A stretch of DNA of 50,954 bases from Candidatus Cacconaster stercorequi (GTDB lineage Bacteria > Bacillota > Clostridia > Oscillospirales > Oscillospiraceae), in NCBI GenBank assembly GCA_018064925.1, contig JAGHUH010000030.1:1-50954 (forward strand), written 5' to 3'. Both the position numbers and the translations under genes were made by a program. The notes beneath the pieces are model-generated. The model searched no databases, was not told the origin of the DNA, and saw only the letters and a list, made by a program, of their open reading frames with translations. How positions within the stretch are numbered: the stretch's first letter is position 1; the number at the start of each line of letters is the position of its first letter. Below are positions 1 through 50,954 of the stretch, piece after piece.

Positions 1-53
1 TTTACCAGTATACCGCAATAGGAGGTTTTACTCATGCTAAAGCTGTTTTTCTT

Positions 54-80
54 CCTCCGGTAGAACCGGAGGTTTATTTT
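54..80 (+). terminator. hairpin with T-rich tail
   Basis: An 8-bp perfect stem (CCTCCGGT at 54-61, ACCGGAGG at 65-72) with a 3-nt loop is followed by TTTATTTT. It looks like a rho-independent terminator for something to the left of the window. The arm and tail (CCGGAGGTTT then T-rich) resemble the hairpin on the opposite strand near 30,385-30,405, so it could instead be the end of a mobile element. No gene can be assigned in bases 1-100. Confidence 0.5.
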
Positions 81-101
81 CACGCCTTGAAGGCACCAAA
101 C

Positions 102-136
102 AAAAAAATAACCAGTCACATGGACTGGTTATTTTT
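102..136 (-). terminator. terminator of the tRNA-Leu cluster
   Basis: An inverted repeat (arms AAAAATAACCAGTC / GACTGGTTATTTTT) lies immediately after the CCA end of the first tRNA when read leftward and ends in a T-run on the minus strand. It closes the tRNA transcript. Confidence 0.75.
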
Positions 137-223
137 GGTGCGCGAGGCGGGACTTGAACCCGCACGTCCGAAATGGACACTAGAACCTGAATCTAGCGAG
201 TCTGCCAATTCCACCACTCGCGC
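136..223 (-). tRNA. tRNA-Leu(CAG)
   Basis: This is an 88-nt class II tRNA with a 7-bp acceptor stem GCGCGAG/CTCGCGC, a T-loop within GGGTTCAAGTCCC, a long variable arm and an encoded CCA (136-138 on the complement). The anticodon arm is CTAGA-TTCAGGT-TCTAG, giving anticodon CAG, which reads CUG codons. It is identical to the next tRNA and is the last gene of a three-tRNA transcript. Confidence 0.95.
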
Positions 224-249
224 GTGCTATGCAATTGAAAAAGAAGAAG

Positions 250-337
250 TGGTGCGCGAGGCGGGACTTGAACCCGCACGTCCGAAATGGACACTAGAAC
301 CTGAATCTAGCGAGTCTGCCAATTCCACCACTCGCGC
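250..337 (-). tRNA. tRNA-Leu(CAG), second copy
   Basis: The sequence is identical to the copy at 136-223, with the same 7-bp acceptor stem, CAG anticodon, long variable arm and encoded CCA. The spacer between the two is 26 bp. Duplication fits the heavy use of CTG codons in the neighbouring genes. Confidence 0.95.
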
Positions 338-372
338 ATATCATTTCATTCTTCTACACTCTCAAAAGAGGA

Positions 373-459
373 TGGTGCGAGTGATGGGACTTGAACCCAC
401 ACGTCCAATCGAACACAAGCACCTCAAGCTTGCCTGTCTGCCTATTCCAGCACACTCGC
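373..459 (-). tRNA. tRNA-Leu(GAG)
   Basis: This is an 87-nt class II tRNA with acceptor stem GCGAGTG/CACTCGC, discriminator A and encoded CCA. The anticodon arm is CAAGC-TTGAGGT-GCTTG, giving anticodon GAG, which reads CUC/CUU. It is the first tRNA of the leftward leucine cluster and lies directly downstream of a strong promoter. Confidence 0.95.
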
Positions 460-489
460 AAATGAGTCCTCCAAATCGAATGCTTGTTT

Positions 490-517
490 ATTATAGCACG
501 CTGTAGCCATTTGTCAA
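490..517 (-). promoter_or_regulatory. promoter of the tRNA-Leu cluster
   Basis: On the minus strand there is a perfect TTGACA (complement of 512-517), a 16-bp spacer and a perfect TATAAT (complement of 490-495). This gives a strong sigma-A promoter about 30 bp upstream of tRNA-Leu(GAG), as expected for stable RNA genes. Confidence 0.8.
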
Positions 518-592
518 TACCAAAATGAAAGTTTTTTGGATTCCGATGCCAATTTTTTCTCCTCCTTGACACCGGAATCCATTTCCACATTT

Positions 593-1960
593 TTACCTTT
601 CAGACATGGGGATATAAGCCCGGCGATGTTCAATGCACTTGCAGGCGGGACGGATGATTTTCCCGCCCTCGCTGAGCTCCTCCATGCGGTGCGCACTCCA
701 GCCAGCCATGCGGGCAATGGCAAACAGCGGCGTATACAGTTCCACCGGCAGTCCCAGCATCTCATACAGAAAGCCACTGTAAAAGTCCACATTCACCGCC
801 ACGGGATGGCTGGTATGACCGGTCAGCTCCTCCTTGGCCAGTCGCTCCACTCTGGCATACAGCGCCATCTCCTTCTCCCGTCCCTTTTCCCGGGAAATAT
901 CCTGCACCAGTTCGCGCAATACTTCGGCGCGTGGATCAGAAAGTGAATAAACCGCGTGACCCATGCCGTAAATCAGTCCGCTGCGGTCAAATGCCTGCTT
1001 CTTCCGCACCTGATGCAGATAGGTTCGAATGGCATCCTCGTCTTCCCAATCGGAAATGTGCTCCTTCATGTCTGCCATCATCTGCACCACTTTGATATTG
1101 GCGCCGCCATGACGGGGGCCCTTCAACGCGCACAGCGATGCCGCGATGGCCGAATAAGTATCCGTGCCTGTGGAGGACACCACATGGTTGGTAAAGGTGG
1201 AGTTGTTGCTGCCGTGATCGGCGTGCAGAATCAGCGCGGCATCCAATGCCCGCGCCTCCAGCTCGGTATACTGCTTATCCTCCCGCAGCATATACAGGAT
1301 GTTTTCCGCCACGGACAGCTCCGGACGGGGTGCATGGAGATACAGGCCCTCTCCCTGCGTGTTGCGGTACGCCTGATAGCTGTAAATGGCCAGCTGAGCG
1401 GTGTTCTCCGTCAACTGCAGGCATTGGCGCAGGACATTGGCCAGATTGGTATCGTTGGCCTTATCATCGTAGCAGTACAGCGTCAGAATACTGCGGGAGA
1501 GAGTGTTCATCATGTCGCCGGTGGGCGCCTTCATCACCACATCACGGACAAAGTTTTTGGGCAGCTGACGATATTCAGCCAGCATCGTGCGAAACTCTTT
1601 CAACTCCTCCGCATCAGGCAGCTCGCCGAACAGCAGCAAATAGACGGTCTCCTCAAAACCGAATCGCTGATCCTGCAGGGCGCCCTTCACCAACTGGCGC
1701 ACATCAACGCCGCGATAGTACAGTACACCCTCGCAGGGGATGGTATCGCCGTCATCAATGGTGTAGCCCTTGACCTCGGAAATGCGGGTCAGGCTGGCCA
1801 GCACACCGCGTCCGGTGGCATCACGCAGACCGCGCTTCACATCATATCGCTGGTAGAGTCCGCGGTCGATATGGCCGTGTTCTTCCCATCTGTTCAGCAG
1901 CATTTCGATCTGAGGCGTAATGCGGCAATATTCTTCCTTTGCAATCTGTTCCATCGCCAT
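593..1960 (-). CDS. gltA: citrate synthase
   Basis: This 455-residue cytosolic enzyme condenses acetyl-CoA and oxaloacetate to citrate, the entry to the oxidative branch of an (often incomplete) clostridial TCA path leading to glutamate. Catalytic residues are visible at about His246 (HADHG), His335 (GMGHAVYS) and Asp392 (VNVDFYSG), followed by the family's C-terminal domain. The length and the extended N-terminus fit the Clostridia citrate synthase subgroup. ATG 1960 is chosen because GGAAGG sits just upstream; an upstream in-frame ATG at 1981 would put that ribosome binding site inside the gene. No aconitase or isocitrate dehydrogenase gene is adjacent. The promoter region is unusually rich in TTGCA motifs, reported separately. 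Confidence 0.93.
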   Translation of the reverse strand: MAMEQIAKEEYCRITPQIEMLLNRWEEHGHIDRGLYQRYDVKRGLRDATGRGVLASLTRISEVKGYTIDDGDTIPCEGVLYYRGVDVRQLVKGALQDQRFGFEETVYLLLFGELPDAEELKEFRTMLAEYRQLPKNFVRDVVMKAPTGDMMNTLSRSILTLYCYDDKANDTNLANVLRQCLQLTENTAQLAIYSYQAYRNTQGEGLYLHAPRPELSVAENILYMLREDKQYTELEARALDAALILHADHGSNNSTFTNHVVSSTGTDTYSAIAASLCALKGPRHGGANIKVVQMMADMKEHISDWEDEDAIRTYLHQVRKKQAFDRSGLIYGMGHAVYSLSDPRAEVLRELVQDISREKGREKEMALYARVERLAKEELTGHTSHPVAVNVDFYSGFLYEMLGLPVELYTPLFAIARMAGWSAHRMEELSEGGKIIRPACKCIEHRRAYIPMSER

Positions 1961-2001
1961 GGGGACACCTTCCTTTTGCATTGTGATGTTTTATATTTGC
2001 A

Positions 2002-2030
2002 ATTATATCATATATAACTTGCATTTTCAA
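2002..2030 (-). promoter_or_regulatory. promoter of citrate synthase gene
   Basis: On the minus strand: TTGAAA (complement of 2025-2030), a 17-bp spacer ending in TGA (extended -10 type), and TATAAT (complement of 2002-2007). A palindrome TTATAT-ATG-ATATAA overlaps the -10 region. Confidence 0.7.
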
Positions 2031-2105
2031 CCCCACACTTCTGGAATATCCCCGTCATCTTTCACACTATTTTGCATAATATATATTAATAATTTGCATT
2101 TTTAG

Positions 2106-2138
2106 AAAAAGAGCGAGGAATTGTCAATTCCTCGCTCC
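2106..2138 (-). terminator. terminator of the sirtuin gene
   Basis: Read leftward, GAGCGAGGAATT and AATTCCTCGCTC form a 12-bp stem with a 3-nt loop (GAC), followed by TTTTTC. It separates the sirtuin gene from the citrate synthase promoter. Confidence 0.8.
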
Positions 2139-2153
2139 TGTGCTATACTGTGT

Positions 2154-2870
2154 TTATAATTGAGAGAATACCTCACCGATGGGTGCGTTGATGGTCAGAT
2201 CGGCCCGCAGATCGCCGCCGGTCTCACCCTTGTTGATCACCACCAGTTTCTTCCCCCGATAGTAATGCACCAATCCCGCCGCCGGATATACTACCAGAGA
2301 TGTACCGCCGATGATAAGCATATCCGCCTTCTGGATATAATCCAGGGCCCGCTCCATGGTGGTCATGTCCAGACCTTCCTCGTAGAGCACCACATCCGGC
2401 TTCAGATCGCCGCCGCATTCACACTTTGGAACACCGGTGGAATTCACCACGGCCTCCACCCCGTAGAATGCATGGCACCGCTCACAGTAGTTCCGCAAGG
2501 TACTGCCGTGAAGCTCCAGCACCTCCCGGCTGCCCGCTTTCTGGTGCAGACCGTCGATGTTCTGGGTGATGACCGCCTTCAGCTTTCCCTCCTGCTCCCA
2601 TTGCGCCAGCTTTTTATGAGCGGCGTTGGGCTGGGCATCCAGCGCCAGCATTTTCGCGCGGTAGAATTCGTAGAATTCCTCCTTGTGGCTCACATAAAAG
2701 CTGTGACTCAACATGGTTTCCGGCGGATACTTAAACTTCTGGTGGTAAAGGCCATCTACGCTGCGGAAATCAGGGATGCCGCTCTCGGTGGAGACCCCCG
2801 CACCACCGAAAAAGACAATGTTATCGGACGAGTCCACCATTTCTTTCAACTTCAAGATTTTTTCATCCAT
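2154..2870 (-). CDS. cobB: NAD-dependent protein deacylase (sirtuin)
   Basis: This 238-residue cytosolic SIR2-family enzyme removes acetyl or acyl groups from lysines using NAD+. Visible motifs are the NAD-binding GAGVSTESGIPDFRS near the N-terminus, the catalytic TQNIDGLHQKAG loop (His), a Cys4 zinc site (CERC and CECGG) and the C-terminal GGTSLVVYP. ATG 2870 is preferred over a GTG five codons upstream because GTGAGGG lies at proper spacing before the ATG. The gene is divergent from the Spx-like gene with only 43 bp between starts, so the two promoters overlap the neighbouring coding ends or each other. Confidence 0.92.
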   Translation of the reverse strand: MDEKILKLKEMVDSSDNIVFFGGAGVSTESGIPDFRSVDGLYHQKFKYPPETMLSHSFYVSHKEEFYEFYRAKMLALDAQPNAAHKKLAQWEQEGKLKAVITQNIDGLHQKAGSREVLELHGSTLRNYCERCHAFYGVEAVVNSTGVPKCECGGDLKPDVVLYEEGLDMTTMERALDYIQKADMLIIGGTSLVVYPAAGLVHYYRGKKLVVINKGETGGDLRADLTINAPIGEVFSQL

Positions 2871-2913
2871 CGGTTTTACCCTCACTTTCTGATTGATAAA
2901 GGAGATTGCTGCT

Positions 2914-3249
2914 ATGAATATTCAGATTTTCGGTTTTTCCAAATCGTTTGACTGCAAAAAGGCCGAGCGTTGGTTCAAGGAGCGCCGCATCAAGTATCAG
3001 TATATTGATCTGCGCACCAAGGGGCTCAGCTTGGGCGAGTACCGCTCGATCAAGGCTGCCGTGGGATTTGATGCACTGGTGATCACCGACTGCGATACCT
3101 ACGAGGATCTGGGGCTTCAATACCTGACGCCTCAGCAGGCGGAAAAGAAGCTTCTGGACTATCCGGAGCTGTTCAACGCCCCCATCGTCCGCAACGGCAA
3201 ACAGGCCACTGTGGGCTACTGCCCCGATGTCTGGGCGCAGTGGGAATAA
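2914..3249 (+). CDS. Spx/ArsC-family thioredoxin-fold protein
   Basis: This 111-residue protein matches the ArsC/Spx/YffB fold: a beta strand with NIQIFGFSKSFDCKKAERWF, then a YIDLRTKGLS stretch and a C-terminal APIVRNGKQATVGY segment that fits the usual APIVRxG...VG signature. The N-terminal redox motif is S-x-x-C (Ser11, Cys14), so only one cysteine remains where classic Spx has C-x-x-C. ATG 2914 is chosen for AAAGGAG about 9 nt upstream. Family members are arsenate reductases, RNA-polymerase-binding regulators or glutathione-dependent enzymes; which applies here cannot be decided. A terminator follows. Confidence 0.75.
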   Translation: MNIQIFGFSKSFDCKKAERWFKERRIKYQYIDLRTKGLSLGEYRSIKAAVGFDALVITDCDTYEDLGLQYLTPQQAEKKLLDYPELFNAPIVRNGKQATVGYCPDVWAQWE

Positions 3250-3265
3250 CAGAAAAACGCCTTCT

Positions 3266-3298
3266 ATCCGGCAGGAAACCCCTGTCGGATGTTTTTTA
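3266..3298 (+). terminator. terminator between Spx-like and CDF genes
   Basis: ATCCGGCAGG (3266-3275) pairs with CCTGTCGGAT (3281-3290) with one G-U pair and is followed by GTTTTTT. It ends the rightward Spx-like transcript and overlaps the 3' end of the convergent exporter gene. Confidence 0.75.
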
Positions 3299-4477
3299 TT
3301 CCTCTCCGGGCATTTTCACATAGGAGTTTTCCACCAGCACCACCGCAAAGTAATTGCCGTCCATCCTGCGCACCAGCTCCTTGATCTGCCGCTCCACCTC
3401 GCTTTTGACGATGCTCTTGTCGTGGGGCACCACGGCGTCAAAAATCAGATTGGTATGGGTGTTGCCGGGCACCATACGGAAATCGTGGATGGTGATGCGG
3501 CTATCCACGGTCTTTACCAGCTCGGACACCTGACCGCGCAATGCGTCCATCTCATCATTGACCACGATGGGATCCATGTGGATCACCGCCTCGCACTGAA
3601 GCTCTCGGCGCAGGGCGGCTTCGGCGTTGTCGATCACATCGTGCAGCGCCAGAATATCCCGATCGGCAGGCACCTCTGCATGAAGGGAGATCATCACCCG
3701 CCCGGGGCCGTAGTCATGCACCACCATATCATGGATGCCGCAGATGGGCTGATGCGCCATGACGATCTTTTCGATTTCGTCTACAAACTCCTTCTCCGGT
3801 GCCTGACCCAGCAGAGGCTCAATGGTCTCTTTGGCCGCCTTGATCCCGGAAATCAGAATCAGCACCGCCACGATCAGGCCCACATAGCCGTCGATCATCA
3901 AGCTGGTAAACTTTGCCACCAGCATGGCCAGCAGCACCGCCGAGGTGGAAATGGCATCGCTGCGGCTGTCGGCCGCCGTGGCGTTCATGGCAGCGGAATG
4001 GATCTTTTTGCCGATTCGGGCATTATAGATGCTCATGTACAGCTTCACCGCTACGGACACCAGCAGAATGACGATAGCCAGCACGCTGAAATCCACTGCC
4101 TCCGGATGGAGGATTTTGTCACAGGACGATTTACCCAGCTCCACACCCATCAGCAGGATCAGTCCTGCCACCACCAGACCGGAGATATACTCAATGCGCC
4201 CGTGACCAAAGGGATGCTCCGGATCTGGCTTACGGCCTGCCAGGCGAAAGCCCAGCAGCGTCACCACCGATGAGCCGGCATCGGACAGGTTGTTGAAAGC
4301 ATCCGCCGTGATGGCGATGGAGCCGCTGATGATGCCGGCAAAGAATTTACCGGCGAACAGCAGAATATTCAATCCAATACCCACCAGACCGCATAACTGA
4401 CCGTATGCGCGGCGCACATTGGGGTCAGTCACATTGTCACGATCCTTGATAAACCATTTTGCAAGCAGCGAAATCAT
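3296..4477 (-). CDS. cation diffusion facilitator metal exporter
   Basis: This 393-residue inner-membrane CDF transporter exports divalent cations (Zn, Fe, Mn or Co) in exchange for protons. It has about six transmembrane helices, the helix II metal site DAFNNLSDAGSS (DxxxD-type, with Asn and Asp), the HPFGHGR loop between helices II and III, the helix V site near SDAIST, and a long cytosolic C-terminal domain with metal-binding histidines (HDMVVHDYGPG). ATG 4477 is chosen for AAGGAAGG upstream; the longer frame to 4621 lies over the neighbouring miniprotein. It overlaps that miniprotein by ATGA, so translation is probably coupled. The metal specificity is not evident. Confidence 0.9.
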   Translation of the reverse strand: MISLLAKWFIKDRDNVTDPNVRRAYGQLCGLVGIGLNILLFAGKFFAGIISGSIAITADAFNNLSDAGSSVVTLLGFRLAGRKPDPEHPFGHGRIEYISGLVVAGLILLMGVELGKSSCDKILHPEAVDFSVLAIVILLVSVAVKLYMSIYNARIGKKIHSAAMNATAADSRSDAISTSAVLLAMLVAKFTSLMIDGYVGLIVAVLILISGIKAAKETIEPLLGQAPEKEFVDEIEKIVMAHQPICGIHDMVVHDYGPGRVMISLHAEVPADRDILALHDVIDNAEAALRRELQCEAVIHMDPIVVNDEMDALRGQVSELVKTVDSRITIHDFRMVPGNTHTNLIFDAVVPHDKSIVKSEVERQIKELVRRMDGNYFAVVLVENSYVKMPGEE

Positions 4478-4632
4478 TGCCCACCCTTCCTTTCCGCCGG
4501 GCGTTTGCCCGGATAAAACCACTTTTTTGTTGCCCCGCAGCACAAGGGGATCATATACAGCAGCACCGCATAGAGAATGACCGCCGTGCTCACCGTGCCC
4601 AGGAACAGGGCAAAGCAGCAAACCGTACTCAT
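4474..4632 (-). CDS. 52-residue membrane miniprotein
   Basis: This small reading frame starts at ATG 4632, overlapping the stop of the zinc-ribbon gene (ATGA), and its own stop overlaps the start of the CDF exporter (ATGA). The product has one or two hydrophobic segments (FALFLGTVSTAVILYAVLLY) and a basic tail (KRPAERKGG). The double coupling is the main argument that it is translated. No family is recognised. It could be an accessory subunit of the exporter or a spacer ORF that keeps ribosomes loaded. Confidence 0.6.
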   Translation of the reverse strand: MSTVCCFALFLGTVSTAVILYAVLLYMIPLCCGATKKWFYPGKRPAERKGGQ

Positions 4633-5222
4633 CTGCCGGGAATAATCAGCTTCATCTGGCAGCACAGGCGATCCAGATCCTCATCTGTGGCAGCAGGCAG
4701 ACGCAGCTTACTGCCGCAGCGGCTGCAGGTCAAGTCCACCGCATCGCGATGCACCTGAATGCTGTAATCCGTACCGCCACAGCCACAGGATATACCGCCC
4801 CGGGCAGCGATATCCTTCACCTCGGACAGCACCTCATACATAATCACATTGTCGGTAAAGGCCTCGGGATTTTCCGTCTTTTCCTTTTCCGCCCGGATGG
4901 CAAGCTGCTCCATGGCATTTTCCACCACAAGCTCCTCGCCGATATAACAGCAGAGCTGTTTCGTTTTGGGACATCCCAGCCCGATACCACGACCGTGCAA
5001 AATGGCATCGGCGCTGCACTCCGCCTGATGCGTCTGGCCGCACAATCCGCAGGGCACCCACAGGCGAAACTTCACACCGTCGGTCTGCACCTCCATCATG
5101 GACTTCTCGCATTCGCATTCCATCCGTGCCGCCGCAGCAGTCAGCGCAAAGGTACTGCGCTGGGAAATCACCGGCTTGCCGCACTTGGGACAGATATAAC
5201 CAAAGCTACGCATCTCTTCCAT
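4629..5222 (-). CDS. zinc-ribbon protein of unknown function
   Basis: This 197-residue soluble protein is rich in paired cysteines: CPKCGKP near the N-terminus, CECEK, CGLCGQTH, then CGCGG and CSRCGSKL near the C-terminus. This suggests two or three zinc-ribbon or treble-clef units separated by a helical linker. It starts at ATG 5222 with GAGGTG a few bases upstream, not at 5234. It is first in a coupled operon with the membrane miniprotein and the CDF metal exporter, so a role in metal sensing or handling is an inference. No named family is recognised. Confidence 0.7.
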   Translation of the reverse strand: MEEMRSFGYICPKCGKPVISQRSTFALTAAAARMECECEKSMMEVQTDGVKFRLWVPCGLCGQTHQAECSADAILHGRGIGLGCPKTKQLCCYIGEELVVENAMEQLAIRAEKEKTENPEAFTDNVIMYEVLSEVKDIAARGGISCGCGGTDYSIQVHRDAVDLTCSRCGSKLRLPAATDEDLDRLCCQMKLIIPGR

Positions 5223-5307
5223 AACGCACCTCATTTGTTCAGAAATTTTATGTGCATATTATACGCCCTTTCTTCGTCCATTTCCAGTACCGTAACCGCT
5301 TTCCCTC

Positions 5308-5335
5308 TTGCCAAATTCATTTTTTCTTATATAAT
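5308..5335 (+). promoter_or_regulatory. putative azlCD promoter
   Basis: TTGCCA (5308-5313), a 16-bp spacer and TATAAT (5330-5335), about 30 bp upstream of the azlC start. The spacer and downstream region are very AT-rich. Confidence 0.6.
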
Positions 5336-5367
5336 TATTATATTATTTTGCATAGGAGGTGCTGCCT

Positions 5368-6066
5368 GTGAACTTGAAAAAAACTTTTCTCTATTGTCTG
5401 AAGCAATCCTCCCCCATTTTCATCGCGTTTCTTCCAGTGGGACTGGCTTACGGCGTGCTGATGCAAAACGCCGGCTACAATGTCCTCTGGGTAGGATTGA
5501 CCAGCCTTTTCGTGGATGCCGGTTCCCTGCAATTCCTGATGGTGAACTTTTTTACCGACTCCGTGCCGCTTATCACCGTGGCGGTGATGGCGCTGCTGGT
5601 CAACAGCCGCCATATCTTCTACGGTCTGCCCTTTATCGAAAAGTTCCGCACTCTGGGACCGTGGCGGCATTTTGTCACCTACTACCTCACCGACGAGACC
5701 TTTTCTCTCCACTGTGCCCGGAAGTGCCCGGAGGGTGTAGACGAAAAGTGGGCATATATCTTCACCACCGTGCAGGTGGTGGGCTACTGGCTCATCTTAA
5801 GTATGCTGGGTACCTGGATCGGTAGTCTGATTACCATTGACATGACCGGTGTGGACTTTGCCATGACAGCACTGTTCGTGGTCATTCTGGTGGATCAGCT
5901 TCGAGGTGCCGACAATCGTCTGCCCGCCATTGCCGCGGTGATCTCCTCCGTGGTGTGTCTGGCCATCTTTGGCCCCGGCAGCTTCATTCTCCCCTCGCTG
6001 GCTGTCACCGTGGCGGCGCTGGTCCTGCTCCGCAATGTCATTGAACCGGGAAAGGAGGCGGCATAA
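5368..6066 (+). CDS. azlC: AzlC-family branched-chain amino acid permease subunit
   Basis: This 232-residue polytopic membrane protein is the large subunit of the AzlCD (LIV-E type) branched-chain amino acid exporter. The family pattern is seen in AFLPVGLAYGVL, in FVDAGSLQFLMVNFF and in the conserved NSRHIFYGLPF segment, followed by LTDETFSL. It starts at GTG 5368, which has a perfect AGGAGG 8 nt upstream; a GTG three codons earlier overlaps the ribosome binding site. azlD follows directly after its stop. Confidence 0.9.
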   Translation: MNLKKTFLYCLKQSSPIFIAFLPVGLAYGVLMQNAGYNVLWVGLTSLFVDAGSLQFLMVNFFTDSVPLITVAVMALLVNSRHIFYGLPFIEKFRTLGPWRHFVTYYLTDETFSLHCARKCPEGVDEKWAYIFTTVQVVGYWLILSMLGTWIGSLITIDMTGVDFAMTALFVVILVDQLRGADNRLPAIAAVISSVVCLAIFGPGSFILPSLAVTVAALVLLRNVIEPGKEAA

Positions 6067-6399
6067 ATGCAAATTGATGTCACGCGCAGTATTCTCATCA
6101 TCGTCATCTGCGCAGGCTGTACCGTGTTGGAGCGCTCGCTTCCCTTTCTGGTATTCCGTGGCAAGGAAGTGCCGCGCATCATCCAATATCTGGGGCGGGT
6201 GTTACCTATGGCCATCATGGCCACATTGGTGATTTACTGCATCAAGGGAATTACCTTTACATCTGTTGTTGGGTGGGCTCCATATCTTATTGGCATCGCC
6301 ATCACCGCCGCATTGCACTGGTGGGGTAAAAACGCATTGTTCTCCATTGCCGGCGGCACCATTGCCTATATGCTCATGGTGCAGATGATTTTTGTTTAA
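6067..6399 (+). CDS. azlD: AzlD-family branched-chain amino acid permease subunit
   Basis: This 110-residue protein with about four transmembrane helices is the small partner of AzlC. The typical pattern is ERSLPFLVF after the first helix and YLGRVLPMAIMATLVIY in the middle. The ATG immediately follows the azlC stop codon and uses AAAGGAGG inside the end of azlC, so the two are co-translated. The operon ends in a clear terminator. Confidence 0.88.
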   Translation: MQIDVTRSILIIVICAGCTVLERSLPFLVFRGKEVPRIIQYLGRVLPMAIMATLVIYCIKGITFTSVVGWAPYLIGIAITAALHWWGKNALFSIAGGTIAYMLMVQMIFV

Positions 6400-6419
6400 C
6401 ATTATAATTGTTCCCTTTT

Positions 6420-6452
6420 GTGCGGAGAGTCCATCACTCTCCGCACTTTTTT
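6420..6452 (+). terminator. terminator of azlCD
   Basis: GTGCGGAGAGT (6420-6430) pairs perfectly with ACTCTCCGCAC (6436-6446) across a 5-nt loop and is followed by TTTTTT. Confidence 0.9.
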
Positions 6453-6507
6453 CATATTTTTCATCCCAACGGGCAGACTAATGAAAAATCCTTCGTGAGG
6501 TGACAAT

Positions 6508-7533
6508 ATGGAAATGAAACGATTGGGGCGCCAGACCGTCCGGTTGGGGCATCCGGTCAGTGTGGTATCTTTTGCCAATGTGGGCGGCAAGCTGGAGGGG
6601 CACGGCCCGCTGGCAGAGCATTTCGATGAACGCAATGACGACTCCTTTTTCGGGCAGAAAACCTGGGAAAAAGCGGAGTCCATCATGCAGCAGCACGCCG
6701 TGCAGCACGCACTGAAAAAGGGCGGCTTACAGGCAGAGGATCTGGACTATATTCTGGCCGGTGATCTTCTGAACCAGTGCATCGGTTCATCCTTCGGATT
6801 GCGGGATTTCGGCATCCCATTCTACGGGCTGTACGGTGCCTGCTCCACCATGGGCGAAAGTCTTGCGCTGGCGTCACTGCTGATCGACGGCGGCTTTGCC
6901 CATCTGGCTGCTGCCGTGACCTCCTCTCACTATTGCACCGCCGAACGGCAGTACCGTATGCCGGTGCCCTACGGCAACCAGCGCACGCCAACGGCGCAGT
7001 GGACAGCCACCGCCTCCGGCTGCTGTATTCTGGGGCAGCAGGGCGACGGCCCCTATATCACCCATGTGACCTGCGGCCGAATCGTGGATATGGGCATCAC
7101 CGATCCCAACAACATGGGCGCGGCCATGGCACCGGCGGCTTATAACACGCTGGCGGCGCTGTTCCGGGAAACCGATACTACTCCCGCTGACTATGATCTG
7201 ATCGTCACCGGTGATCTGGGCGCATTAGGGCATGACATCGTGTGCGACCTCTTTGCCAAAGACGGCATCAATATGGACGAGCGCTACACCGATTGCGGAC
7301 TGCTTCTTTTTGACCGTAAAAAGCAGGATATGCACGCCGGCGGCAGTGGCTGCGGCTGCAGCGCGGCGGTACTCAACGGTTATTTGTTGAACGGTATGCG
7401 GGAAAAACGCTGGAATCGTCTGCTGTTTGCGCCTACCGGCGCCCTATTGAGTCCCACCTCCTCCTTTCAGGGGGAGAGCATACCGGCCATCTGCCATGCG
7501 GTGGTATTTTCCAACGCGAAAGGAGATCTGTAA
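6508..7533 (+). CDS. spoVAD: stage V sporulation protein AD
   Basis: This 341-residue thiolase-fold protein binds dipicolinic acid and works with the other SpoVA proteins to load it into the developing spore. Typical segments are KTWEKAESIM, the DLLNQCIGSSFGLR region, YGACSTMGESLALAS and the MGAAMAPAAYNTL stretch. GAGGTGA lies just upstream of the ATG. The gene is followed without a gap by spoVAE, but no spoVAC precedes it. A possible forespore-type -10 (CAGACTA at 6474-6480, one mismatch to CATACTA) lies upstream, which fits expression in the forespore but is weak evidence. Confidence 0.93.
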   Translation: MEMKRLGRQTVRLGHPVSVVSFANVGGKLEGHGPLAEHFDERNDDSFFGQKTWEKAESIMQQHAVQHALKKGGLQAEDLDYILAGDLLNQCIGSSFGLRDFGIPFYGLYGACSTMGESLALASLLIDGGFAHLAAAVTSSHYCTAERQYRMPVPYGNQRTPTAQWTATASGCCILGQQGDGPYITHVTCGRIVDMGITDPNNMGAAMAPAAYNTLAALFRETDTTPADYDLIVTGDLGALGHDIVCDLFAKDGINMDERYTDCGLLLFDRKKQDMHAGGSGCGCSAAVLNGYLLNGMREKRWNRLLFAPTGALLSPTSSFQGESIPAICHAVVFSNAKGDL

Positions 7534-7890
7534 ATGGACTATCTGAATGCCTTCCTCTGCGGCGGGATCCTGTGCGCCATCGGTCAGCTTTTCATCGACA
7601 AAACCATGCTGACACCCGCCCGCATTCTGACCGGCTATGTGGTGGCCGGTGTCATATTGCAGGCCATCGGTATCTATCAGCCCATCGTGGATTGGGGCGG
7701 CGCCGGTGCCACCGTACCGCTGACCGGCTTCGGCTATAATCTGGCCAAGGGCGTGGCCAAGGCGGTGAAGGAAAAGGGTGCGCTGGGCATCATCACCGGC
7801 GGACTCACCGCATCTGCCGGCGGCATTGCCGCAGCCGTACTGTTCGGCTTGCTTGCCGCGTTGCTCTTTCGCCCCAAAGATAAGCGCTGA
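7534..7890 (+). CDS. spoVAE: stage V sporulation protein AE
   Basis: This 118-residue membrane protein with three to four helices (SpoVAE/SpoVAEb family) is part of the SpoVA dipicolinate channel. Family signatures are CGGILCAIGQLFIDKT at the N-terminus, the PARILTGYVVAGVIL helix and GFGYNLAKGVAKAVKEKG. It begins right after the spoVAD stop with AAAGGAGA inside that gene, so it is co-translated with spoVAD. No terminator is seen before copA. Confidence 0.92.
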   Translation: MDYLNAFLCGGILCAIGQLFIDKTMLTPARILTGYVVAGVILQAIGIYQPIVDWGGAGATVPLTGFGYNLAKGVAKAVKEKGALGIITGGLTASAGGIAAAVLFGLLAALLFRPKDKR

Positions 7891-7962
7891 CCTTGACAAA
7901 CACGCTGTTTCGGTGGTAAGTTTATGTCAACTAAACAGTTCTTTCCGAAAGGAGAACAATAG

Positions 7963-10455
7963 ATGACTGAAAAATTTCAGGTAACAGGCATGACCTGCGC
8001 CGCCTGCTCCGCCCATGTGGAAAAGGCCGTCAGCCACTTGCCGGGTGTCACCGCAGCGCCAGTCAATCTGATGCTGGGCAGCATGACCGTCACCTATGAC
8101 GAGAGCAAGCTCACCACGCAAGAGATCATCAACGCCGTCATCGCCGAAGGATACGGTGCCGAACAGGCATCCGACGCCACCCGGAGCAAAGCGCAGCAGG
8201 CTGAAAGCGACGCACTCCTGCGAATGAAGCGGCGGCTCCTGTGGTCTGTCGTCTGCCTGATCCCGCTGTTCTATCTGGGCATGGGACGGATGCTGGGATT
8301 GCCTGTCCCTGCCTTTTTCCGAGAAAGCATGGCTGGGTTTTATACCTTTCTCGGCCTGCAGATTGCATTCCTGCTGCCCATTCTATGGTTAAACCGTTCT
8401 TACTTTACAGTTGGCTTTTCCCGGCTGTTTCGCGGAAGTCCCAACATGGATTCTCTGGTATCTCTGGGTGCGGCGGCGGGTATTCTGTATAGCTTGATCA
8501 CCGTGGTATCCGGACAGGTGGACAGGCACAGTCCCGACCTCTATCTGGAGTCCGCCGGCATGATTTTGACGCTGGTAACCGTTGGCAAATATCTGGAAGA
8601 ACGCTCCCGGGGCAAGACCACCGGCGCCATCTCCGCGCTGCTGGCATTGGCGCCGGAGAGTGCCGCCGTGCGCCGTGACGGAAAGGAACTTACCGTTCCC
8701 GTGGCCGAGGTTGCGGTGGGCGATACCGTAATCGTGCGGCAGGGTGGCAAGATCCCCGTGGATGGCATCGTCACCGCGGGACACGCCGCCGTGGATGAAT
8801 CCGCCCTCACCGGAGAGAGTCTGCCGGTAGAAAAAGACATGGGCGATGTTGTCACCTCCGCCACCGTCAGCCGCTCCGGCTATCTGGAGTTGAAGGCCAC
8901 GCGAGTGGGTAGTGATACCACGCTTTCTCAAATCATTGCGCTAATGGAGGAGGCCGCCTCCTCCAAGGCCCCCATTTCCCGTTTGGCTGATCGGATCAGC
9001 GGCATTTTTGTGCCTGCCGTTATCACCATTTCCGTGCTGACAGCGGCGCTATGGCGGCTGGTGGGCGGCATGGACGCGCACTTTTGCCTTTCGGTGGGCA
9101 TCGCCGTATTGGTGATTTCCTGCCCCTGCGCGCTGGGATTGGCCACTCCCGTGGCCATCATGGTAGGCACCGGCAAGGCTGCCGGACAGGGCATCCTCAT
9201 TAAATCTGCCGAGAGTCTGGAGCTTTTAGGCAAGGTGGATACCGTGGTGCTGGACAAGACCGGCACCGTCACTCAGGGACAGCCCCGCGTCACCGACCTG
9301 ATCTGCGCGGATGGCGTGACAGAGGAGGAGCTCCTCTGCGTGGCCGCATCGGTGGAAAAGCCGTCGGAGCACCCCCTGTCGCTGGCCATTACGCAAGAGG
9401 CAGCACGGCGGAATATTCCGCTGTGCCGGGTGGAGCAGTTCACCGCTGTGGCCGGCGGCGGCATTCAGGCCACATTGAGCGGTCAGACCGTTTATGCCGG
9501 CAACAGACGCTATATGGCACGGCCCGGCATTGACATTTCGCCGCTGGATAGGGCAGTACAGACGCTGGCTGATGCCGGAAAGACACCTCTTTACTTCGCA
9601 GAGGACAATCATCTGCTGGGCGTGATCGCCGTGGCGGACACGGTAAAATCGGACAGTGCTGATTCTATCTCCAATTTGCAGCGCAATGGCTGTAAAGTTG
9701 TATTACTTACCGGAGATAACAAGCGCACCGCCGATGCGATTGCCCGTCAGGTGGGCATTGACCGGGTATTTGCGCAGGTACTGCCGCAGGATAAGGCCCG
9801 CATCGTGGCACAGCTTCAGCGCGACGGCAGTACCGTTGCCATGGTGGGTGACGGCATCAACGACGCCCCGGCGCTGGTGCAGGCGGATGTGGGGCTGGCC
9901 ATCGGTGCCGGCACGGATGTGGCCATTGAATCGGCGAATGTGGTGCTGGTCAAAAGCACCCTGCGGGATGTTCCCGCCGCCATTGACCTGTCCCGCAGCG
10001 TCATCCGAAATATTCGGGAAAACCTGTTCTGGGCCTTTTTCTACAACGCCATCGGCATCCCCATTGCCGCCGGGGCGCTGTATCCCGCCTTCGGCATTAC
10101 CCTGAATCCCATGCTGGCGGCCGCCGCCATGAGCTTGAGTTCCGTGTGCGTGGTGTCCAACGCATTGCGCCTGCGCCGCTGGAAGGCGCCGACATGGGAG
10201 GAAACCGATTTGTCACACAACCATGTAGAAAATAAGGAGGAAACCGCTATGACCAAAACAATGACCATCGAGGGCATGATGTGCACCCACTGCTCCGGCC
10301 GCGTGGAGAGCGTGCTGAACGCATTGGATGGCGTCAGCGCCAGTGTGGATCTGGCCGCAAAAACCGCCACCGTTACCCTGACCGCCGATGTCTCCGACGA
10401 TGTGCTGCGCAAGACCGTGGAGGATGCCGGCTACGAGGTAATCGACATTCAGTAA
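7963..10455 (+). CDS. copA: copper-exporting P1B-type ATPase with N- and C-terminal HMA domains
   Basis: This 830-residue copper pump in the cytoplasmic membrane exports Cu(I) using ATP. Domains in order: N-terminal HMA (GMTCAAC, residues about 8-14), transmembrane segments, actuator loop TGES (284-287), CPC metal site in SCPCALG (387-389), DKTGT phosphorylation site (Asp431), SEHPLS motif, GDGIND (629-634), two last helices, then a second HMA (GMMCTHC) from about residue 763. Most relatives have the last domain as a separate chaperone, CopZ. Here it is joined in frame by a linker that contains a consensus ribosome binding site and an ATG. The start is supported by AAAGGAG upstream. A weak promoter (TTGACA at 7893) lies in the gap after spoVAE. 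Confidence 0.95.
10249..10455 (+). other. copZ: internal start that would make a CopZ-like chaperone
   Basis: Inside the 3' end of copA, AAGGAGG (10234-10240) lies 8 nt before an in-frame ATG (10249). Translation from there would give a 68-residue free HMA protein with the GMMCTHC copper site. This is the size and layout of CopZ, which delivers Cu(I) to CopA. Whether it is translated separately is inference; the spacing and SD strength are as good as those of any gene start in the window. Confidence 0.55.
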
Positions 10456-10470
10456 TCCGCTTTTCCATCA

Positions 10471-10501
10471 CAAAGAGCCGTCCATCGCGGACGGCTCTTT
10501 G
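10471..10501 (+). terminator. terminator of copA
   Basis: CAAAGAGCCGTCC (10471-10483) pairs perfectly with GGACGGCTCTTTG (10489-10501). The T-run is inside the stem end, typical of a bidirectional terminator. Confidence 0.8.
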
Positions 10502-10509
10502 TGCCTACC

Positions 10510-10538
10510 TTGACAAATTTCTCCCTTTGCGGTACGAT
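10510..10538 (+). promoter_or_regulatory. promoter of the AEC transporter gene
   Basis: TTGACA (10510-10515), a 17-bp spacer and TACGAT (10533-10538, four of six matches), directly between the copA terminator and the AEC transporter start. Confidence 0.65.
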
Positions 10539-10574
10539 TTTCTGCGGATAAAACCGACAAAGGAGGGATTGCGT

Positions 10575-11507
10575 ATGACTGCCGCCAAACTGGCACTGGA
10601 GCTGCTGGCCATGATCGCCATCGGCTACTATGCCGAAAAGCGCCGCATCGTGGGTGAACAGTTCAATGCCGATCTGGCCGCCTTCATCACCAATATCTCC
10701 CTGCCCTGTCTGATCGTACAGTCCATGCAGGTGCCGTTTTCCATGGATGAGCTGAAAAACTGCGGCTATCTCGTCCTGCTGGCGCTGGGCTATTTGGCGG
10801 TATGCTTCGCCATGGCGCAGATCGGCTGGTACTTCAGTCCCCGGGACTATCGTGGCCGCATCATGCGCTTCGGCATGATCTTCACCAACTTCACCTTCAT
10901 GGGCATCCCCGTGGTGCAGACGCTGTATGGTGATCAGGGTGTGTTCTACTTCGTGGTGTTTCTGGTGCCCATCCGCATCGTGTTTTACAGCTCCGCCAAG
11001 CCCATGCTGTCCCCGCCCGATCTGAAGCTGGAGACGCAGTCCCTCTCCCAGAAGCTGAAGGGCTGGCTGTCGCCGCCGGTGGCCGGTGTGCTGATTGGGT
11101 TGGCATTGTATATATCCGGCATCCGCCTGAGCGGCGTGATCGGCGACATCGTGTCCAATGTAGCCTGCATCTGCTCGCCCATGGGGATGATTTTGTGCGG
11201 CATCACGCTGGGGAAATACCCCATCCGCTCCCTGCTGCGCAAACGGTGCTTTCTGTTGGCCGGTATCCGCTGCCTGCTGATCCCCGGCGTGATCTTCTGC
11301 CTGTGCCACGCGATCGGTCTGGCGCAGCAGTTGATGGAGCCGGTGGTGATCTGTGCGGCACTGCCCATCGCCTCGCTGTCCGCCGCCTTTACCGTGCGCT
11401 ACGATCCCAATCCGGAGGCGCACTACGAAAGTGCCGGCTGCGTTTTGCTGAGCACACTGCTGTCCGCCGCCACCATTCCCCTATGGGCGTGGCTCTTGGC
11501 CCTATAA
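10575..11507 (+). CDS. AEC (auxin efflux carrier) family transporter
   Basis: This 310-residue membrane protein has about ten helices in two repeated halves. The family pattern is NADLAAFITNISLPCLIVQSM in the first half and FTNFTFMGIPVVQTLYGDQG, and a second half from LSPPVAGVLIGL to the C-terminus with ICAALPIASLSAAF. Bacterial AEC proteins move malate, malonate or other small organic anions; the substrate is not evident here. ATG 10575 is chosen because AAAGGAGGG precedes it; the longer open frame overlaps copA and the terminator. It is a single-gene transcript between a promoter and a shared terminator. Confidence 0.88.
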   Translation: MTAAKLALELLAMIAIGYYAEKRRIVGEQFNADLAAFITNISLPCLIVQSMQVPFSMDELKNCGYLVLLALGYLAVCFAMAQIGWYFSPRDYRGRIMRFGMIFTNFTFMGIPVVQTLYGDQGVFYFVVFLVPIRIVFYSSAKPMLSPPDLKLETQSLSQKLKGWLSPPVAGVLIGLALYISGIRLSGVIGDIVSNVACICSPMGMILCGITLGKYPIRSLLRKRCFLLAGIRCLLIPGVIFCLCHAIGLAQQLMEPVVICAALPIASLSAAFTVRYDPNPEAHYESAGCVLLSTLLSAATIPLWAWLLAL

Positions 11508-11514
11508 AGTCACG

Positions 11515-11542
11515 ATCCCCCATCGCATGAGCAATGGGGGAT
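11515..11542. terminator. bidirectional terminator
   Basis: ATCCCCCAT (11515-11523) pairs with ATGGGGGAT (11534-11542) between the convergent AEC transporter and SLOG-family genes. The T-run after the stem is short (TTTCTC). Confidence 0.65.
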
Positions 11543-11545
11543 TTC

Positions 11546-12058
11546 TCATTTCTTCATAATCGATGGGATATCCACAACGGTCACGCCGCGGGATATGGCG
11601 TACGCGATGGTACTGCGGGTACCGCCGGGCAATCCGTCATGCACGGCGATCAGCATGGCGGCGTGATCCACCAGATAGCGATTGCGACGCTGCATACAAC
11701 CGGGGGTATACTTCGCCTGCACCAGCGTTTCATAGTCACACGCCGCTACCAGATGCCGGTAGCGCTGCCGATCCGCTTCCGGCCAACTGTCCGCCTGACT
11801 GGGGCACGGAATGGCGGCCTCCAGCGTGATGTCATCGTATTTCTCCCGCAGGGCGATCACCTGCTCACAAAAATAAAAATCGCAGCCTTGCGCCATGCCG
11901 CACAGGAAGTGCCGATACCCTTCCGCATAGGCAGCCTCCACCGCGTCGGCCAGCCGCCGCTTCAGCAATATGCACCGCGGGTCTGCTTCATTGTCGCCCC
12001 AAGGCAGTTTTCTGGGCCGGTGGCCGGAAAAGCAGCAACTGATGGGTCTTGCGCGCAT
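11546..12058 (-). CDS. DUF1273/YpsA-like SLOG-family protein
   Basis: This 170-residue Rossmann-like protein of the SLOG superfamily shows CCFSGHRPRKLPWG at the N-terminus, GYRHFLCGMAQGCDFYFCE and a C-terminal GGTRSTIAYAISRGV. These are the nucleotide-binding glycine loop and tail of YpsA/YoqJ-type proteins. The substrate is unknown; related proteins affect cell division or bind nucleotide derivatives. ATG 12058 follows a perfect AAAGGAGGTGAT; the open frame continues upstream but has no such signal. It is divergent from the FMN riboswitch and ribU. Confidence 0.82.
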   Translation of the reverse strand: MRARPISCCFSGHRPRKLPWGDNEADPRCILLKRRLADAVEAAYAEGYRHFLCGMAQGCDFYFCEQVIALREKYDDITLEAAIPCPSQADSWPEADRQRYRHLVAACDYETLVQAKYTPGCMQRRNRYLVDHAAMLIAVHDGLPGGTRSTIAYAISRGVTVVDIPSIMKK

Positions 12059-12135
12059 GGGATCACCTCCTTTATTGCGCCTATTATAGAACAAATTTTC
12101 TATTTTGTAAAGAGCATTTTTCCTCAGATTGGGGG

Positions 12136-12164
12136 TTGCACTGCGGTGTCGATTCGTGTATAAT
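12136..12164 (+). promoter_or_regulatory. promoter of the riboswitch-ribU transcript
   Basis: TTGCAC (12136-12141), a 17-bp spacer and perfect TATAAT (12159-12164) place the start near 12171, about 20 nt before the FMN aptamer. Confidence 0.8.
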
Positions 12165-12189
12165 GAGTGACAGAAAACAACCAAATATT

Positions 12190-12305
12190 TGTCTTCGGGG
12201 CGGGGTGCAATTCCCCACCGGCGGTATAGTCCGCGAGCGGCCTGCGGGTCTGCACGAACCGGTGCAATTCCGGTACCGACAGTATAGTCTGGATGAGAGA
12301 AGGCG
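12190..12305 (+). ncRNA. FMN (RFN) riboswitch
   Basis: The RFN aptamer core is present in order: GGGGCGGGGTGCAATTCCCC, ACCGGCGGTATAGTCCGCGA, the variable arm, GAACCGGTGCAATTCCGGTA, CCGACAGTATAGTCTGGATG and GAGA. FMN binding is expected to shut off ribU. Downstream (12340-12375) a weak GGAAGG/CTTTCC hairpin followed by GGGTGTTTT may be the terminator of the expression platform, but this assignment is uncertain. Confidence 0.95.
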
Positions 12306-12402
12306 TGTACGGCATTGTCATGATGCTCTTTTTTGATGCGTGCACCTTGGAAGGCAAGTCTTTCCGGGTGTTTTACTATTTCAAAAAGGAGTGTCATTTT
12401 TT

Positions 12403-13008
12403 ATGGCTCAAAAGCGTAAAACTCATCATCTGGCCGTGGCGGCTATGCTCACTGCTATCGCCTTCGTGCTCCAATTCGTGGAGTTCTCCATTCCTATCAT
12501 GCCTGTCTTCGTCAAGCTGGATATCTCCGACCTGCCCGCCCTGCTGGGCACCTTTTCCCTGGGCCCCGTTTACGGCGTGGCGATCCAATTGGTGAAGAAT
12601 ATCCTCCACATTCCCTTCGGTACCTCCGCCGGCGTGGGGGAGCTGTCCAACTTTCTGCTGGGCGCCGTGTTTGTGGGCGTGGCCGGGCTGTTCTATAAGC
12701 GCCATAAAACCCGCAAAAACGCACTGATTGGCTCCATCGTGGGTGCGGTGGCCATGGCATTAGTGTGCCTGCCCATCAACTATTTTCTGGTCTACCCCGC
12801 CTATGTGGTGGTCTATGGCCTGCCGCTGGATGCCATCGTGGGGATGTACGAGGCCATTCTTGGCAGCGTGGCACATGTCCCCACCGATAATGCCCTTCTC
12901 AACTGCCTGCTGGTGTTCAATGTCCCGTTCACATTGTTCAAGGGCGCATTGGATGTATTGCTGTGCTTCCTGATCTACAAGCCGCTGAGTCCCCTGCTGC
13001 ATAAGTAA
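12403..13008 (+). CDS. ribU: riboflavin ECF transporter S component
   Basis: This 201-residue membrane protein with about six helices is the substrate-binding S subunit of an energy-coupling-factor transporter for riboflavin. The RibU pattern is clear: AAMLTAIAFVLQFVEFSIP, the FVKLDISDLPALLGTF region, GPVYGVAIQLVKNILH and the SVAHVPTDNALLNCL segment. It starts at ATG 12403 after AAAAAGGAG. The T and A components of the transporter are not in the window and are presumably shared subunits encoded elsewhere. The riboswitch upstream independently supports the vitamin assignment. Confidence 0.94.
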   Translation: MAQKRKTHHLAVAAMLTAIAFVLQFVEFSIPIMPVFVKLDISDLPALLGTFSLGPVYGVAIQLVKNILHIPFGTSAGVGELSNFLLGAVFVGVAGLFYKRHKTRKNALIGSIVGAVAMALVCLPINYFLVYPAYVVVYGLPLDAIVGMYEAILGSVAHVPTDNALLNCLLVFNVPFTLFKGALDVLLCFLIYKPLSPLLHK

Positions 13009-13016
13009 AAATTTTC

Positions 13017-13047
13017 AAAATCGGCTTCCTGCGGGAGGCCGATTTTC
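13017..13047 (+). terminator. terminator of ribU
   Basis: AAAATCGGCTTCC pairs with GGAGGCCGATTTT (one G-U pair) across a short loop and is followed by TTC. Confidence 0.75.
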
Positions 13048-13050
13048 TTC

Positions 13051-13079
13051 TTTACTGCGAGATATCTTCGTGGTATAAT
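13051..13079 (+). promoter_or_regulatory. promoter of dinB
   Basis: TTTACT (13051-13056), a 17-bp spacer and perfect TATAAT (13074-13079). No obvious LexA box overlaps it. Confidence 0.65.
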
Positions 13080-13110
13080 AGAACAAATGATTGATTGGGG
13101 GGTGTCAGCC

Positions 13111-14322
13111 ATGGAACGGATCATTCTGCATTGTGATCTGAATTGCTTTTTTGCCTCGGTGGAGCTTTTGCGCTATCCGGCACTGCGGGATGTGCCCGTG
13201 GCAGTCTGCGGTGATCCAAAATCCCGGCACGGTGTCATTCTGGCCAAAAACGAACCGGCCAAAAAGCTGGGTGTTCAGACAGCGGAGACCATCTGGCAGG
13301 CGCAGCAAAAGGCACCCGGTCTTGTTCTGCTGCCGCCCCATCACAGTCTGTATCGGGAATACTCCAAAAAGATCAACGCTATCTACGGGCAGTACACCGA
13401 TCTGGTGGAGCCCTTCGGCATCGATGAAAGCTGGCTGGATATCACCGGCAGTATGCACCTGTTCGGCGGCGATGGCAAAACCGTTGCCGATGCGCTGCGT
13501 GAGCGCATCCGCGCGGAGCTGGGACTCACCATCTCCGTGGGCGTCTCCTTTAATAAGATTTTCGCCAAGCTGGGCAGCGACTATAAAAAGCCGGACGCCA
13601 CCACCGTGATCGCGCCTGACAACTGGCGCGACATCGTCTGGCCCCTGCCGGTGGGTGATCTGCTGTTTGTGGGAAAGGCAGCGCAAAAAATCCTATCCCA
13701 ATACGGCATCACCACCATCGGTCAGCTTGCCGCCTGCAAGGTGGAGATGCTGGAAACGCTGATGGGTAAAATGGGTCGCCAGCTCCATGAATATGCCAAC
13801 GGATTGGATCACGCTCCCGTCCGGCCGCAGCACGAGCAGGAGATGGTCAAATCCGTGGGCAACGGCACCACCTTCCCGCAAAATCTCACCCGTTGGAGCG
13901 AGATACGCGGGGGACTCTCCCTTCTCTGCGACAGCGTGGCCAGCCGTCTGCGGCGGCACGGACTCTACTGCGGCGGTGTGTCCGTCACCATTCGGGATGC
14001 CCAGTTCAAGACCGTCTCCCGACAGAAGCGTCTTGGCGGCAGCACTCATCTGATGCGGGATATTCTCGAGGCAGCTCTGGAACTGACGGCACAGGTCTGG
14101 AAGGCACCCACCCCCATTCGAATGCTCACCGTGACGGCGCTGTATATCACGCCGGAGGCGGAATCCTACGAGCAATTGGATCTGCTCAGCGGCAATGCAC
14201 CGCAGCGCAGTGAAAAACAGGAAAAGCTGGAGGGCGCCATGGATGCCATCCGGGAAAAATACGGCCCCGGCGCCATCTCCTTCGGCCCCGGCGGCAAGCA
14301 TCATATCGGTTGGGAGGATTGA
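13111..14322 (+). CDS. dinB: DNA polymerase IV (Y family)
   Basis: This 403-residue translesion polymerase has the palm motif HCDLNCFFASVE at the N-terminus (metal-binding Asp9), the catalytic pair in GIDESWLD (Asp105, Glu106), the fingers/palm motif SVGVSFNKIFAKLGSDYKKP, thumb HhH elements and a C-terminal little-finger domain with the TVSRQKRLGG stretch. It starts at ATG 13111 behind a G-rich GGGGGGTG ribosome binding site; an ATG eight codons earlier would lie before that site. The metallo-beta-lactamase gene begins 2 bp after its stop, so they share a transcript. Confidence 0.93.
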   Translation: MERIILHCDLNCFFASVELLRYPALRDVPVAVCGDPKSRHGVILAKNEPAKKLGVQTAETIWQAQQKAPGLVLLPPHHSLYREYSKKINAIYGQYTDLVEPFGIDESWLDITGSMHLFGGDGKTVADALRERIRAELGLTISVGVSFNKIFAKLGSDYKKPDATTVIAPDNWRDIVWPLPVGDLLFVGKAAQKILSQYGITTIGQLAACKVEMLETLMGKMGRQLHEYANGLDHAPVRPQHEQEMVKSVGNGTTFPQNLTRWSEIRGGLSLLCDSVASRLRRHGLYCGGVSVTIRDAQFKTVSRQKRLGGSTHLMRDILEAALELTAQVWKAPTPIRMLTVTALYITPEAESYEQLDLLSGNAPQRSEKQEKLEGAMDAIREKYGPGAISFGPGGKHHIGWED

Positions 14323-14324
14323 CT

Positions 14325-15131
14325 ATGAAACTGACCTTACTGGGTACCGGCAACGCCATGGTGACCCGCTGCTATAACACCTGCTTCGCCCTGCAAAACG
14401 GGCAGGAGCTTCTGCTGGTAGACGCCGGCGGCGGCAACGGGATCCTGCGGCAGATGGAGGACGCCGGTTTCTCATTTTCGCAGGTGCATCATCTGTTCCT
14501 CACCCACGCCCACACCGACCACGCGCTGGGCGTGGTGTGGGTAGTGCGCGCCGTGGCAGCCGCCATCAACAAAGGGGAGTACGAGGGCGATCTCACCATC
14601 TGGTGCCACGATGAGCTGAAGGCACTGCTGGAGCCGCTGTGTCAGGCGCTGCTGGCGCAAAAGCTGCGTGTCCACATCGGCACGCGCATCCGCTTTACGG
14701 AGATCCGTCCCGGCGATACGCTGTCGGCATTGGGCATGACGCTGACGGTGTTCGATATCCACTCCACCAAGGCCAAGCAATACGGCTTTTCCGCCACGCT
14801 GCCGGACGGTCAGCGTCTGACCTGTCTGGGGGATGAAAGCTACAACCCCGTCACGGAAGGTTATGTCCGCCATTGTGACTGGCTGCTGACGGAAGCCTTC
14901 TGCCTGTACGATGACCGGGACATCTTTCACCCCTATGAAAAGCACCACAGCACCGTGCTGGACGCCGCCCGCATGGCGCAGGAGCTGGGCGTGAAGCATC
15001 TGGTGCTCTATCATACCGAAGATAAAACGCTGACCAGCCGCGCCGCGCGCTATACCGCCGAGGCCAAAACCGTCTATGACGGGGCAGTATTTGTACCGGA
15101 GGATCTGGAAACTCTGGATTTATCCCGTTGA
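14325..15131 (+). CDS. metallo-beta-lactamase-fold hydrolase, RNase Z-like
   Basis: This 268-residue cytosolic MBL-fold protein shows LLGTGNAMVTRCYNT at the start, the metal motif THAHTDHALG (HxHxDH), further metal ligands near LGDES and HHSTVLDAARMAQ, and a C-terminal LVLYHTED. The order and length match RNase Z/ElaC-like hydrolases, but the characteristic tRNA-binding exosite arm is not evident. It could be a phosphodiesterase or an uncharacterised MBL hydrolase. ATG 14325 follows GGGAGG; the gene is coupled to dinB. Confidence 0.85.
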   Translation: MKLTLLGTGNAMVTRCYNTCFALQNGQELLLVDAGGGNGILRQMEDAGFSFSQVHHLFLTHAHTDHALGVVWVVRAVAAAINKGEYEGDLTIWCHDELKALLEPLCQALLAQKLRVHIGTRIRFTEIRPGDTLSALGMTLTVFDIHSTKAKQYGFSATLPDGQRLTCLGDESYNPVTEGYVRHCDWLLTEAFCLYDDRDIFHPYEKHHSTVLDAARMAQELGVKHLVLYHTEDKTLTSRAARYTAEAKTVYDGAVFVPEDLETLDLSR

Positions 15132-15157
15132 CCGCAGGGGCCGCCATGTGGTATACT
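15128..15157 (+). promoter_or_regulatory. putative promoter of the zinc-ribbon membrane protein
   Basis: TTGACC (15128-15133), an 18-bp spacer and TATACT (15152-15157), starting at the end of the preceding gene. Confidence 0.5.
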
Positions 15158-15179
15158 GCGTGAAAAGGGGGCTTTTACC

Positions 15180-15563
15180 ATGAGAAAAACATATCAACCG
15201 CAAAACAGAAAATCCTATGTTGTGAAAAGGGCCATCAAGCGTGAACTGATTCGCGGCCTGATCGTCGGCTTTATCCTCGGTGCGGCACTGCTGATCACCG
15301 CTGTGATCCTGCAGGGGAACCCTACGCTGTTTCTGGTCTTTGCCGCCTTCGGATTGTTAATTTCCGTCTTTTCGCTGGTTGCATTTTTCAAAATCAATCG
15401 CTGCCCCTACTGCGGATGCTTTTTTAAGGGTCTGCATTGGTCAAAGCCCGATGCCGGCCTGTGCACCTGCTGCGGCAAGCTGACCCAGTATACGGACAAG
15501 AAGCAGCCCAAAGGTCAGATGACCGTGCAGCATCAGCAGCAAAAAGCTAAAAAGAGAAAGTAA
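15180..15563 (+). CDS. membrane protein with C-terminal zinc ribbon
   Basis: This 127-residue protein has a basic N-terminus, two hydrophobic helices (about residues 23-63: GLIVGFILGAALLITAV and FLVFAAFGLLISVFSLVAF), then a cytosolic zinc ribbon with CPYCGC and CTCCGK, and a lysine/glutamine-rich tail. No specific function is known. It is transcribed alone between a likely promoter and a strong terminator. Confidence 0.75.
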   Translation: MRKTYQPQNRKSYVVKRAIKRELIRGLIVGFILGAALLITAVILQGNPTLFLVFAAFGLLISVFSLVAFFKINRCPYCGCFFKGLHWSKPDAGLCTCCGKLTQYTDKKQPKGQMTVQHQQQKAKKRK

Positions 15564-15568
15564 ACAGT

Positions 15569-15602
15569 AAAACACCGGAGTTTTTACACTCCGGTGTTTT
15601 TT
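15569..15602. terminator. bidirectional terminator
   Basis: AAAACACCGGAGT pairs with ACTCCGGTGTTTT (13 bp, 6-nt loop), followed by TT. It is shared by the convergent membrane-protein and chromate-transporter genes. Confidence 0.88.
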
Positions 15603-15613
15603 CCATATTGACA

Positions 15614-16177
15614 TTAAAATTGAAACACCACGCCCACTACCGCGGAGGCCAGAATAAAGAGGATCGGGTGTAATCCTTTGGTGGGTTTGACCCAACGGGT
15701 CAGGATCAGCAGTACTGCCGCCAGAGCAAGTGCTTTCCAATTCACCAACGCAAATCCCTGCGCACCGGTATTCAGCAGCGCCAACAGCACCACGGAGAGT
15801 CCCGCCGAGGCCACCATGGCGGTAGAGGCGGGGCGCAGGCCATAGAACGCCGCGTTGACAAAACGGTTATCCCGGAAACTTTTCAAAAATGCCGCCACGA
15901 TCAAAATGATGATTACTGACGGACACACAAGTCCCAGTGTCGCTACGATCGCGCCCGGAACACCGCCGGTGAGAAATCCCACATAGGTGGCCATATTCAC
16001 GCCGATGGGACCGGGGGTAGACTCGCTGACCGCCACCATATCCGCAAGCTGCGCGGCAGTAAACCAATCGGGATGACGAGCGCACATATCATATAGGAAC
16101 GGCAAGGTCGCCAGACCACCGCCCACGGCGAAAAGACCCGTTTTGAAAAATTCACCAAAGAGAAGCAGGTACATCAT
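15614..16177 (-). CDS. chrA: chromate transporter, second half-protein
   Basis: This 187-residue membrane protein is one of two short chromate ion transporter (CHR family) halves. Signature motifs are AVGGGLATLPFL near the N-terminus and STPGPIGVNMATYVG in the middle. In family members the two halves form a heterodimer; members may export chromate or transport sulfate-like anions. ATG 16177 follows GGGAGGTGG and its ATGA overlaps the stop of the other half, so translation is coupled. The apparent 314-residue frame is only an upstream extension antisense to nothing known and in the wrong frame of its partner. Confidence 0.88.
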   Translation of the reverse strand: MMYLLLFGEFFKTGLFAVGGGLATLPFLYDMCARHPDWFTAAQLADMVAVSESTPGPIGVNMATYVGFLTGGVPGAIVATLGLVCPSVIIILIVAAFLKSFRDNRFVNAAFYGLRPASTAMVASAGLSVVLLALLNTGAQGFALVNWKALALAAVLLILTRWVKPTKGLHPILFILASAVVGVVFQF

Positions 16178-16722
16178 TTCTTCCCACCTCCCAGCGTTTT
16201 GATGGCGATGCCCGCCAAGGCCGCCGCCAATACATACAACACCGGCGACAGCGAGGTCAATACCGACAAGGCCAGCACGCACAGGAAAATTGCCACGCCC
16301 CACGCATCCTTTACCGCGCTTTTCCAAAGCTTCACCACGGCATTGAAAATCAGCACGCACACGCATACCCGGATACCGGCAAATGCGTGCTGCACCCATG
16401 CGAGATGGGAAAATGCCTCGATCACTCCCGCCAGCGCACACATAATGAGCAGCGACGGGAACACCACGCCCAGTGTGGCAACAATCCCGCCGACAACGCC
16501 GTGCTGCTTCCGCCCGATAAATGTGGCGGTATTCACGGCGATCACGCCGGGGGTACACTGCCCGATGGCAAAATAATCGGTCAGCTCCTCATCGGTGGCC
16601 CAGCCCTTGTTCTCCACCACCTCGCGCTGCAAAATAGGCAGCATGGCGTAGCCCCCGCCAAAGGTCATCACACCCACCTTGGCGAAGGTAAGAAACAATG
16701 TCAGCAGGTCTTTCATCACCAT
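16174..16722 (-). CDS. chrA: chromate transporter, first half-protein
   Basis: This 182-residue membrane protein is the partner half of the bipartite CHR transporter. Motifs are VMTFGGGYAMLPIL at the N-terminus and GQCTPGVIAVNTATFIG, in equivalent places to those of the second half. There are several possible starts (GTG 16725, ATG 16722, ATG 16716) and only a weak AAGAAAG upstream; the start is therefore uncertain. It follows birA by 9 bp, so the three genes form one operon. Confidence 0.86.
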   Translation of the reverse strand: MVMKDLLTLFLTFAKVGVMTFGGGYAMLPILQREVVENKGWATDEELTDYFAIGQCTPGVIAVNTATFIGRKQHGVVGGIVATLGVVFPSLLIMCALAGVIEAFSHLAWVQHAFAGIRVCVCVLIFNAVVKLWKSAVKDAWGVAIFLCVLALSVLTSLSPVLYVLAAALAGIAIKTLGGGKK

Positions 16723-16731
16723 CACGCTTTC

Positions 16732-17532
16732 TTACACATATCCGTACAGGCCGCGCACAGACACCTCGCCGCTGCGCACCATCACATGGGAGCCGTCGAT
16801 CATGCGCACCATCAGGCCATACTGCTCGTCCACATTCATAGCCACGGCCATGGTCTGCTGTCCGTTTTGGAGCAGCTTCACAGTGCGCCCCAAATTCAGG
16901 CAGGACGCCCGGTATTCCTCCAGCCATAGGGTTGGCTGCCAGAGCACCGTTTCCCGCAGTGTATCCAATTCCTCCAGCAGTGCCGCCGCTAACTCCGCAC
17001 GGCTGAGTTCCGTTTCCAACTGTTCCGACAGCGACGCGGCCATGTCCGCCACCTCACCGTCAAAGGGTGCGGGGTAGACATTGAGTCCAATCCCCAACAC
17101 CACATAATCCACCCGGTTTTCCCCCGGTATCGGTTCCATCTCCGTCAGGATGCCGCCCACCTTCTTTTTCCGCGCCACCAGATCGTTGGGCCACTTGATG
17201 CCCGGACGGCTGCCGGTAACGCGTTCCACGGCGCGGCACACCGCCACGGCAGCCAGTGCCGTCAGTGAAAAGAGCTGCTCCGGTGTACAATTCGGACGCC
17301 ACAGAACGGACAGGTACAGTCCCTTACCCATCGGTGACTGAAAGTCCCGTCCCAGCCGTCCGCGGCCGCCGCTCTGACTGTCAGCCAGCACCACCGTGCC
17401 GTCCGGCGCACCCTGCCGCGCCAGATGGCGTGCATAGCTATTGGTAGAGTCCACCGATTCCATCAGATAGAGATTGTCCCGCCGCGGAGATAGTTTTTCC
17501 CGCAGCACCGCAAAATTTTCGTGATCCTTCAT
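16732..17532 (-). CDS. birA: biotin--[acetyl-CoA-carboxylase] ligase
   Basis: This 266-residue cytosolic enzyme attaches biotin to carboxylase carrier domains through biotinyl-AMP. Visible motifs are SVDSTNSYAR, the ligase signature GGRGRLGRDFQSPMGKGLY, the KWPNDL core and LGIGLNV, followed by the C-terminal SH3-like domain. It starts at ATG 17532 after GGAGG. There is no N-terminal winged-helix domain, so it is a class I, non-repressor ligase. It heads an operon with the chromate transporter halves, an unusual pairing with no clear functional link. Confidence 0.93.
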   Translation of the reverse strand: MKDHENFAVLREKLSPRRDNLYLMESVDSTNSYARHLARQGAPDGTVVLADSQSGGRGRLGRDFQSPMGKGLYLSVLWRPNCTPEQLFSLTALAAVAVCRAVERVTGSRPGIKWPNDLVARKKKVGGILTEMEPIPGENRVDYVVLGIGLNVYPAPFDGEVADMAASLSEQLETELSRAELAAALLEELDTLRETVLWQPTLWLEEYRASCLNLGRTVKLLQNGQQTMAVAMNVDEQYGLMVRMIDGSHVMVRSGEVSVRGLYGYV

Positions 17533-17558
17533 GTCCGATCCTCCGCTATGTTTTTCAT

Positions 17559-17587
17559 ATTGTATCACGGCACCGCCCGGTTGTAAA
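17559..17587 (-). promoter_or_regulatory. birA promoter inside a direct repeat
   Basis: On the minus strand: TTTACA (complement of 17582-17587), 17-bp spacer, TACAAT (complement of 17559-17564). The sequence TTGTATCACGG occurs at 17560-17570 and again at 17590-17600, exactly 30 bp apart, so the two copies bracket the promoter. Confidence 0.65.
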
Positions 17588-17692
17588 CTTTGTATCACGG
17601 CGGCAGACAGGGCAAAAATCAGCCGAATTTTCTCGTGTCAAAAGCGACAAGTTTCGTGTTAATTTTTTTGCACAAGTTGGCGAAAAAAACCA

Positions 17693-17721
17693 TTGCATTT
17701 TTGCGTCTGCGCTCGTATAAT
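17693..17721 (+). promoter_or_regulatory. promoter of the uraA leader
   Basis: TTGCAT (17693-17698), 17-bp spacer, perfect TATAAT (17716-17721). Transcription would begin near 17728, just before the leader-peptide ribosome binding site. Confidence 0.8.
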
Positions 17722-17751
17722 AAGTAAAAAATTCGGAGGGAGCGAGACGCC

Positions 17752-17820
17752 ATGATGAACCATACCACGCACACGAAAATCAGCGTCCCCACTGTTTCTA
17801 TTTTTACTTTTGTTTTTTGA
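17752..17820 (+). CDS. 22-residue uraA leader peptide
   Basis: GGAGGGAGCGAGA precedes ATG ATG and a short frame reading MMNHTTHTKISVPTVSIFTF followed by VF and TGA. The last nine codons are extremely U-rich: 19 of 25 bases at 17793-17817 are T. The stop codon lies at the base of the attenuator hairpin. No function as a protein is expected. The arrangement is that of a leader peptide whose translation tracks RNA polymerase, as in enterobacterial pyrBI. It is too short for ordinary gene finders. Confidence 0.7.
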   Translation: MMNHTTHTKISVPTVSIFTFVF

Positions 17821-17847
17821 CCGGTTTTTTACCGGTTATTTTTTTGC
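17818..17847 (+). terminator. attenuator hairpin upstream of uraA
   Basis: TGACCGGT (17818-17825) pairs with ACCGGTTA (17831-17838) across TTTTT, with one G-U pair, followed directly by TTTTTTT. It is a compact intrinsic terminator about 60 bp before uraA. A ribosome at the leader stop codon would cover the 5' arm and prevent it from folding. Confidence 0.72.
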
Positions 17848-17905
17848 CCTGATATGTTAGCAATGAAAATGAATATAACAAAAATGAAAGAGAGGAAATG
17901 ACACA

Positions 17906-19300
17906 ATGAAACAAGAACTGGGCCAAGAGGCCATCTACGACGCCCGCACACTGGGTACCCCCCGTATGCTGGTGCTGGGTGTACAGCATCTGTTCGCCAT
18001 GTTCGGCGCCACCGTGCTGGTTCCCCTGCTGACCGGTCTGAGCGTGTCCGCCACGCTGCTGTTTGCCGGTATCGCAACGCTGTTCATGCACTTCGTCACC
18101 GGTTGGAAGGTTCCCGTATTCCTGGGCTCTTCCTTCGCCTTCCTGGGCGGCTACTTCACTGTGGTGGCCATGGGTGCCGATCTGGGAATGTCCCAGGCGG
18201 AGTCCCTGCCCTATGCCTGTGCCGGTGTGGCCTGCGCAGGTCTGCTGTACCTGATCCTGTCCGCCATCTGCAAGGCCTGCGGCAGCCAGAATGTGATGAA
18301 GTTCTTCCCCCCTGTGGTCACCGGTCCCATCATCATCACCATCGGCCTGATCCTGGCTCCCTCTGCCATCAATAACTGCTCCACCAACTGGCCCATCGCT
18401 CTGGTGGCTCTGGTGGTCATTATTGTGTGCAATATCTGGGGCAAGGGCATGATCAAGATCATCCCCATTCTGATGGGTGTTATCGTGTCCTATCTGGTGG
18501 CCGCCGTCACCGGCAATGTGGACTTCACCGCCGTGAAGGAAGCCGCATGGATCGGTCTGCCCGTGAAGATGCAGGATACCGTGTTCGGTCTGGCCGCCTC
18601 CGGTCATGTGGACAAGGGCTTCCTGATCTCCTCCATCATCATGATCGTCCCCATCGCCTTTGCCACCATGATGGAGCATGTGGGTGATATCTCCGCCATC
18701 TCCTCCACCGTGGGCAAGAATTACATCGAGGATCCCGGCCTGCACCGCACCCTGATCGGTGACGGTGTCGGTACCGCTATCGCCTCTCTGTTCGGCGCAC
18801 CCGCCAACACCACTTACGGTGAAAACACCGGCGTTCTGGTACTGACCAAGGTGTACGATCCCCGCGTTGTCCGTCTGGCCGCCATCTACGCCATCATCCT
18901 CAGCTTCTGCCCCAAGTTCTCCGCACTGATCTCCTCCATGCCCGCTGCCACCATCGGCGGCGTGTCCATCATCCTGTACGGTATGATCTCCGCTGTCGGT
19001 GTCCGCAACATGGTGGAAAACCACACCGACTTCCAGAAGAGCCGCAATGTCATCATTGCCGCCGCCATTCTGGGTCTGGCTCTGGGCATCAACTTTGCCG
19101 GCAATCTGGGTGCTGACATCACCACCGCCGGCAATAACGCCACCGGCGCCATCTCCTTCATGATCGGCGAGATGAACATCTCTCTCAGCGGTCTGGCTGT
19201 GGCATCCATCATCGGTATCCTCCTCAACGCCATTCTGCCCGGCCGCCGGACAGAATATATGCCCAACGATGAAAACTCCGGTTCTCTGGGCAAGTTCTGA
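17906..19300 (+). CDS. uraA: uracil permease
   Basis: This 464-residue NCS2-family membrane transporter with 14 helices takes up uracil with protons. UraA-type features are VLGVQHLFAMFGATVLVPLL at the N-terminus, the conserved Glu in MMEHVGDI, and GDGVGTAIASLFGAPANTTY followed by GENTGV, which contains the second substrate-binding Glu and is characteristic of uracil rather than xanthine members. It starts at ATG 17906 after AGAGAGGAAATG. It is a single-gene transcript controlled by the leader/attenuator upstream. Confidence 0.95.
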   Translation: MKQELGQEAIYDARTLGTPRMLVLGVQHLFAMFGATVLVPLLTGLSVSATLLFAGIATLFMHFVTGWKVPVFLGSSFAFLGGYFTVVAMGADLGMSQAESLPYACAGVACAGLLYLILSAICKACGSQNVMKFFPPVVTGPIIITIGLILAPSAINNCSTNWPIALVALVVIIVCNIWGKGMIKIIPILMGVIVSYLVAAVTGNVDFTAVKEAAWIGLPVKMQDTVFGLAASGHVDKGFLISSIIMIVPIAFATMMEHVGDISAISSTVGKNYIEDPGLHRTLIGDGVGTAIASLFGAPANTTYGENTGVLVLTKVYDPRVVRLAAIYAIILSFCPKFSALISSMPAATIGGVSIILYGMISAVGVRNMVENHTDFQKSRNVIIAAAILGLALGINFAGNLGADITTAGNNATGAISFMIGEMNISLSGLAVASIIGILLNAILPGRRTEYMPNDENSGSLGKF

Positions 19301-19313
19301 TCGAACAACACAC

Positions 19314-19350
19314 AAAAATATCCTCTGCCTTCCGGCAGAGGATATTTTTT
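19314..19350. terminator. bidirectional terminator
   Basis: AAAAATATCCTCTGCC pairs with GGCAGAGGATATTTTT across TTCC, with a T-run on either strand. It is shared by convergent uraA and malQ. Confidence 0.92.
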
Positions 19351-20854
19351 ATGCATCATCCGATTCCGATGTTAATTTTTCCGCGCGGTCATAGAGCTCC
19401 GCCATGCCTCGAAGCTTTTTCGCCAGCGCATCGGTCAGTTCGCCCGGCCGCAAACGCCATTGCCAGTTTCCGCCCAGCGTGCCGGGGGTATTCATGCGAC
19501 AGGGCAGACCCAGATAGTCCTGCATCTGCGCCACGAACAGCGATGCCACGCTGCCCATACCGCTTCGGATCACGCCCCAATGGAGATCCTCCCGCCGCTC
19601 AAGACCCAGATACTTCCCGGCAAAGGCGATCTCCGCCGCGTCACCCTCCTGCAGCCACAACGCAAGGGGCGCGTTATCATGGGTGCCGGTATAGCAGACG
19701 CAGTCGGCATCATAGGCGTGGGGCAGGTAGCGGCTGCCGCCTTGAGGCGCAAAGGCAAATTCCAGCACCCGCATTCCCGGCCAGCCGGAATCCTCCAGCA
19801 GCTTCTGCACACCGGGGGACGGGGCGCAAAGATCCTCGGCAATGAACTGCAGCTGATAAAACCAGCCGGACAGCACCTTGATCAGCGCCATCCCCGGTCC
19901 CTTGCACCAATGTCCGTTTTGAGCGGTGGTGTCGCCATAGGGGACGGACCAGTATTCATCAAAGGCGCGGAAGTGGTCAATGCGGATCATATCATACATT
20001 CGGTGTGCTGCATCAATGCGGCGGATCCACCAGCCGAAGCCATCCGCCTCCATTCGATCCCAGCGGTACAGGGGATTGCCCCATAGCTGTCCGTCAGCGC
20101 TGAAATAATCCGGCGGCACACCCGCCACTGCGGTGGGTACGCACTGCTCCGTAAGCTGAAAGAATTCCGGCTCCGTCCATACATCGGCGCTGTCCATGGC
20201 CACATAGATGGGCACATCCCCGATGATTTGAATATCCCGCGAATGAATATAGTCCCGCAGTGCCTTCCACTGCTGAAAGAAAAGGTACTGGATATAGGTA
20301 AACAGCTCCACATCCTCCCGCAGGGCGGCGCGGTACGCTTCCACGGTTTCCTCATCCCGCAGGCGCAGCTTTTCATCCGGCCACTGGGTCCATGCTTTCA
20401 TGCCGAAATGACGCTTGCAGGCCATGAACAGCGCATAATCCGGCAGCCACCCCTCATTTTTCCGTGCAAAGGCGGCCACTTTTTCCTTATCGCGCTGCCA
20501 TCCGCGGCGCTTGGCCTGCTCCAGCATGGCAAAGCGATGCTCATACAGCTTGCCGTAATCCACGCGTTGGGAATCGTCACCCCAATCCACGCATTCCACC
20601 TCTGCCTTGGTCAGAAGGCCATCCTCCATCAGCAGCTCCGGATCAATGTAATAGGGATTACCGGCGTAGGAGGAAAAGCTCTGGTAGGGAGAGTTGCCAT
20701 AGCTGATGGGGCCCATGGGCAGCACCTGCCAACAGCGCTGTCCCGCCGCATGGAGAAAATCGACAAAGTCATACGCGGCCTTACCGAAGGTGCCGATGCC
20801 GTAGGGCGATGGTAGGGACGAAATGGGCATCAGAATGCCGCAGCTTCTTTTCAT
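19349..20854 (-). CDS. malQ: 4-alpha-glucanotransferase (amylomaltase)
   Basis: This 501-residue cytosolic GH77 enzyme transfers alpha-1,4-glucan segments between maltodextrins. Recognised segments are GILMPISSLPSPYGIGTFG at the start, WQVLPMGPISYGNSPYQSFS, FQQWKALRDYIHSRDIQIIG, GDVPIYVAMDSADVW, then VRIDHFRAFDEYW-like IRIDHFRAFDEYW and AEDLCAPSPGVQ, and the GTHDNAPL region. The length matches the family. Its ATG overlaps the stop of the DUF523 gene (ATGA), and GGAGG lies just upstream, so it is last in a Nudix-DUF523-malQ operon. Confidence 0.95.
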   Translation of the reverse strand: MKRSCGILMPISSLPSPYGIGTFGKAAYDFVDFLHAAGQRCWQVLPMGPISYGNSPYQSFSSYAGNPYYIDPELLMEDGLLTKAEVECVDWGDDSQRVDYGKLYEHRFAMLEQAKRRGWQRDKEKVAAFARKNEGWLPDYALFMACKRHFGMKAWTQWPDEKLRLRDEETVEAYRAALREDVELFTYIQYLFFQQWKALRDYIHSRDIQIIGDVPIYVAMDSADVWTEPEFFQLTEQCVPTAVAGVPPDYFSADGQLWGNPLYRWDRMEADGFGWWIRRIDAAHRMYDMIRIDHFRAFDEYWSVPYGDTTAQNGHWCKGPGMALIKVLSGWFYQLQFIAEDLCAPSPGVQKLLEDSGWPGMRVLEFAFAPQGGSRYLPHAYDADCVCYTGTHDNAPLALWLQEGDAAEIAFAGKYLGLERREDLHWGVIRSGMGSVASLFVAQMQDYLGLPCRMNTPGTLGGNWQWRLRPGELTDALAKKLRGMAELYDRAEKLTSESDDA

Positions 20855-21294
20855 ACCGTTTCCTCCTTCAAAAGCTCCGCGATCCGGCTCTCGCCCACCA
20901 CACGGATGCCGTTTTCACGCAGCAGCTCCGCCGTGACACCCCAGCCGTCTGTCAGAGTGCCGGTAAAGGAGCCGTCGTAAATTTCACCGCTGCCGCAGGA
21001 GGGGCTGCGCTCCTTCAGCACCGCCGCGGTGCAATGATATTGCTTTGCCAGACGCAATACCTCCTCCGCACCGCGACAGTACTGCGCCGTCACATCCACG
21101 CCGTCGCGGTTTATGACCCGCTCACCGCGGCGTTCCGCCGGGGTACGGGGTGTGGGCAGACCGCCGAAGATCTCACCGCAGACGGGAATCAGATGGTGCT
21201 GTGCCATCAGCTTTTCCACCGCCGCATGGGGTTTACTTTTACCGTCATAACGGCACGCCACACCCAACAGACAGGCGCTGACCAGAATATTCAT
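20851..21294 (-). CDS. DUF523 family protein
   Basis: This 147-residue protein begins ILVSACLLGVACRYDGKSK and carries VCGEIFGGLPTPR and LKERSPSCGSG, the cysteine-containing signature segments of DUF523 (with CR-x-DG and SPSCG). Family members often occur fused or next to DUF1722 and have been linked to tRNA 2-thiolation or iron-sulfur proteins, but the role here is not established. It is translationally coupled to both neighbours through ATGA overlaps. Confidence 0.85.
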   Translation of the reverse strand: MNILVSACLLGVACRYDGKSKPHAAVEKLMAQHHLIPVCGEIFGGLPTPRTPAERRGERVINRDGVDVTAQYCRGAEEVLRLAKQYHCTAAVLKERSPSCGSGEIYDGSFTGTLTDGWGVTAELLRENGIRVVGESRIAELLKEETV

Positions 21295-21767
21295 CGCGCA
21301 AGCTCCTTTCCGTTCAATGCGGCATAGCAGAGATGTTCCCCCTCATAGCGCAGCTTCAGGGAGAAGAACGGCGTATCCGCGTCGTGGATCAGCCGCAGGA
21401 AGAGCTTGTCACCCTCCCATTGGGGCAACGCCGCCAGCGCGTCCTTGTTGATCCACTCCAGCACGCCCTCATCGCACGCTTTGATCTCGCCCGTCCAATC
21501 GGTGGCGGTAAACAGGTGCATATACTCCGTCTCCCACTGATCGGACACAAAGGTCACAATGCCGCGATAGCGCCAGTCCATCAGGCGCAGGCCGGTCTCC
21601 TCCCATGTTTCCCGCAATACACATTCCTCGGGGCTCTCGCCGTCTTCAAATTTGCCGCCCACACCGATCCACTTGTCGTGGTTGCAGTCGTTCTTCTTTT
21701 TCACTCGGTGGAGCATCAGATATTCGCCCCGTTCATTTTCCAGATAGCACAGCGTGGAATACTTCAT
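21291..21767 (-). CDS. Nudix hydrolase (MutT/8-oxo-dGTP type)
   Basis: This 158-residue cytosolic pyrophosphohydrolase has a full Nudix box from GGKFEDGESPEECVLRE through TWEETGL (G-x5-E-x7-REVxEExGx pattern). The N-terminus TLCYLENERGEYLMLHR and the C-terminal SLKLRYEGE resemble 8-oxo-dGTP diphosphatases from Firmicutes. ATG 21767 follows AGAGGTGG; the upstream extension crosses the divergent promoter region. It heads the operon with DUF523 and malQ. Confidence 0.9.
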   Translation of the reverse strand: MKYSTLCYLENERGEYLMLHRVKKKNDCNHDKWIGVGGKFEDGESPEECVLRETWEETGLRLMDWRYRGIVTFVSDQWETEYMHLFTATDWTGEIKACDEGVLEWINKDALAALPQWEGDKLFLRLIHDADTPFFSLKLRYEGEHLCYAALNGKELAR

Positions 21768-21812
21768 ACTGCCGCCCACCTCTCTTTTATTTTTGCCAGT
21801 ATAACACAGATT

Positions 21813-21841
21813 TTGCTTTTTGGACAGAGATGTGATAAAAT
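21813..21841 (+). promoter_or_regulatory. promoter of the DUF1653 gene
   Basis: TTGCTT (21813-21818), 17-bp spacer, TAAAAT (21836-21841), in the divergent gap with the Nudix operon. Confidence 0.55.
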
Positions 21842-21869
21842 AGCGGCAGTAATTGCGAGGTGAGCGACA

Positions 21870-22085
21870 ATGGCACAGATCAAACCCGGTAAATACCGTC
21901 ATTTCAAGGGAAACGAATATCGCGTGATCGGCATGGCCCGACACAGCGAAACACTGGAGGACATGGTGGTCTATCAGGCGCTGTACGGTGAGGGCGGCCT
22001 ATGGGTGCGGCCCGCCGCCATGTGGTGCGAGCAGGTGGAACGAGACGGCTATTGCGGCCCCCGGTTTACTTATATCGGAGAATGA
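21870..22085 (+). CDS. DUF1653 protein
   Basis: This 71-residue protein matches DUF1653 in full: KPGKYRHFKGNEYRVIG, then HSETLEDMVVYQALYG and LWVRPAAMW. This is a small beta-rich domain of unknown function, found alone or fused to hydrolases. GAGGTGAG precedes its ATG. Its stop is followed at once by the metalloprotease gene. Confidence 0.9.
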   Translation: MAQIKPGKYRHFKGNEYRVIGMARHSETLEDMVVYQALYGEGGLWVRPAAMWCEQVERDGYCGPRFTYIGE

Positions 22086-22087
22086 CC

Positions 22088-22600
22088 ATGGACTACACCG
22101 TCATCCGTTCCCGTCGACACACCATGGCGCTGGAGATCACGCGGGATGCCCGGGTGGTCATACGCGCGCCCATGTTCGTCAGTCAGCAGGAAATTGAGCG
22201 CTTCGCAGAGCGCCACCGGGACTGGATCGCTGCGCATCTTAAAAAGCGTCAGCAGTATCAAGAGGCGCATCCCGCCCCCACGCCGGAGGAAATGGACGCC
22301 CTGCGGCGGCAGGCAAAGGCCGTACTGCCGGGCAAGGTGGCATATTGGGCGGCGATCATCGGCGTGCAACCCACTGGGGTGAAAATCACCTCCGCCCGAA
22401 CTCGGTTCGGAAGCTGCTCCGGGAAAAACAGCTTGTGCTTTTCCCTCTATCTGATGCAGTACCCCGAGGACGCCATCGACTATGTGGTGGTGCACGAGCT
22501 TTGTCACATCCGTCAGCACAATCATTCCCCGGCATTTTATGCCGAGGTGGCAAAGGTCATGCCGGACTACAAGCGGCGCATGGCGATGCTGAAGCAATAA
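22088..22600 (+). CDS. YgjP-like (DUF45) metal-dependent hydrolase
   Basis: This 170-residue zinc-metallopeptidase-like protein of the YgjP/SprT-type DUF45 family has VIRSRRHTMALEI at the start, the TRFGSCSGKNSLCFSLYLMQ core and the zinc motif VVHELCHIRQHNHSPAFY (HExxH with a downstream H). The start is ambiguous: ATG 22082 overlaps the previous stop (ATGA), whereas ATG 22088 is better spaced from CGGAG and is used here. It is cotranscribed with the DUF1653 gene. Substrate unknown. Confidence 0.9.
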   Translation: MDYTVIRSRRHTMALEITRDARVVIRAPMFVSQQEIERFAERHRDWIAAHLKKRQQYQEAHPAPTPEEMDALRRQAKAVLPGKVAYWAAIIGVQPTGVKITSARTRFGSCSGKNSLCFSLYLMQYPEDAIDYVVVHELCHIRQHNHSPAFYAEVAKVMPDYKRRMAMLKQ

Positions 22601-22634
22601 AAAAACGCGGTGGAACATTCCACCGCGTTTTTTA
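22600..22634. terminator. bidirectional terminator
   Basis: AAAAAACGCGGTGG pairs with CCACCGCGTTTTTT across a 6-nt loop, between convergent genes. Confidence 0.92.
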
Positions 22635-22646
22635 TTCCTGTTTTCA

Positions 22647-23921
22647 TCAGATGCCCAGCTTTTCCAGAGCGCTCATGCGCAGACACAGGCACAGAACGGC
22701 AATGGCCTGCTCCAGCTCCGCCACGGGGGGCATGGTGGGGGCGATCCGAATGTTGGAGTCGTTGGGGTCGATGCCATAGGGGAAGGTGGCACCGGCACCG
22801 GTCATGGTGACACCGGCCTCCTTGCACAGCGCCAACGTGCGCTTGGCCGTACCGGGCATGGCATCCAGCGATACAAAATAGCCGCCCACGGGGCGCTTCC
22901 AATCGGCAATGCCCAATGGGGCAATTTCGGCATCCAGCGCAGAGAGTACCGCGTGGAACTTGGGTGATAGAATGGCGGCATGACGCTTCATCAGCGCCAG
23001 CGTGTGCTCCTTATCCTGCAGATACTTCACATGGCGCAGCTGATTGATCTTGTCAAAGCCGATGGTCTGGATATTGATGAGCGGCTTGACATAGGCAAGA
23101 TTTGCCTCGCTGGCGGCCATCACGCCCACACCGGCGCCGGGGAAGGTCACCTTGGAGGTGGAGGCGAACTCATAGACCATATCGGCATTGCCGTTTTCCT
23201 CGCACAGCGCCAGAATATCGGCAAACGGGACAAATTCGCAGTCGAATTCATGGATGCAATAGGCATTATCCCACATCAGCATGAAATCGGGTGCGGCGGG
23301 CTTCAGCGCGGCCATACGGCGGATGGTCTCATCGGAATAAACAACGCCTTCGGGATTGGAGTACTTGGGCACATTCCAGATGCCCTTTACGGCAGGATCC
23401 TTCACCAGCTCCTCCACCAGATCCATATCGGGGCCATCGGCAGTCATGGGAACGGTAAGAAGCTCCATGCCAAAGTACTGACTGACCTTGAAATGGCGGT
23501 CATAGCCGGGTGCGGGACACAACCACTTGACCTTTTCCAGCTCCTTCCACGGCTTTTCGGAGTGCAGCAGGCCGTGGGAATAGGCCATGGCAATCATTGT
23601 GAACATCAGCTGCAGGCTGGCATTGCCGCCCACAAACACCTGCGCAGGCTTGCAGCCCAGAAGTTCGGCAAACAGCTTCTTGGCGGCAGGCAAGCCGTCC
23701 ACATTGCCGTAGTTGCGGCTGTCGATGCCATCGGACACAAAATCATCGTGGGTAACCAAAATGTTGCACATCTCCGTCACCATATCCAACTGATCGGTGC
23801 CGGGCTTGCCCCGCGCCATGTTCAGCTGCAGGCCCAATGTCTTTTTCGCCTCAAACGCCGCCTTGACCGCGGCATATTCCGTCTGACGCTCGGCAAGCGT
23901 CATGTCGCTGTATTTTTTCAT
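22647..23921 (-). CDS. PLP-dependent aminotransferase (Aminotran_MocR/aspartate type)
   Basis: This 424-residue class I-fold aminotransferase belongs to the branch found in Firmicutes and Actinobacteria as 'aminotransferase class I/II' without an HTH domain. Recognisable segments are LQLNMARGKPGTDQLDM, RNYGNVDGLPAAKKLFAELL, the PALP loop VGGNASLQLM, WDNAYCIHEFD, and the PLP-lysine region in FASTSKVTFPGAGVGVM. A specific amino acid substrate is not evident; aspartate has been shown for some relatives. ATG 23921 follows AGAGGAAAATACT. It is monocistronic. Confidence 0.87.
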   Translation of the reverse strand: MKKYSDMTLAERQTEYAAVKAAFEAKKTLGLQLNMARGKPGTDQLDMVTEMCNILVTHDDFVSDGIDSRNYGNVDGLPAAKKLFAELLGCKPAQVFVGGNASLQLMFTMIAMAYSHGLLHSEKPWKELEKVKWLCPAPGYDRHFKVSQYFGMELLTVPMTADGPDMDLVEELVKDPAVKGIWNVPKYSNPEGVVYSDETIRRMAALKPAAPDFMLMWDNAYCIHEFDCEFVPFADILALCEENGNADMVYEFASTSKVTFPGAGVGVMAASEANLAYVKPLINIQTIGFDKINQLRHVKYLQDKEHTLALMKRHAAILSPKFHAVLSALDAEIAPLGIADWKRPVGGYFVSLDAMPGTAKRTLALCKEAGVTMTGAGATFPYGIDPNDSNIRIAPTMPPVAELEQAIAVLCLCLRMSALEKLGI

Positions 23922-23983
23922 AGTATTTTCCTCTTTTGTAAATTTGCATCCGCAAGTGTACCACAATCAACGGGCAAATACAA

Positions 23984-24799
23984 TCACTTTTCTGTAATTT
24001 TATACAAATCCGTCCGTCGGGCACTTAAGATGGGAAGCTGTCCGCGAATGGCATCCACGCGCTGAAAATCCAGTTCCGTAATGGCCACAGCCTCCTTCTC
24101 ATCGCACTCATGCAGCACCGTACCCCAAGGGTCACAGACCATGGAATGGCCCCAGGCAACATAAGGGGCATTCTCATCCCGGGCAGGCGAGGTAGCCACG
24201 GTGTAGAGCTGATTGTCCACGGCGCGCTGACGGAACAGCAGCTCCCAATGGGCGGGACCGGTGGTCATGTTGAAGGCCGCCGGCACGAAAATCGCCTTGG
24301 CACCACGCAGTGTCATCAACCGCGCCAGCTCCTCGAACCGCATATCAAAGCAGATGCACAGTCCCATGGTACCCCACGGGGTCTCGAAGGTGGTCACATC
24401 ACTGCCTGCGGCGAAGGTATCCGACTCCATGAAGCGCTGGCCGCCCTTCACATCAATGTCAAAAAGATGGGTCTTGCGGTGGCGGGCGGCCTTACGACCC
24501 TGATCATCGAACACATAGCAGGTATTATAGAGCTTGCCATCGGTCTTCTCCGGCACAGAGCCGCCGATAATCCAGATCCCCAGCTCCCTTGCCAGTGCCG
24601 ACAGCGCCTGCTGTGCCGCGCCGCCCTCCGGCTCTCCGTTGGGTGCAAAATGGGCATTATCATACAAGCAGCAGAACATCTCCGGCAGCACGGCCAGATC
24701 AACGCCCTGTGCCGCCGCCTGACGGATCAGGTCGCAGGCATGACGGATGTTTTCCCCCTTATCGGCGGTAACATTCATCTGAATTTGCGCAATTTTCAT
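23984..24799 (-). CDS. nitrilase-family carbon-nitrogen hydrolase
   Basis: This 271-residue cytosolic amidase has the full catalytic triad of the superfamily: Glu40 (LAVLPEMF), Lys109 (HRKTHLFD) and Cys150 (GLCICFDMRFEE). The sequence resembles the Nit/omega-amidase and deaminated-glutathione amidase branch. ATG 24799 follows GGGAGGATG and overlaps the stop of the ArsC-like gene by ATGA, so it is coupled to it. The substrate is inferred only at the level of a small omega-amide. Confidence 0.9.
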   Translation of the reverse strand: MKIAQIQMNVTADKGENIRHACDLIRQAAAQGVDLAVLPEMFCCLYDNAHFAPNGEPEGGAAQQALSALARELGIWIIGGSVPEKTDGKLYNTCYVFDDQGRKAARHRKTHLFDIDVKGGQRFMESDTFAAGSDVTTFETPWGTMGLCICFDMRFEELARLMTLRGAKAIFVPAAFNMTTGPAHWELLFRQRAVDNQLYTVATSPARDENAPYVAWGHSMVCDPWGTVLHECDEKEAVAITELDFQRVDAIRGQLPILSARRTDLYKITEK

Positions 24800-25143
24800 A
24801 GGACATCCTCCCATTCCTTCTCCCGAAAGCCGACACGCACAAAGTCCTCGCCGATCAGCAGGGGGCGCTTCACCAGCATCCCGTCGCTTGCCAGCAGCGC
24901 CGCCATCTCCTCGTCGGTCATGGTGGTCAGCTTGTCCTTCAGCTGCATCTCGCGGTAAAGCATCCCGCTGGTATTGAAAAAGCGCCGCATGGGCAGTCCG
25001 GACATAGCCTGCCACTTTTTCAATTCCTCCGCCGTCGGGTTTTCCTCCTTGATGGGACGCAGGGTGTAGCTGACGCCATGCTCGTCCAGCCACTTCTGTG
25101 CCTTGCGGCAGGTGGAGCATTTCTCATAGCAAATAAAAAGCAT
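24796..25143 (-). CDS. ArsC/Spx-family reductase-like protein
   Basis: This 115-residue thioredoxin-fold protein has a complete C-x-x-C motif (Cys9, Cys12 in CSTCRKAQKWLDEHG), then RPIKEENPTAEELKKW, the FFNTSGMLYRE region and LVKRPLLIGEDFVRVGF. The pattern fits YffB/MgsR-type ArsC family proteins. It lies between Smr and nitrilase genes in one operon and uses AAGGAGG upstream of ATG 25143. Compare the Spx-like protein at 2914, which has lost the first cysteine. Confidence 0.88.
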   Translation of the reverse strand: MLFICYEKCSTCRKAQKWLDEHGVSYTLRPIKEENPTAEELKKWQAMSGLPMRRFFNTSGMLYREMQLKDKLTTMTDEEMAALLASDGMLVKRPLLIGEDFVRVGFREKEWEDVL

Positions 25144-25156
25144 CTCGTATTCCTCC

Positions 25157-25393
25157 TTAAAATTCACGCAGTACCAGATCGGTGACACCGGGCCCCACAC
25201 CCGTTTCGATGCGCAGTACCTTATTTTGATACTCCCGACGCACCATGTCACGCAGCGCCGTGCCGCCGTGATAGCCATGAATGATTCGTATACGGTAGGT
25301 GCCGCCCTTGGCGCGGCGCAGTGCCGCGTCGATAGTCACTCTGGCCTGATATTCATTTCGTCCATGCAGGTCGATCTCCACAATGCCGCCCAT
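25157..25393 (-). CDS. Smr domain protein
   Basis: This 78-residue stand-alone Smr domain has the LDLHG-type motif (EIDLHGRNEYQA) and the IIHGYHGGTALRDMVR motif (equivalent of HGxGxxxLR). Smr domains are DNA or RNA endonucleases, found in MutS2 or as small free proteins linked to ribosome rescue. ATG 25393 follows GGAGGTGAT. It heads the leftward operon with the ArsC-like and nitrilase genes. Confidence 0.9.
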   Translation of the reverse strand: MGGIVEIDLHGRNEYQARVTIDAALRRAKGGTYRIRIIHGYHGGTALRDMVRREYQNKVLRIETGVGPGVTDLVLREF

Positions 25394-25496
25394 GGCATCA
25401 CCTCCGCGCTTATTTTCCCCCATTGTAAGGGAAAGCGTTTGAAGTTTCAACCTTTTCCTGCTATAATACGGTACAATCATTTTTCCGGAGGGGCTT

Positions 25497-25961
25497 ATGC
25501 GAATTCTTGTGTTATCCGATTCCCACGGTGCCGTGGACAATATGACGCGGTGCGTGGAAATGACCGAGCCGCGGCACATCCTGTTTCTGGGGGACTGCCT
25601 GCGGGATGCCGACAAGCTACACCAACGCTTCCCCGACATTCCCATGGACACGGTGCCCGGCAACTGCGATTGGGGCAGCACCGACGAGCCGGAGCGGCTC
25701 ATTGAGTTGGGCGGCAAGCGTATTCTGATGATGCACGGGCACACCCGCAGCGTGAAATACTCCGCCATGAACGCCTATTACGCCGCCCGTGAGATGGGAG
25801 CCGACATCCTGCTGTTCGGCCACACCCATCGCCCCGTGGTGGATTTTGACGGCACCGTCTACACCATGAACCCCGGCTCGGTGGGTGACCGCTATACCCC
25901 CACCTACGGCATCATCACCATCAACGACAAAACCTTCGACTGCGCCACCTATCGGCTGTAA
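25497..25961 (+). CDS. YfcE/MJ0936-family metallophosphoesterase
   Basis: This 154-residue cytosolic phosphodiesterase has all the metal motifs of the family: DSHG near residue 8, FLGDC, GNCDW, MMHGHT and FGHTHRP. It probably hydrolyses phosphodiesters; the natural substrate is unknown. CCGGAGG precedes the ATG. The endonuclease IV gene follows after 14 bp, so they share a transcript. Confidence 0.92.
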
Positions 25962-25975
25962 CAGGAGAAAAGACC

Positions 25976-26809
25976 ATGTTCTATATCGGTTGTCATCTAT
26001 CCTCCTCCCGCGGCTTTCTGGCTATGGGCGAGACTGCCGTATCCATCGGCGCCAACACATTTCAGTTTTTTACCCGCAATCCCAGAGGCGGTAAAGCTAA
26101 AGCCATTGACACCAACGATGTGCAGGCGTTTCTCGCCTATACCGCGGCGCATCAGTTGGGCACGCTGGTGGCCCACGCACCCTACACCATCAACCCCTGC
26201 TCCAAGGATGCGCATACCCGGGAATTTGCCCGGATGACACTTGCCGATGATCTGAAGCGGATGAACTATCTGCCGGGCAATCTTTACAATTTCCATCCCG
26301 GCAGCCATACCGGACAGGGGACGGAGACCGGCATCCGTCAGATTGCCGACACACTGAACGCCATTCTAAAGCCGGAGCACCGCACCACGGTGCTGCTGGA
26401 GACCATGGCCGGCAAGGGCACCGAGGTGGGCGGAAGCTTTGAGGAGCTGCGGGAAATTCTGGATCGGGTAGAACTGACGGAGAAGATGGGCGTCTGTCTG
26501 GACACCTGCCATGTTTCCGACGGCGGCTACGATATTGCCGCGGATCCCGACGGCGTGCTGACGGAGTTTGATCGCGTGATTGGGCTTGAGCGCCTGAAGG
26601 CCGTTCATGTCAATGACAGTCTCAATCCCGTGGGCGCGCACAAAGATCGTCACGCCCGAATCGGTGAGGGGTATCTGGGCGCCGAAGCATTCTCGCGTAT
26701 CGTCACGCATCCCGCCCTGCAGGATCTGCCCATGGTGCTGGAAACGCCCAATGACCTGCCCGGCTATGCCAGAGAGATCGCACTGCTGCGGCAGATGCAC
26801 GGCGAATAA
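25976..26809 (+). CDS. nfo: endonuclease IV
   Basis: This 277-residue AP endonuclease of base-excision repair uses three zinc ions in a TIM barrel. Landmarks are [18 protein letters not shown], the [12 protein letters not shown] loop, THAPY-type [64 protein letters not shown] and LETPND. AGGAGAAAAGACC precedes ATG 25976. It is last in a two-gene transcript ending in a shared terminator. Confidence 0.96.
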
Positions 26810-26819
26810 TCTTGACAAC

Positions 26820-26852
26820 AAAAATAACCGTCCCGGTCGGGACGGTTATTTT
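26820..26852. terminator. bidirectional terminator
   Basis: AAAATAACCGTCCCG pairs with CGGGACGGTTATTTT across GT, between nfo and the convergent NlpC/P60 gene. Confidence 0.92.
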
Positions 26853-26865
26853 CATTTACTTTTCA

Positions 26866-27819
26866 TCAGTCGAGCACGCGGGCACCACCGGTATAACGAG
26901 GACCCCAGTAGCTGTCGCTCAGGGAGCTGACAGTCACGCCCGTGCTGCAGCCGGCATGGATAAAGTTGCCGTCACCGACATAGATACCCACATGGGCATA
27001 GGCATCGCCGCCATCACCGAAGGATACCAGATCACCGGGCTGCAAATCGCCGCGGCTCACAGAGGGATGGCTGGTGCACTGCTCAGTGACACCGTGACTC
27101 ATATAGATACCGAAGTGGGCAAACACCTGCATGGTAAAGCCGGAGCAATCAATACCGGAATAACTGGTACCGCCGAAAACATAGGGGGTACCCAGATAGG
27201 TATAGGCGTAATCCAGCACATCCTCGCGGATGGTATTGGTAGCGGAGGTCCCCTCATACTTGGAGTAATCCACCAGCTCGCAATCGTCAGCGTTAAGATA
27301 ACCGGTCTTCTCGCCAAAGGTAACCTTGTACCAGTTGCCTTCGATGGCTTCCAGCTGCGCAACCTTGCCGTCGGCAAGAGAACGCACGGTATCGCCGTTA
27401 GGATCGGCGTACATTTCGGAACCGTCGGCCGTAATCATCACACCATCAAACTGAGACATCAACACCTTTTCAGCGGATGCTTTTGCTTCCGCCTTGATGC
27501 GGGCAGCTTCCTTCTTTGCCTGAACACGGGCCACCTTCTGCTCGCGGATCAGTGCCTGTGCGGACAGTTCTGCCAAAGACAGGTCATTCTTGCCGTCCAG
27601 CATACCCAGATCAATGGCCAGATTCATGCCCTTGCTGTCGGTCAGGACAGCACCTGCGTTATTATTCAGGCCAGCGACCGTCAGCTCCTCAACTGCTGCA
27701 TAGTAGCTTTCATCGGGAGTTGCGGTATCCGTTGCCTTGTTATCATCTGCAAATGCAATCACGATGCTGGATACGCCCAGCGTCGCGGCTAAAAACAAAC
27801 ATGCGAGTTTTTGATTCAT
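26866..27819 (-). CDS. secreted NlpC/P60 peptidoglycan hydrolase with SH3 domain
   Basis: This 317-residue exported protein has a signal peptide (hydrophobic residues about 6-22, cleavage near AFA), a coiled, alanine/lysine-rich linker, a bacterial SH3-like domain (about residues 130-185, ADGSEMYADPNGD and GNWYKVTFGEKTGYL), and a C-terminal NlpC/P60 endopeptidase domain with catalytic Cys in SGIDCSGF, His in AHVGIYVGD and a third residue near FIHAG. It probably cuts the stem peptide (D-Glu-meso-DAP bond). ATG 27819 follows AAAGGTGG; four extra residues from a start at 27831 are less likely. Confidence 0.94.
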   Translation of the reverse strand: MNQKLACLFLAATLGVSSIVIAFADDNKATDTATPDESYYAAVEELTVAGLNNNAGAVLTDSKGMNLAIDLGMLDGKNDLSLAELSAQALIREQKVARVQAKKEAARIKAEAKASAEKVLMSQFDGVMITADGSEMYADPNGDTVRSLADGKVAQLEAIEGNWYKVTFGEKTGYLNADDCELVDYSKYEGTSATNTIREDVLDYAYTYLGTPYVFGGTSYSGIDCSGFTMQVFAHFGIYMSHGVTEQCTSHPSVSRGDLQPGDLVSFGDGGDAYAHVGIYVGDGNFIHAGCSTGVTVSSLSDSYWGPRYTGGARVLD

Positions 27820-28058
27820 CGTGTTTGCCACCTTTCTTTATTAACCGAGGTCTATCATAACACATCTTTTTCAAAAAAGCTACACAAAAATTACAATTTA
27901 ATAACAAAATTTTCGAAAAAGTTAATTCTGTGCTATCACTTTATGCAACTTGCACAATTCTATGCTGCTAATTGCGGGCATTTTTTCCGTATATATCCAT
28001 CATTTTGGTAAAATGATCGTTACATTTTGTTACCGCCGCACTTCTGCAAAAAAACGCA

Positions 28059-28088
28059 TTGCATTTTTTGCGTATTTTTTGCTATAAT
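28059..28088 (+). promoter_or_regulatory. promoter of the AraC-family regulator
   Basis: TTGCAT (28059-28064), 18-bp spacer and perfect TATAAT (28083-28088). The -35 neighbourhood (CATTGCATTTTTTGCG) closely resembles that of the uraA leader promoter. Confidence 0.7.
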
Positions 28089-28117
28089 GTAGGCAAATCC
28101 TGCAAAGGAGAAAGTGC

Positions 28118-28954
28118 ATGGAACCATTGAATTATGAGAAGCGCGGTTATCTTAACGAGGACTTCCGCCTGTTCCATCTAGCGGACAGCAACACCTCCGA
28201 GATCGGCTATCACTACCACAATTTTCACAAGATCATCCTGCTGCTGGCAGGGAAAGCCAGCTATGCCATCGAGGGAGAACGCTATAAACTGACACCCGGA
28301 GACTATGTGCTGGTGAGCCGCGGCAGTATCCACCGCCCGGAGGTAGAGCCGGGCGCCTTCTACGAGCGCATGATCCTATACATCTCTCCGGAATTTCTGG
28401 CACGGCTGCGTACCGATGACTGCAATCTGGAACGCTGCTTTCACCGGGCACAATCGGATTTTCACTATGTCTATCACGCCGGGGCGGACAATCCCATCAA
28501 GCCGCTGTTTCTGCAATTGGAACAGGCATGGAACGGCGAAGAATTCGGCGCCGAGATCCTGCGCCAATCGCTGTTCATGCACCTGATGGTGGAGGTCAAT
28601 CGTGCCACCGAGGGACAGCGCTATATTCGCCCCACCGCCGGGGACAGCAAAATCGTATCGCTTCTGCAATATCTCAATCTGCATCTGACGGAAGCCCTGT
28701 CGATTGATGAATTGTCCTCCCGTTTTTACATCAGCAAATATTACATGATGCGGCGCTTTAAGGAAGAAACCGGCTATACCATACATAATTATATAACGGA
28801 GAAGCGGCTTCTGCTGGCACAGCAACAGATCCAGCAGGGTGCCAGTCTCACCGAAGCCTGTTACCAATCCGGCTATCAGGACTACTCCACCTTCTCCCGC
28901 GCATATAAAAAACGCTTTGGTCATGTACCGTCCGGGCAACGGCTGACCAAGTAG
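28118..28954 (+). CDS. AraC-family transcriptional regulator
   Basis: This 278-residue regulator has an N-terminal cupin ligand domain (YHYHNFHKIILLLAG, LTPGDYVLVSRGSIHRPE) and a C-terminal pair of helix-turn-helix motifs (SIDELSSRFYISKYYMMRRFKEE; SLTEACYQSGYQDYSTFSRAYKKRFG). AAAGGAG precedes the ATG. It is the only regulator next to the symporter gene downstream, which has its own promoter 60 bp after; control of that gene is a reasonable inference. Effector unknown. Confidence 0.93.
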   Translation: MEPLNYEKRGYLNEDFRLFHLADSNTSEIGYHYHNFHKIILLLAGKASYAIEGERYKLTPGDYVLVSRGSIHRPEVEPGAFYERMILYISPEFLARLRTDDCNLERCFHRAQSDFHYVYHAGADNPIKPLFLQLEQAWNGEEFGAEILRQSLFMHLMVEVNRATEGQRYIRPTAGDSKIVSLLQYLNLHLTEALSIDELSSRFYISKYYMMRRFKEETGYTIHNYITEKRLLLAQQQIQQGASLTEACYQSGYQDYSTFSRAYKKRFGHVPSGQRLTK

Positions 28955-28988
28955 AGCATTTTTTGCAAAAGATACAGCATTTTATCCG

Positions 28989-29017
28989 TTTACTTTGAGA
29001 AATAATGCCAATATAAT
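28989..29017 (+). promoter_or_regulatory. promoter of the symporter gene
   Basis: TTTACT (28989-28994), 17-bp spacer, perfect TATAAT (29012-29017). Confidence 0.75.
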
Positions 29018-29079
29018 AGTACCATAATGAATTTTTACGCCTGTGTGTATCGTGGATCTATCCCGAAGGAGGAAATTAC

Positions 29080-30324
29080 ATGAAATTTATCAAAAACAAC
29101 TGGTTTATCCTGACAATGCTGCTGGGTATTGTGCTGGGCTGCATTGTGGGTTGGGCGGCACCTTCCTTTGCCGGCAATCTGGAATTCCTTGGCACCCTGT
29201 TCATCAACATGATGTTCTGCGTGGTGGTTCCCATGGTGTTCTTCTCCATCGCCTCCGCCATTGCCAACATGAGCAATGTCAAGCGTGCCGGTAAGCTGAT
29301 GGGGACCACCATCCTCACCTTTCTGGTCACCGCCGCCATCGCCGGTGTTCTGATGTACATCGTCTGCCGCATCTTCCCTCTGGTCACCGGTCAGTACACC
29401 GTTTCCGAGGGCGAGATTGGCGAAACGCTGGGCGTGACCGACATGATCGTCAACTTCTTCACCAAGCCCGACTTTACCGAGCTGTTCTCCCGCCGTGCCA
29501 TCCTGCCCCTGATCGTGGCGGCGGTGCTGTTCGGCTTCGGTGTGCAGATGGCCGGCGGCCCCGAGACCAAGACCGCCAAGCTGATGGATGACATCACCAA
29601 CTGCATCATGAAGACCGTGAAGATCATCACCTACTATGCTCCTATCGGCTTCTTCGGTTTCTTCGCCTCTCTGGTGGCTACCTACGGTCCCGAGCTCATC
29701 GGCGACTACAGCCGCACGCTGATCATCTACTATGTGATGTGCTTCGCCTATATGTTTGTCTTCTTCCCCATCTACGCCAAGTTCGGCGGCGGCAAGGGCG
29801 CGGCAAAGGTCATGTTCAGCAAGCTGTTCCGTCCCGCTGCCATGTCCTTCGGCAGCTGCTCCAGTGTGGCTACCATCCCCACCAACATTGAGGTTTCCGA
29901 GGAAACCGGCATCAGCAAGGATGTCACCGACATCGTGCTGCCTCTGGGTGCTACCATGCACATGGACGGCTCCGCCATGTCCGCCATTATCAAGGTGGCC
30001 TTCCTGTTCGGCATCTTCGGTCTGGACTTCTCCACCGGCAAGGCGATCCTCGCCATCATTGTCGCCGTGTTCTCCTCCGTGGCCATGTCCGGTATTCCCG
30101 GCGGCGGCGGCACCGGTGAGCTGGTGATCTGCACCATCTTCTTCCCTGATCAGCTTGCCATCGCCTATCCCATTGCCATCGCTCTGGGCAACCTGGTGGA
30201 TCCCCCCGCAACCATGGTCAATGCTGCCGGCGACTATGTGGCCTCCTTCATCGTTTCCCGCTTCGTGGACGGCAAGGACTGGCTGCAGAAGAAGCTGCAC
30301 GCTTCCTCCCAGATCAGCGAATAA
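29080..30324 (+). CDS. dicarboxylate/amino acid:cation symporter (DAACS family)
   Basis: This 414-residue membrane protein of the GltP/GltPh fold imports glutamate, aspartate, serine or C4-dicarboxylates with Na+ or H+. Typical segments are FINMMFCVVVPMVFFSIAS in helix 2, the HP1 serine-rich loop SFGSCSSVATIP, TMHMDGSAMSAI in TM7 (NMDGT equivalent, here MDGSA) and HP2 GIPGGGGTGELVI, plus VDPPATMVNAAGD in TM8. AAGGAGG precedes the ATG. The substrate cannot be read from the sequence. No terminator is obvious; the IS-like hairpins downstream may serve. Confidence 0.93.
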   Translation: MKFIKNNWFILTMLLGIVLGCIVGWAAPSFAGNLEFLGTLFINMMFCVVVPMVFFSIASAIANMSNVKRAGKLMGTTILTFLVTAAIAGVLMYIVCRIFPLVTGQYTVSEGEIGETLGVTDMIVNFFTKPDFTELFSRRAILPLIVAAVLFGFGVQMAGGPETKTAKLMDDITNCIMKTVKIITYYAPIGFFGFFASLVATYGPELIGDYSRTLIIYYVMCFAYMFVFFPIYAKFGGGKGAAKVMFSKLFRPAAMSFGSCSSVATIPTNIEVSEETGISKDVTDIVLPLGATMHMDGSAMSAIIKVAFLFGIFGLDFSTGKAILAIIVAVFSSVAMSGIPGGGGTGELVICTIFFPDQLAIAYPIAIALGNLVDPPATMVNAAGDYVASFIVSRFVDGKDWLQKKLHASSQISE

Positions 30325-30384
30325 TCCATACACATAGCAAAAGTAAACGACAGAATACTCCCCCGTAAACAGCGAATTAAAAAA

Positions 30385-30627
30385 TCAAAACCTCCGGCTT
30401 AGCCGGAAGTTCGAGTAAGCTCTATAAGGGCTTATTACAGACACCACCCCTTAAGGGGCCCGAAAAGATTTGCCAACTGCATTTCTTTCTTGGGCTACCC
30501 CTTAAGGGGTTTATTCTTATACCTCGGTATTCTTACTATCCGTAAACAGGTCTACAAATTCTTTTAAGCGCATTTGATCTTCCTGTAACCGGTTTTGTTT
30601 TGTGGATGCGCTTGAGTTCTTCTGCAT
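30385..30627 (-). mobile_element. possible IS200-type transposase tail and right end (remnant)
   Basis: Read leftward, a short open frame ends at TAA (complement of 30517-30519). Its last residues, NRLQEDQMRLKEFVDLFTDS, look like the extreme C-terminus of an IS200-type TnpA (EDQ...L-KEFVDPF-like tail). The following non-coding segment contains two perfect CCCCTTAAGGGG palindromes (30447-30458 and 30498-30509) and a CCGGCTAAGCCGG hairpin ending in a T-run near 30,385, as expected for the structured right end of such an element. The rest of the transposase is absent. The assignment rests on recalled similarity of a short tail, so it is tentative. Confidence 0.4.
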
Positions 30628-30676
30628 CCTATGCTATGATACATATATGTTTTGCGCGGAAGGAGCGGTTTTACAA

Positions 30677-31897
30677 ATGAAAAGCATCAGGGACATTTAC
30701 AAAATCGGAACAGGTCCTTCAAGCTCCCATACCATGGGGCCTGAGGCAGCAGCAAAGCTCTTTAAAAGTGAGCACCCGGAGGCAGAGTCGTTCAAAGCGG
30801 TACTGTACGGCTCACTGTCTAAAACAGGAAAAGGCCACGGCACAGACCGTGCGATCATTCAGGCGATGGCTCCGATTGCATGTGAGGTCGTTTTTTCTGC
30901 CGAAGACCTGGCAGAAATGAAGCACCCCAATACCATGGAGTTTTTTACGATATGCGACGGCAAAGAAACGGCGAGCCAGAAGTTTTACAGCATTGGCGGC
31001 GGCGATATCCGTGTGGACGGCCGCGAAACCGCAAAAAATGAGCAAGAAATCTATATGGAGAACTCCTTCGCCGAAATCAAGCAGTTCTGCCAGTGCAGCT
31101 ATATCGACCTGATCGACTACATTGCCACCAACGAAGATGATGACATCTGGGAGTATCTGGAGCAGGTCTGGCAGACGATGAAGCGTGCAATCCAGGCAGG
31201 TCTGAGCAAGGAAGGCGTGCTTCCCGGGGGGCTGAATATCATGAGACAGGCCAAGCTGATCTATACCAAGGAGCTTGAGACCAAACATCCCGAGGTCATC
31301 GAGTGCCAGATGGTTTGCGCCTATGCGTATGCCACCAGCGAAGAGAATGCCGATAACGGTATCATTGTTACCGCCCCCACCTGCGGCTCCTGCGGCGTTC
31401 TGCCGGCAGTGCTGTATTATCTGCAGCAGAAAAAGAACATACCCGATGATAAGATCGTCAACGCCTTGGCCATCGCCGGCATTTTCGGAGAACTCGCAAA
31501 GAAAAATGCGTCTGTATCCGGTGCCGAGTGCGGCTGTCAGGCGGAGGTCGGCGTTGCCTGCTCCATGGCAGCGGCTGCAGCCGGTTACCTGTTCGGCTAT
31601 AACATCAACCAGATTGAGTATGCAGCGGAGATCGCGCTGGAGCATCATCTGGGACTGACCTGCGACCCGATTTGCGGCCTGGTCCAAATCCCGTGTATCG
31701 AGCGCAACGCAGTCGCTGCCATGCGTGCGTTGAACTCTGCAAACCTCGCCTTCTTCCTGTCCAACACAAGACGCATCAGCTATGATATGGTTTTGAAGAG
31801 CATGTATCAAACCGGTCTTGATATAAAGGACTCCTATCGCGAGACATCCCAGGGCGGTCTTGCAAAGGCATATTCCAGAAGAGGCAAAAGAAGATAA
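30677..31897 (+). CDS. sdaA: L-serine ammonia-lyase, iron-sulfur-dependent, single chain
   Basis: This 406-residue cytosolic enzyme converts L-serine to pyruvate and ammonia with a [4Fe-4S] cluster. The fused beta-alpha arrangement is visible: GTGPSSSHTMGPE and SLSKTGKGHGTD in the N-terminal half, then APTCGSCGVLPAVLYYLQ, GAECGCQAEVG and the CDPICGLVQIPC cluster region in the second half. ATG 30677 is used (AAGGAG about 12 nt upstream). Codon use differs from the CTG-rich genes to the left and the gene is flanked by mobile-element debris, which suggests transfer. A perfect terminator follows. Confidence 0.93.
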   Translation: MKSIRDIYKIGTGPSSSHTMGPEAAAKLFKSEHPEAESFKAVLYGSLSKTGKGHGTDRAIIQAMAPIACEVVFSAEDLAEMKHPNTMEFFTICDGKETASQKFYSIGGGDIRVDGRETAKNEQEIYMENSFAEIKQFCQCSYIDLIDYIATNEDDDIWEYLEQVWQTMKRAIQAGLSKEGVLPGGLNIMRQAKLIYTKELETKHPEVIECQMVCAYAYATSEENADNGIIVTAPTCGSCGVLPAVLYYLQQKKNIPDDKIVNALAIAGIFGELAKKNASVSGAECGCQAEVGVACSMAAAAAGYLFGYNINQIEYAAEIALEHHLGLTCDPICGLVQIPCIERNAVAAMRALNSANLAFFLSNTRRISYDMVLKSMYQTGLDIKDSYRETSQGGLAKAYSRRGKRR

Positions 31898-31931
31898 GCG
31901 GAACTCTGGGGACATACAGCAAATTCATCGA

Positions 31932-31967
31932 GTGGATGTAACGGATTTCAGTTACATCCACTTTTTT
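31932..31967 (+). terminator. terminator of the serine dehydratase gene
   Basis: GTGGATGTAAC (31932-31942) pairs perfectly with GTTACATCCAC (31951-31961), followed by TTTTTT. Confidence 0.92.
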
Positions 31968-32030
31968 GCTATATAAAAAAAATACGGTATAATAGTGCAA
32001 ATTATTCAGAAATCGTGTCAGGAGAACGGT

Positions 32031-32345
32031 ATGGACAGCAAAATTTTAAACAATTTGAAAACCAGCCTTTTGGTCTCAACTGACAAATGAGGAGCAGGAG
32101 GGTTTGCATCGCTCCGCAGCCGTGCAATCTTTCTCTAAAAACGAGCCGCTTTCCAGCACATGTCTGGGATGGTATCTGTTTTGAAAGGCCAAATCAGAAT
32201 CTATGTCCTTTCCGAGAATGGTCGAGAAATCACATTATTCCGATTGAATGCCGGTGAATGCTGCGTAACTACCGCATCATGCGTCATCAGTACATGTAGT
32301 CTCTCCCAAATCATGTGCCAGCTATCGAGATGTCCCTGTACCACC
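32031..32345 (+). pseudogene. Crp/Fnr-family regulator, frameshifted and truncated
   Basis: A good promoter (TATAAT at 31988-31993) and GGAG precede ATG 32031, but the frame ends after 19 codons. Shifting frames recovers a cyclic-nucleotide-binding-domain sequence in pieces: FWSQLTNEEQEGLHRSAAVQ, then GMVSVLKGQIRIYVLSENGR and EITLFRLNAGECC. This is the typical Crp/Fnr beta-roll, but it needs at least two frameshifts. The DNA-binding half is missing. The segment stops at the junction with the recombinase fragment. Confidence 0.75.
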
Positions 32346-32357
32346 TAATTTGCGCTG

Positions 32358-32702
32358 GTGGCTATGATACTACGAGAGATTGAAAGTCAGTTTATCTGGC
32401 AGGGATACCGCACAGGCCGCCCCGTTGCTCCGTCACACTTCCGGGCACTGCACAAGAAAACTTTGGAAGAGATGGGCATGCGATACTTGCCGTCTCATTC
32501 CTGCCGACATATATACATCAGCCAAATGCAGGCGCTGGGTGTCAGAATCGAAACCATTCAGAGTTTCGTCGGCCACGCTGATACCGACATGACGGTACAT
32601 TATCTGCACATGCAAGACGCCATCCGTCTCGATGCGATCAGCAGATTTGACCGTGCATTCGGCGGTAAAATTCCTCTTCATGACAATACATCTATAGTGT
32701 GA
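32358..32702 (+). pseudogene. tyrosine recombinase, C-terminal fragment
   Basis: The open frame encodes the last ~110 residues of a phage/ICE-type integrase. It has the second catalytic box HSCRH (HxxR) followed by ETIQSFVGHADTDMT (box with His) and the tyrosine in VHYLHM. The first catalytic arginine and the N-terminal core-binding domain are missing, and no start codon with a ribosome binding site is present. It lies about 110 bp from the tRNA-Ala fragment, where an integrase would be expected. Confidence 0.82.
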
Positions 32703-32770
32703 AGCCCCGATAGGGGTACGATAGGGGTATGGTTTAGTCCCGAAGGCGATTTGGATTTAGTACCGAAAAA

Positions 32771-32813
32771 ACAACAAAAGCCTTGAAACACAATGGTTTC
32801 AAGACTTTTGTTG
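32771..32813. terminator. long hairpin beside the tRNA-Ala fragment
   Basis: ACAACAAAAGCCTTGAAAC pairs with GTTTCAAGACTTTTGTTGT with one mismatch. It sits directly after the CCA end of the tRNA fragment read leftward and is followed on that side by TTTTTTCGG, so it was probably the tRNA gene's terminator. Confidence 0.7.
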
Positions 32814-32858
32814 TGGTGGAGATAAGCGGGATCGAACCGCTGACCTCTTGAATGCCAT
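32814..32858 (-). other. 3' half of tRNA-Ala(GGC), putative attachment site
   Basis: The complement reads the 3' half of an alanine tRNA: anticodon loop ATGGCAT (anticodon GGC), 3' anticodon strand TCAAG, variable loop AGGTC, T-arm AGCGG-TTCGATC-CCGCT, acceptor strand TATCTCC, A and CCA. The 5' half is missing; the match stops at the anticodon loop. This is the usual product of integration by a tyrosine recombinase into a tRNA gene. The truncated side faces right, towards the defence island. Confidence 0.72.
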
Positions 32859-32973
32859 CGGCGGAAAATTGTTGAATTTGACGAAACTGCACGTATATAT
32901 TTGTACACAATAGCACAAAAAGAACCCATTTACATTTCAATTTGTCCGGCTGGTACAGGTAGTCTTGCCCTGT

Positions 32974-33035
32974 TTCCGGTATCAATTCCGGTATACAAAA
33001 TTGCGAAGAATTCGGAAAATTGCGAAGGATTCCGG
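32974..33035. repeat. two tandem direct repeats before the Fic gene
   Basis: TTCCGGTAT occurs twice (32974-32982, 32986-32994), then AAAATTGCGAAGAATTCGG (32997-33015) is followed directly by AAAATTGCGAAGGATTCCGG (33016-33035). They lie 30 to 90 bp upstream of the Fic start and may be operators or recombination debris. Apart from these, the hairpin and the tRNA fragment, nothing else is seen in 32,703-33,067. Confidence 0.6.
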
Positions 33036-33067
33036 AGACAAAAAAACAGTCAAAGGACGATTGAAAA

Positions 33068-34015
33068 ATGAACTACATATCTATCAAAGACGCAGCCCTG
33101 AAATGGGGCATTTCTGAGCGAATGGTCTACGTCTATTGCGACAGCGGACGCGTAAAAGGTGCGTATCTCGACGGCAGCATATGGCTGATTCCGGAGAATG
33201 CGGAGAAGCCCAAGCGGAAGAAAGCCGAACCGACCAACCGGCCGACGCCGCCCAAGCTTCTGCGCAAGATAACCCATCAAAAGTACTCAACAAATTACAC
33301 CGGCCTGTATGACTATGTGCAGATCAACATGGCGTACAGCAACTGCCGGATGGCAAGCAACCGCATGACACGGGAGCAGGTGGAGGCGCTCTACAAGACC
33401 GACAAGATCACGTTCCTCAACGAGCCGCTGAAAGTCAACGACCTTATCGAAGTCCGAAACCAGTTCCGCTGCCTCGATTACGTTCTGGATCAGGCCATGA
33501 CTCCCATCACGCAGACGATGATTCGGAAGCTGCACACTCTGACTCTCGCTGACGGCTGGCGTCATAAGCGCAGAGAAACCTTGCCCGGTACATATCGCAA
33601 GTACGTCGCTTCCCCTTCTTTCACCAACGCCGCTCCTGCGGAGAAGATCAACGAAGAGATGGGCAGTCTGATCAAAACCTATGAAGCAGCGGAGAGGATC
33701 GCATTCCGCGACATTCTTGATTTCCACGTCCGATTCGAGCGCATCCGGCCCTTTGACGACTGCAACGGTCGTGTGGGACGAATGCTCATGTTCAAAGAGT
33801 GCCTGCGGCACGGCATCACACCGTTCATCCTCGATGACAAACGCCGTCATCAGTATCTGGAAGGCATCCGTCATTGGGATGAAGATCCTGACATTCTCAC
33901 GGAAGTCTGCCTTGCCGCTCAGGATCGCTTTTCCGCGCAGATCGACCTGCAGGAGCTCCTCAAACGGCACGGTGAGTTCACGCGTATGCGCAAACATGAA
34001 GAATGGGGTGAATAG
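33068..34015 (+). CDS. Fic-fold protein with N-terminal DNA-binding domain and altered active site
   Basis: This 315-residue protein has an N-terminal MerR/excisionase-like helix-turn-helix (ISIKDAALKWGISERMVYVY, with a wing ending near GSIWLIP), a basic linker, and a Fic domain (about residues 90-270). The Fic core reads RPFDDCNGRVGR, where AMPylating enzymes have HPF-x-DGNGR-xx-R: the catalytic His is Arg (CGG codon) and a core Gly is Cys. The other Fic features, including the GTYR flap region and the MFKECLRHGITPF helix, are intact. It may therefore be an inactive binding version or a repressor. Only weak ribosome-binding sequence precedes the ATG. Confidence 0.85.
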   Translation: MNYISIKDAALKWGISERMVYVYCDSGRVKGAYLDGSIWLIPENAEKPKRKKAEPTNRPTPPKLLRKITHQKYSTNYTGLYDYVQINMAYSNCRMASNRMTREQVEALYKTDKITFLNEPLKVNDLIEVRNQFRCLDYVLDQAMTPITQTMIRKLHTLTLADGWRHKRRETLPGTYRKYVASPSFTNAAPAEKINEEMGSLIKTYEAAERIAFRDILDFHVRFERIRPFDDCNGRVGRMLMFKECLRHGITPFILDDKRRHQYLEGIRHWDEDPDILTEVCLAAQDRFSAQIDLQELLKRHGEFTRMRKHEEWGE

Positions 34016-34123
34016 AATGATGTATTTCTTTGATTGCCATTTTGATATGAACACCTTGAGAATTAATCCTATCTAAGCAAAAGCAGCTGCCGGATCATTG
34101 AAATGACCCGGCAGCTGTTCTCT

Positions 34124-34375
34124 TTATTCTTCTGTATCGTCTTCGAAAGAATACTCGTTCAGTTCATCAAAATCCAGGAACTCCGCTAATGTCATATTGA
34201 AAGCCAGTGCAATCTTGTGAAGCGTTTTGACGCGGGGATTCTTCGTCAAACCTCGGACAATGTTATCGAGCGTTGACTGTTTCACATCGCTCATGGTTGC
34301 CAGCTTGTTAATTGCAATACCACGCTCTTTGCAAAGTTTTCGGATTCTCTTTACATACAGGTCAGAATAATTCAT
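34124..34375 (-). CDS. XRE-family transcriptional repressor
   Basis: This 83-residue helix-turn-helix protein reads RIRKLCKERGIAINKLATMS then VKQSTLDNIVRGLTKNPRVK and TLHKIALAFNMTLAEFLDF, a textbook XRE domain, with an acidic tail. ATG 34375 follows GAGGACGG. It is divergent from the SLOG + U32-like cassette, and the gap holds three copies of an ACCCG-N4-CGGGT-type palindrome, the expected binding sites for this protein. It is convergent with the Fic gene. Confidence 0.9.
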   Translation of the reverse strand: MNYSDLYVKRIRKLCKERGIAINKLATMSDVKQSTLDNIVRGLTKNPRVKTLHKIALAFNMTLAEFLDFDELNEYSFEDDTEE

Positions 34376-34400
34376 GGCAACCGTCCTCATCGTTATCATT

Positions 34401-34414
34401 ACCCGTTTGTGGGT
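34401..34414. promoter_or_regulatory. operator-like palindrome 1
   Basis: ACCCGTTTGTGGGT, a variant with one arm mismatch of the perfect palindromes at 34449 and 34499. It lies about 26 bp upstream of the XRE gene start, suited to autoregulation. Confidence 0.6.
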
Positions 34415-34448
34415 TAATATGATGATAACGGTGAAAGCCAGTTATTTT

Positions 34449-34462
34449 ACCCGAATACGGGT
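34449..34462. promoter_or_regulatory. operator-like palindrome 2
   Basis: ACCCGAATACGGGT, perfect 5-bp arms. Its last base is the first T of the TTGACT -35 element (34462-34467) of the rightward cassette promoter. Confidence 0.75.
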
Positions 34463-34491
34463 TGACTTCACAAATATTGATGCCGTAGAAT
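34462..34491 (+). promoter_or_regulatory. promoter of the SLOG + U32-like cassette
   Basis: TTGACT (34462-34467), 18-bp spacer, TAGAAT (34486-34491). It is bracketed by palindromes 2 and 3, so repressor bound to both would block polymerase. Confidence 0.7.
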
Positions 34492-34498
34492 AAACTAT

Positions 34499-34512
34499 AC
34501 CCGAATACGGGT
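34499..34512. promoter_or_regulatory. operator-like palindrome 3
   Basis: ACCCGAATACGGGT, identical to palindrome 2 and 50 bp from it, lying over the expected transcription start of the cassette. Confidence 0.75.
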
Positions 34513-34534
34513 AATCTTTGCGTGAGGTATCAAT

Positions 34535-35002
34535 ATGCCAGTCTGTACGTTTTTCGGGCATCGTGACTGCCCGTCATCCATCAAACCAAAACTGCGTGAG
34601 GTTCTGATCGATCTGATTGAGAATCAGTCTGTGGATATGTTTTATGTTGGCAATAAAGGAGCATTTGATCGGCTCGTGCGCTCCGTTCTGCGGGAGCTGG
34701 AACAGGAATACCCCCAGATCAATTACGCCGTAGTTTTGGAGCATATGCCCGGTAAACAGAACGAAGATTACCCGGAGGACTTTTCGGATACCATGCTGCC
34801 GGAGGGCATCGAGACAGTCCCTCCCCGCTTTGCGATTGTCTGGCGCAACAAGTGGATGCTGCGTCAGTCTGACTATGTTGTGACCTACATCACCCACTCC
34901 TGGGGCGGCGCAGCGCAGTTCGCAGAAATGGCGGTGCGGCAGAAGAAAACAGTCATCAATCTCACAGAGCCTTCTTTACGAAGTTCAGATTCGAGCCTAT
35001 AA
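34535..35002 (+). CDS. SLOG-superfamily protein (YspA/DUF1273-like)
   Basis: This 155-residue single-domain protein opens with VCTFFGHRDCPSSIKPKL and shows FYVGNKGAFDRLVRSVLREL, LEHMP, and a C-terminal THSWGGAAQFAEMAVRQKK (SLOG glycine-rich loop and tail). SLOG proteins bind or make nucleotide-derived ligands; several members sit in defence operons. GAGGT precedes the ATG. It is the first gene of a cassette with the U32-like gene 35 bp downstream, under a promoter flanked by XRE-type palindromes. It is only distantly like the SLOG protein at 11546. Confidence 0.8.
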   Translation: MPVCTFFGHRDCPSSIKPKLREVLIDLIENQSVDMFYVGNKGAFDRLVRSVLRELEQEYPQINYAVVLEHMPGKQNEDYPEDFSDTMLPEGIETVPPRFAIVWRNKWMLRQSDYVVTYITHSWGGAAQFAEMAVRQKKTVINLTEPSLRSSDSSL

Positions 35003-35037
35003 TAAGAACAACACAATGAAAGTGAGGCGGTACGGAC

Positions 35038-35931
35038 ATGGATAAGAAAGCATACTACCATCTTCCCGGTTTATTTGAGTTCTATGACCTGTATTGCGGC
35101 TTCCTGCCTCTTTTCCGCGAGCACCGTGAATATTTCTATGATTGGTGCGACATCGGCTCCATCTATGGAGCGTCGGCAGACTGTCTCTGGGGCGGTGGCC
35201 GCGTCGGGTTCGGCGACAACAACCCGCAGGAAGTCTTGGAGTTGATGCGTGAATACGGCATTTCGGCTCGTCTGACATTCAGCAATTCTCTACTGCGGGA
35301 AGAACACCTTGCAGATAGAAAATGCAATCAGCTCTGCGCCATGTTTGAGGAAGCCGGAGAAAATGGAGTGATCGTCCACTCCGATCTGCTTCTTAAGTAT
35401 CTGAAAAAGAAATATCCCGGTCTGTACCTCGTTTCCTCCACCACGAAAGTCCTGACCGATTTCCGGGATTTTGAAAACGAGTTGAACCGGGATGATTTCC
35501 GCTATGTGGTGCCGGACTTCCGACTGAATAAGGCTTTCGATGAGCTTAGTCCCCTATCTCAGTCGCTGAAAGATAAAGCGGAATTTCTCTGCAATGAGTG
35601 CTGCTGGTTCGGCTGCTATGACCGGAAAGCCTGCTATGAAAACGTCAGCCGTAAAAGTCTCGGCGAAAACTGCCCCGATCATGTCTGCATCGCTCCGGAC
35701 GGCAGCGAGGGTTATCGGTTTTCCAAGGCAATGGAAAATCCGGGCTTTATCGGCATCGACGACATTCGAAACACTTACCTGTCCATGGGCTTCTCCCATT
35801 TCAAGATCGAGGGCCGCAGCCTCGGCAGCGCGTTGATCCTGGAATTTCTACTTTACTACATGACCAAGCCGGAGTATCAAATTCACGTCCGAGAAGCGAT
35901 CTATCTGGACAGTATGCTGGATTTGTTTTGA
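35038..35931 (+). CDS. U32-peptidase-like cysteine-rich protein of unknown function
   Basis: This 297-residue protein is not in a named family that I can assign with certainty. Its layout suggests the TIM barrel of U32 ('collagenase-like') proteins: SIYGASADCLWGGGR near the N-terminus, RLTFSNSLL, VHSDLLLKYLKKKYPG, VSSTTK, then a cysteine cluster (CNECCWFGCYDRKACYE, CPDHVC) where U32 proteins bind a [4Fe-4S] cluster, and HFKIEGR near the C-terminus, a U32 hallmark. GAGGCGG precedes the ATG. It is probably cotranscribed with the SLOG gene. Confidence 0.65.
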   Translation: MDKKAYYHLPGLFEFYDLYCGFLPLFREHREYFYDWCDIGSIYGASADCLWGGGRVGFGDNNPQEVLELMREYGISARLTFSNSLLREEHLADRKCNQLCAMFEEAGENGVIVHSDLLLKYLKKKYPGLYLVSSTTKVLTDFRDFENELNRDDFRYVVPDFRLNKAFDELSPLSQSLKDKAEFLCNECCWFGCYDRKACYENVSRKSLGENCPDHVCIAPDGSEGYRFSKAMENPGFIGIDDIRNTYLSMGFSHFKIEGRSLGSALILEFLLYYMTKPEYQIHVREAIYLDSMLDLF

Positions 35932-35960
35932 ACGTGAACCCCTTGGTTTTACCGGATAAG

Positions 35961-36002
35961 AAGCACCCGTTTACTTGACATATGTCAAGTAAACGGGTGC
36001 TT
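35961..36002. terminator. bidirectional terminator, perfect 21-bp palindrome
   Basis: AAGCACCCGTTTACTTGACA TA and its exact complement TA TGTCAAGTAAACGGGTGCTT form a 42-bp perfect palindrome between convergent gene ends, with As before and Ts after it. Confidence 0.85.
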
Positions 36003-36015
36003 TGATTCTTTGAAA

Positions 36016-37800
36016 CTACGCTTTCAATTCTTCCAAATACTCTACGACATTGCGGTAGAATACATCTTCTGAACTCTGGTTTTCCCCGCGGTAAAGCACC
36101 GTTTTTTTCGTGATCGTACCGAACTCATGCTCTGTCTGCTTCAGTTTATCTTCGTCGTTCAGATGTCGGTACTGGTTTTTTGTAATCTGATCGCTGTGCT
36201 TGATCTCATACAGTTCGCAGGTCATGCTGTCTGTATCCTGAATGACCATATCAAATTCACCGATTGGGAACAGCAGCTTAAAGGCACGTTTGTTCTTCGG
36301 CAGCATCTTCACGGTTTCCAGAAGGACGATCTCCTCCAGCATCCGACCTCTGACTTCTTCAAGAATCTGATTCTCGATCTCTTTTCTTTCTTTCGCCGGA
36401 TACTGTTTGAACACTTCATCCCTCATCAGCGAGAATACCAATGCCTGCGCCTGGCAATATCGCATTCCCGGCTGTGAAAACAGGTATCCTTTCTTCCTGA
36501 TCTCAATTCCAATCGATTCAACGGGAGCCGGGACAATCAAGTCCAGAATGCTCAGGTACTCCTGAATTTCTGCGATGTGGGCATCGGTGACTTCAACGGT
36601 CGTATCTTTCTTGTTCTTGATTTCCAGAATCTCCATCAGTCTGGCAGTCACCGCTTCGGTATCGATCATATCAAGAATGCTGGTCTCACCGCTCAAAGCT
36701 GCCCGTTTCCGCTGAATCTGCGCAGACGAGCCCAGATCATGGGATTCAAAATCGCGAGTGATAACAGAAACCAGGAATCTGTGGTTCATGTCCTCGATGA
36801 TTCGATTGACCGCATTCGTCAGTTCTTTCTTTTCATAAAGGTCGATCAGGTTCCGGAAATGGCCGCCGCTCTGATAGCAGGCCAGACTGTGCTGGATATT
36901 CCTTGCAATGGCGGTGTCAATGTATCTCCTGGTGGATTCATCATCCCGGAAAGAAACACCCTCATCGTTCAGCTCCGGATCATCGAAATCCGTTTCTCCG
37001 ACACGGAAGGTTCCGCCATACCGGATATACTCATCAATATCGTGGATGCCAAGGAGTCTTGCATATTCTCTGAACGGAATAAAGGTCGTGTGAATCGTTA
37101 CAGCCCTGTCGTAGAGTTCTTCATCCGCGGAGATCGCGAAACCCAGCGAATCCGTGCCGGACAGAACGATCTTCATCCCGAACATCGCATATACATCAGA
37201 AAACAGAGAGGCTCCGTCAATGAAGTCTTTGAGCAGCGTTACCTCATCAATGAAAACATACTGATACCCCAGCCCGGACAGCAGCTTCAGATCATGGTTC
37301 AAGTTCGCCATGCTGTCCGTTGTCATGATCTTGATATACGCAGTCTTATCTTTGGGCAGCTCCGAAATGGCCTGTATCAGTATCGTTGTCTTTCCGGTTC
37401 TGCGCAGTCCGTAAATCAGGCAGACCTTGCCACTTACATCGGAATGAAGATACTTTTTCAGAACGCTCATGCATTCCCGTTGCCCGAACTTTTCCACGCT
37501 CCTGCAAGCAGCGGTCAACTCGTTCTGTGTCTTTACATTCGTGAGAAACGGTTCTGTTTCAACGCTCCCGCCATTCTTGAGATTGCGGTATTCAATTTCC
37601 AGTGCTTTCCGCCGTTCTACTGCCGCAGCGATATCCGCTTCCTCTTCGGCTTTGATATATCTGCTTCTCGTTTTCCCGTCTTCTCTCCACTGGAGGTACA
37701 TTCTGGATTTACCGCGAATCGTCTTGTGGGTGATGTTCCCGACGGGGAGCTTACTAATTTCGTCAAGGATCTCGGTCAGCCGTTTTTCTGCGTTTTCCAT
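36016..37800 (-). CDS. AAA ATPase with C-terminal PD-(D/E)XK-like domain (DUF4143-type)
   Basis: This 594-residue protein has a DUF6788-like N-terminal domain (KTIRGKSRMYLQWREDGKTR), a coiled helix, then a P-loop ATPase (Walker A GLRRTGKTT, Walker B YVFIDEVTLL, sensor LSGTDSLGF), a winged-helix middle part, and a C-terminal nuclease-like domain with GEFDMVI followed by CELYEIKHS (D...ExK). This is the layout of DUF4143/ATPase-nuclease proteins of mobile and defence loci. GGAGG precedes the ATG. It has its own promoter within the hairpin of the upstream terminator. Confidence 0.82.
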   Translation of the reverse strand: MENAEKRLTEILDEISKLPVGNITHKTIRGKSRMYLQWREDGKTRSRYIKAEEEADIAAAVERRKALEIEYRNLKNGGSVETEPFLTNVKTQNELTAACRSVEKFGQRECMSVLKKYLHSDVSGKVCLIYGLRRTGKTTILIQAISELPKDKTAYIKIMTTDSMANLNHDLKLLSGLGYQYVFIDEVTLLKDFIDGASLFSDVYAMFGMKIVLSGTDSLGFAISADEELYDRAVTIHTTFIPFREYARLLGIHDIDEYIRYGGTFRVGETDFDDPELNDEGVSFRDDESTRRYIDTAIARNIQHSLACYQSGGHFRNLIDLYEKKELTNAVNRIIEDMNHRFLVSVITRDFESHDLGSSAQIQRKRAALSGETSILDMIDTEAVTARLMEILEIKNKKDTTVEVTDAHIAEIQEYLSILDLIVPAPVESIGIEIRKKGYLFSQPGMRYCQAQALVFSLMRDEVFKQYPAKERKEIENQILEEVRGRMLEEIVLLETVKMLPKNKRAFKLLFPIGEFDMVIQDTDSMTCELYEIKHSDQITKNQYRHLNDEDKLKQTEHEFGTITKKTVLYRGENQSSEDVFYRNVVEYLEELKA

Positions 37801-37823
37801 CGCACATTCCTCCTTGCAGATAT

Positions 37824-37852
37824 AGTATAACCCAAAAGCAGCTAAAAAGCAA
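37824..37852 (-). promoter_or_regulatory. promoter of the AAA ATPase gene
   Basis: On the minus strand: TTGCTT (complement of 37847-37852), 17-bp spacer, TATACT (complement of 37824-37829). The -35 lies in the arm of the adjacent hairpin. Confidence 0.6.
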
Positions 37853-37881
37853 CTATGTTTAGTTGCTTTTTAGCTGCTTTT
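37834..37881. terminator. terminator of the defence operon
   Basis: A 22-bp perfect stem (37834-37855 with 37860-37881) with a 4-nt loop; arms begin AAAAGCAGCTAAAAAGC and end in TTTT. It lies 23 bp after the nuclease-helicase stop codon. Confidence 0.85.
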
Positions 37882-37903
37882 TTGAATGGATGTTCAGTTT
37901 TAT

Positions 37904-40177
37904 TTACTGCCAGTTTTTACGCCCAAAATATTCTTCCAGCTTTTCATCGCAGATTCTTTCAATCTCTGCCTTTTCCTCTTTGCCCAGATGCTTCCATACG
38001 GATTCATCTACCTGCACGATACCAAGCGTCTTGGTATGCCGGAGCATCTGCATATCTTCAAATCGTTTGAACGGATTGGAGAGGATGTTTCGCTCTGCTT
38101 CTTTATCCGTGTAGCCACCTTTGGCGAAGATGCTGTTTGCTTTCTCAACCTTCAGCCCCGCGGCACGGCGGCCCTCATAGTAAGAGCGGAAATAGCTGAC
38201 AATGTCATCCAGCTTGATGCGCCCCTTGTCATCGGCATACAGCATGACTACCTTAATCAGCACCGGTTTGTAGGAATAGCTCATATCCATCTGTCGGATC
38301 ATATCCATGAACATATCCTTGCGGTTGCTGTCATCGATCAGCGTCCAGCCATACTGTTCCGCATACTTCTGCAAGGTTTCTTCTTTGAAATACTTGAAGG
38401 TACGGTGTTCACTCATGGGCACAACCAAATCGGGAACAAGTTTTCCCTCCCGTACATATCGCTCGATGGTCTCCGTTTGCACATCCACACGGCGCACGAA
38501 CTCCATCTGCGAGATCATGCCTTCCGCTTCTTCCTGCCAGTTGAAAATATCTACCAGCTCATAGTCCGTGGCATCCACCGGCCAGTCGATCAGTGCTTTC
38601 GGCTTCTCGCCCTTGGCATAGAGATCAGCTTCCGCAGCTTTCTGCGCGCCGGGTGCTACAGCCAACTGTCCCGGCTTGTAGTCCTTCAGCTTGAACAGGC
38701 GGTGCAGCGACTGCGGCATGTTGTACTGACTCGCGTTGTCCACGAAGTCAAATACCATCAGGCTTTCCTTGCCTTCGTATAGTCGCATCCCTCTGCCGAG
38801 CTGCTGCGTATAAAGTACTTTGGACATGGTGGGCCGTGCCATGAACAGCACTTCCGTTTCCGGGCAGTCCCAGCCCTCGTTGAGAAGATCGCAGGCGCAG
38901 AGCACCTGAATCTCCCGGTTCACGAACTTGTCCTGAAACTCTTTCCGTTCTGACTGCTTCATGCTTCCGGAAACCGAAGCGGCATTGATACCCGCTTCCC
39001 GGAACAGCTCTGCAATCTGCTCTGCGTGCTTGACCGATGCGCAGAACACGACAGTACGTTTGTCCCTCACATATTGCAGCCAAGTGTCCACGATCAGCTT
39101 GTTCCTCTCTGGCACATAGATTTTGCTCTCCAGATCGCGGATGTTGTACTGAACGCTGTTGAAACGAACCTTGGTCAAGTCGATGTTCGTATGAATGCGG
39201 ATACAGCGGATCGGCACCAGCTCGCCGATCTCCACAGCAGTCTGAATGTCCAGCTTGTGCGCCGTATTCTTGAAAATGTCCAGGATAACCTGATTGTCGT
39301 TGGTTCGCTCCGGCGTTGCCGTCAGGCCGAGAGTAAACGCCGGTTTGAAATAGGACAGTACCTTCTGATACGTTTCCGCTGAAGCATGATGCGCCTCATC
39401 GACAATCAGATAATCGAAAGCGTTATCCTTGAAGGAATCCAGATGCAGCGCCACACTCTGTACGCTGCCGCATACAACATGAGCATTCGGCTGCTTGATG
39501 GCCTCCATATAGCGACCAACCGTAACGCTGGGCCACAGCTTGCGGAACGTCTCGGTTGCCTGATTGACCAGCTCCTGCGTATGCGCCAGAAACAGCACAC
39601 GACCGCCACATCGCTTGGCGTCCATAACCGCCGTCACAGTTTTTCCTGTGCCGGTAGCATGATATAGCAGCGCGATAGTTTCGCTGTTGTCGCGCATTTT
39701 CTCCAGAGCTTTCAGTGCCTCTTTCTGGTGCTCTTTCAGCTCCAGATTTGTGCCGTCCAGTGCCTTGCCACGCTGTTGGGGCAGATAGTCCTCAATCTCC
39801 CGGAATTGTGGATGGCTGCCGAGGAACACGCGCAGCTCGTCCTTCACCGCCTCCGGCTGGATCTGCATCTGCCGAACCGCCCAGCGGTACACATCCCAGC
39901 CGAGGTGGATCATGCTGTTTTGCTTCAAAAGATCATCGTAGAACTTATTGGAGGCAACGAGGCTTTTGTTGTGAGAGGTCTCGTCATCGATCTCGATGGC
40001 AACACGGCGGGCACCGTTTTCCAGCACAAAGTCAGCATAACGGCTGTTCTGATAAATGTCATAGAAATGGTACTGCGAATAGAGATACCCCGCTTTTTCT
40101 GCGCCAAAGGTATCTGTAAAAAGGTCTATGAACAGATCTTCCGCCACGCTGCCGGATGCAGAATGGTACTGTGCCAT
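37904..40177 (-). CDS. SF2 helicase with N-terminal restriction-nuclease-like domain
   Basis: This 757-residue protein has an N-terminal PD-(D/E)XK-like segment (about residues 1-110: YADFVLENGARRVAIEIDDE, D...ExD), followed by a DEAD/DEAH SF2 helicase: HATGTGKT, YLIVDEAHHAS, LGLTATPERT, then VVFCASVKHAEQI and QQLGRGMRLYEGK in the second RecA domain, and a long alpha-helical C-terminus. Such proteins act in restriction-like defence. GAGGTGAT, which overlaps the stop of the small HTH gene, precedes ATG 40177. It is the last gene of the leftward operon. Confidence 0.87.
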   Translation of the reverse strand: MAQYHSASGSVAEDLFIDLFTDTFGAEKAGYLYSQYHFYDIYQNSRYADFVLENGARRVAIEIDDETSHNKSLVASNKFYDDLLKQNSMIHLGWDVYRWAVRQMQIQPEAVKDELRVFLGSHPQFREIEDYLPQQRGKALDGTNLELKEHQKEALKALEKMRDNSETIALLYHATGTGKTVTAVMDAKRCGGRVLFLAHTQELVNQATETFRKLWPSVTVGRYMEAIKQPNAHVVCGSVQSVALHLDSFKDNAFDYLIVDEAHHASAETYQKVLSYFKPAFTLGLTATPERTNDNQVILDIFKNTAHKLDIQTAVEIGELVPIRCIRIHTNIDLTKVRFNSVQYNIRDLESKIYVPERNKLIVDTWLQYVRDKRTVVFCASVKHAEQIAELFREAGINAASVSGSMKQSERKEFQDKFVNREIQVLCACDLLNEGWDCPETEVLFMARPTMSKVLYTQQLGRGMRLYEGKESLMVFDFVDNASQYNMPQSLHRLFKLKDYKPGQLAVAPGAQKAAEADLYAKGEKPKALIDWPVDATDYELVDIFNWQEEAEGMISQMEFVRRVDVQTETIERYVREGKLVPDLVVPMSEHRTFKYFKEETLQKYAEQYGWTLIDDSNRKDMFMDMIRQMDMSYSYKPVLIKVVMLYADDKGRIKLDDIVSYFRSYYEGRRAAGLKVEKANSIFAKGGYTDKEAERNILSNPFKRFEDMQMLRHTKTLGIVQVDESVWKHLGKEEKAEIERICDEKLEEYFGRKNWQ

Positions 40178-40186
40178 GGGATCACC

Positions 40187-40534
40187 TCAGTCTTTTTTTC
40201 TAAAAGTATCTCTATCCGGTATTTTTCCAAGTCGAACCAATCTTGAAGCAATTCCGCCAGTTGAACGCTTAAAATATTCGCATATTTCTTTACGTGTTTT
40301 TCCTTCTTCATACATTTGGGACAAGGTTCTATCGTCCTCACTTGTCCATGGCTTTCCCGCATTTTCTGGCTGTGGTTTTTGTTTCTTTTCAGAAAGAGCT
40401 GAAAGAATCGTATGAAATGCCCGAATCACGTCTGCCTGATTGCAAGAGTCCTCTGGAGGCAGAACTTCCCCCGTTAGTGGGTTAACCCCATCGGCTAACC
40501 CTTCAATGATTTCTTTCGCGCGAAGAATATCCAT
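40187..40534 (-). CDS. small HTH (Myb/SANT-like) protein
   Basis: This 115-residue protein has an N-terminal helical domain (ILRAKEIIEGLADGVNPLTG followed by NQADVIRAFHTILSAL) and a C-terminal helix-turn-helix, KPWTSEDDRTLSQMYEEGKT then RKEICEYFKRSTGGIASRLV. The N-terminal segment is the kind seen attached to SF1/SF2 helicases, so it is probably a DNA-binding or adaptor partner of the helicase 9 bp downstream. AGGAGG precedes the ATG. Confidence 0.72.
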   Translation of the reverse strand: MDILRAKEIIEGLADGVNPLTGEVLPPEDSCNQADVIRAFHTILSALSEKKQKPQPENAGKPWTSEDDRTLSQMYEEGKTRKEICEYFKRSTGGIASRLVRLGKIPDRDTFRKKD

Positions 40535-40536
40535 AG

Positions 40537-40863
40537 TTAATCCTCCTGCACTTCTTTTAAAAGTATTTTTTTCGTAAAACTGCCGCGTTTTGCAGCTTTT
40601 TCCGCACGCACTCGCTCCAATTCGTCTAGGGTGTATCCACGCGCTTTTGCCGCGGCGTAAATCACTTCAATCAGGTCAGCCAATTCCTCAATGTTCTGAT
40701 CTTTGTGATACTCTGCAAGCTCTTCGTCCAGCTTTGCATCGATCATTTTGAGGTATTCAGCATCAGGGAGAATTTCGGTTTTGCATATTTTCCCGGAGGC
40801 TTCAATGATTTCCGGAATCCGATCACGGACAAGCTTGTAATACTCTATACATCCATTCATCAT
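40537..40863 (-). CDS. MazG-like / phosphoribosyl-ATP pyrophosphohydrolase-like protein
   Basis: This 108-residue all-alpha NTP pyrophosphohydrolase fold protein has YYKLVRDRIPEIIEASGK, AEYLKMIDAKLDEELAEYHK and EELADLIEVIYAAAKARG, with the metal-binding E-xx-E...E-xx-D pattern. The family hydrolyses nucleotide triphosphates or related compounds. ATG 40863 overlaps the upstream gene's TAA (TAATG), and ATGGAG supplies the ribosome binding site. Its place inside a defence operon suggests nucleotide depletion or clearing of modified nucleotides, which is inference. Confidence 0.8.
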   Translation of the reverse strand: MMNGCIEYYKLVRDRIPEIIEASGKICKTEILPDAEYLKMIDAKLDEELAEYHKDQNIEELADLIEVIYAAAKARGYTLDELERVRAEKAAKRGSFTKKILLKEVQED

Positions 40864-42533
40864 TATCGGCTCCATATTTTCAAAGCATAATTACCAAGGT
40901 CTACCTGCCGCTGCTTAATTTCCTCGATCCCCCATGTTGGATATTGAGCGACGTCTTTATTAGGTTCAATCTTCGACTCAACGTATCTCTTTTTCTTTTC
41001 TTCAAATGGACCATTTGAAATAGAAGAATTGATCGGTCCACTCAATAACATTAAATTTCCCAATCTCCACAAATAAGTATCATGGTCATCCTCTGATACA
41101 TCCCATTGTGATGAAATAGTGACTGGCATGATATGCTCTATGTGAACCTCGCTAGTATCAAGATTAATCTCAAGTGTCGTATCGAGATATTTATGAATTC
41201 CCGTCAAGATATAGCGGACGATTTCTTTTTCGGATTTTGAGGCATTCCAAACAGAAAAAGCACTCGTAAATTCTTCGTCGGATACTATTTCGCTTTTGAT
41301 TTGCTCACAGATTTCGTCAATAGATTCTACGGTTCCATCATATATGTCTTTTGCTAATGCCGCGAAGAATCTCTCACTCTGGTTCGCAACTTTTCCGCAA
41401 ACAGTAAAATTTCTGAACATATATGTTTCTATCTTCTTAACGACAACCGCTATTTCTTCTTCATCAAATTCAGCCTGAGCCATTGAAAGCACAACAGGAT
41501 AAAATGACTTTGCCTTCAATGTCTTCAGATATCTAAGCCCTTCAAGTAATTTTTCATTCTGAAAAACCATGTCTTCACCAGGAACAGCCATTGCGTGATA
41601 ATATGGTGCAAACTTTTCCAGATCGTTTAGCAGGTCTTTACTCCGTTTGGGTGTAGAGATTTCTTTGCTAATAGTGCGATATAGAGCTTTATCACGCGTA
41701 AACTCATGATTAGAATTCCAAAAATGACGTATGTATTTTGTCGGATCGACTTTATCCAAAGAATTAACCATGGAATTCCATTTTTTCTGAGACTGTGTGA
41801 CGTCCTTTGATTGACTAAAAATATAATTTTTCAGGAGATCAGAAGTTTCCAAATCTTTTCCTCGAGCATTCAACGTCTCAAAAATCACAAACGCTTCCTC
41901 TAGTTTTGTCGCTTCCATATATAAAATTGTGAAACGAGTTGTGAATGCATCATAATATTCATCGAGGCAGTCAACGCGATCTTCGTCATCACATTCTCCA
42001 AGGGCATCAATACTCTCTTGTATTTTGCCTATGAAGAATAAGAATGCTTTCCGCATCCGTTCATGGGATTTTTTCTTTTCTTTGTTTTTGGTATTTGGCG
42101 TTCCAAGTTGAATGTTCTGCCGGAAGTATTCTTCATCTAATACATTCAGTCTCAAATGAAGTTTATTTCCTTTTGAATTATATCGACCAATAAATTGGCT
42201 TGTAATGTCTGAATTTCTTTCATCCGCGTCCATATTTCCGGTGTTATCCAGAATGCCTTTATAGAACGTTTGCAAAGCACGCAAAAAAATAACAGAAGTA
42301 ATTGTGCGTTGCTGCCCGTCAATGATGTACTTTGCCTGTTCGTCATGGTGGACAACTACTTGGCCAAAGAAGTGGGGAGCCATATCAGGGTCTTTTTTTG
42401 TTGCAATTAGATCGTCCCAAAAGTCTCCAAGCTCATCCGCTTCCCACGAATACTCTCTCTGATAATCTGGAATGAAGTAGGTTTCTCCTAAATATGTCTT
42501 CATATTCCATATCGAACAATTCTGAAGTGCCAT
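40863..42533 (-). CDS. DUF262-DUF1524 protein, GmrSD/BrxU-like type IV restriction nuclease
   Basis: This 556-residue protein joins an N-terminal DUF262 domain (IPDYQREYSW, FFGQVVVHHD and the nucleotide-binding IIDGQQRT) to a C-terminal DUF1524 His-Me finger nuclease (VHIEHIMPVT and RLGNLMLLSGPINSS). GmrSD and BrxU of this layout cut DNA with modified bases, often glucosylated phage DNA. Catalytic motifs look intact. AGGAGGG precedes the ATG. It is coupled to the MazG-like gene and lies 17 bp after the PLD helicase gene. Confidence 0.92.
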   Translation of the reverse strand: MALQNCSIWNMKTYLGETYFIPDYQREYSWEADELGDFWDDLIATKKDPDMAPHFFGQVVVHHDEQAKYIIDGQQRTITSVIFLRALQTFYKGILDNTGNMDADERNSDITSQFIGRYNSKGNKLHLRLNVLDEEYFRQNIQLGTPNTKNKEKKKSHERMRKAFLFFIGKIQESIDALGECDDEDRVDCLDEYYDAFTTRFTILYMEATKLEEAFVIFETLNARGKDLETSDLLKNYIFSQSKDVTQSQKKWNSMVNSLDKVDPTKYIRHFWNSNHEFTRDKALYRTISKEISTPKRSKDLLNDLEKFAPYYHAMAVPGEDMVFQNEKLLEGLRYLKTLKAKSFYPVVLSMAQAEFDEEEIAVVVKKIETYMFRNFTVCGKVANQSERFFAALAKDIYDGTVESIDEICEQIKSEIVSDEEFTSAFSVWNASKSEKEIVRYILTGIHKYLDTTLEINLDTSEVHIEHIMPVTISSQWDVSEDDHDTYLWRLGNLMLLSGPINSSISNGPFEEKKKRYVESKIEPNKDVAQYPTWGIEEIKQRQVDLGNYALKIWSR

Positions 42534-42550
42534 TTTCTACCCTCCTGATA

Positions 42551-45500
42551 TTATCCTACAACCAACTTATTTGTCTTCTTCAAATATTTCGCCGGAATCG
42601 GATGATCCAGCCGCCATGTGATATTCATGGGTTTTTCGCCCTTGTGCTTCACGTAATTCGCTGTTCCGAGATATGTATAGGCTTCCGCGCCGTTGGTGAT
42701 CCGATCCGCCTTGAACTCGCGGACGAACAGCAGCACCCGGCTGCCCTTCTCGCGGTGGTGGATATACCGCTGACCGGTGCTGGAATTCTCCGCCGTGGTG
42801 CTCTGGCTCTGCCAATGGAACAGCTCGCTGTTGATGGAATAATCGTTGTACATGGTCGTCGGCGAATAGTCCTTGTCGGCTTTGTTCAGCGTAACAAAGA
42901 ACACATCCAGATTCTTCTCCGGCAGCCACTTCACGCCCTCACGCACCGTCGAAGGTTTCAAGAAATCCAGCGCTACCAGCAACTGATCACGGGTATAGGT
43001 ACAGTGCAAATCCAGCGGGCAGTCAAAGCCCACATCTACGGGCTTATCGATGAAGTCGATGTGATCGTACTTGTATTGGAGCAAATCCATCAGTTCTTGC
43101 AGCAGCACTGGACTATCCGAAAGCGCATAGAGGTTGTCCAGTACCTCGTCGCTGTTCCAGTCCTCTGCCGCCTTGCCCCAGATCGTGATATAGAACATCT
43201 GGAGCATCCGCTTTTCCATATCGGTAAGCCCGTCGAAATCCACGTCATCCAACTCTGGCAGAATGCCCAGCAAAAACGTGATCCAGCGGCGGGAATCGAT
43301 GGTGCATAGTCTTGCGAGCGCCTTTGTCATCGTTTCCTCCAACGGCTCCGAGAAATCGTCTGTCACATCCGCACGGGCACATAAACGGGAGAATGTGGAG
43401 AATTTATAGATGGAGCGCGGGTCAAGATGGAAATAATCCAGGAAGTTCGCCAGTGTGAGTTTGAGTCCGGTGTCTTCTTCAAAGGAAGCAATCCGGGACA
43501 CCAGACCGGCGCTGTTGCCGTAAGAGGCGCGGATGTTCTCAAGAATGTACTTTGCAGCCTTCTTTTCCAACTGCACATAGCAGCCTTTCGGCAGCGAGAT
43601 GAAACCGTCCTTGATCTCTCGGGTCACGCTGCGGGTGGTGTTGGAGAGAAGGGCTGCGAATTTGTCTTCAAAGTTATACTTCTTATTTGCCTGACCAATG
43701 AAGTCCAGAACGGTCAGGCATTCTTTATCCTCTGCCAGACGCAAGCCACGGCCAAGCTGTTGCAGGAAAATCGTCAGCGATTCTGTTGGGCGCAGGAACA
43801 GCACTGTGTTGACCTCCGGAATATCGACGCCCTCGTTGTAGATGTCCACGACAAAGATGAAACGAATCTCGCCGGATACCAGTCGGCTCTTGGCGTTCTT
43901 TCTCTCCTCGTCGGGCGATTGTCCGGTCAAGAACATAGAAGGAATCCCATGGGCATTGAAATAGTTCGACATGAACTCTGCGTGCTCCACCGACACACAG
44001 AAACCGAGGCCCTTCACATCGTCAATATCCGTCACATATTTGAGCAGAGAAGATACCACCAAATCAGCACGGCGGTTTGCCATCATTCCGCTGAGCGTGT
44101 AGATACGGGACAGCTCGCCCTTGTCATAGCCGCCCGCCGCCCATTTGAGCTTGTCCAAATCGACAGTGTCCGTGACGCCGAAATACTGGAACGGGCATAG
44201 GAGCTTACGGTCAATGGCCTCTGGCAGACGAATTTCTGCGGCAATACGGTTGTTGAAATACGGCAGGATGCTCTTGCCGTCCATACGTTCCGGCGTTGCG
44301 GTCAGGCCAAGCAATATCTGCGGCTGATAGTAGCCCAGCAATTTCTGATAGGTTGGAGCAGCAGCATGGTGGAACTCGTCCACAATGATGTAGTCGTAGA
44401 AGTCGGGCGATGTCTTCTCGGTGAACGCCTGAGAATTGAAGGTCTGAATGGAGATAAACAGATTGTCGATGCTGTCCGGCTTGTAACTGCCAACAAACAT
44501 CTCGCCAAAGTTGGCATCTTTGAGCACCGCACGGAAGGTGTACATGCTCTGCTTGAGGATTTCTTCCCTGTGCGCCACAAACAGCAGTCGACAGGGTCTG
44601 CCGGGATTCTGTTTGCGGAAGCGTTTATAGTCCAGAGCAGAGATCACCGTTTTTCCTGTGCCAGTTGCAGCAACGACGAGGTTTCGCGTATAACCACGGA
44701 CGGTGCGCTCGGCATCCAGCTTGTCCAGAATCTCCTGCTGATAGGAATAGGGCTGGATGTCCATGGTGTAGATCTCGGCGTTGTTTGTGTCGAAGTACTT
44801 CTCTGCTTTCAGGGCGCGTGCAAGACGCTCCTTCTGATCCTCCGTGTAGTATTCAAACTCGCTGGAGTTCCAGTAGCTCTCAAAGGTAGCAGCGATCTTG
44901 TCGATAGTCTCCGGCAGGTCCTTTTTTGTGACCTTCACGTTCCATTCAAGGCCGCTGGAAATGGCCGCATTGGAGAGGTTGGAGGAACCGACATAGGCCG
45001 TCGTAAAGCCTGTGTCACGGTAGAATACGTAAGTCTTGGCATGAAGGCGGGTACGCTTCGTGTCATAGCTGACCTTGACGAGTGTATTTGGCAGCTTGCG
45101 CAGCTCCTCAATGGCCTTTACGTCTGTAGCACCCATGTAGGATGTCGTGATGATGCGCAGCTCTCCACCGTTCTGCGTGAAGGTGGTCAGTTCGTCCATG
45201 ATGAGACGCAGACCGCTCCACTTGATGAAGGAAATCAGCATGTCGATGCGGTTGCAGGATACGATCTCCTTTTTGAGCTCGGTGAACATCTGCGGCTCGT
45301 GAATCGCGCCGGTGAACAGACTGCTCTGGGCAATGGAAGTCTCTGGGCGGATGATCTCGGCTTTTTCATCCAGCGCCAGTACGCTGTTTTTCTTATCGAA
45401 AAGCGCAAGAAGCTGCTCGGCCCGCTCTGCAACCGAGAGCGTGTCGAAGCCAGCTTCTTTTGTTTCGGACATGATGGTCGTGATGATACGATTGGCGAGA

Positions 45501-45700
45501 GCAACCTGCGTGTTCAGATCGCCGCCGTTGTCTTTGAGGTTCTCAAGGCCCTTTTCCACGACCTCAGCCACATATTTTGCCAACACTTTGGACGCTTCCG
45601 CACTATCAATGGGCGCAGTTTGAGAGAGCTTGTCCGTGATGGAAAGCTCAGTATCAAGGCCCTTATTTATGATTTGTTCGTATAGTCCAGTGGGAAGCAT
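42551..45700 (-). CDS. PLD-nuclease / SF2 helicase / DUF3427 protein
   Basis: This 1049-residue multidomain protein starts MLPTGLYEQIINKGLD as usual for DUF3427 helicases. Domains: N-terminal helical part, a phospholipase-D-type nuclease (RLHAKTYVFYRDTGFTTAY then VGSSNLSNAA, HxK motif), an SF2 helicase (AATGTGKT, IIVDEFHHAAAP, LGLTATPERMDG, QQLGRGLRLAEDK), then DUF3427 to the C-terminus. ATG 45700 is chosen by family length although its ribosome binding site is weak. The reading frame is open upstream to 45958 and there encodes the C-terminal domain of the decayed GIY-YIG gene, so an 86-residue N-terminal extension is possible. Confidence 0.88.
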   Translation of the reverse strand: MLPTGLYEQIINKGLDTELSITDKLSQTAPIDSAEASKVLAKYVAEVVEKGLENLKDNGGDLNTQVALANRIITTIMSETKEAGFDTLSVAERAEQLLALFDKKNSVLALDEKAEIIRPETSIAQSSLFTGAIHEPQMFTELKKEIVSCNRIDMLISFIKWSGLRLIMDELTTFTQNGGELRIITTSYMGATDVKAIEELRKLPNTLVKVSYDTKRTRLHAKTYVFYRDTGFTTAYVGSSNLSNAAISSGLEWNVKVTKKDLPETIDKIAATFESYWNSSEFEYYTEDQKERLARALKAEKYFDTNNAEIYTMDIQPYSYQQEILDKLDAERTVRGYTRNLVVAATGTGKTVISALDYKRFRKQNPGRPCRLLFVAHREEILKQSMYTFRAVLKDANFGEMFVGSYKPDSIDNLFISIQTFNSQAFTEKTSPDFYDYIIVDEFHHAAAPTYQKLLGYYQPQILLGLTATPERMDGKSILPYFNNRIAAEIRLPEAIDRKLLCPFQYFGVTDTVDLDKLKWAAGGYDKGELSRIYTLSGMMANRRADLVVSSLLKYVTDIDDVKGLGFCVSVEHAEFMSNYFNAHGIPSMFLTGQSPDEERKNAKSRLVSGEIRFIFVVDIYNEGVDIPEVNTVLFLRPTESLTIFLQQLGRGLRLAEDKECLTVLDFIGQANKKYNFEDKFAALLSNTTRSVTREIKDGFISLPKGCYVQLEKKAAKYILENIRASYGNSAGLVSRIASFEEDTGLKLTLANFLDYFHLDPRSIYKFSTFSRLCARADVTDDFSEPLEETMTKALARLCTIDSRRWITFLLGILPELDDVDFDGLTDMEKRMLQMFYITIWGKAAEDWNSDEVLDNLYALSDSPVLLQELMDLLQYKYDHIDFIDKPVDVGFDCPLDLHCTYTRDQLLVALDFLKPSTVREGVKWLPEKNLDVFFVTLNKADKDYSPTTMYNDYSINSELFHWQSQSTTAENSSTGQRYIHHREKGSRVLLFVREFKADRITNGAEAYTYLGTANYVKHKGEKPMNITWRLDHPIPAKYLKKTNKLVVG

Positions 45701-46387
45701 AAATTTTCGTTTCCGATTCCAATTATTCTTTATTTCCTTTTTTCGAAGGATATTTAACCTTTCATCTTTATACTTAAAGTACTTTGGTCCTTGTACTCGT
45801 CGATTGTTACTCAAAAGACACTTTGTCAACGATGGTAATGACCAGATTTCGTCATTGTATTTCACGTGCTTATCATCATAAACTGTGCATATTTCTCCGG
45901 AATGCACATTTCCGGTGCAACAAGATTCAATTTTCTCTCCGATAGTAATATTGCACATCGAAAAATGGAACTGAGAAAGTCGTTCCTAGTGCTGTTCGCT
46001 GATCTCCTGTACAAGCTTTTTATTCTCTTTTTCCGCTGCTGTCGCCTTCAACTTTTTCAGGCGTTGAGTGTACCCATTGATCTCCGCAATAGCTTCGAGG
46101 ATAGAATAGGCGTCCTCCGGGGTCATAGCATAGAACTCTCGAATGCGCTTTTTACCGTCAATTTCTTCCGTAGAACGTAGGTCTGGATTCAGTTTGTCCA
46201 AGTATAGAATGCAGTTTTTTGTCCGAAAGCGCAGAGTCGACCTCGTATGTAGCATATATGCGGAAGACAAACGGCACTCCACTGCTACGGTTTAGTTCAT
46301 CCAGTCGTTGCTTTACATCCGCAGCATATCCAATTTTCACATATTCCTTGAAGAACGAACTTGTAAAAACATATATATGTAACCCAT
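45701..46387 (-). pseudogene. GIY-YIG nuclease gene with two frameshifts and an amber stop
   Basis: AGGAGA precedes ATG 46387 (GYIYMF...). The expected GIY-YIG frame is broken near 46,370 (two extra Ts) and recovered as TSSFFKEYVKIGYAADVKQR followed by LDELNRSSGVPFVFRIYATY. It breaks again near 46,203 (one extra G), then continues LNPDLRSTEEIDGKKRIREF and YAMTPEDAYSILEAIAEING to a TAG at 45986-45988. The same frame then encodes the usual C-terminal substrate-binding domain (FSMCNITIGEKI, HVKYNDEIWSLPSL, VQGPKYFKYKDERL) and runs without a stop into the helicase. Such nucleases are frequent members of type I restriction loci. Confidence 0.8.
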
Positions 46388-46399
46388 AACACTGTCTCC

Positions 46400-49300
46400 T
46401 TATTCTACGTTATCCGTCCACATTTCGCACTGACTGATAACGATATCGATAGCATCTTCATACTCTTCCGGGGGATACTTGTACTTTTTCAGTAGCCGCT
46501 TCACCATCTTCCGCATGGTGGCACGGGCTGTTTCTTTTTTCTGCCAGTCGATCGTCCTTTTCTTACGAAGCATTTCTGTGAGCTCCTTGGTCATCTGTAC
46601 CAAAGTATCGTTCTCATAGAAATCCTTGATGGCTGCCGGTTTGGTGAGGGCATCGTAAAATGCAAGTTCTTCTTGAGTAAGCCCGAGAGAGTCACCGGCC
46701 TCAATTTGCTTTCTTATTTGTTCTGCCGCTTCTAACAGCTCCTTAATGACCTCTTCGTTAGTAATCAGTCCACTATAGTAGGCGTTCATGGTCTTGGTGA
46801 TCATTTCGGAGAATTTCTTTGACTGCACAAGATTCGTTCGATTGAAAACATGCACCTGATCTGCCATCAACTTTCGCAGGATTTCCACGGCGATGTTCTT
46901 CTCCTTCATCTTGGAAATCTCCTCCAAAATATTGGGATCAAACAGGGAAAACTTCTCCCCGACGCTCTTGCTGTCGAACAAGTTAATGACGCCTTCGCTC
47001 TGAATGCTCGCTTTCAGAAGCTCGTTGATCTGCGCGTTAATCTCCGTAAGGGATAGGGGCTTGCCGCCGTTACCACCGACAGTCAGCTTGACAACGGTAG
47101 CACGGACGGCTTCAAAGTACGCCGCCTCCCGGCGTTCCAATTCCGTGGTCATGCTGGAGCAGAGGGACAGCGCCTGTTTCATCAACAAGGCTTCCTTCAG
47201 ATAAAGGTCTTTGCGATCCTGAATCCTTGGATCCAGCACAAAGTTCGCACCGCCGGAAATTAGTTTTGCCATGGTGAGTGGGCTGCCACCGATAAATCCA
47301 CTCCAATCGTATCCGTGGAAAAGGTCCTTGCATACCTGCAGCTTTTCTTGGAACTTCGGGTATGCTGTTTTGGCGATGTTCATGTCGCCGTACTTTGACC
47401 GGTCGCGGGCAGTGTATTCGTTCATCGCAGCCTTGAGGGCAGAGGCGATGCCAACGTAATCGACAACCAACCCGCCTTCCTTATCCTTAAAAACACGGTT
47501 GACGCGGGCAATGGCCTGCATCAGGTTGTAACCATGCATGGGCTTGTATACGTACATGGTCGCCATGCTGGGAACGTCGAAACCGGTCAGCCACATATCC
47601 ACGACGATGGCGATCTTCATGGGATCATCGTTATCCTTGAATTTGCGAGCAAGTTCTTCCTTATGGCTCTTGGTGCCGATGATCTCTTTCCAGTCCTCCG
47701 GGTCGTTATTGCCGCCAGTCATAACTACGCCGACCTTTTCTTTCCATGCTGGACGCATTTCCAGAATTCTGCGGTAGATTTTCATGGCGATCGGGCGGGA
47801 GTATGCGACGATCATAGCCTTGCCGGTTAGCAGGTTTGCGCGGTTTGTCTCATAGTGATCCACGATATCCGTACACAGGGAATCGATGGTGGAATCTGCG
47901 CCGAGGACGCTCTCCATCTGTCCGAGCGTCTTTTTGCTCTTTTCAATAGTCACGCTATCTGCCTGCTGTTCCAAAACATCATAGGTCTTATCGATCAGCG
48001 CCAGCGTCTTTTCGTCAAGTTTCAGGTGGATGACGCGGCTCTCGTAGTAAACCGGGCGCGTGGCTCCGTCTTCAACGGCTTGCGTCATATCGTATATATC
48101 GATGTAGTCACCAAACACTTCACGGGTATTGCGGTCTTTGGAGGATACCGGGGTACCGGTGAAACCAATGAAAGTGGCATTCGGCAGAGCATCGCGGATG
48201 ATGCGGGCGTTGCCGATCACAATGCGTGCCTCGGTTTCGCCTTGCGCGTTCTCGCTCATGATGACTTTTTCATCCATGCCGTACTGACCACGGTGCGCCT
48301 CGTCCGCCATGACAACAATGTTCCGGCGGGTGGACAGCGGCTCTTCGCGTTCCTCAAATTTGAACATGGTGGTGAAGATGATGCCGTTGGCCGTGCGGCC
48401 TTCCAGTAACTTTTTCAGGTGGACTTTGCTCTCAGCCTGTACCGGCGTCTGGCGCAAGAATGCTGCGCACTTGGCAAACTGTGAATACAGCTGATCGTCA
48501 AGGTCGATGCGGTCAGTCATGACAACGATGGTCGGGCTCTCCAGCGCTTCTTGCAGCAGGTGAGCATAGAACACCATGGACAGGGATTTGCCGCTACCTT
48601 GGGTATGCCAGAACACGCCACCTTTACCATCGGTGGTCGTTGCGACCTGCGCTTTGGCAACGGCTTTCCTTACTGCGAAGTACTGATGGTATCCGGCAAG
48701 TATTTTGAACTCCTTGCCCTGCTCCACGGAGAAGCATATAAAATTCTTGATGATGTCCAGCAGGCGTTCCTGCTGAAACATGCCTTCATAGAAGGTATCG
48801 AACTGTGCGTATGCGGTATTTTCGTAATTGCCGTCCTTAGTCTTCCATTCCATGAAACGGTCAAGGCCGGAGGTGATGGTGCCTGCCTTGTTTGTGGTCA
48901 GGTCACTGATAACACAGATGGCGTTGTAGTTGAACATGGAGGGAATGTCCTGCATGTAGTTGCGGATCTGGTTGTAGGCGTTCTCGGCGTTGACCTCATC
49001 CTTCGACGGGGATTTCAGCTCCATGAGCACCAGCGGCATGCCGTTGATGAACAGGATGATGTCCGGGCGTCTGTTGTTTCCGTTCTCTATGTAGGTGAAC
49101 TGATTGACGACGTAAAAGCTGTTTGCCTTCGGGTGCTCATAGTCGATCAGCTTGACGAGAGTGCTGCGCTCTTCGCCCTTGTCAAAATACTTCACCGTCA
49201 GGCCGTTCTGCAAGTAGTCCATGAAGGTCATGTTTTTCTGCACGAGGCTGCCGGTGTCAAATGTGCGCAGCTTCGCTATGGCCTCCGTGATCGCGTCAAG

Positions 49301-49462
49301 AGGCAGACCCTTATTCAGTTTCACGAGGCTGTCCATGAGGACGCCGTCCAACAACGGGCTGCTGTAGTCGCGCTCCATGTCCGGTGCATAAATGTGGGCA
49401 TAGCCCATGTTTTCGAGCAGCTCTATAACGGCTTGTTCGAACATATCTTCGGTGAAGTGCAT
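46400..49462 (-). CDS. hsdR: type I restriction endonuclease subunit R
   Basis: This 1020-residue motor and nuclease subunit of a type I restriction-modification complex has an N-terminal PD-(D/E)XK nuclease (RRPDIILFINGMPLVLMELK, D...ExK), then the translocase: Walker A HTQGSGKS, VVMADEAHRGQYG, FIGFTGTPVSS, and the second RecA domain with VAYSRPIAMKIYRRIL, VDMWLTGFDVPSM and QAIARVNRVFKDK, and a helical C-terminus contacting the HsdM/S core. All key residues seem intact. GGAGG precedes the ATG. HsdS (partial) lies upstream and HsdM must be further right, outside the window. Confidence 0.95.
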   Translation of the reverse strand: MHFTEDMFEQAVIELLENMGYAHIYAPDMERDYSSPLLDGVLMDSLVKLNKGLPLDAITEAIAKLRTFDTGSLVQKNMTFMDYLQNGLTVKYFDKGEERSTLVKLIDYEHPKANSFYVVNQFTYIENGNNRRPDIILFINGMPLVLMELKSPSKDEVNAENAYNQIRNYMQDIPSMFNYNAICVISDLTTNKAGTITSGLDRFMEWKTKDGNYENTAYAQFDTFYEGMFQQERLLDIIKNFICFSVEQGKEFKILAGYHQYFAVRKAVAKAQVATTTDGKGGVFWHTQGSGKSLSMVFYAHLLQEALESPTIVVMTDRIDLDDQLYSQFAKCAAFLRQTPVQAESKVHLKKLLEGRTANGIIFTTMFKFEEREEPLSTRRNIVVMADEAHRGQYGMDEKVIMSENAQGETEARIVIGNARIIRDALPNATFIGFTGTPVSSKDRNTREVFGDYIDIYDMTQAVEDGATRPVYYESRVIHLKLDEKTLALIDKTYDVLEQQADSVTIEKSKKTLGQMESVLGADSTIDSLCTDIVDHYETNRANLLTGKAMIVAYSRPIAMKIYRRILEMRPAWKEKVGVVMTGGNNDPEDWKEIIGTKSHKEELARKFKDNDDPMKIAIVVDMWLTGFDVPSMATMYVYKPMHGYNLMQAIARVNRVFKDKEGGLVVDYVGIASALKAAMNEYTARDRSKYGDMNIAKTAYPKFQEKLQVCKDLFHGYDWSGFIGGSPLTMAKLISGGANFVLDPRIQDRKDLYLKEALLMKQALSLCSSMTTELERREAAYFEAVRATVVKLTVGGNGGKPLSLTEINAQINELLKASIQSEGVINLFDSKSVGEKFSLFDPNILEEISKMKEKNIAVEILRKLMADQVHVFNRTNLVQSKKFSEMITKTMNAYYSGLITNEEVIKELLEAAEQIRKQIEAGDSLGLTQEELAFYDALTKPAAIKDFYENDTLVQMTKELTEMLRKKRTIDWQKKETARATMRKMVKRLLKKYKYPPEEYEDAIDIVISQCEMWTDNVE

Positions 49463-49494
49463 GGTGTGCCTCCAAAATCACTTTTTACAGATTT

Positions 49495-50727
49495 TTATAT
49501 TTTAATAATTAGTTGCTCTCTCGCCATATCGCCAGTAGGATTAAGCAACCGTTCTGTAATTTTATCTGAATAATTCTTGCTTTGAGATGCACTGTACCTT
49601 GGCTGAAATGCCCGTAATAGTGATCTTCGTATACTACTTCGTATGGATTGTTTGCTTTTCCAGTCAACAAAACCAATTTGCGTTGTAATGTCAGCCTCGA
49701 GTTGATCTAAAAAGTCCTCGGATATATTGGGAATAACCGAATAAATCACTTTTCGAACATCCGGTTCTATGTCATTATATTCAGGCGCAGAGGGGATATC
49801 TGCAGTGTTATTAAACGCCTCAAACTCGGGTACGCCTGTATGCGATGAAAGTTTCTTCTGCTGCAAATACACCATCTGGTGTTCTAATTCCGGGAACATG
49901 GTGGCTTCATTTATGTTGAAAAAGTCAAGATCTTCCCGAATCTGCGCTTTGTGCTTGCTCGGTATAACAAAATAGTTTTCGTCAAACTCACCATTTAAGG
50001 GCATGTACGATTTCTGAACTTGCCGGTCGCCAACACTCACACTATTGTTCTGGATTCGCAATGCTGTTGGCAAAATGAACGCTCCGCTTTGCCGTATCAA
50101 CCGATCATTGCTATGAGTTGAAACAATAAAATAGCTTTTCTGTATGTATTTAATGAATAGACTGTAGTCGTTTTCGGATAACAATCCGTATTCCGAATCA
50201 TCAATTACTTTGTTATGACTGAGGTTGGACAACAGAGATTCTACGGTCATGGTGTCATCAATTTGTATGAACGGAAGTGTCATCGCAATCTTCACGCATA
50301 GTTCATTGACTGAATGCCAGGGTGCGTGTTTATAAAAGATAGCACCATCCTTTTCTTCTTGCTTAAACCTTTTGTCCTTTCCGAGTTGATATTCAACCTT
50401 CGGCGCTGTAGCAAAATATAGGGCTACTAAAGGGTTTAGTGTTACATCGAGCAAACGGGTCCCTAACCCATAATGCTGTAATTTCGTAAGCGTTTCGAAT
50501 TCTGTCAGTGTACGAAATTCAAACGGATTTTGTCGAATTGCATTCTGAATCATCGTGTATTCGCTATTTAGCTTATTACCTCGAAAAACATTAGGGATAA
50601 CAGGCCACACAGCATTACTTTGCCCTCGAAAGAACCACTGATAATCCCCTAAGCCCAAGGCATCTTGTTCCTGTTTCATGCTCATTATTGCTGAAATGTA
50701 TTTTTCAAGCGATGTTATCTCTTTCAT
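49495..50727 (-). CDS. FRG-domain protein in the hsd operon
   Basis: This 410-residue protein has an N-terminal FRG domain (WFFRGQSNAVWPVIPNVFRG; LQHYGLGTRLLDVTLNPLVA followed by LYFA). The rest is unlike anything I can name; a mid segment repeats hydrophobic/charged helices and the tail is basic. FRG proteins are common passengers in type I restriction loci and defence islands; no activity is established here. AAAGGATC precedes the ATG. It lies between hsdS and hsdR, 44 and 32 bp from them. Confidence 0.85.
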   Translation of the reverse strand: MKEITSLEKYISAIMSMKQEQDALGLGDYQWFFRGQSNAVWPVIPNVFRGNKLNSEYTMIQNAIRQNPFEFRTLTEFETLTKLQHYGLGTRLLDVTLNPLVALYFATAPKVEYQLGKDKRFKQEEKDGAIFYKHAPWHSVNELCVKIAMTLPFIQIDDTMTVESLLSNLSHNKVIDDSEYGLLSENDYSLFIKYIQKSYFIVSTHSNDRLIRQSGAFILPTALRIQNNSVSVGDRQVQKSYMPLNGEFDENYFVIPSKHKAQIREDLDFFNINEATMFPELEHQMVYLQQKKLSSHTGVPEFEAFNNTADIPSAPEYNDIEPDVRKVIYSVIPNISEDFLDQLEADITTQIGFVDWKSKQSIRSSIRRSLLRAFQPRYSASQSKNYSDKITERLLNPTGDMAREQLIIKI

Positions 50728-50771
50728 TTATATGATCCTTTCTTTGAGGAGCTAAACGATAATTTAGCGGC

Positions 50772-50954
50772 TTAAATCTCTACGTTTGAAACGTCGAGTT
50801 CGCCCGTCATAAGACGCGGGAGCAAAGCATCACGCGCAGCAGCTAATTTTTCGGACTGAACACGGTTTTCTTGCATGGCTCGGTACATTGGAGCGACCAA
50901 TTCTTCAAAACTGGCCAAGGTCGCCTCGTCAGGTATCTGCAATTCCATGGCATT
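50772..50954 (-). CDS. hsdS: type I restriction specificity subunit, C-terminal end (partial)
   Basis: Sixty residues of the C-terminus are in the window: IPDEATLASFEELVAPMYRA, then a coiled helix (QSEKLAAARDALLPRLMTGE) ending in LDVSNVEI. The ...LRDxLLPRLMSGEI-type tail is the hallmark of HsdS conserved regions. The gene continues past the right edge. The target recognition domains are not visible. Confidence 0.9.
   Translation of the reverse strand, partial: NAMELQIPDEATLASFEELVAPMYRAMQENRVQSEKLAAARDALLPRLMTGELDVSNVEI

Follow-up and report, generated by a model that had tools for sequence, protein, structure and literature searches.

How is the uraA-like permease gene of an Oscillospiraceae genome regulated when it sits behind a short open reading frame (ORF) that runs into a terminator hairpin? 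UTP sensing by a race between ribosome and RNA polymerase is the textbook enterobacterial case, whereas accounts of pyrimidine regulation in Bacillota centre on PyrR. Here we analysed a uraA-like gene of Candidatus Cacconaster stercorequi within a stretch of 50,954 nucleotides (contig JAGHUH010000030.1; hereafter the window), for which a preliminary description had proposed a pyrBI-like leader peptide and UTP-sensing attenuator.

Leader architecture at uraA

The leader block sits between the divergent biotin-ligase gene birA and uraA, and comprises the following features.

17693-17721, + strand: promoter, with -35 TTGCAT at 17693-17698, a 17-nt spacer and -10 TATAAT at 17716-17721
17735-17742, + strand: Shine-Dalgarno (SD)-like sequence of the leader ORF, GGAGGGAG; a purine-rich stretch precedes the ATG in 27 listed leaders
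17752-17820, + strand: leader ORF MMNHTTHTKISVPTVSIFTFVF, with ATG at 17752, 22 sense codons and TGA at 17818-17820
17793-17817, + strand: U-rich tract (19 of 25 bases are T), the proposed UTP-sensitive slow zone for RNA polymerase
17818-17838, + strand: terminator hairpin TGACCGGT-TTTTT-ACCGGTTA, with 5' arm 17818-17825, loop 17826-17830 and 3' arm 17831-17838
17839-17845, + strand: terminator U-run of 7 T, where the short RNA left by attenuation is predicted to end
17906-19300, + strand: uraA-like NCS2 permease of 464 aa, the putative regulated gene, with ATG at 17906 and SD GAGAGGA at 17890-17896

The 22-codon ORF with its own SD sequence had thus been placed correctly in the preliminary description, recomputation returned the same T count in the tract, and the coordinates confirm that the leader TGA is the base of the 5' arm of the hairpin, with uraA following. 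The promoter had been called strong, which is true of its perfect -10 and its spacer length but not of its -35, which matches only 3/6 consensus bases and is weak; a consensus promoter scan of the leader region listed no promoter. The arrangement TTGNNN/17 nt/TATAAT nevertheless recurs at 27/27 genus loci, 12 of which have a -35 with at least 4/6 consensus bases. Folded alone, the window leader has a z of -0.84.

The gene downstream is a putative uracil permease by homology to UraA: the closest solved relatives are uracil permeases (E 2e-59), although its score of 279 bits stays under the strict cut-off of the uracil-permease equivalog (477 bits). Elsewhere, the window holds an FMN riboswitch (RF00050, 12187-12308, 111 bits) and three tandem tRNA-Leu genes (136-459, - strand), two with anticodon CAG and one with GAG.

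Proposed mechanism

We propose, with a probability of about 0.78, that the uraA 5' leader controls transcription by translation-dependent attenuation, sensing UTP in the manner of E. coli pyrBI. Transcription would start near 17728, and a ribosome would load on the leader ORF. When UTP is ample, polymerase would pass quickly through the U-rich second half of the ORF, staying ahead of the ribosome, so that the hairpin at 17818-17838 would fold, transcription would stop near 17845 and little permease would be made. When UTP is scarce, polymerase would slow in the U-tract, permitting the leading ribosome to catch up and to reside on or near the stop codon. As the stop codon belongs to the 5' arm, the hairpin could not form under such a ribosome; read-through would follow, uraA would be expressed and uracil imported.

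This scheme supposes leader translation, UTP-dependent slowing, sufficient coupling of ribosome and polymerase, the start site given above and the described direction of the response. Occlusion of the terminator by the ribosome is very likely, and UTP as the signal likely. The pyrBI-type features found are a leader ORF with a ribosome binding site (on sequence evidence), a late U-rich tract, a terminator that can be covered, a pyrimidine gene, and no antiterminator helix. The pyrBI-like interpretation of the preliminary description is in this manner supported by the checks presented below, with the UTP signal and the independent evolution being what we infer.

Conservation within the genus

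An NCS2 search of 32 genus genomes gave a match in 29 and none in three, and the best locus per genome was read. Persistence in relatives had been predicted for the leader ORF, for its U-rich end and for the position of the stop codon in the stem, with uraA upstream regions lacking the ORF or the hairpin as the outcome that would speak against the proposal. Indeed, an SD-led ORF with a U-rich end and its stop codon at the hairpin base was recovered at 28 of the 29 loci, including L029, read by eye, with 24 codons, and L030 is the sole locus without a leader. The sets of 27 genus loci leave out L029 and L030, both of which were read by eye; among the 30 loci of the search, L027 represents an inner piece of the gene that starts in L031. 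The genus leader ORFs span 19-28 codons and end in a TGA or TAA that starts 2 bases before the ACCG core of the terminator, and the distance from -10 to hairpin is 91-123 nt. In the flanks of 1.5 kb, birA lies upstream at 24/27 loci and malQ downstream at 9/27.

The leader frame is open in all 27 genus leaders, compared to 16/27 for each of the other two frames. Dinucleotide shuffles gave an expectation of 14.9 open frames, and 27 was reached in 0/20000 simulated sets, with the sequences treated as unrelated. Moreover, the second base of the stop codon covaries with the 3' arm (G-C in 18, A-U in 6 and G-U in 3 leaders), being paired in 27/27. RNAalifold on the genus leaders returned no conserved helix other than the terminator, and no competing antiterminator helix.

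U-richness is a nucleotide trait

In a set of 63 distinct leaders, T makes up 0.497 of the final 36 nt ahead of the hairpin versus 0.243 of the earlier part, with the higher value next to the hairpin in 60/62. Within the genus, the T fraction before the hairpin has a median of 0.56 and a minimum of 0.42. The preference extends to third codon positions, where the 27 genus leaders display a T:C ratio of 212:97 in the last 12 codons and 68:92 before; for comparison, wobble T:C in the uraA of the window is 79:246. C-T exchanges in either direction account for 115 of the 222 substitutions in the last 36 nt of the genus leaders. U-richness is favoured at synonymous sites, and is a nucleotide trait rather than one of the peptide.

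The same ribosome occlusion could alternatively report translation status or growth rate, being set by ribosome loading or speed, with the U-tract acting as a general pause, for example one stimulated by NusG. However, the NusG pause motif TTNTTT shows no enrichment over the final 45 nt of the 27 leaders (21 seen vs 29.0 expected), a lack that also counts against the UTP reading itself, and synonymous sites favour U. The geometry as such requires just a ribosome near the stop codon, and at B. subtilis tlrB, as outlined in the available text of PMC12288461, NusG-dependent pausing gives time for translation of the leader peptide. Such a sensor would leave unaccounted for both that the leader goes with genes resembling uracil permeases, three loci with another NCS2 subfamily among them, and that it alternates with PyrR control (see below). 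We therefore deem it unlikely, although it is the most probable of the alternatives.

A second alternative is an amino-acid or arrest-peptide attenuator, where stalling on Phe, Ser or Val codons, or on the nascent peptide, alters RNA folding. F, S, V and I are abundant in the C-terminal halves of the leader peptides, as such a device might require. Nonetheless, the mean peptide identity is only 0.33 over the 27 genus leaders, in line with the peptide drift predicted earlier, and the 24 close pairs differ by 244 nonsynonymous versus 84 synonymous codon differences. Furthermore, neither conserved cognate codons nor alternative hairpins accompany the terminator, the only conserved helix, and there is no link to an amino-acid gene, rendering this explanation very improbable. 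Substitutions are distributed over the three codon positions as 150:141:201. From the open frame, the covariation and the substitution counts, it follows that frame, U-richness and stop position are maintained but not the peptide.

Specificity for uraA

Another possibility is that the ORF overlies an ordinary terminator by chance, or that it encodes a small hydrophobic peptide with a function of its own. Short SD-led ORFs do end in about 5% of background terminators, and U-rich codons encode hydrophobic residues. Nevertheless, under strict settings, an SD-led ORF ending in the hairpin accompanies 16/27 terminators upstream of family uraA genes versus 16/299 in the background (p 8e-12), and 12/225 background terminators matched for score. 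With the leader present at 28/29 genus loci and in 17 other genera, and with a peptide sequence that is barely constrained, this explanation is strongly disfavoured.

The combination with U-richness is rarer. The window and 80 uraA neighbourhoods together amount to 1.14 Mb over both strands, and all seven matches with T of at least 0.45 in them lie just before uraA. A separate set, made up of the window, six stretches of the own genome and 14 of G001 (902 kb, counting both strands), holds 169 terminator-like sites, seven of them with a short SD-led ORF ending in the hairpin. Among these seven, only the uraA site of the window has T of at least 0.42 in the preceding 36 nt, the next highest value being 0.39.

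The leader design outside the genus

A covariance model of the leader gave matches in 61/400 family genomes at E 0.01, many of them weak. Of the 63 matches listed, 30 were fetched and the remaining 33 are mostly weak or partial; the raw count of 26 of 106 genera rests on these 63 matches. Among the fetched loci from outside the genus, 19/21 lie directly before a uraA-like permease, and the two that do not adjoin uraA (L139 and L142) were dropped. In addition, leaders were called automatically at 20 of 53 further family uraA upstream regions, with unrelated hairpins, and at 1/35 upstream regions of a more distant NCS2 type. Overall, automatic calls were made at 66/134 loci (27/27, 18/19, 20/53 and 1/35). 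The 63-leader and other-genera counts leave out L150 (repeating L140), L164 (repeating L130) and L138, the latter for an implausible TTG-led ORF call, as by eye an ATG-started ORF runs through the hairpin; L095, L132 and L201 are leaders by eye only.

The same design thereby recurs before uracil-permease-like genes in 17 other genera of the family, or 18 with the own one, extending the leader first described at the window well beyond its genus. The hairpins are unlike those of the genus, for instance GACAATCAC/GTGGTTGTC, GGCAATTACCC, CGGAAGCA and CGCTGAATC, and the stop-in-hairpin rule is retained: of 36 leaders from the 17 other genera, 17 have the stop codon at the hairpin base, 18 have it within the hairpin and one has it downstream of the hairpin. 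In each case, a ribosome terminating there would cover the 5' arm or have moved beyond it. Among deposited relatives, the cultured Pseudoflavonifractor phocaeensis An901 (L110) has a leader ORF before uraA that ends at the terminator, with T of 0.33. The T fraction before the hairpin is weak, averaging below 0.40, in 5 of the 17 other genera (g86 0.38, g13 0.39, g97 0.31, g99 0.25 and g23 0.14).

Metagenome-assembled genomes labelled Lachnospiraceae (L061, L069, L088 and L098; L095 by eye) likewise carry leader ORFs upstream of uraA that end at a terminator or close to one, and their hairpins differ from those of the genus. At L132, L138, L171 and L201, the leader ORF apparently runs through the terminator, as in E. 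coli pyrL. Outside the family, 40 uraA loci of the same class, 11 of which were read by eye, yielded no U-rich leader; an ORF-hairpin call with T of 0.33 at one of them (L296) was taken as chance. This result counts against the proposal, as do the low T fractions in five genera, the genus locus that has no leader, and the family uraA upstream regions with neither leader nor PyrR control (see below).

Leader and PyrR control alternate at uraA

The preliminary description had noted PyrR as the usual regulator of uracil genes and seen no PyrR-type element here. The absence of the element holds at the leader loci tested, but PyrR itself is encoded in the own genome (NF003549, 235.7 bits, cut-off 138), and a near-threshold PyrR RNA precedes its pyrC (52.8 bits vs a cut-off of 54). 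PyrR is hence present in the genome but apparently not used at uraA.

That the leader contains a PyrR site, a riboswitch or another protein-binding RNA might be entertained given this pyrR gene and the near-threshold RNA elsewhere. However, Rfam returned chance-level names only at the window locus (best E 0.36), and no PyrR RNA was detected at E 0.1 in a covariance-model check of 39 leader loci of other genera. Similarly, the PyrR anti-antiterminator (RF00515) was not found at the leader genes tested, and PyrR RNAs occur in 4/32 genus genomes, all below cut-off and on contigs other than that of uraA. Together with the terminator as the sole conserved structure, these observations make such an element extremely unlikely.

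Among the 53 family uraA upstream regions, 20 have the leader and 9 PyrR control, whereas none has both (hypergeometric P 0.009). The nine PyrR loci adjoin pyrR, one of them also with a PyrR motif. The remaining 24/53 have neither by these screens, a class that is an overcount as the narrow PyrR pattern missed sub-threshold Rfam PyrR matches in L225, L288 and L289; a recheck of 20 of the 24 (the others being L155 and L193-L195) gave no PyrR match. In 80 database loci chosen by similarity to the window uraA, 58 are of the PyrR class, 46 being adjacent to pyrR and 12 having a PyrR motif. Leader and PyrR control alternate at uraA, and thus the leader stands where relatives have PyrR control.

Probable permease replacement behind the leader

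The uraA of the window is 84% similar to PyrR-class uraA genes of other genera, whereas its similarity to the genes of most genus mates is about 60-66%. Congruently, in a uraA tree (150 rows, FastTree, local support only) it groups with 26 PyrR-class uraA genes (support 98), L003 and L031 fall elsewhere in the PyrR-rich clade, and L028 pairs separately with L131 as members of another NCS2 subfamily. The leader label needs 10 changes on this tree, at least 8 of them forced by starred branches.

At L028 (1453-2781), L029 and L131, the leader precedes a permease of the other NCS2 subfamily, with 30-37% identity to uraA. The gene start at L029 resembles the L028 and L131 genes, and the nearest solved relatives of the L028 permease are also uracil permeases. 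The simplest reading, with birA and malQ retained as neighbours of the window uraA, is that the permease was probably replaced in place under a retained leader.

Coupling in Bacillota

The weak point of the proposed attenuation is coupling in Bacillota, where polymerase outruns ribosomes. This behaviour is described for B. subtilis in the accessible parts of PMC7858274 and PMC9226507, and Bacillota are classed at the phylum level as 'runaway transcription' in the available text of PMC13323073. In E. coli, as far as the consulted portion of PMC4824070 goes, a ribosome at a stop codon just upstream leaves an intrinsic terminator almost without activity, and this activity is back at a distance of about 30 bp. 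According to excerpts of PMC5021804, tight coupling across pyrL is said to be needed to prevent termination, and an E. coli reporter with the real pyrL hairpin terminated mostly, with an about 18-fold drop that its authors read as coupling being absent on most of these RNAs. Runaway transcription would be compatible with a switch that is off by default and opens only while polymerase moves slowly.

The spacing from stop codon to terminator was also assessed as a possible signature of coupling, with medians of 18-19 nt in the own genome and G001, 17-18.5 nt in E. coli and 15-18 nt in P. megaterium plasmids, from small samples and with overlapping controls. Under stricter settings and with no controls, the values were 19 nt (13 terminators) and 22 nt (10 terminators). 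The purine content of genes (0.515 and 0.511 vs 0.512 and 0.537) is uninformative where rho is missing.

A Rho-dependent leader, with the pyrimidine-rich tract as a Rho loading site shielded by translation, would fit the 79% pyrimidine of the 36 nt before the hairpin in the genus and the action of B. subtilis Rho on C- and U-rich RNA (available text of PMC13323073), but its probability is negligible as the curated rho cut-off is reached in 0/32 genus genomes (weak matches of up to 35 bits in 16; the control search passes the cut-off in 8/14 known genomes), with no rho match in G001, listed as 100% complete, and no Rho_N match in the own genome.

Comparison with known systems

Leader ORFs linked to polymerase pausing and an intrinsic terminator are known in Bacillota from the B. 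subtilis tlrB and vmlR leaders (PMC12288461 and PMC9226507). As far as the available text of these sources describes them, both respond to ribosome-stalling antibiotics, without nucleotide sensing, and vmlR operates via alternative hairpins. In 2010, the authors of PMC2965389 stated in the accessible text that, to their knowledge and ermC apart, no leader-peptide system had been shown outside Proteobacteria and Actinobacteria before their own hisS case in bacilli. Open-access titles and abstracts returned no UTP-sensing leader in Clostridia or at uraA, which is weak evidence of novelty as subscription journals are mostly outside this search.

PyrR attenuation of the pyr genes of Bacillota (RF00515) has the same presumed role at uraA in relatives. 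It differs in requiring the PyrR protein and an anti-antiterminator RNA, the latter not found at the leader loci tested, and translation is not known to play a part in it. The E. coli pyrE (rph-pyrE) attenuator is closer, as an ORF ends near the terminator and ribosome occlusion is coupled to UTP, as proposed here; its leader ORF is the full gene rph, unlike the dedicated short ORF at uraA.

If the proposal is true, a widespread race sensor in Clostridia that replaces PyrR at uraA would constitute a clear parallel solution. It also raises a question that reporters can address, namely whether ribosome and polymerase are close enough in these Bacillota for control based on coupling. Moreover, alternation of PyrR and leader at one gene, with a permease swap behind a constant leader, would provide a natural experiment in regulatory evolution.

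The closest counterpart is E. coli pyrBI with its leader pyrL, in a comparison based on the order of parts. Both have an SD-led leader ORF that overlaps the terminator and a pyrimidine gene downstream, in the same order. As here, the second half of pyrL is T-rich (T fraction of 0.36 over the final 36 nt ahead of the hairpin), and relatives such as L132 (by eye) share its run through the terminator. The differences are that the system described here belongs to Clostridia, that it precedes a permease and not aspartate carbamoyltransferase, that the hairpin base incorporates the stop codon, that the genus leaders comprise 19-28 codons compared to 44, and that the genome also has PyrR. We regard the system as a likely pyrBI-like race sensor on a clostridial permease, probably convergent with the enterobacterial one. 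It appears fairly probable that a nucleotide gauge consisting of nothing but ribosome, U-tract and terminator arose in Oscillospiraceae separately from that of Enterobacteria, in a supposedly uncoupled phylum, as a portable module that was kept through a permease swap and stands in for PyrR at uraA.
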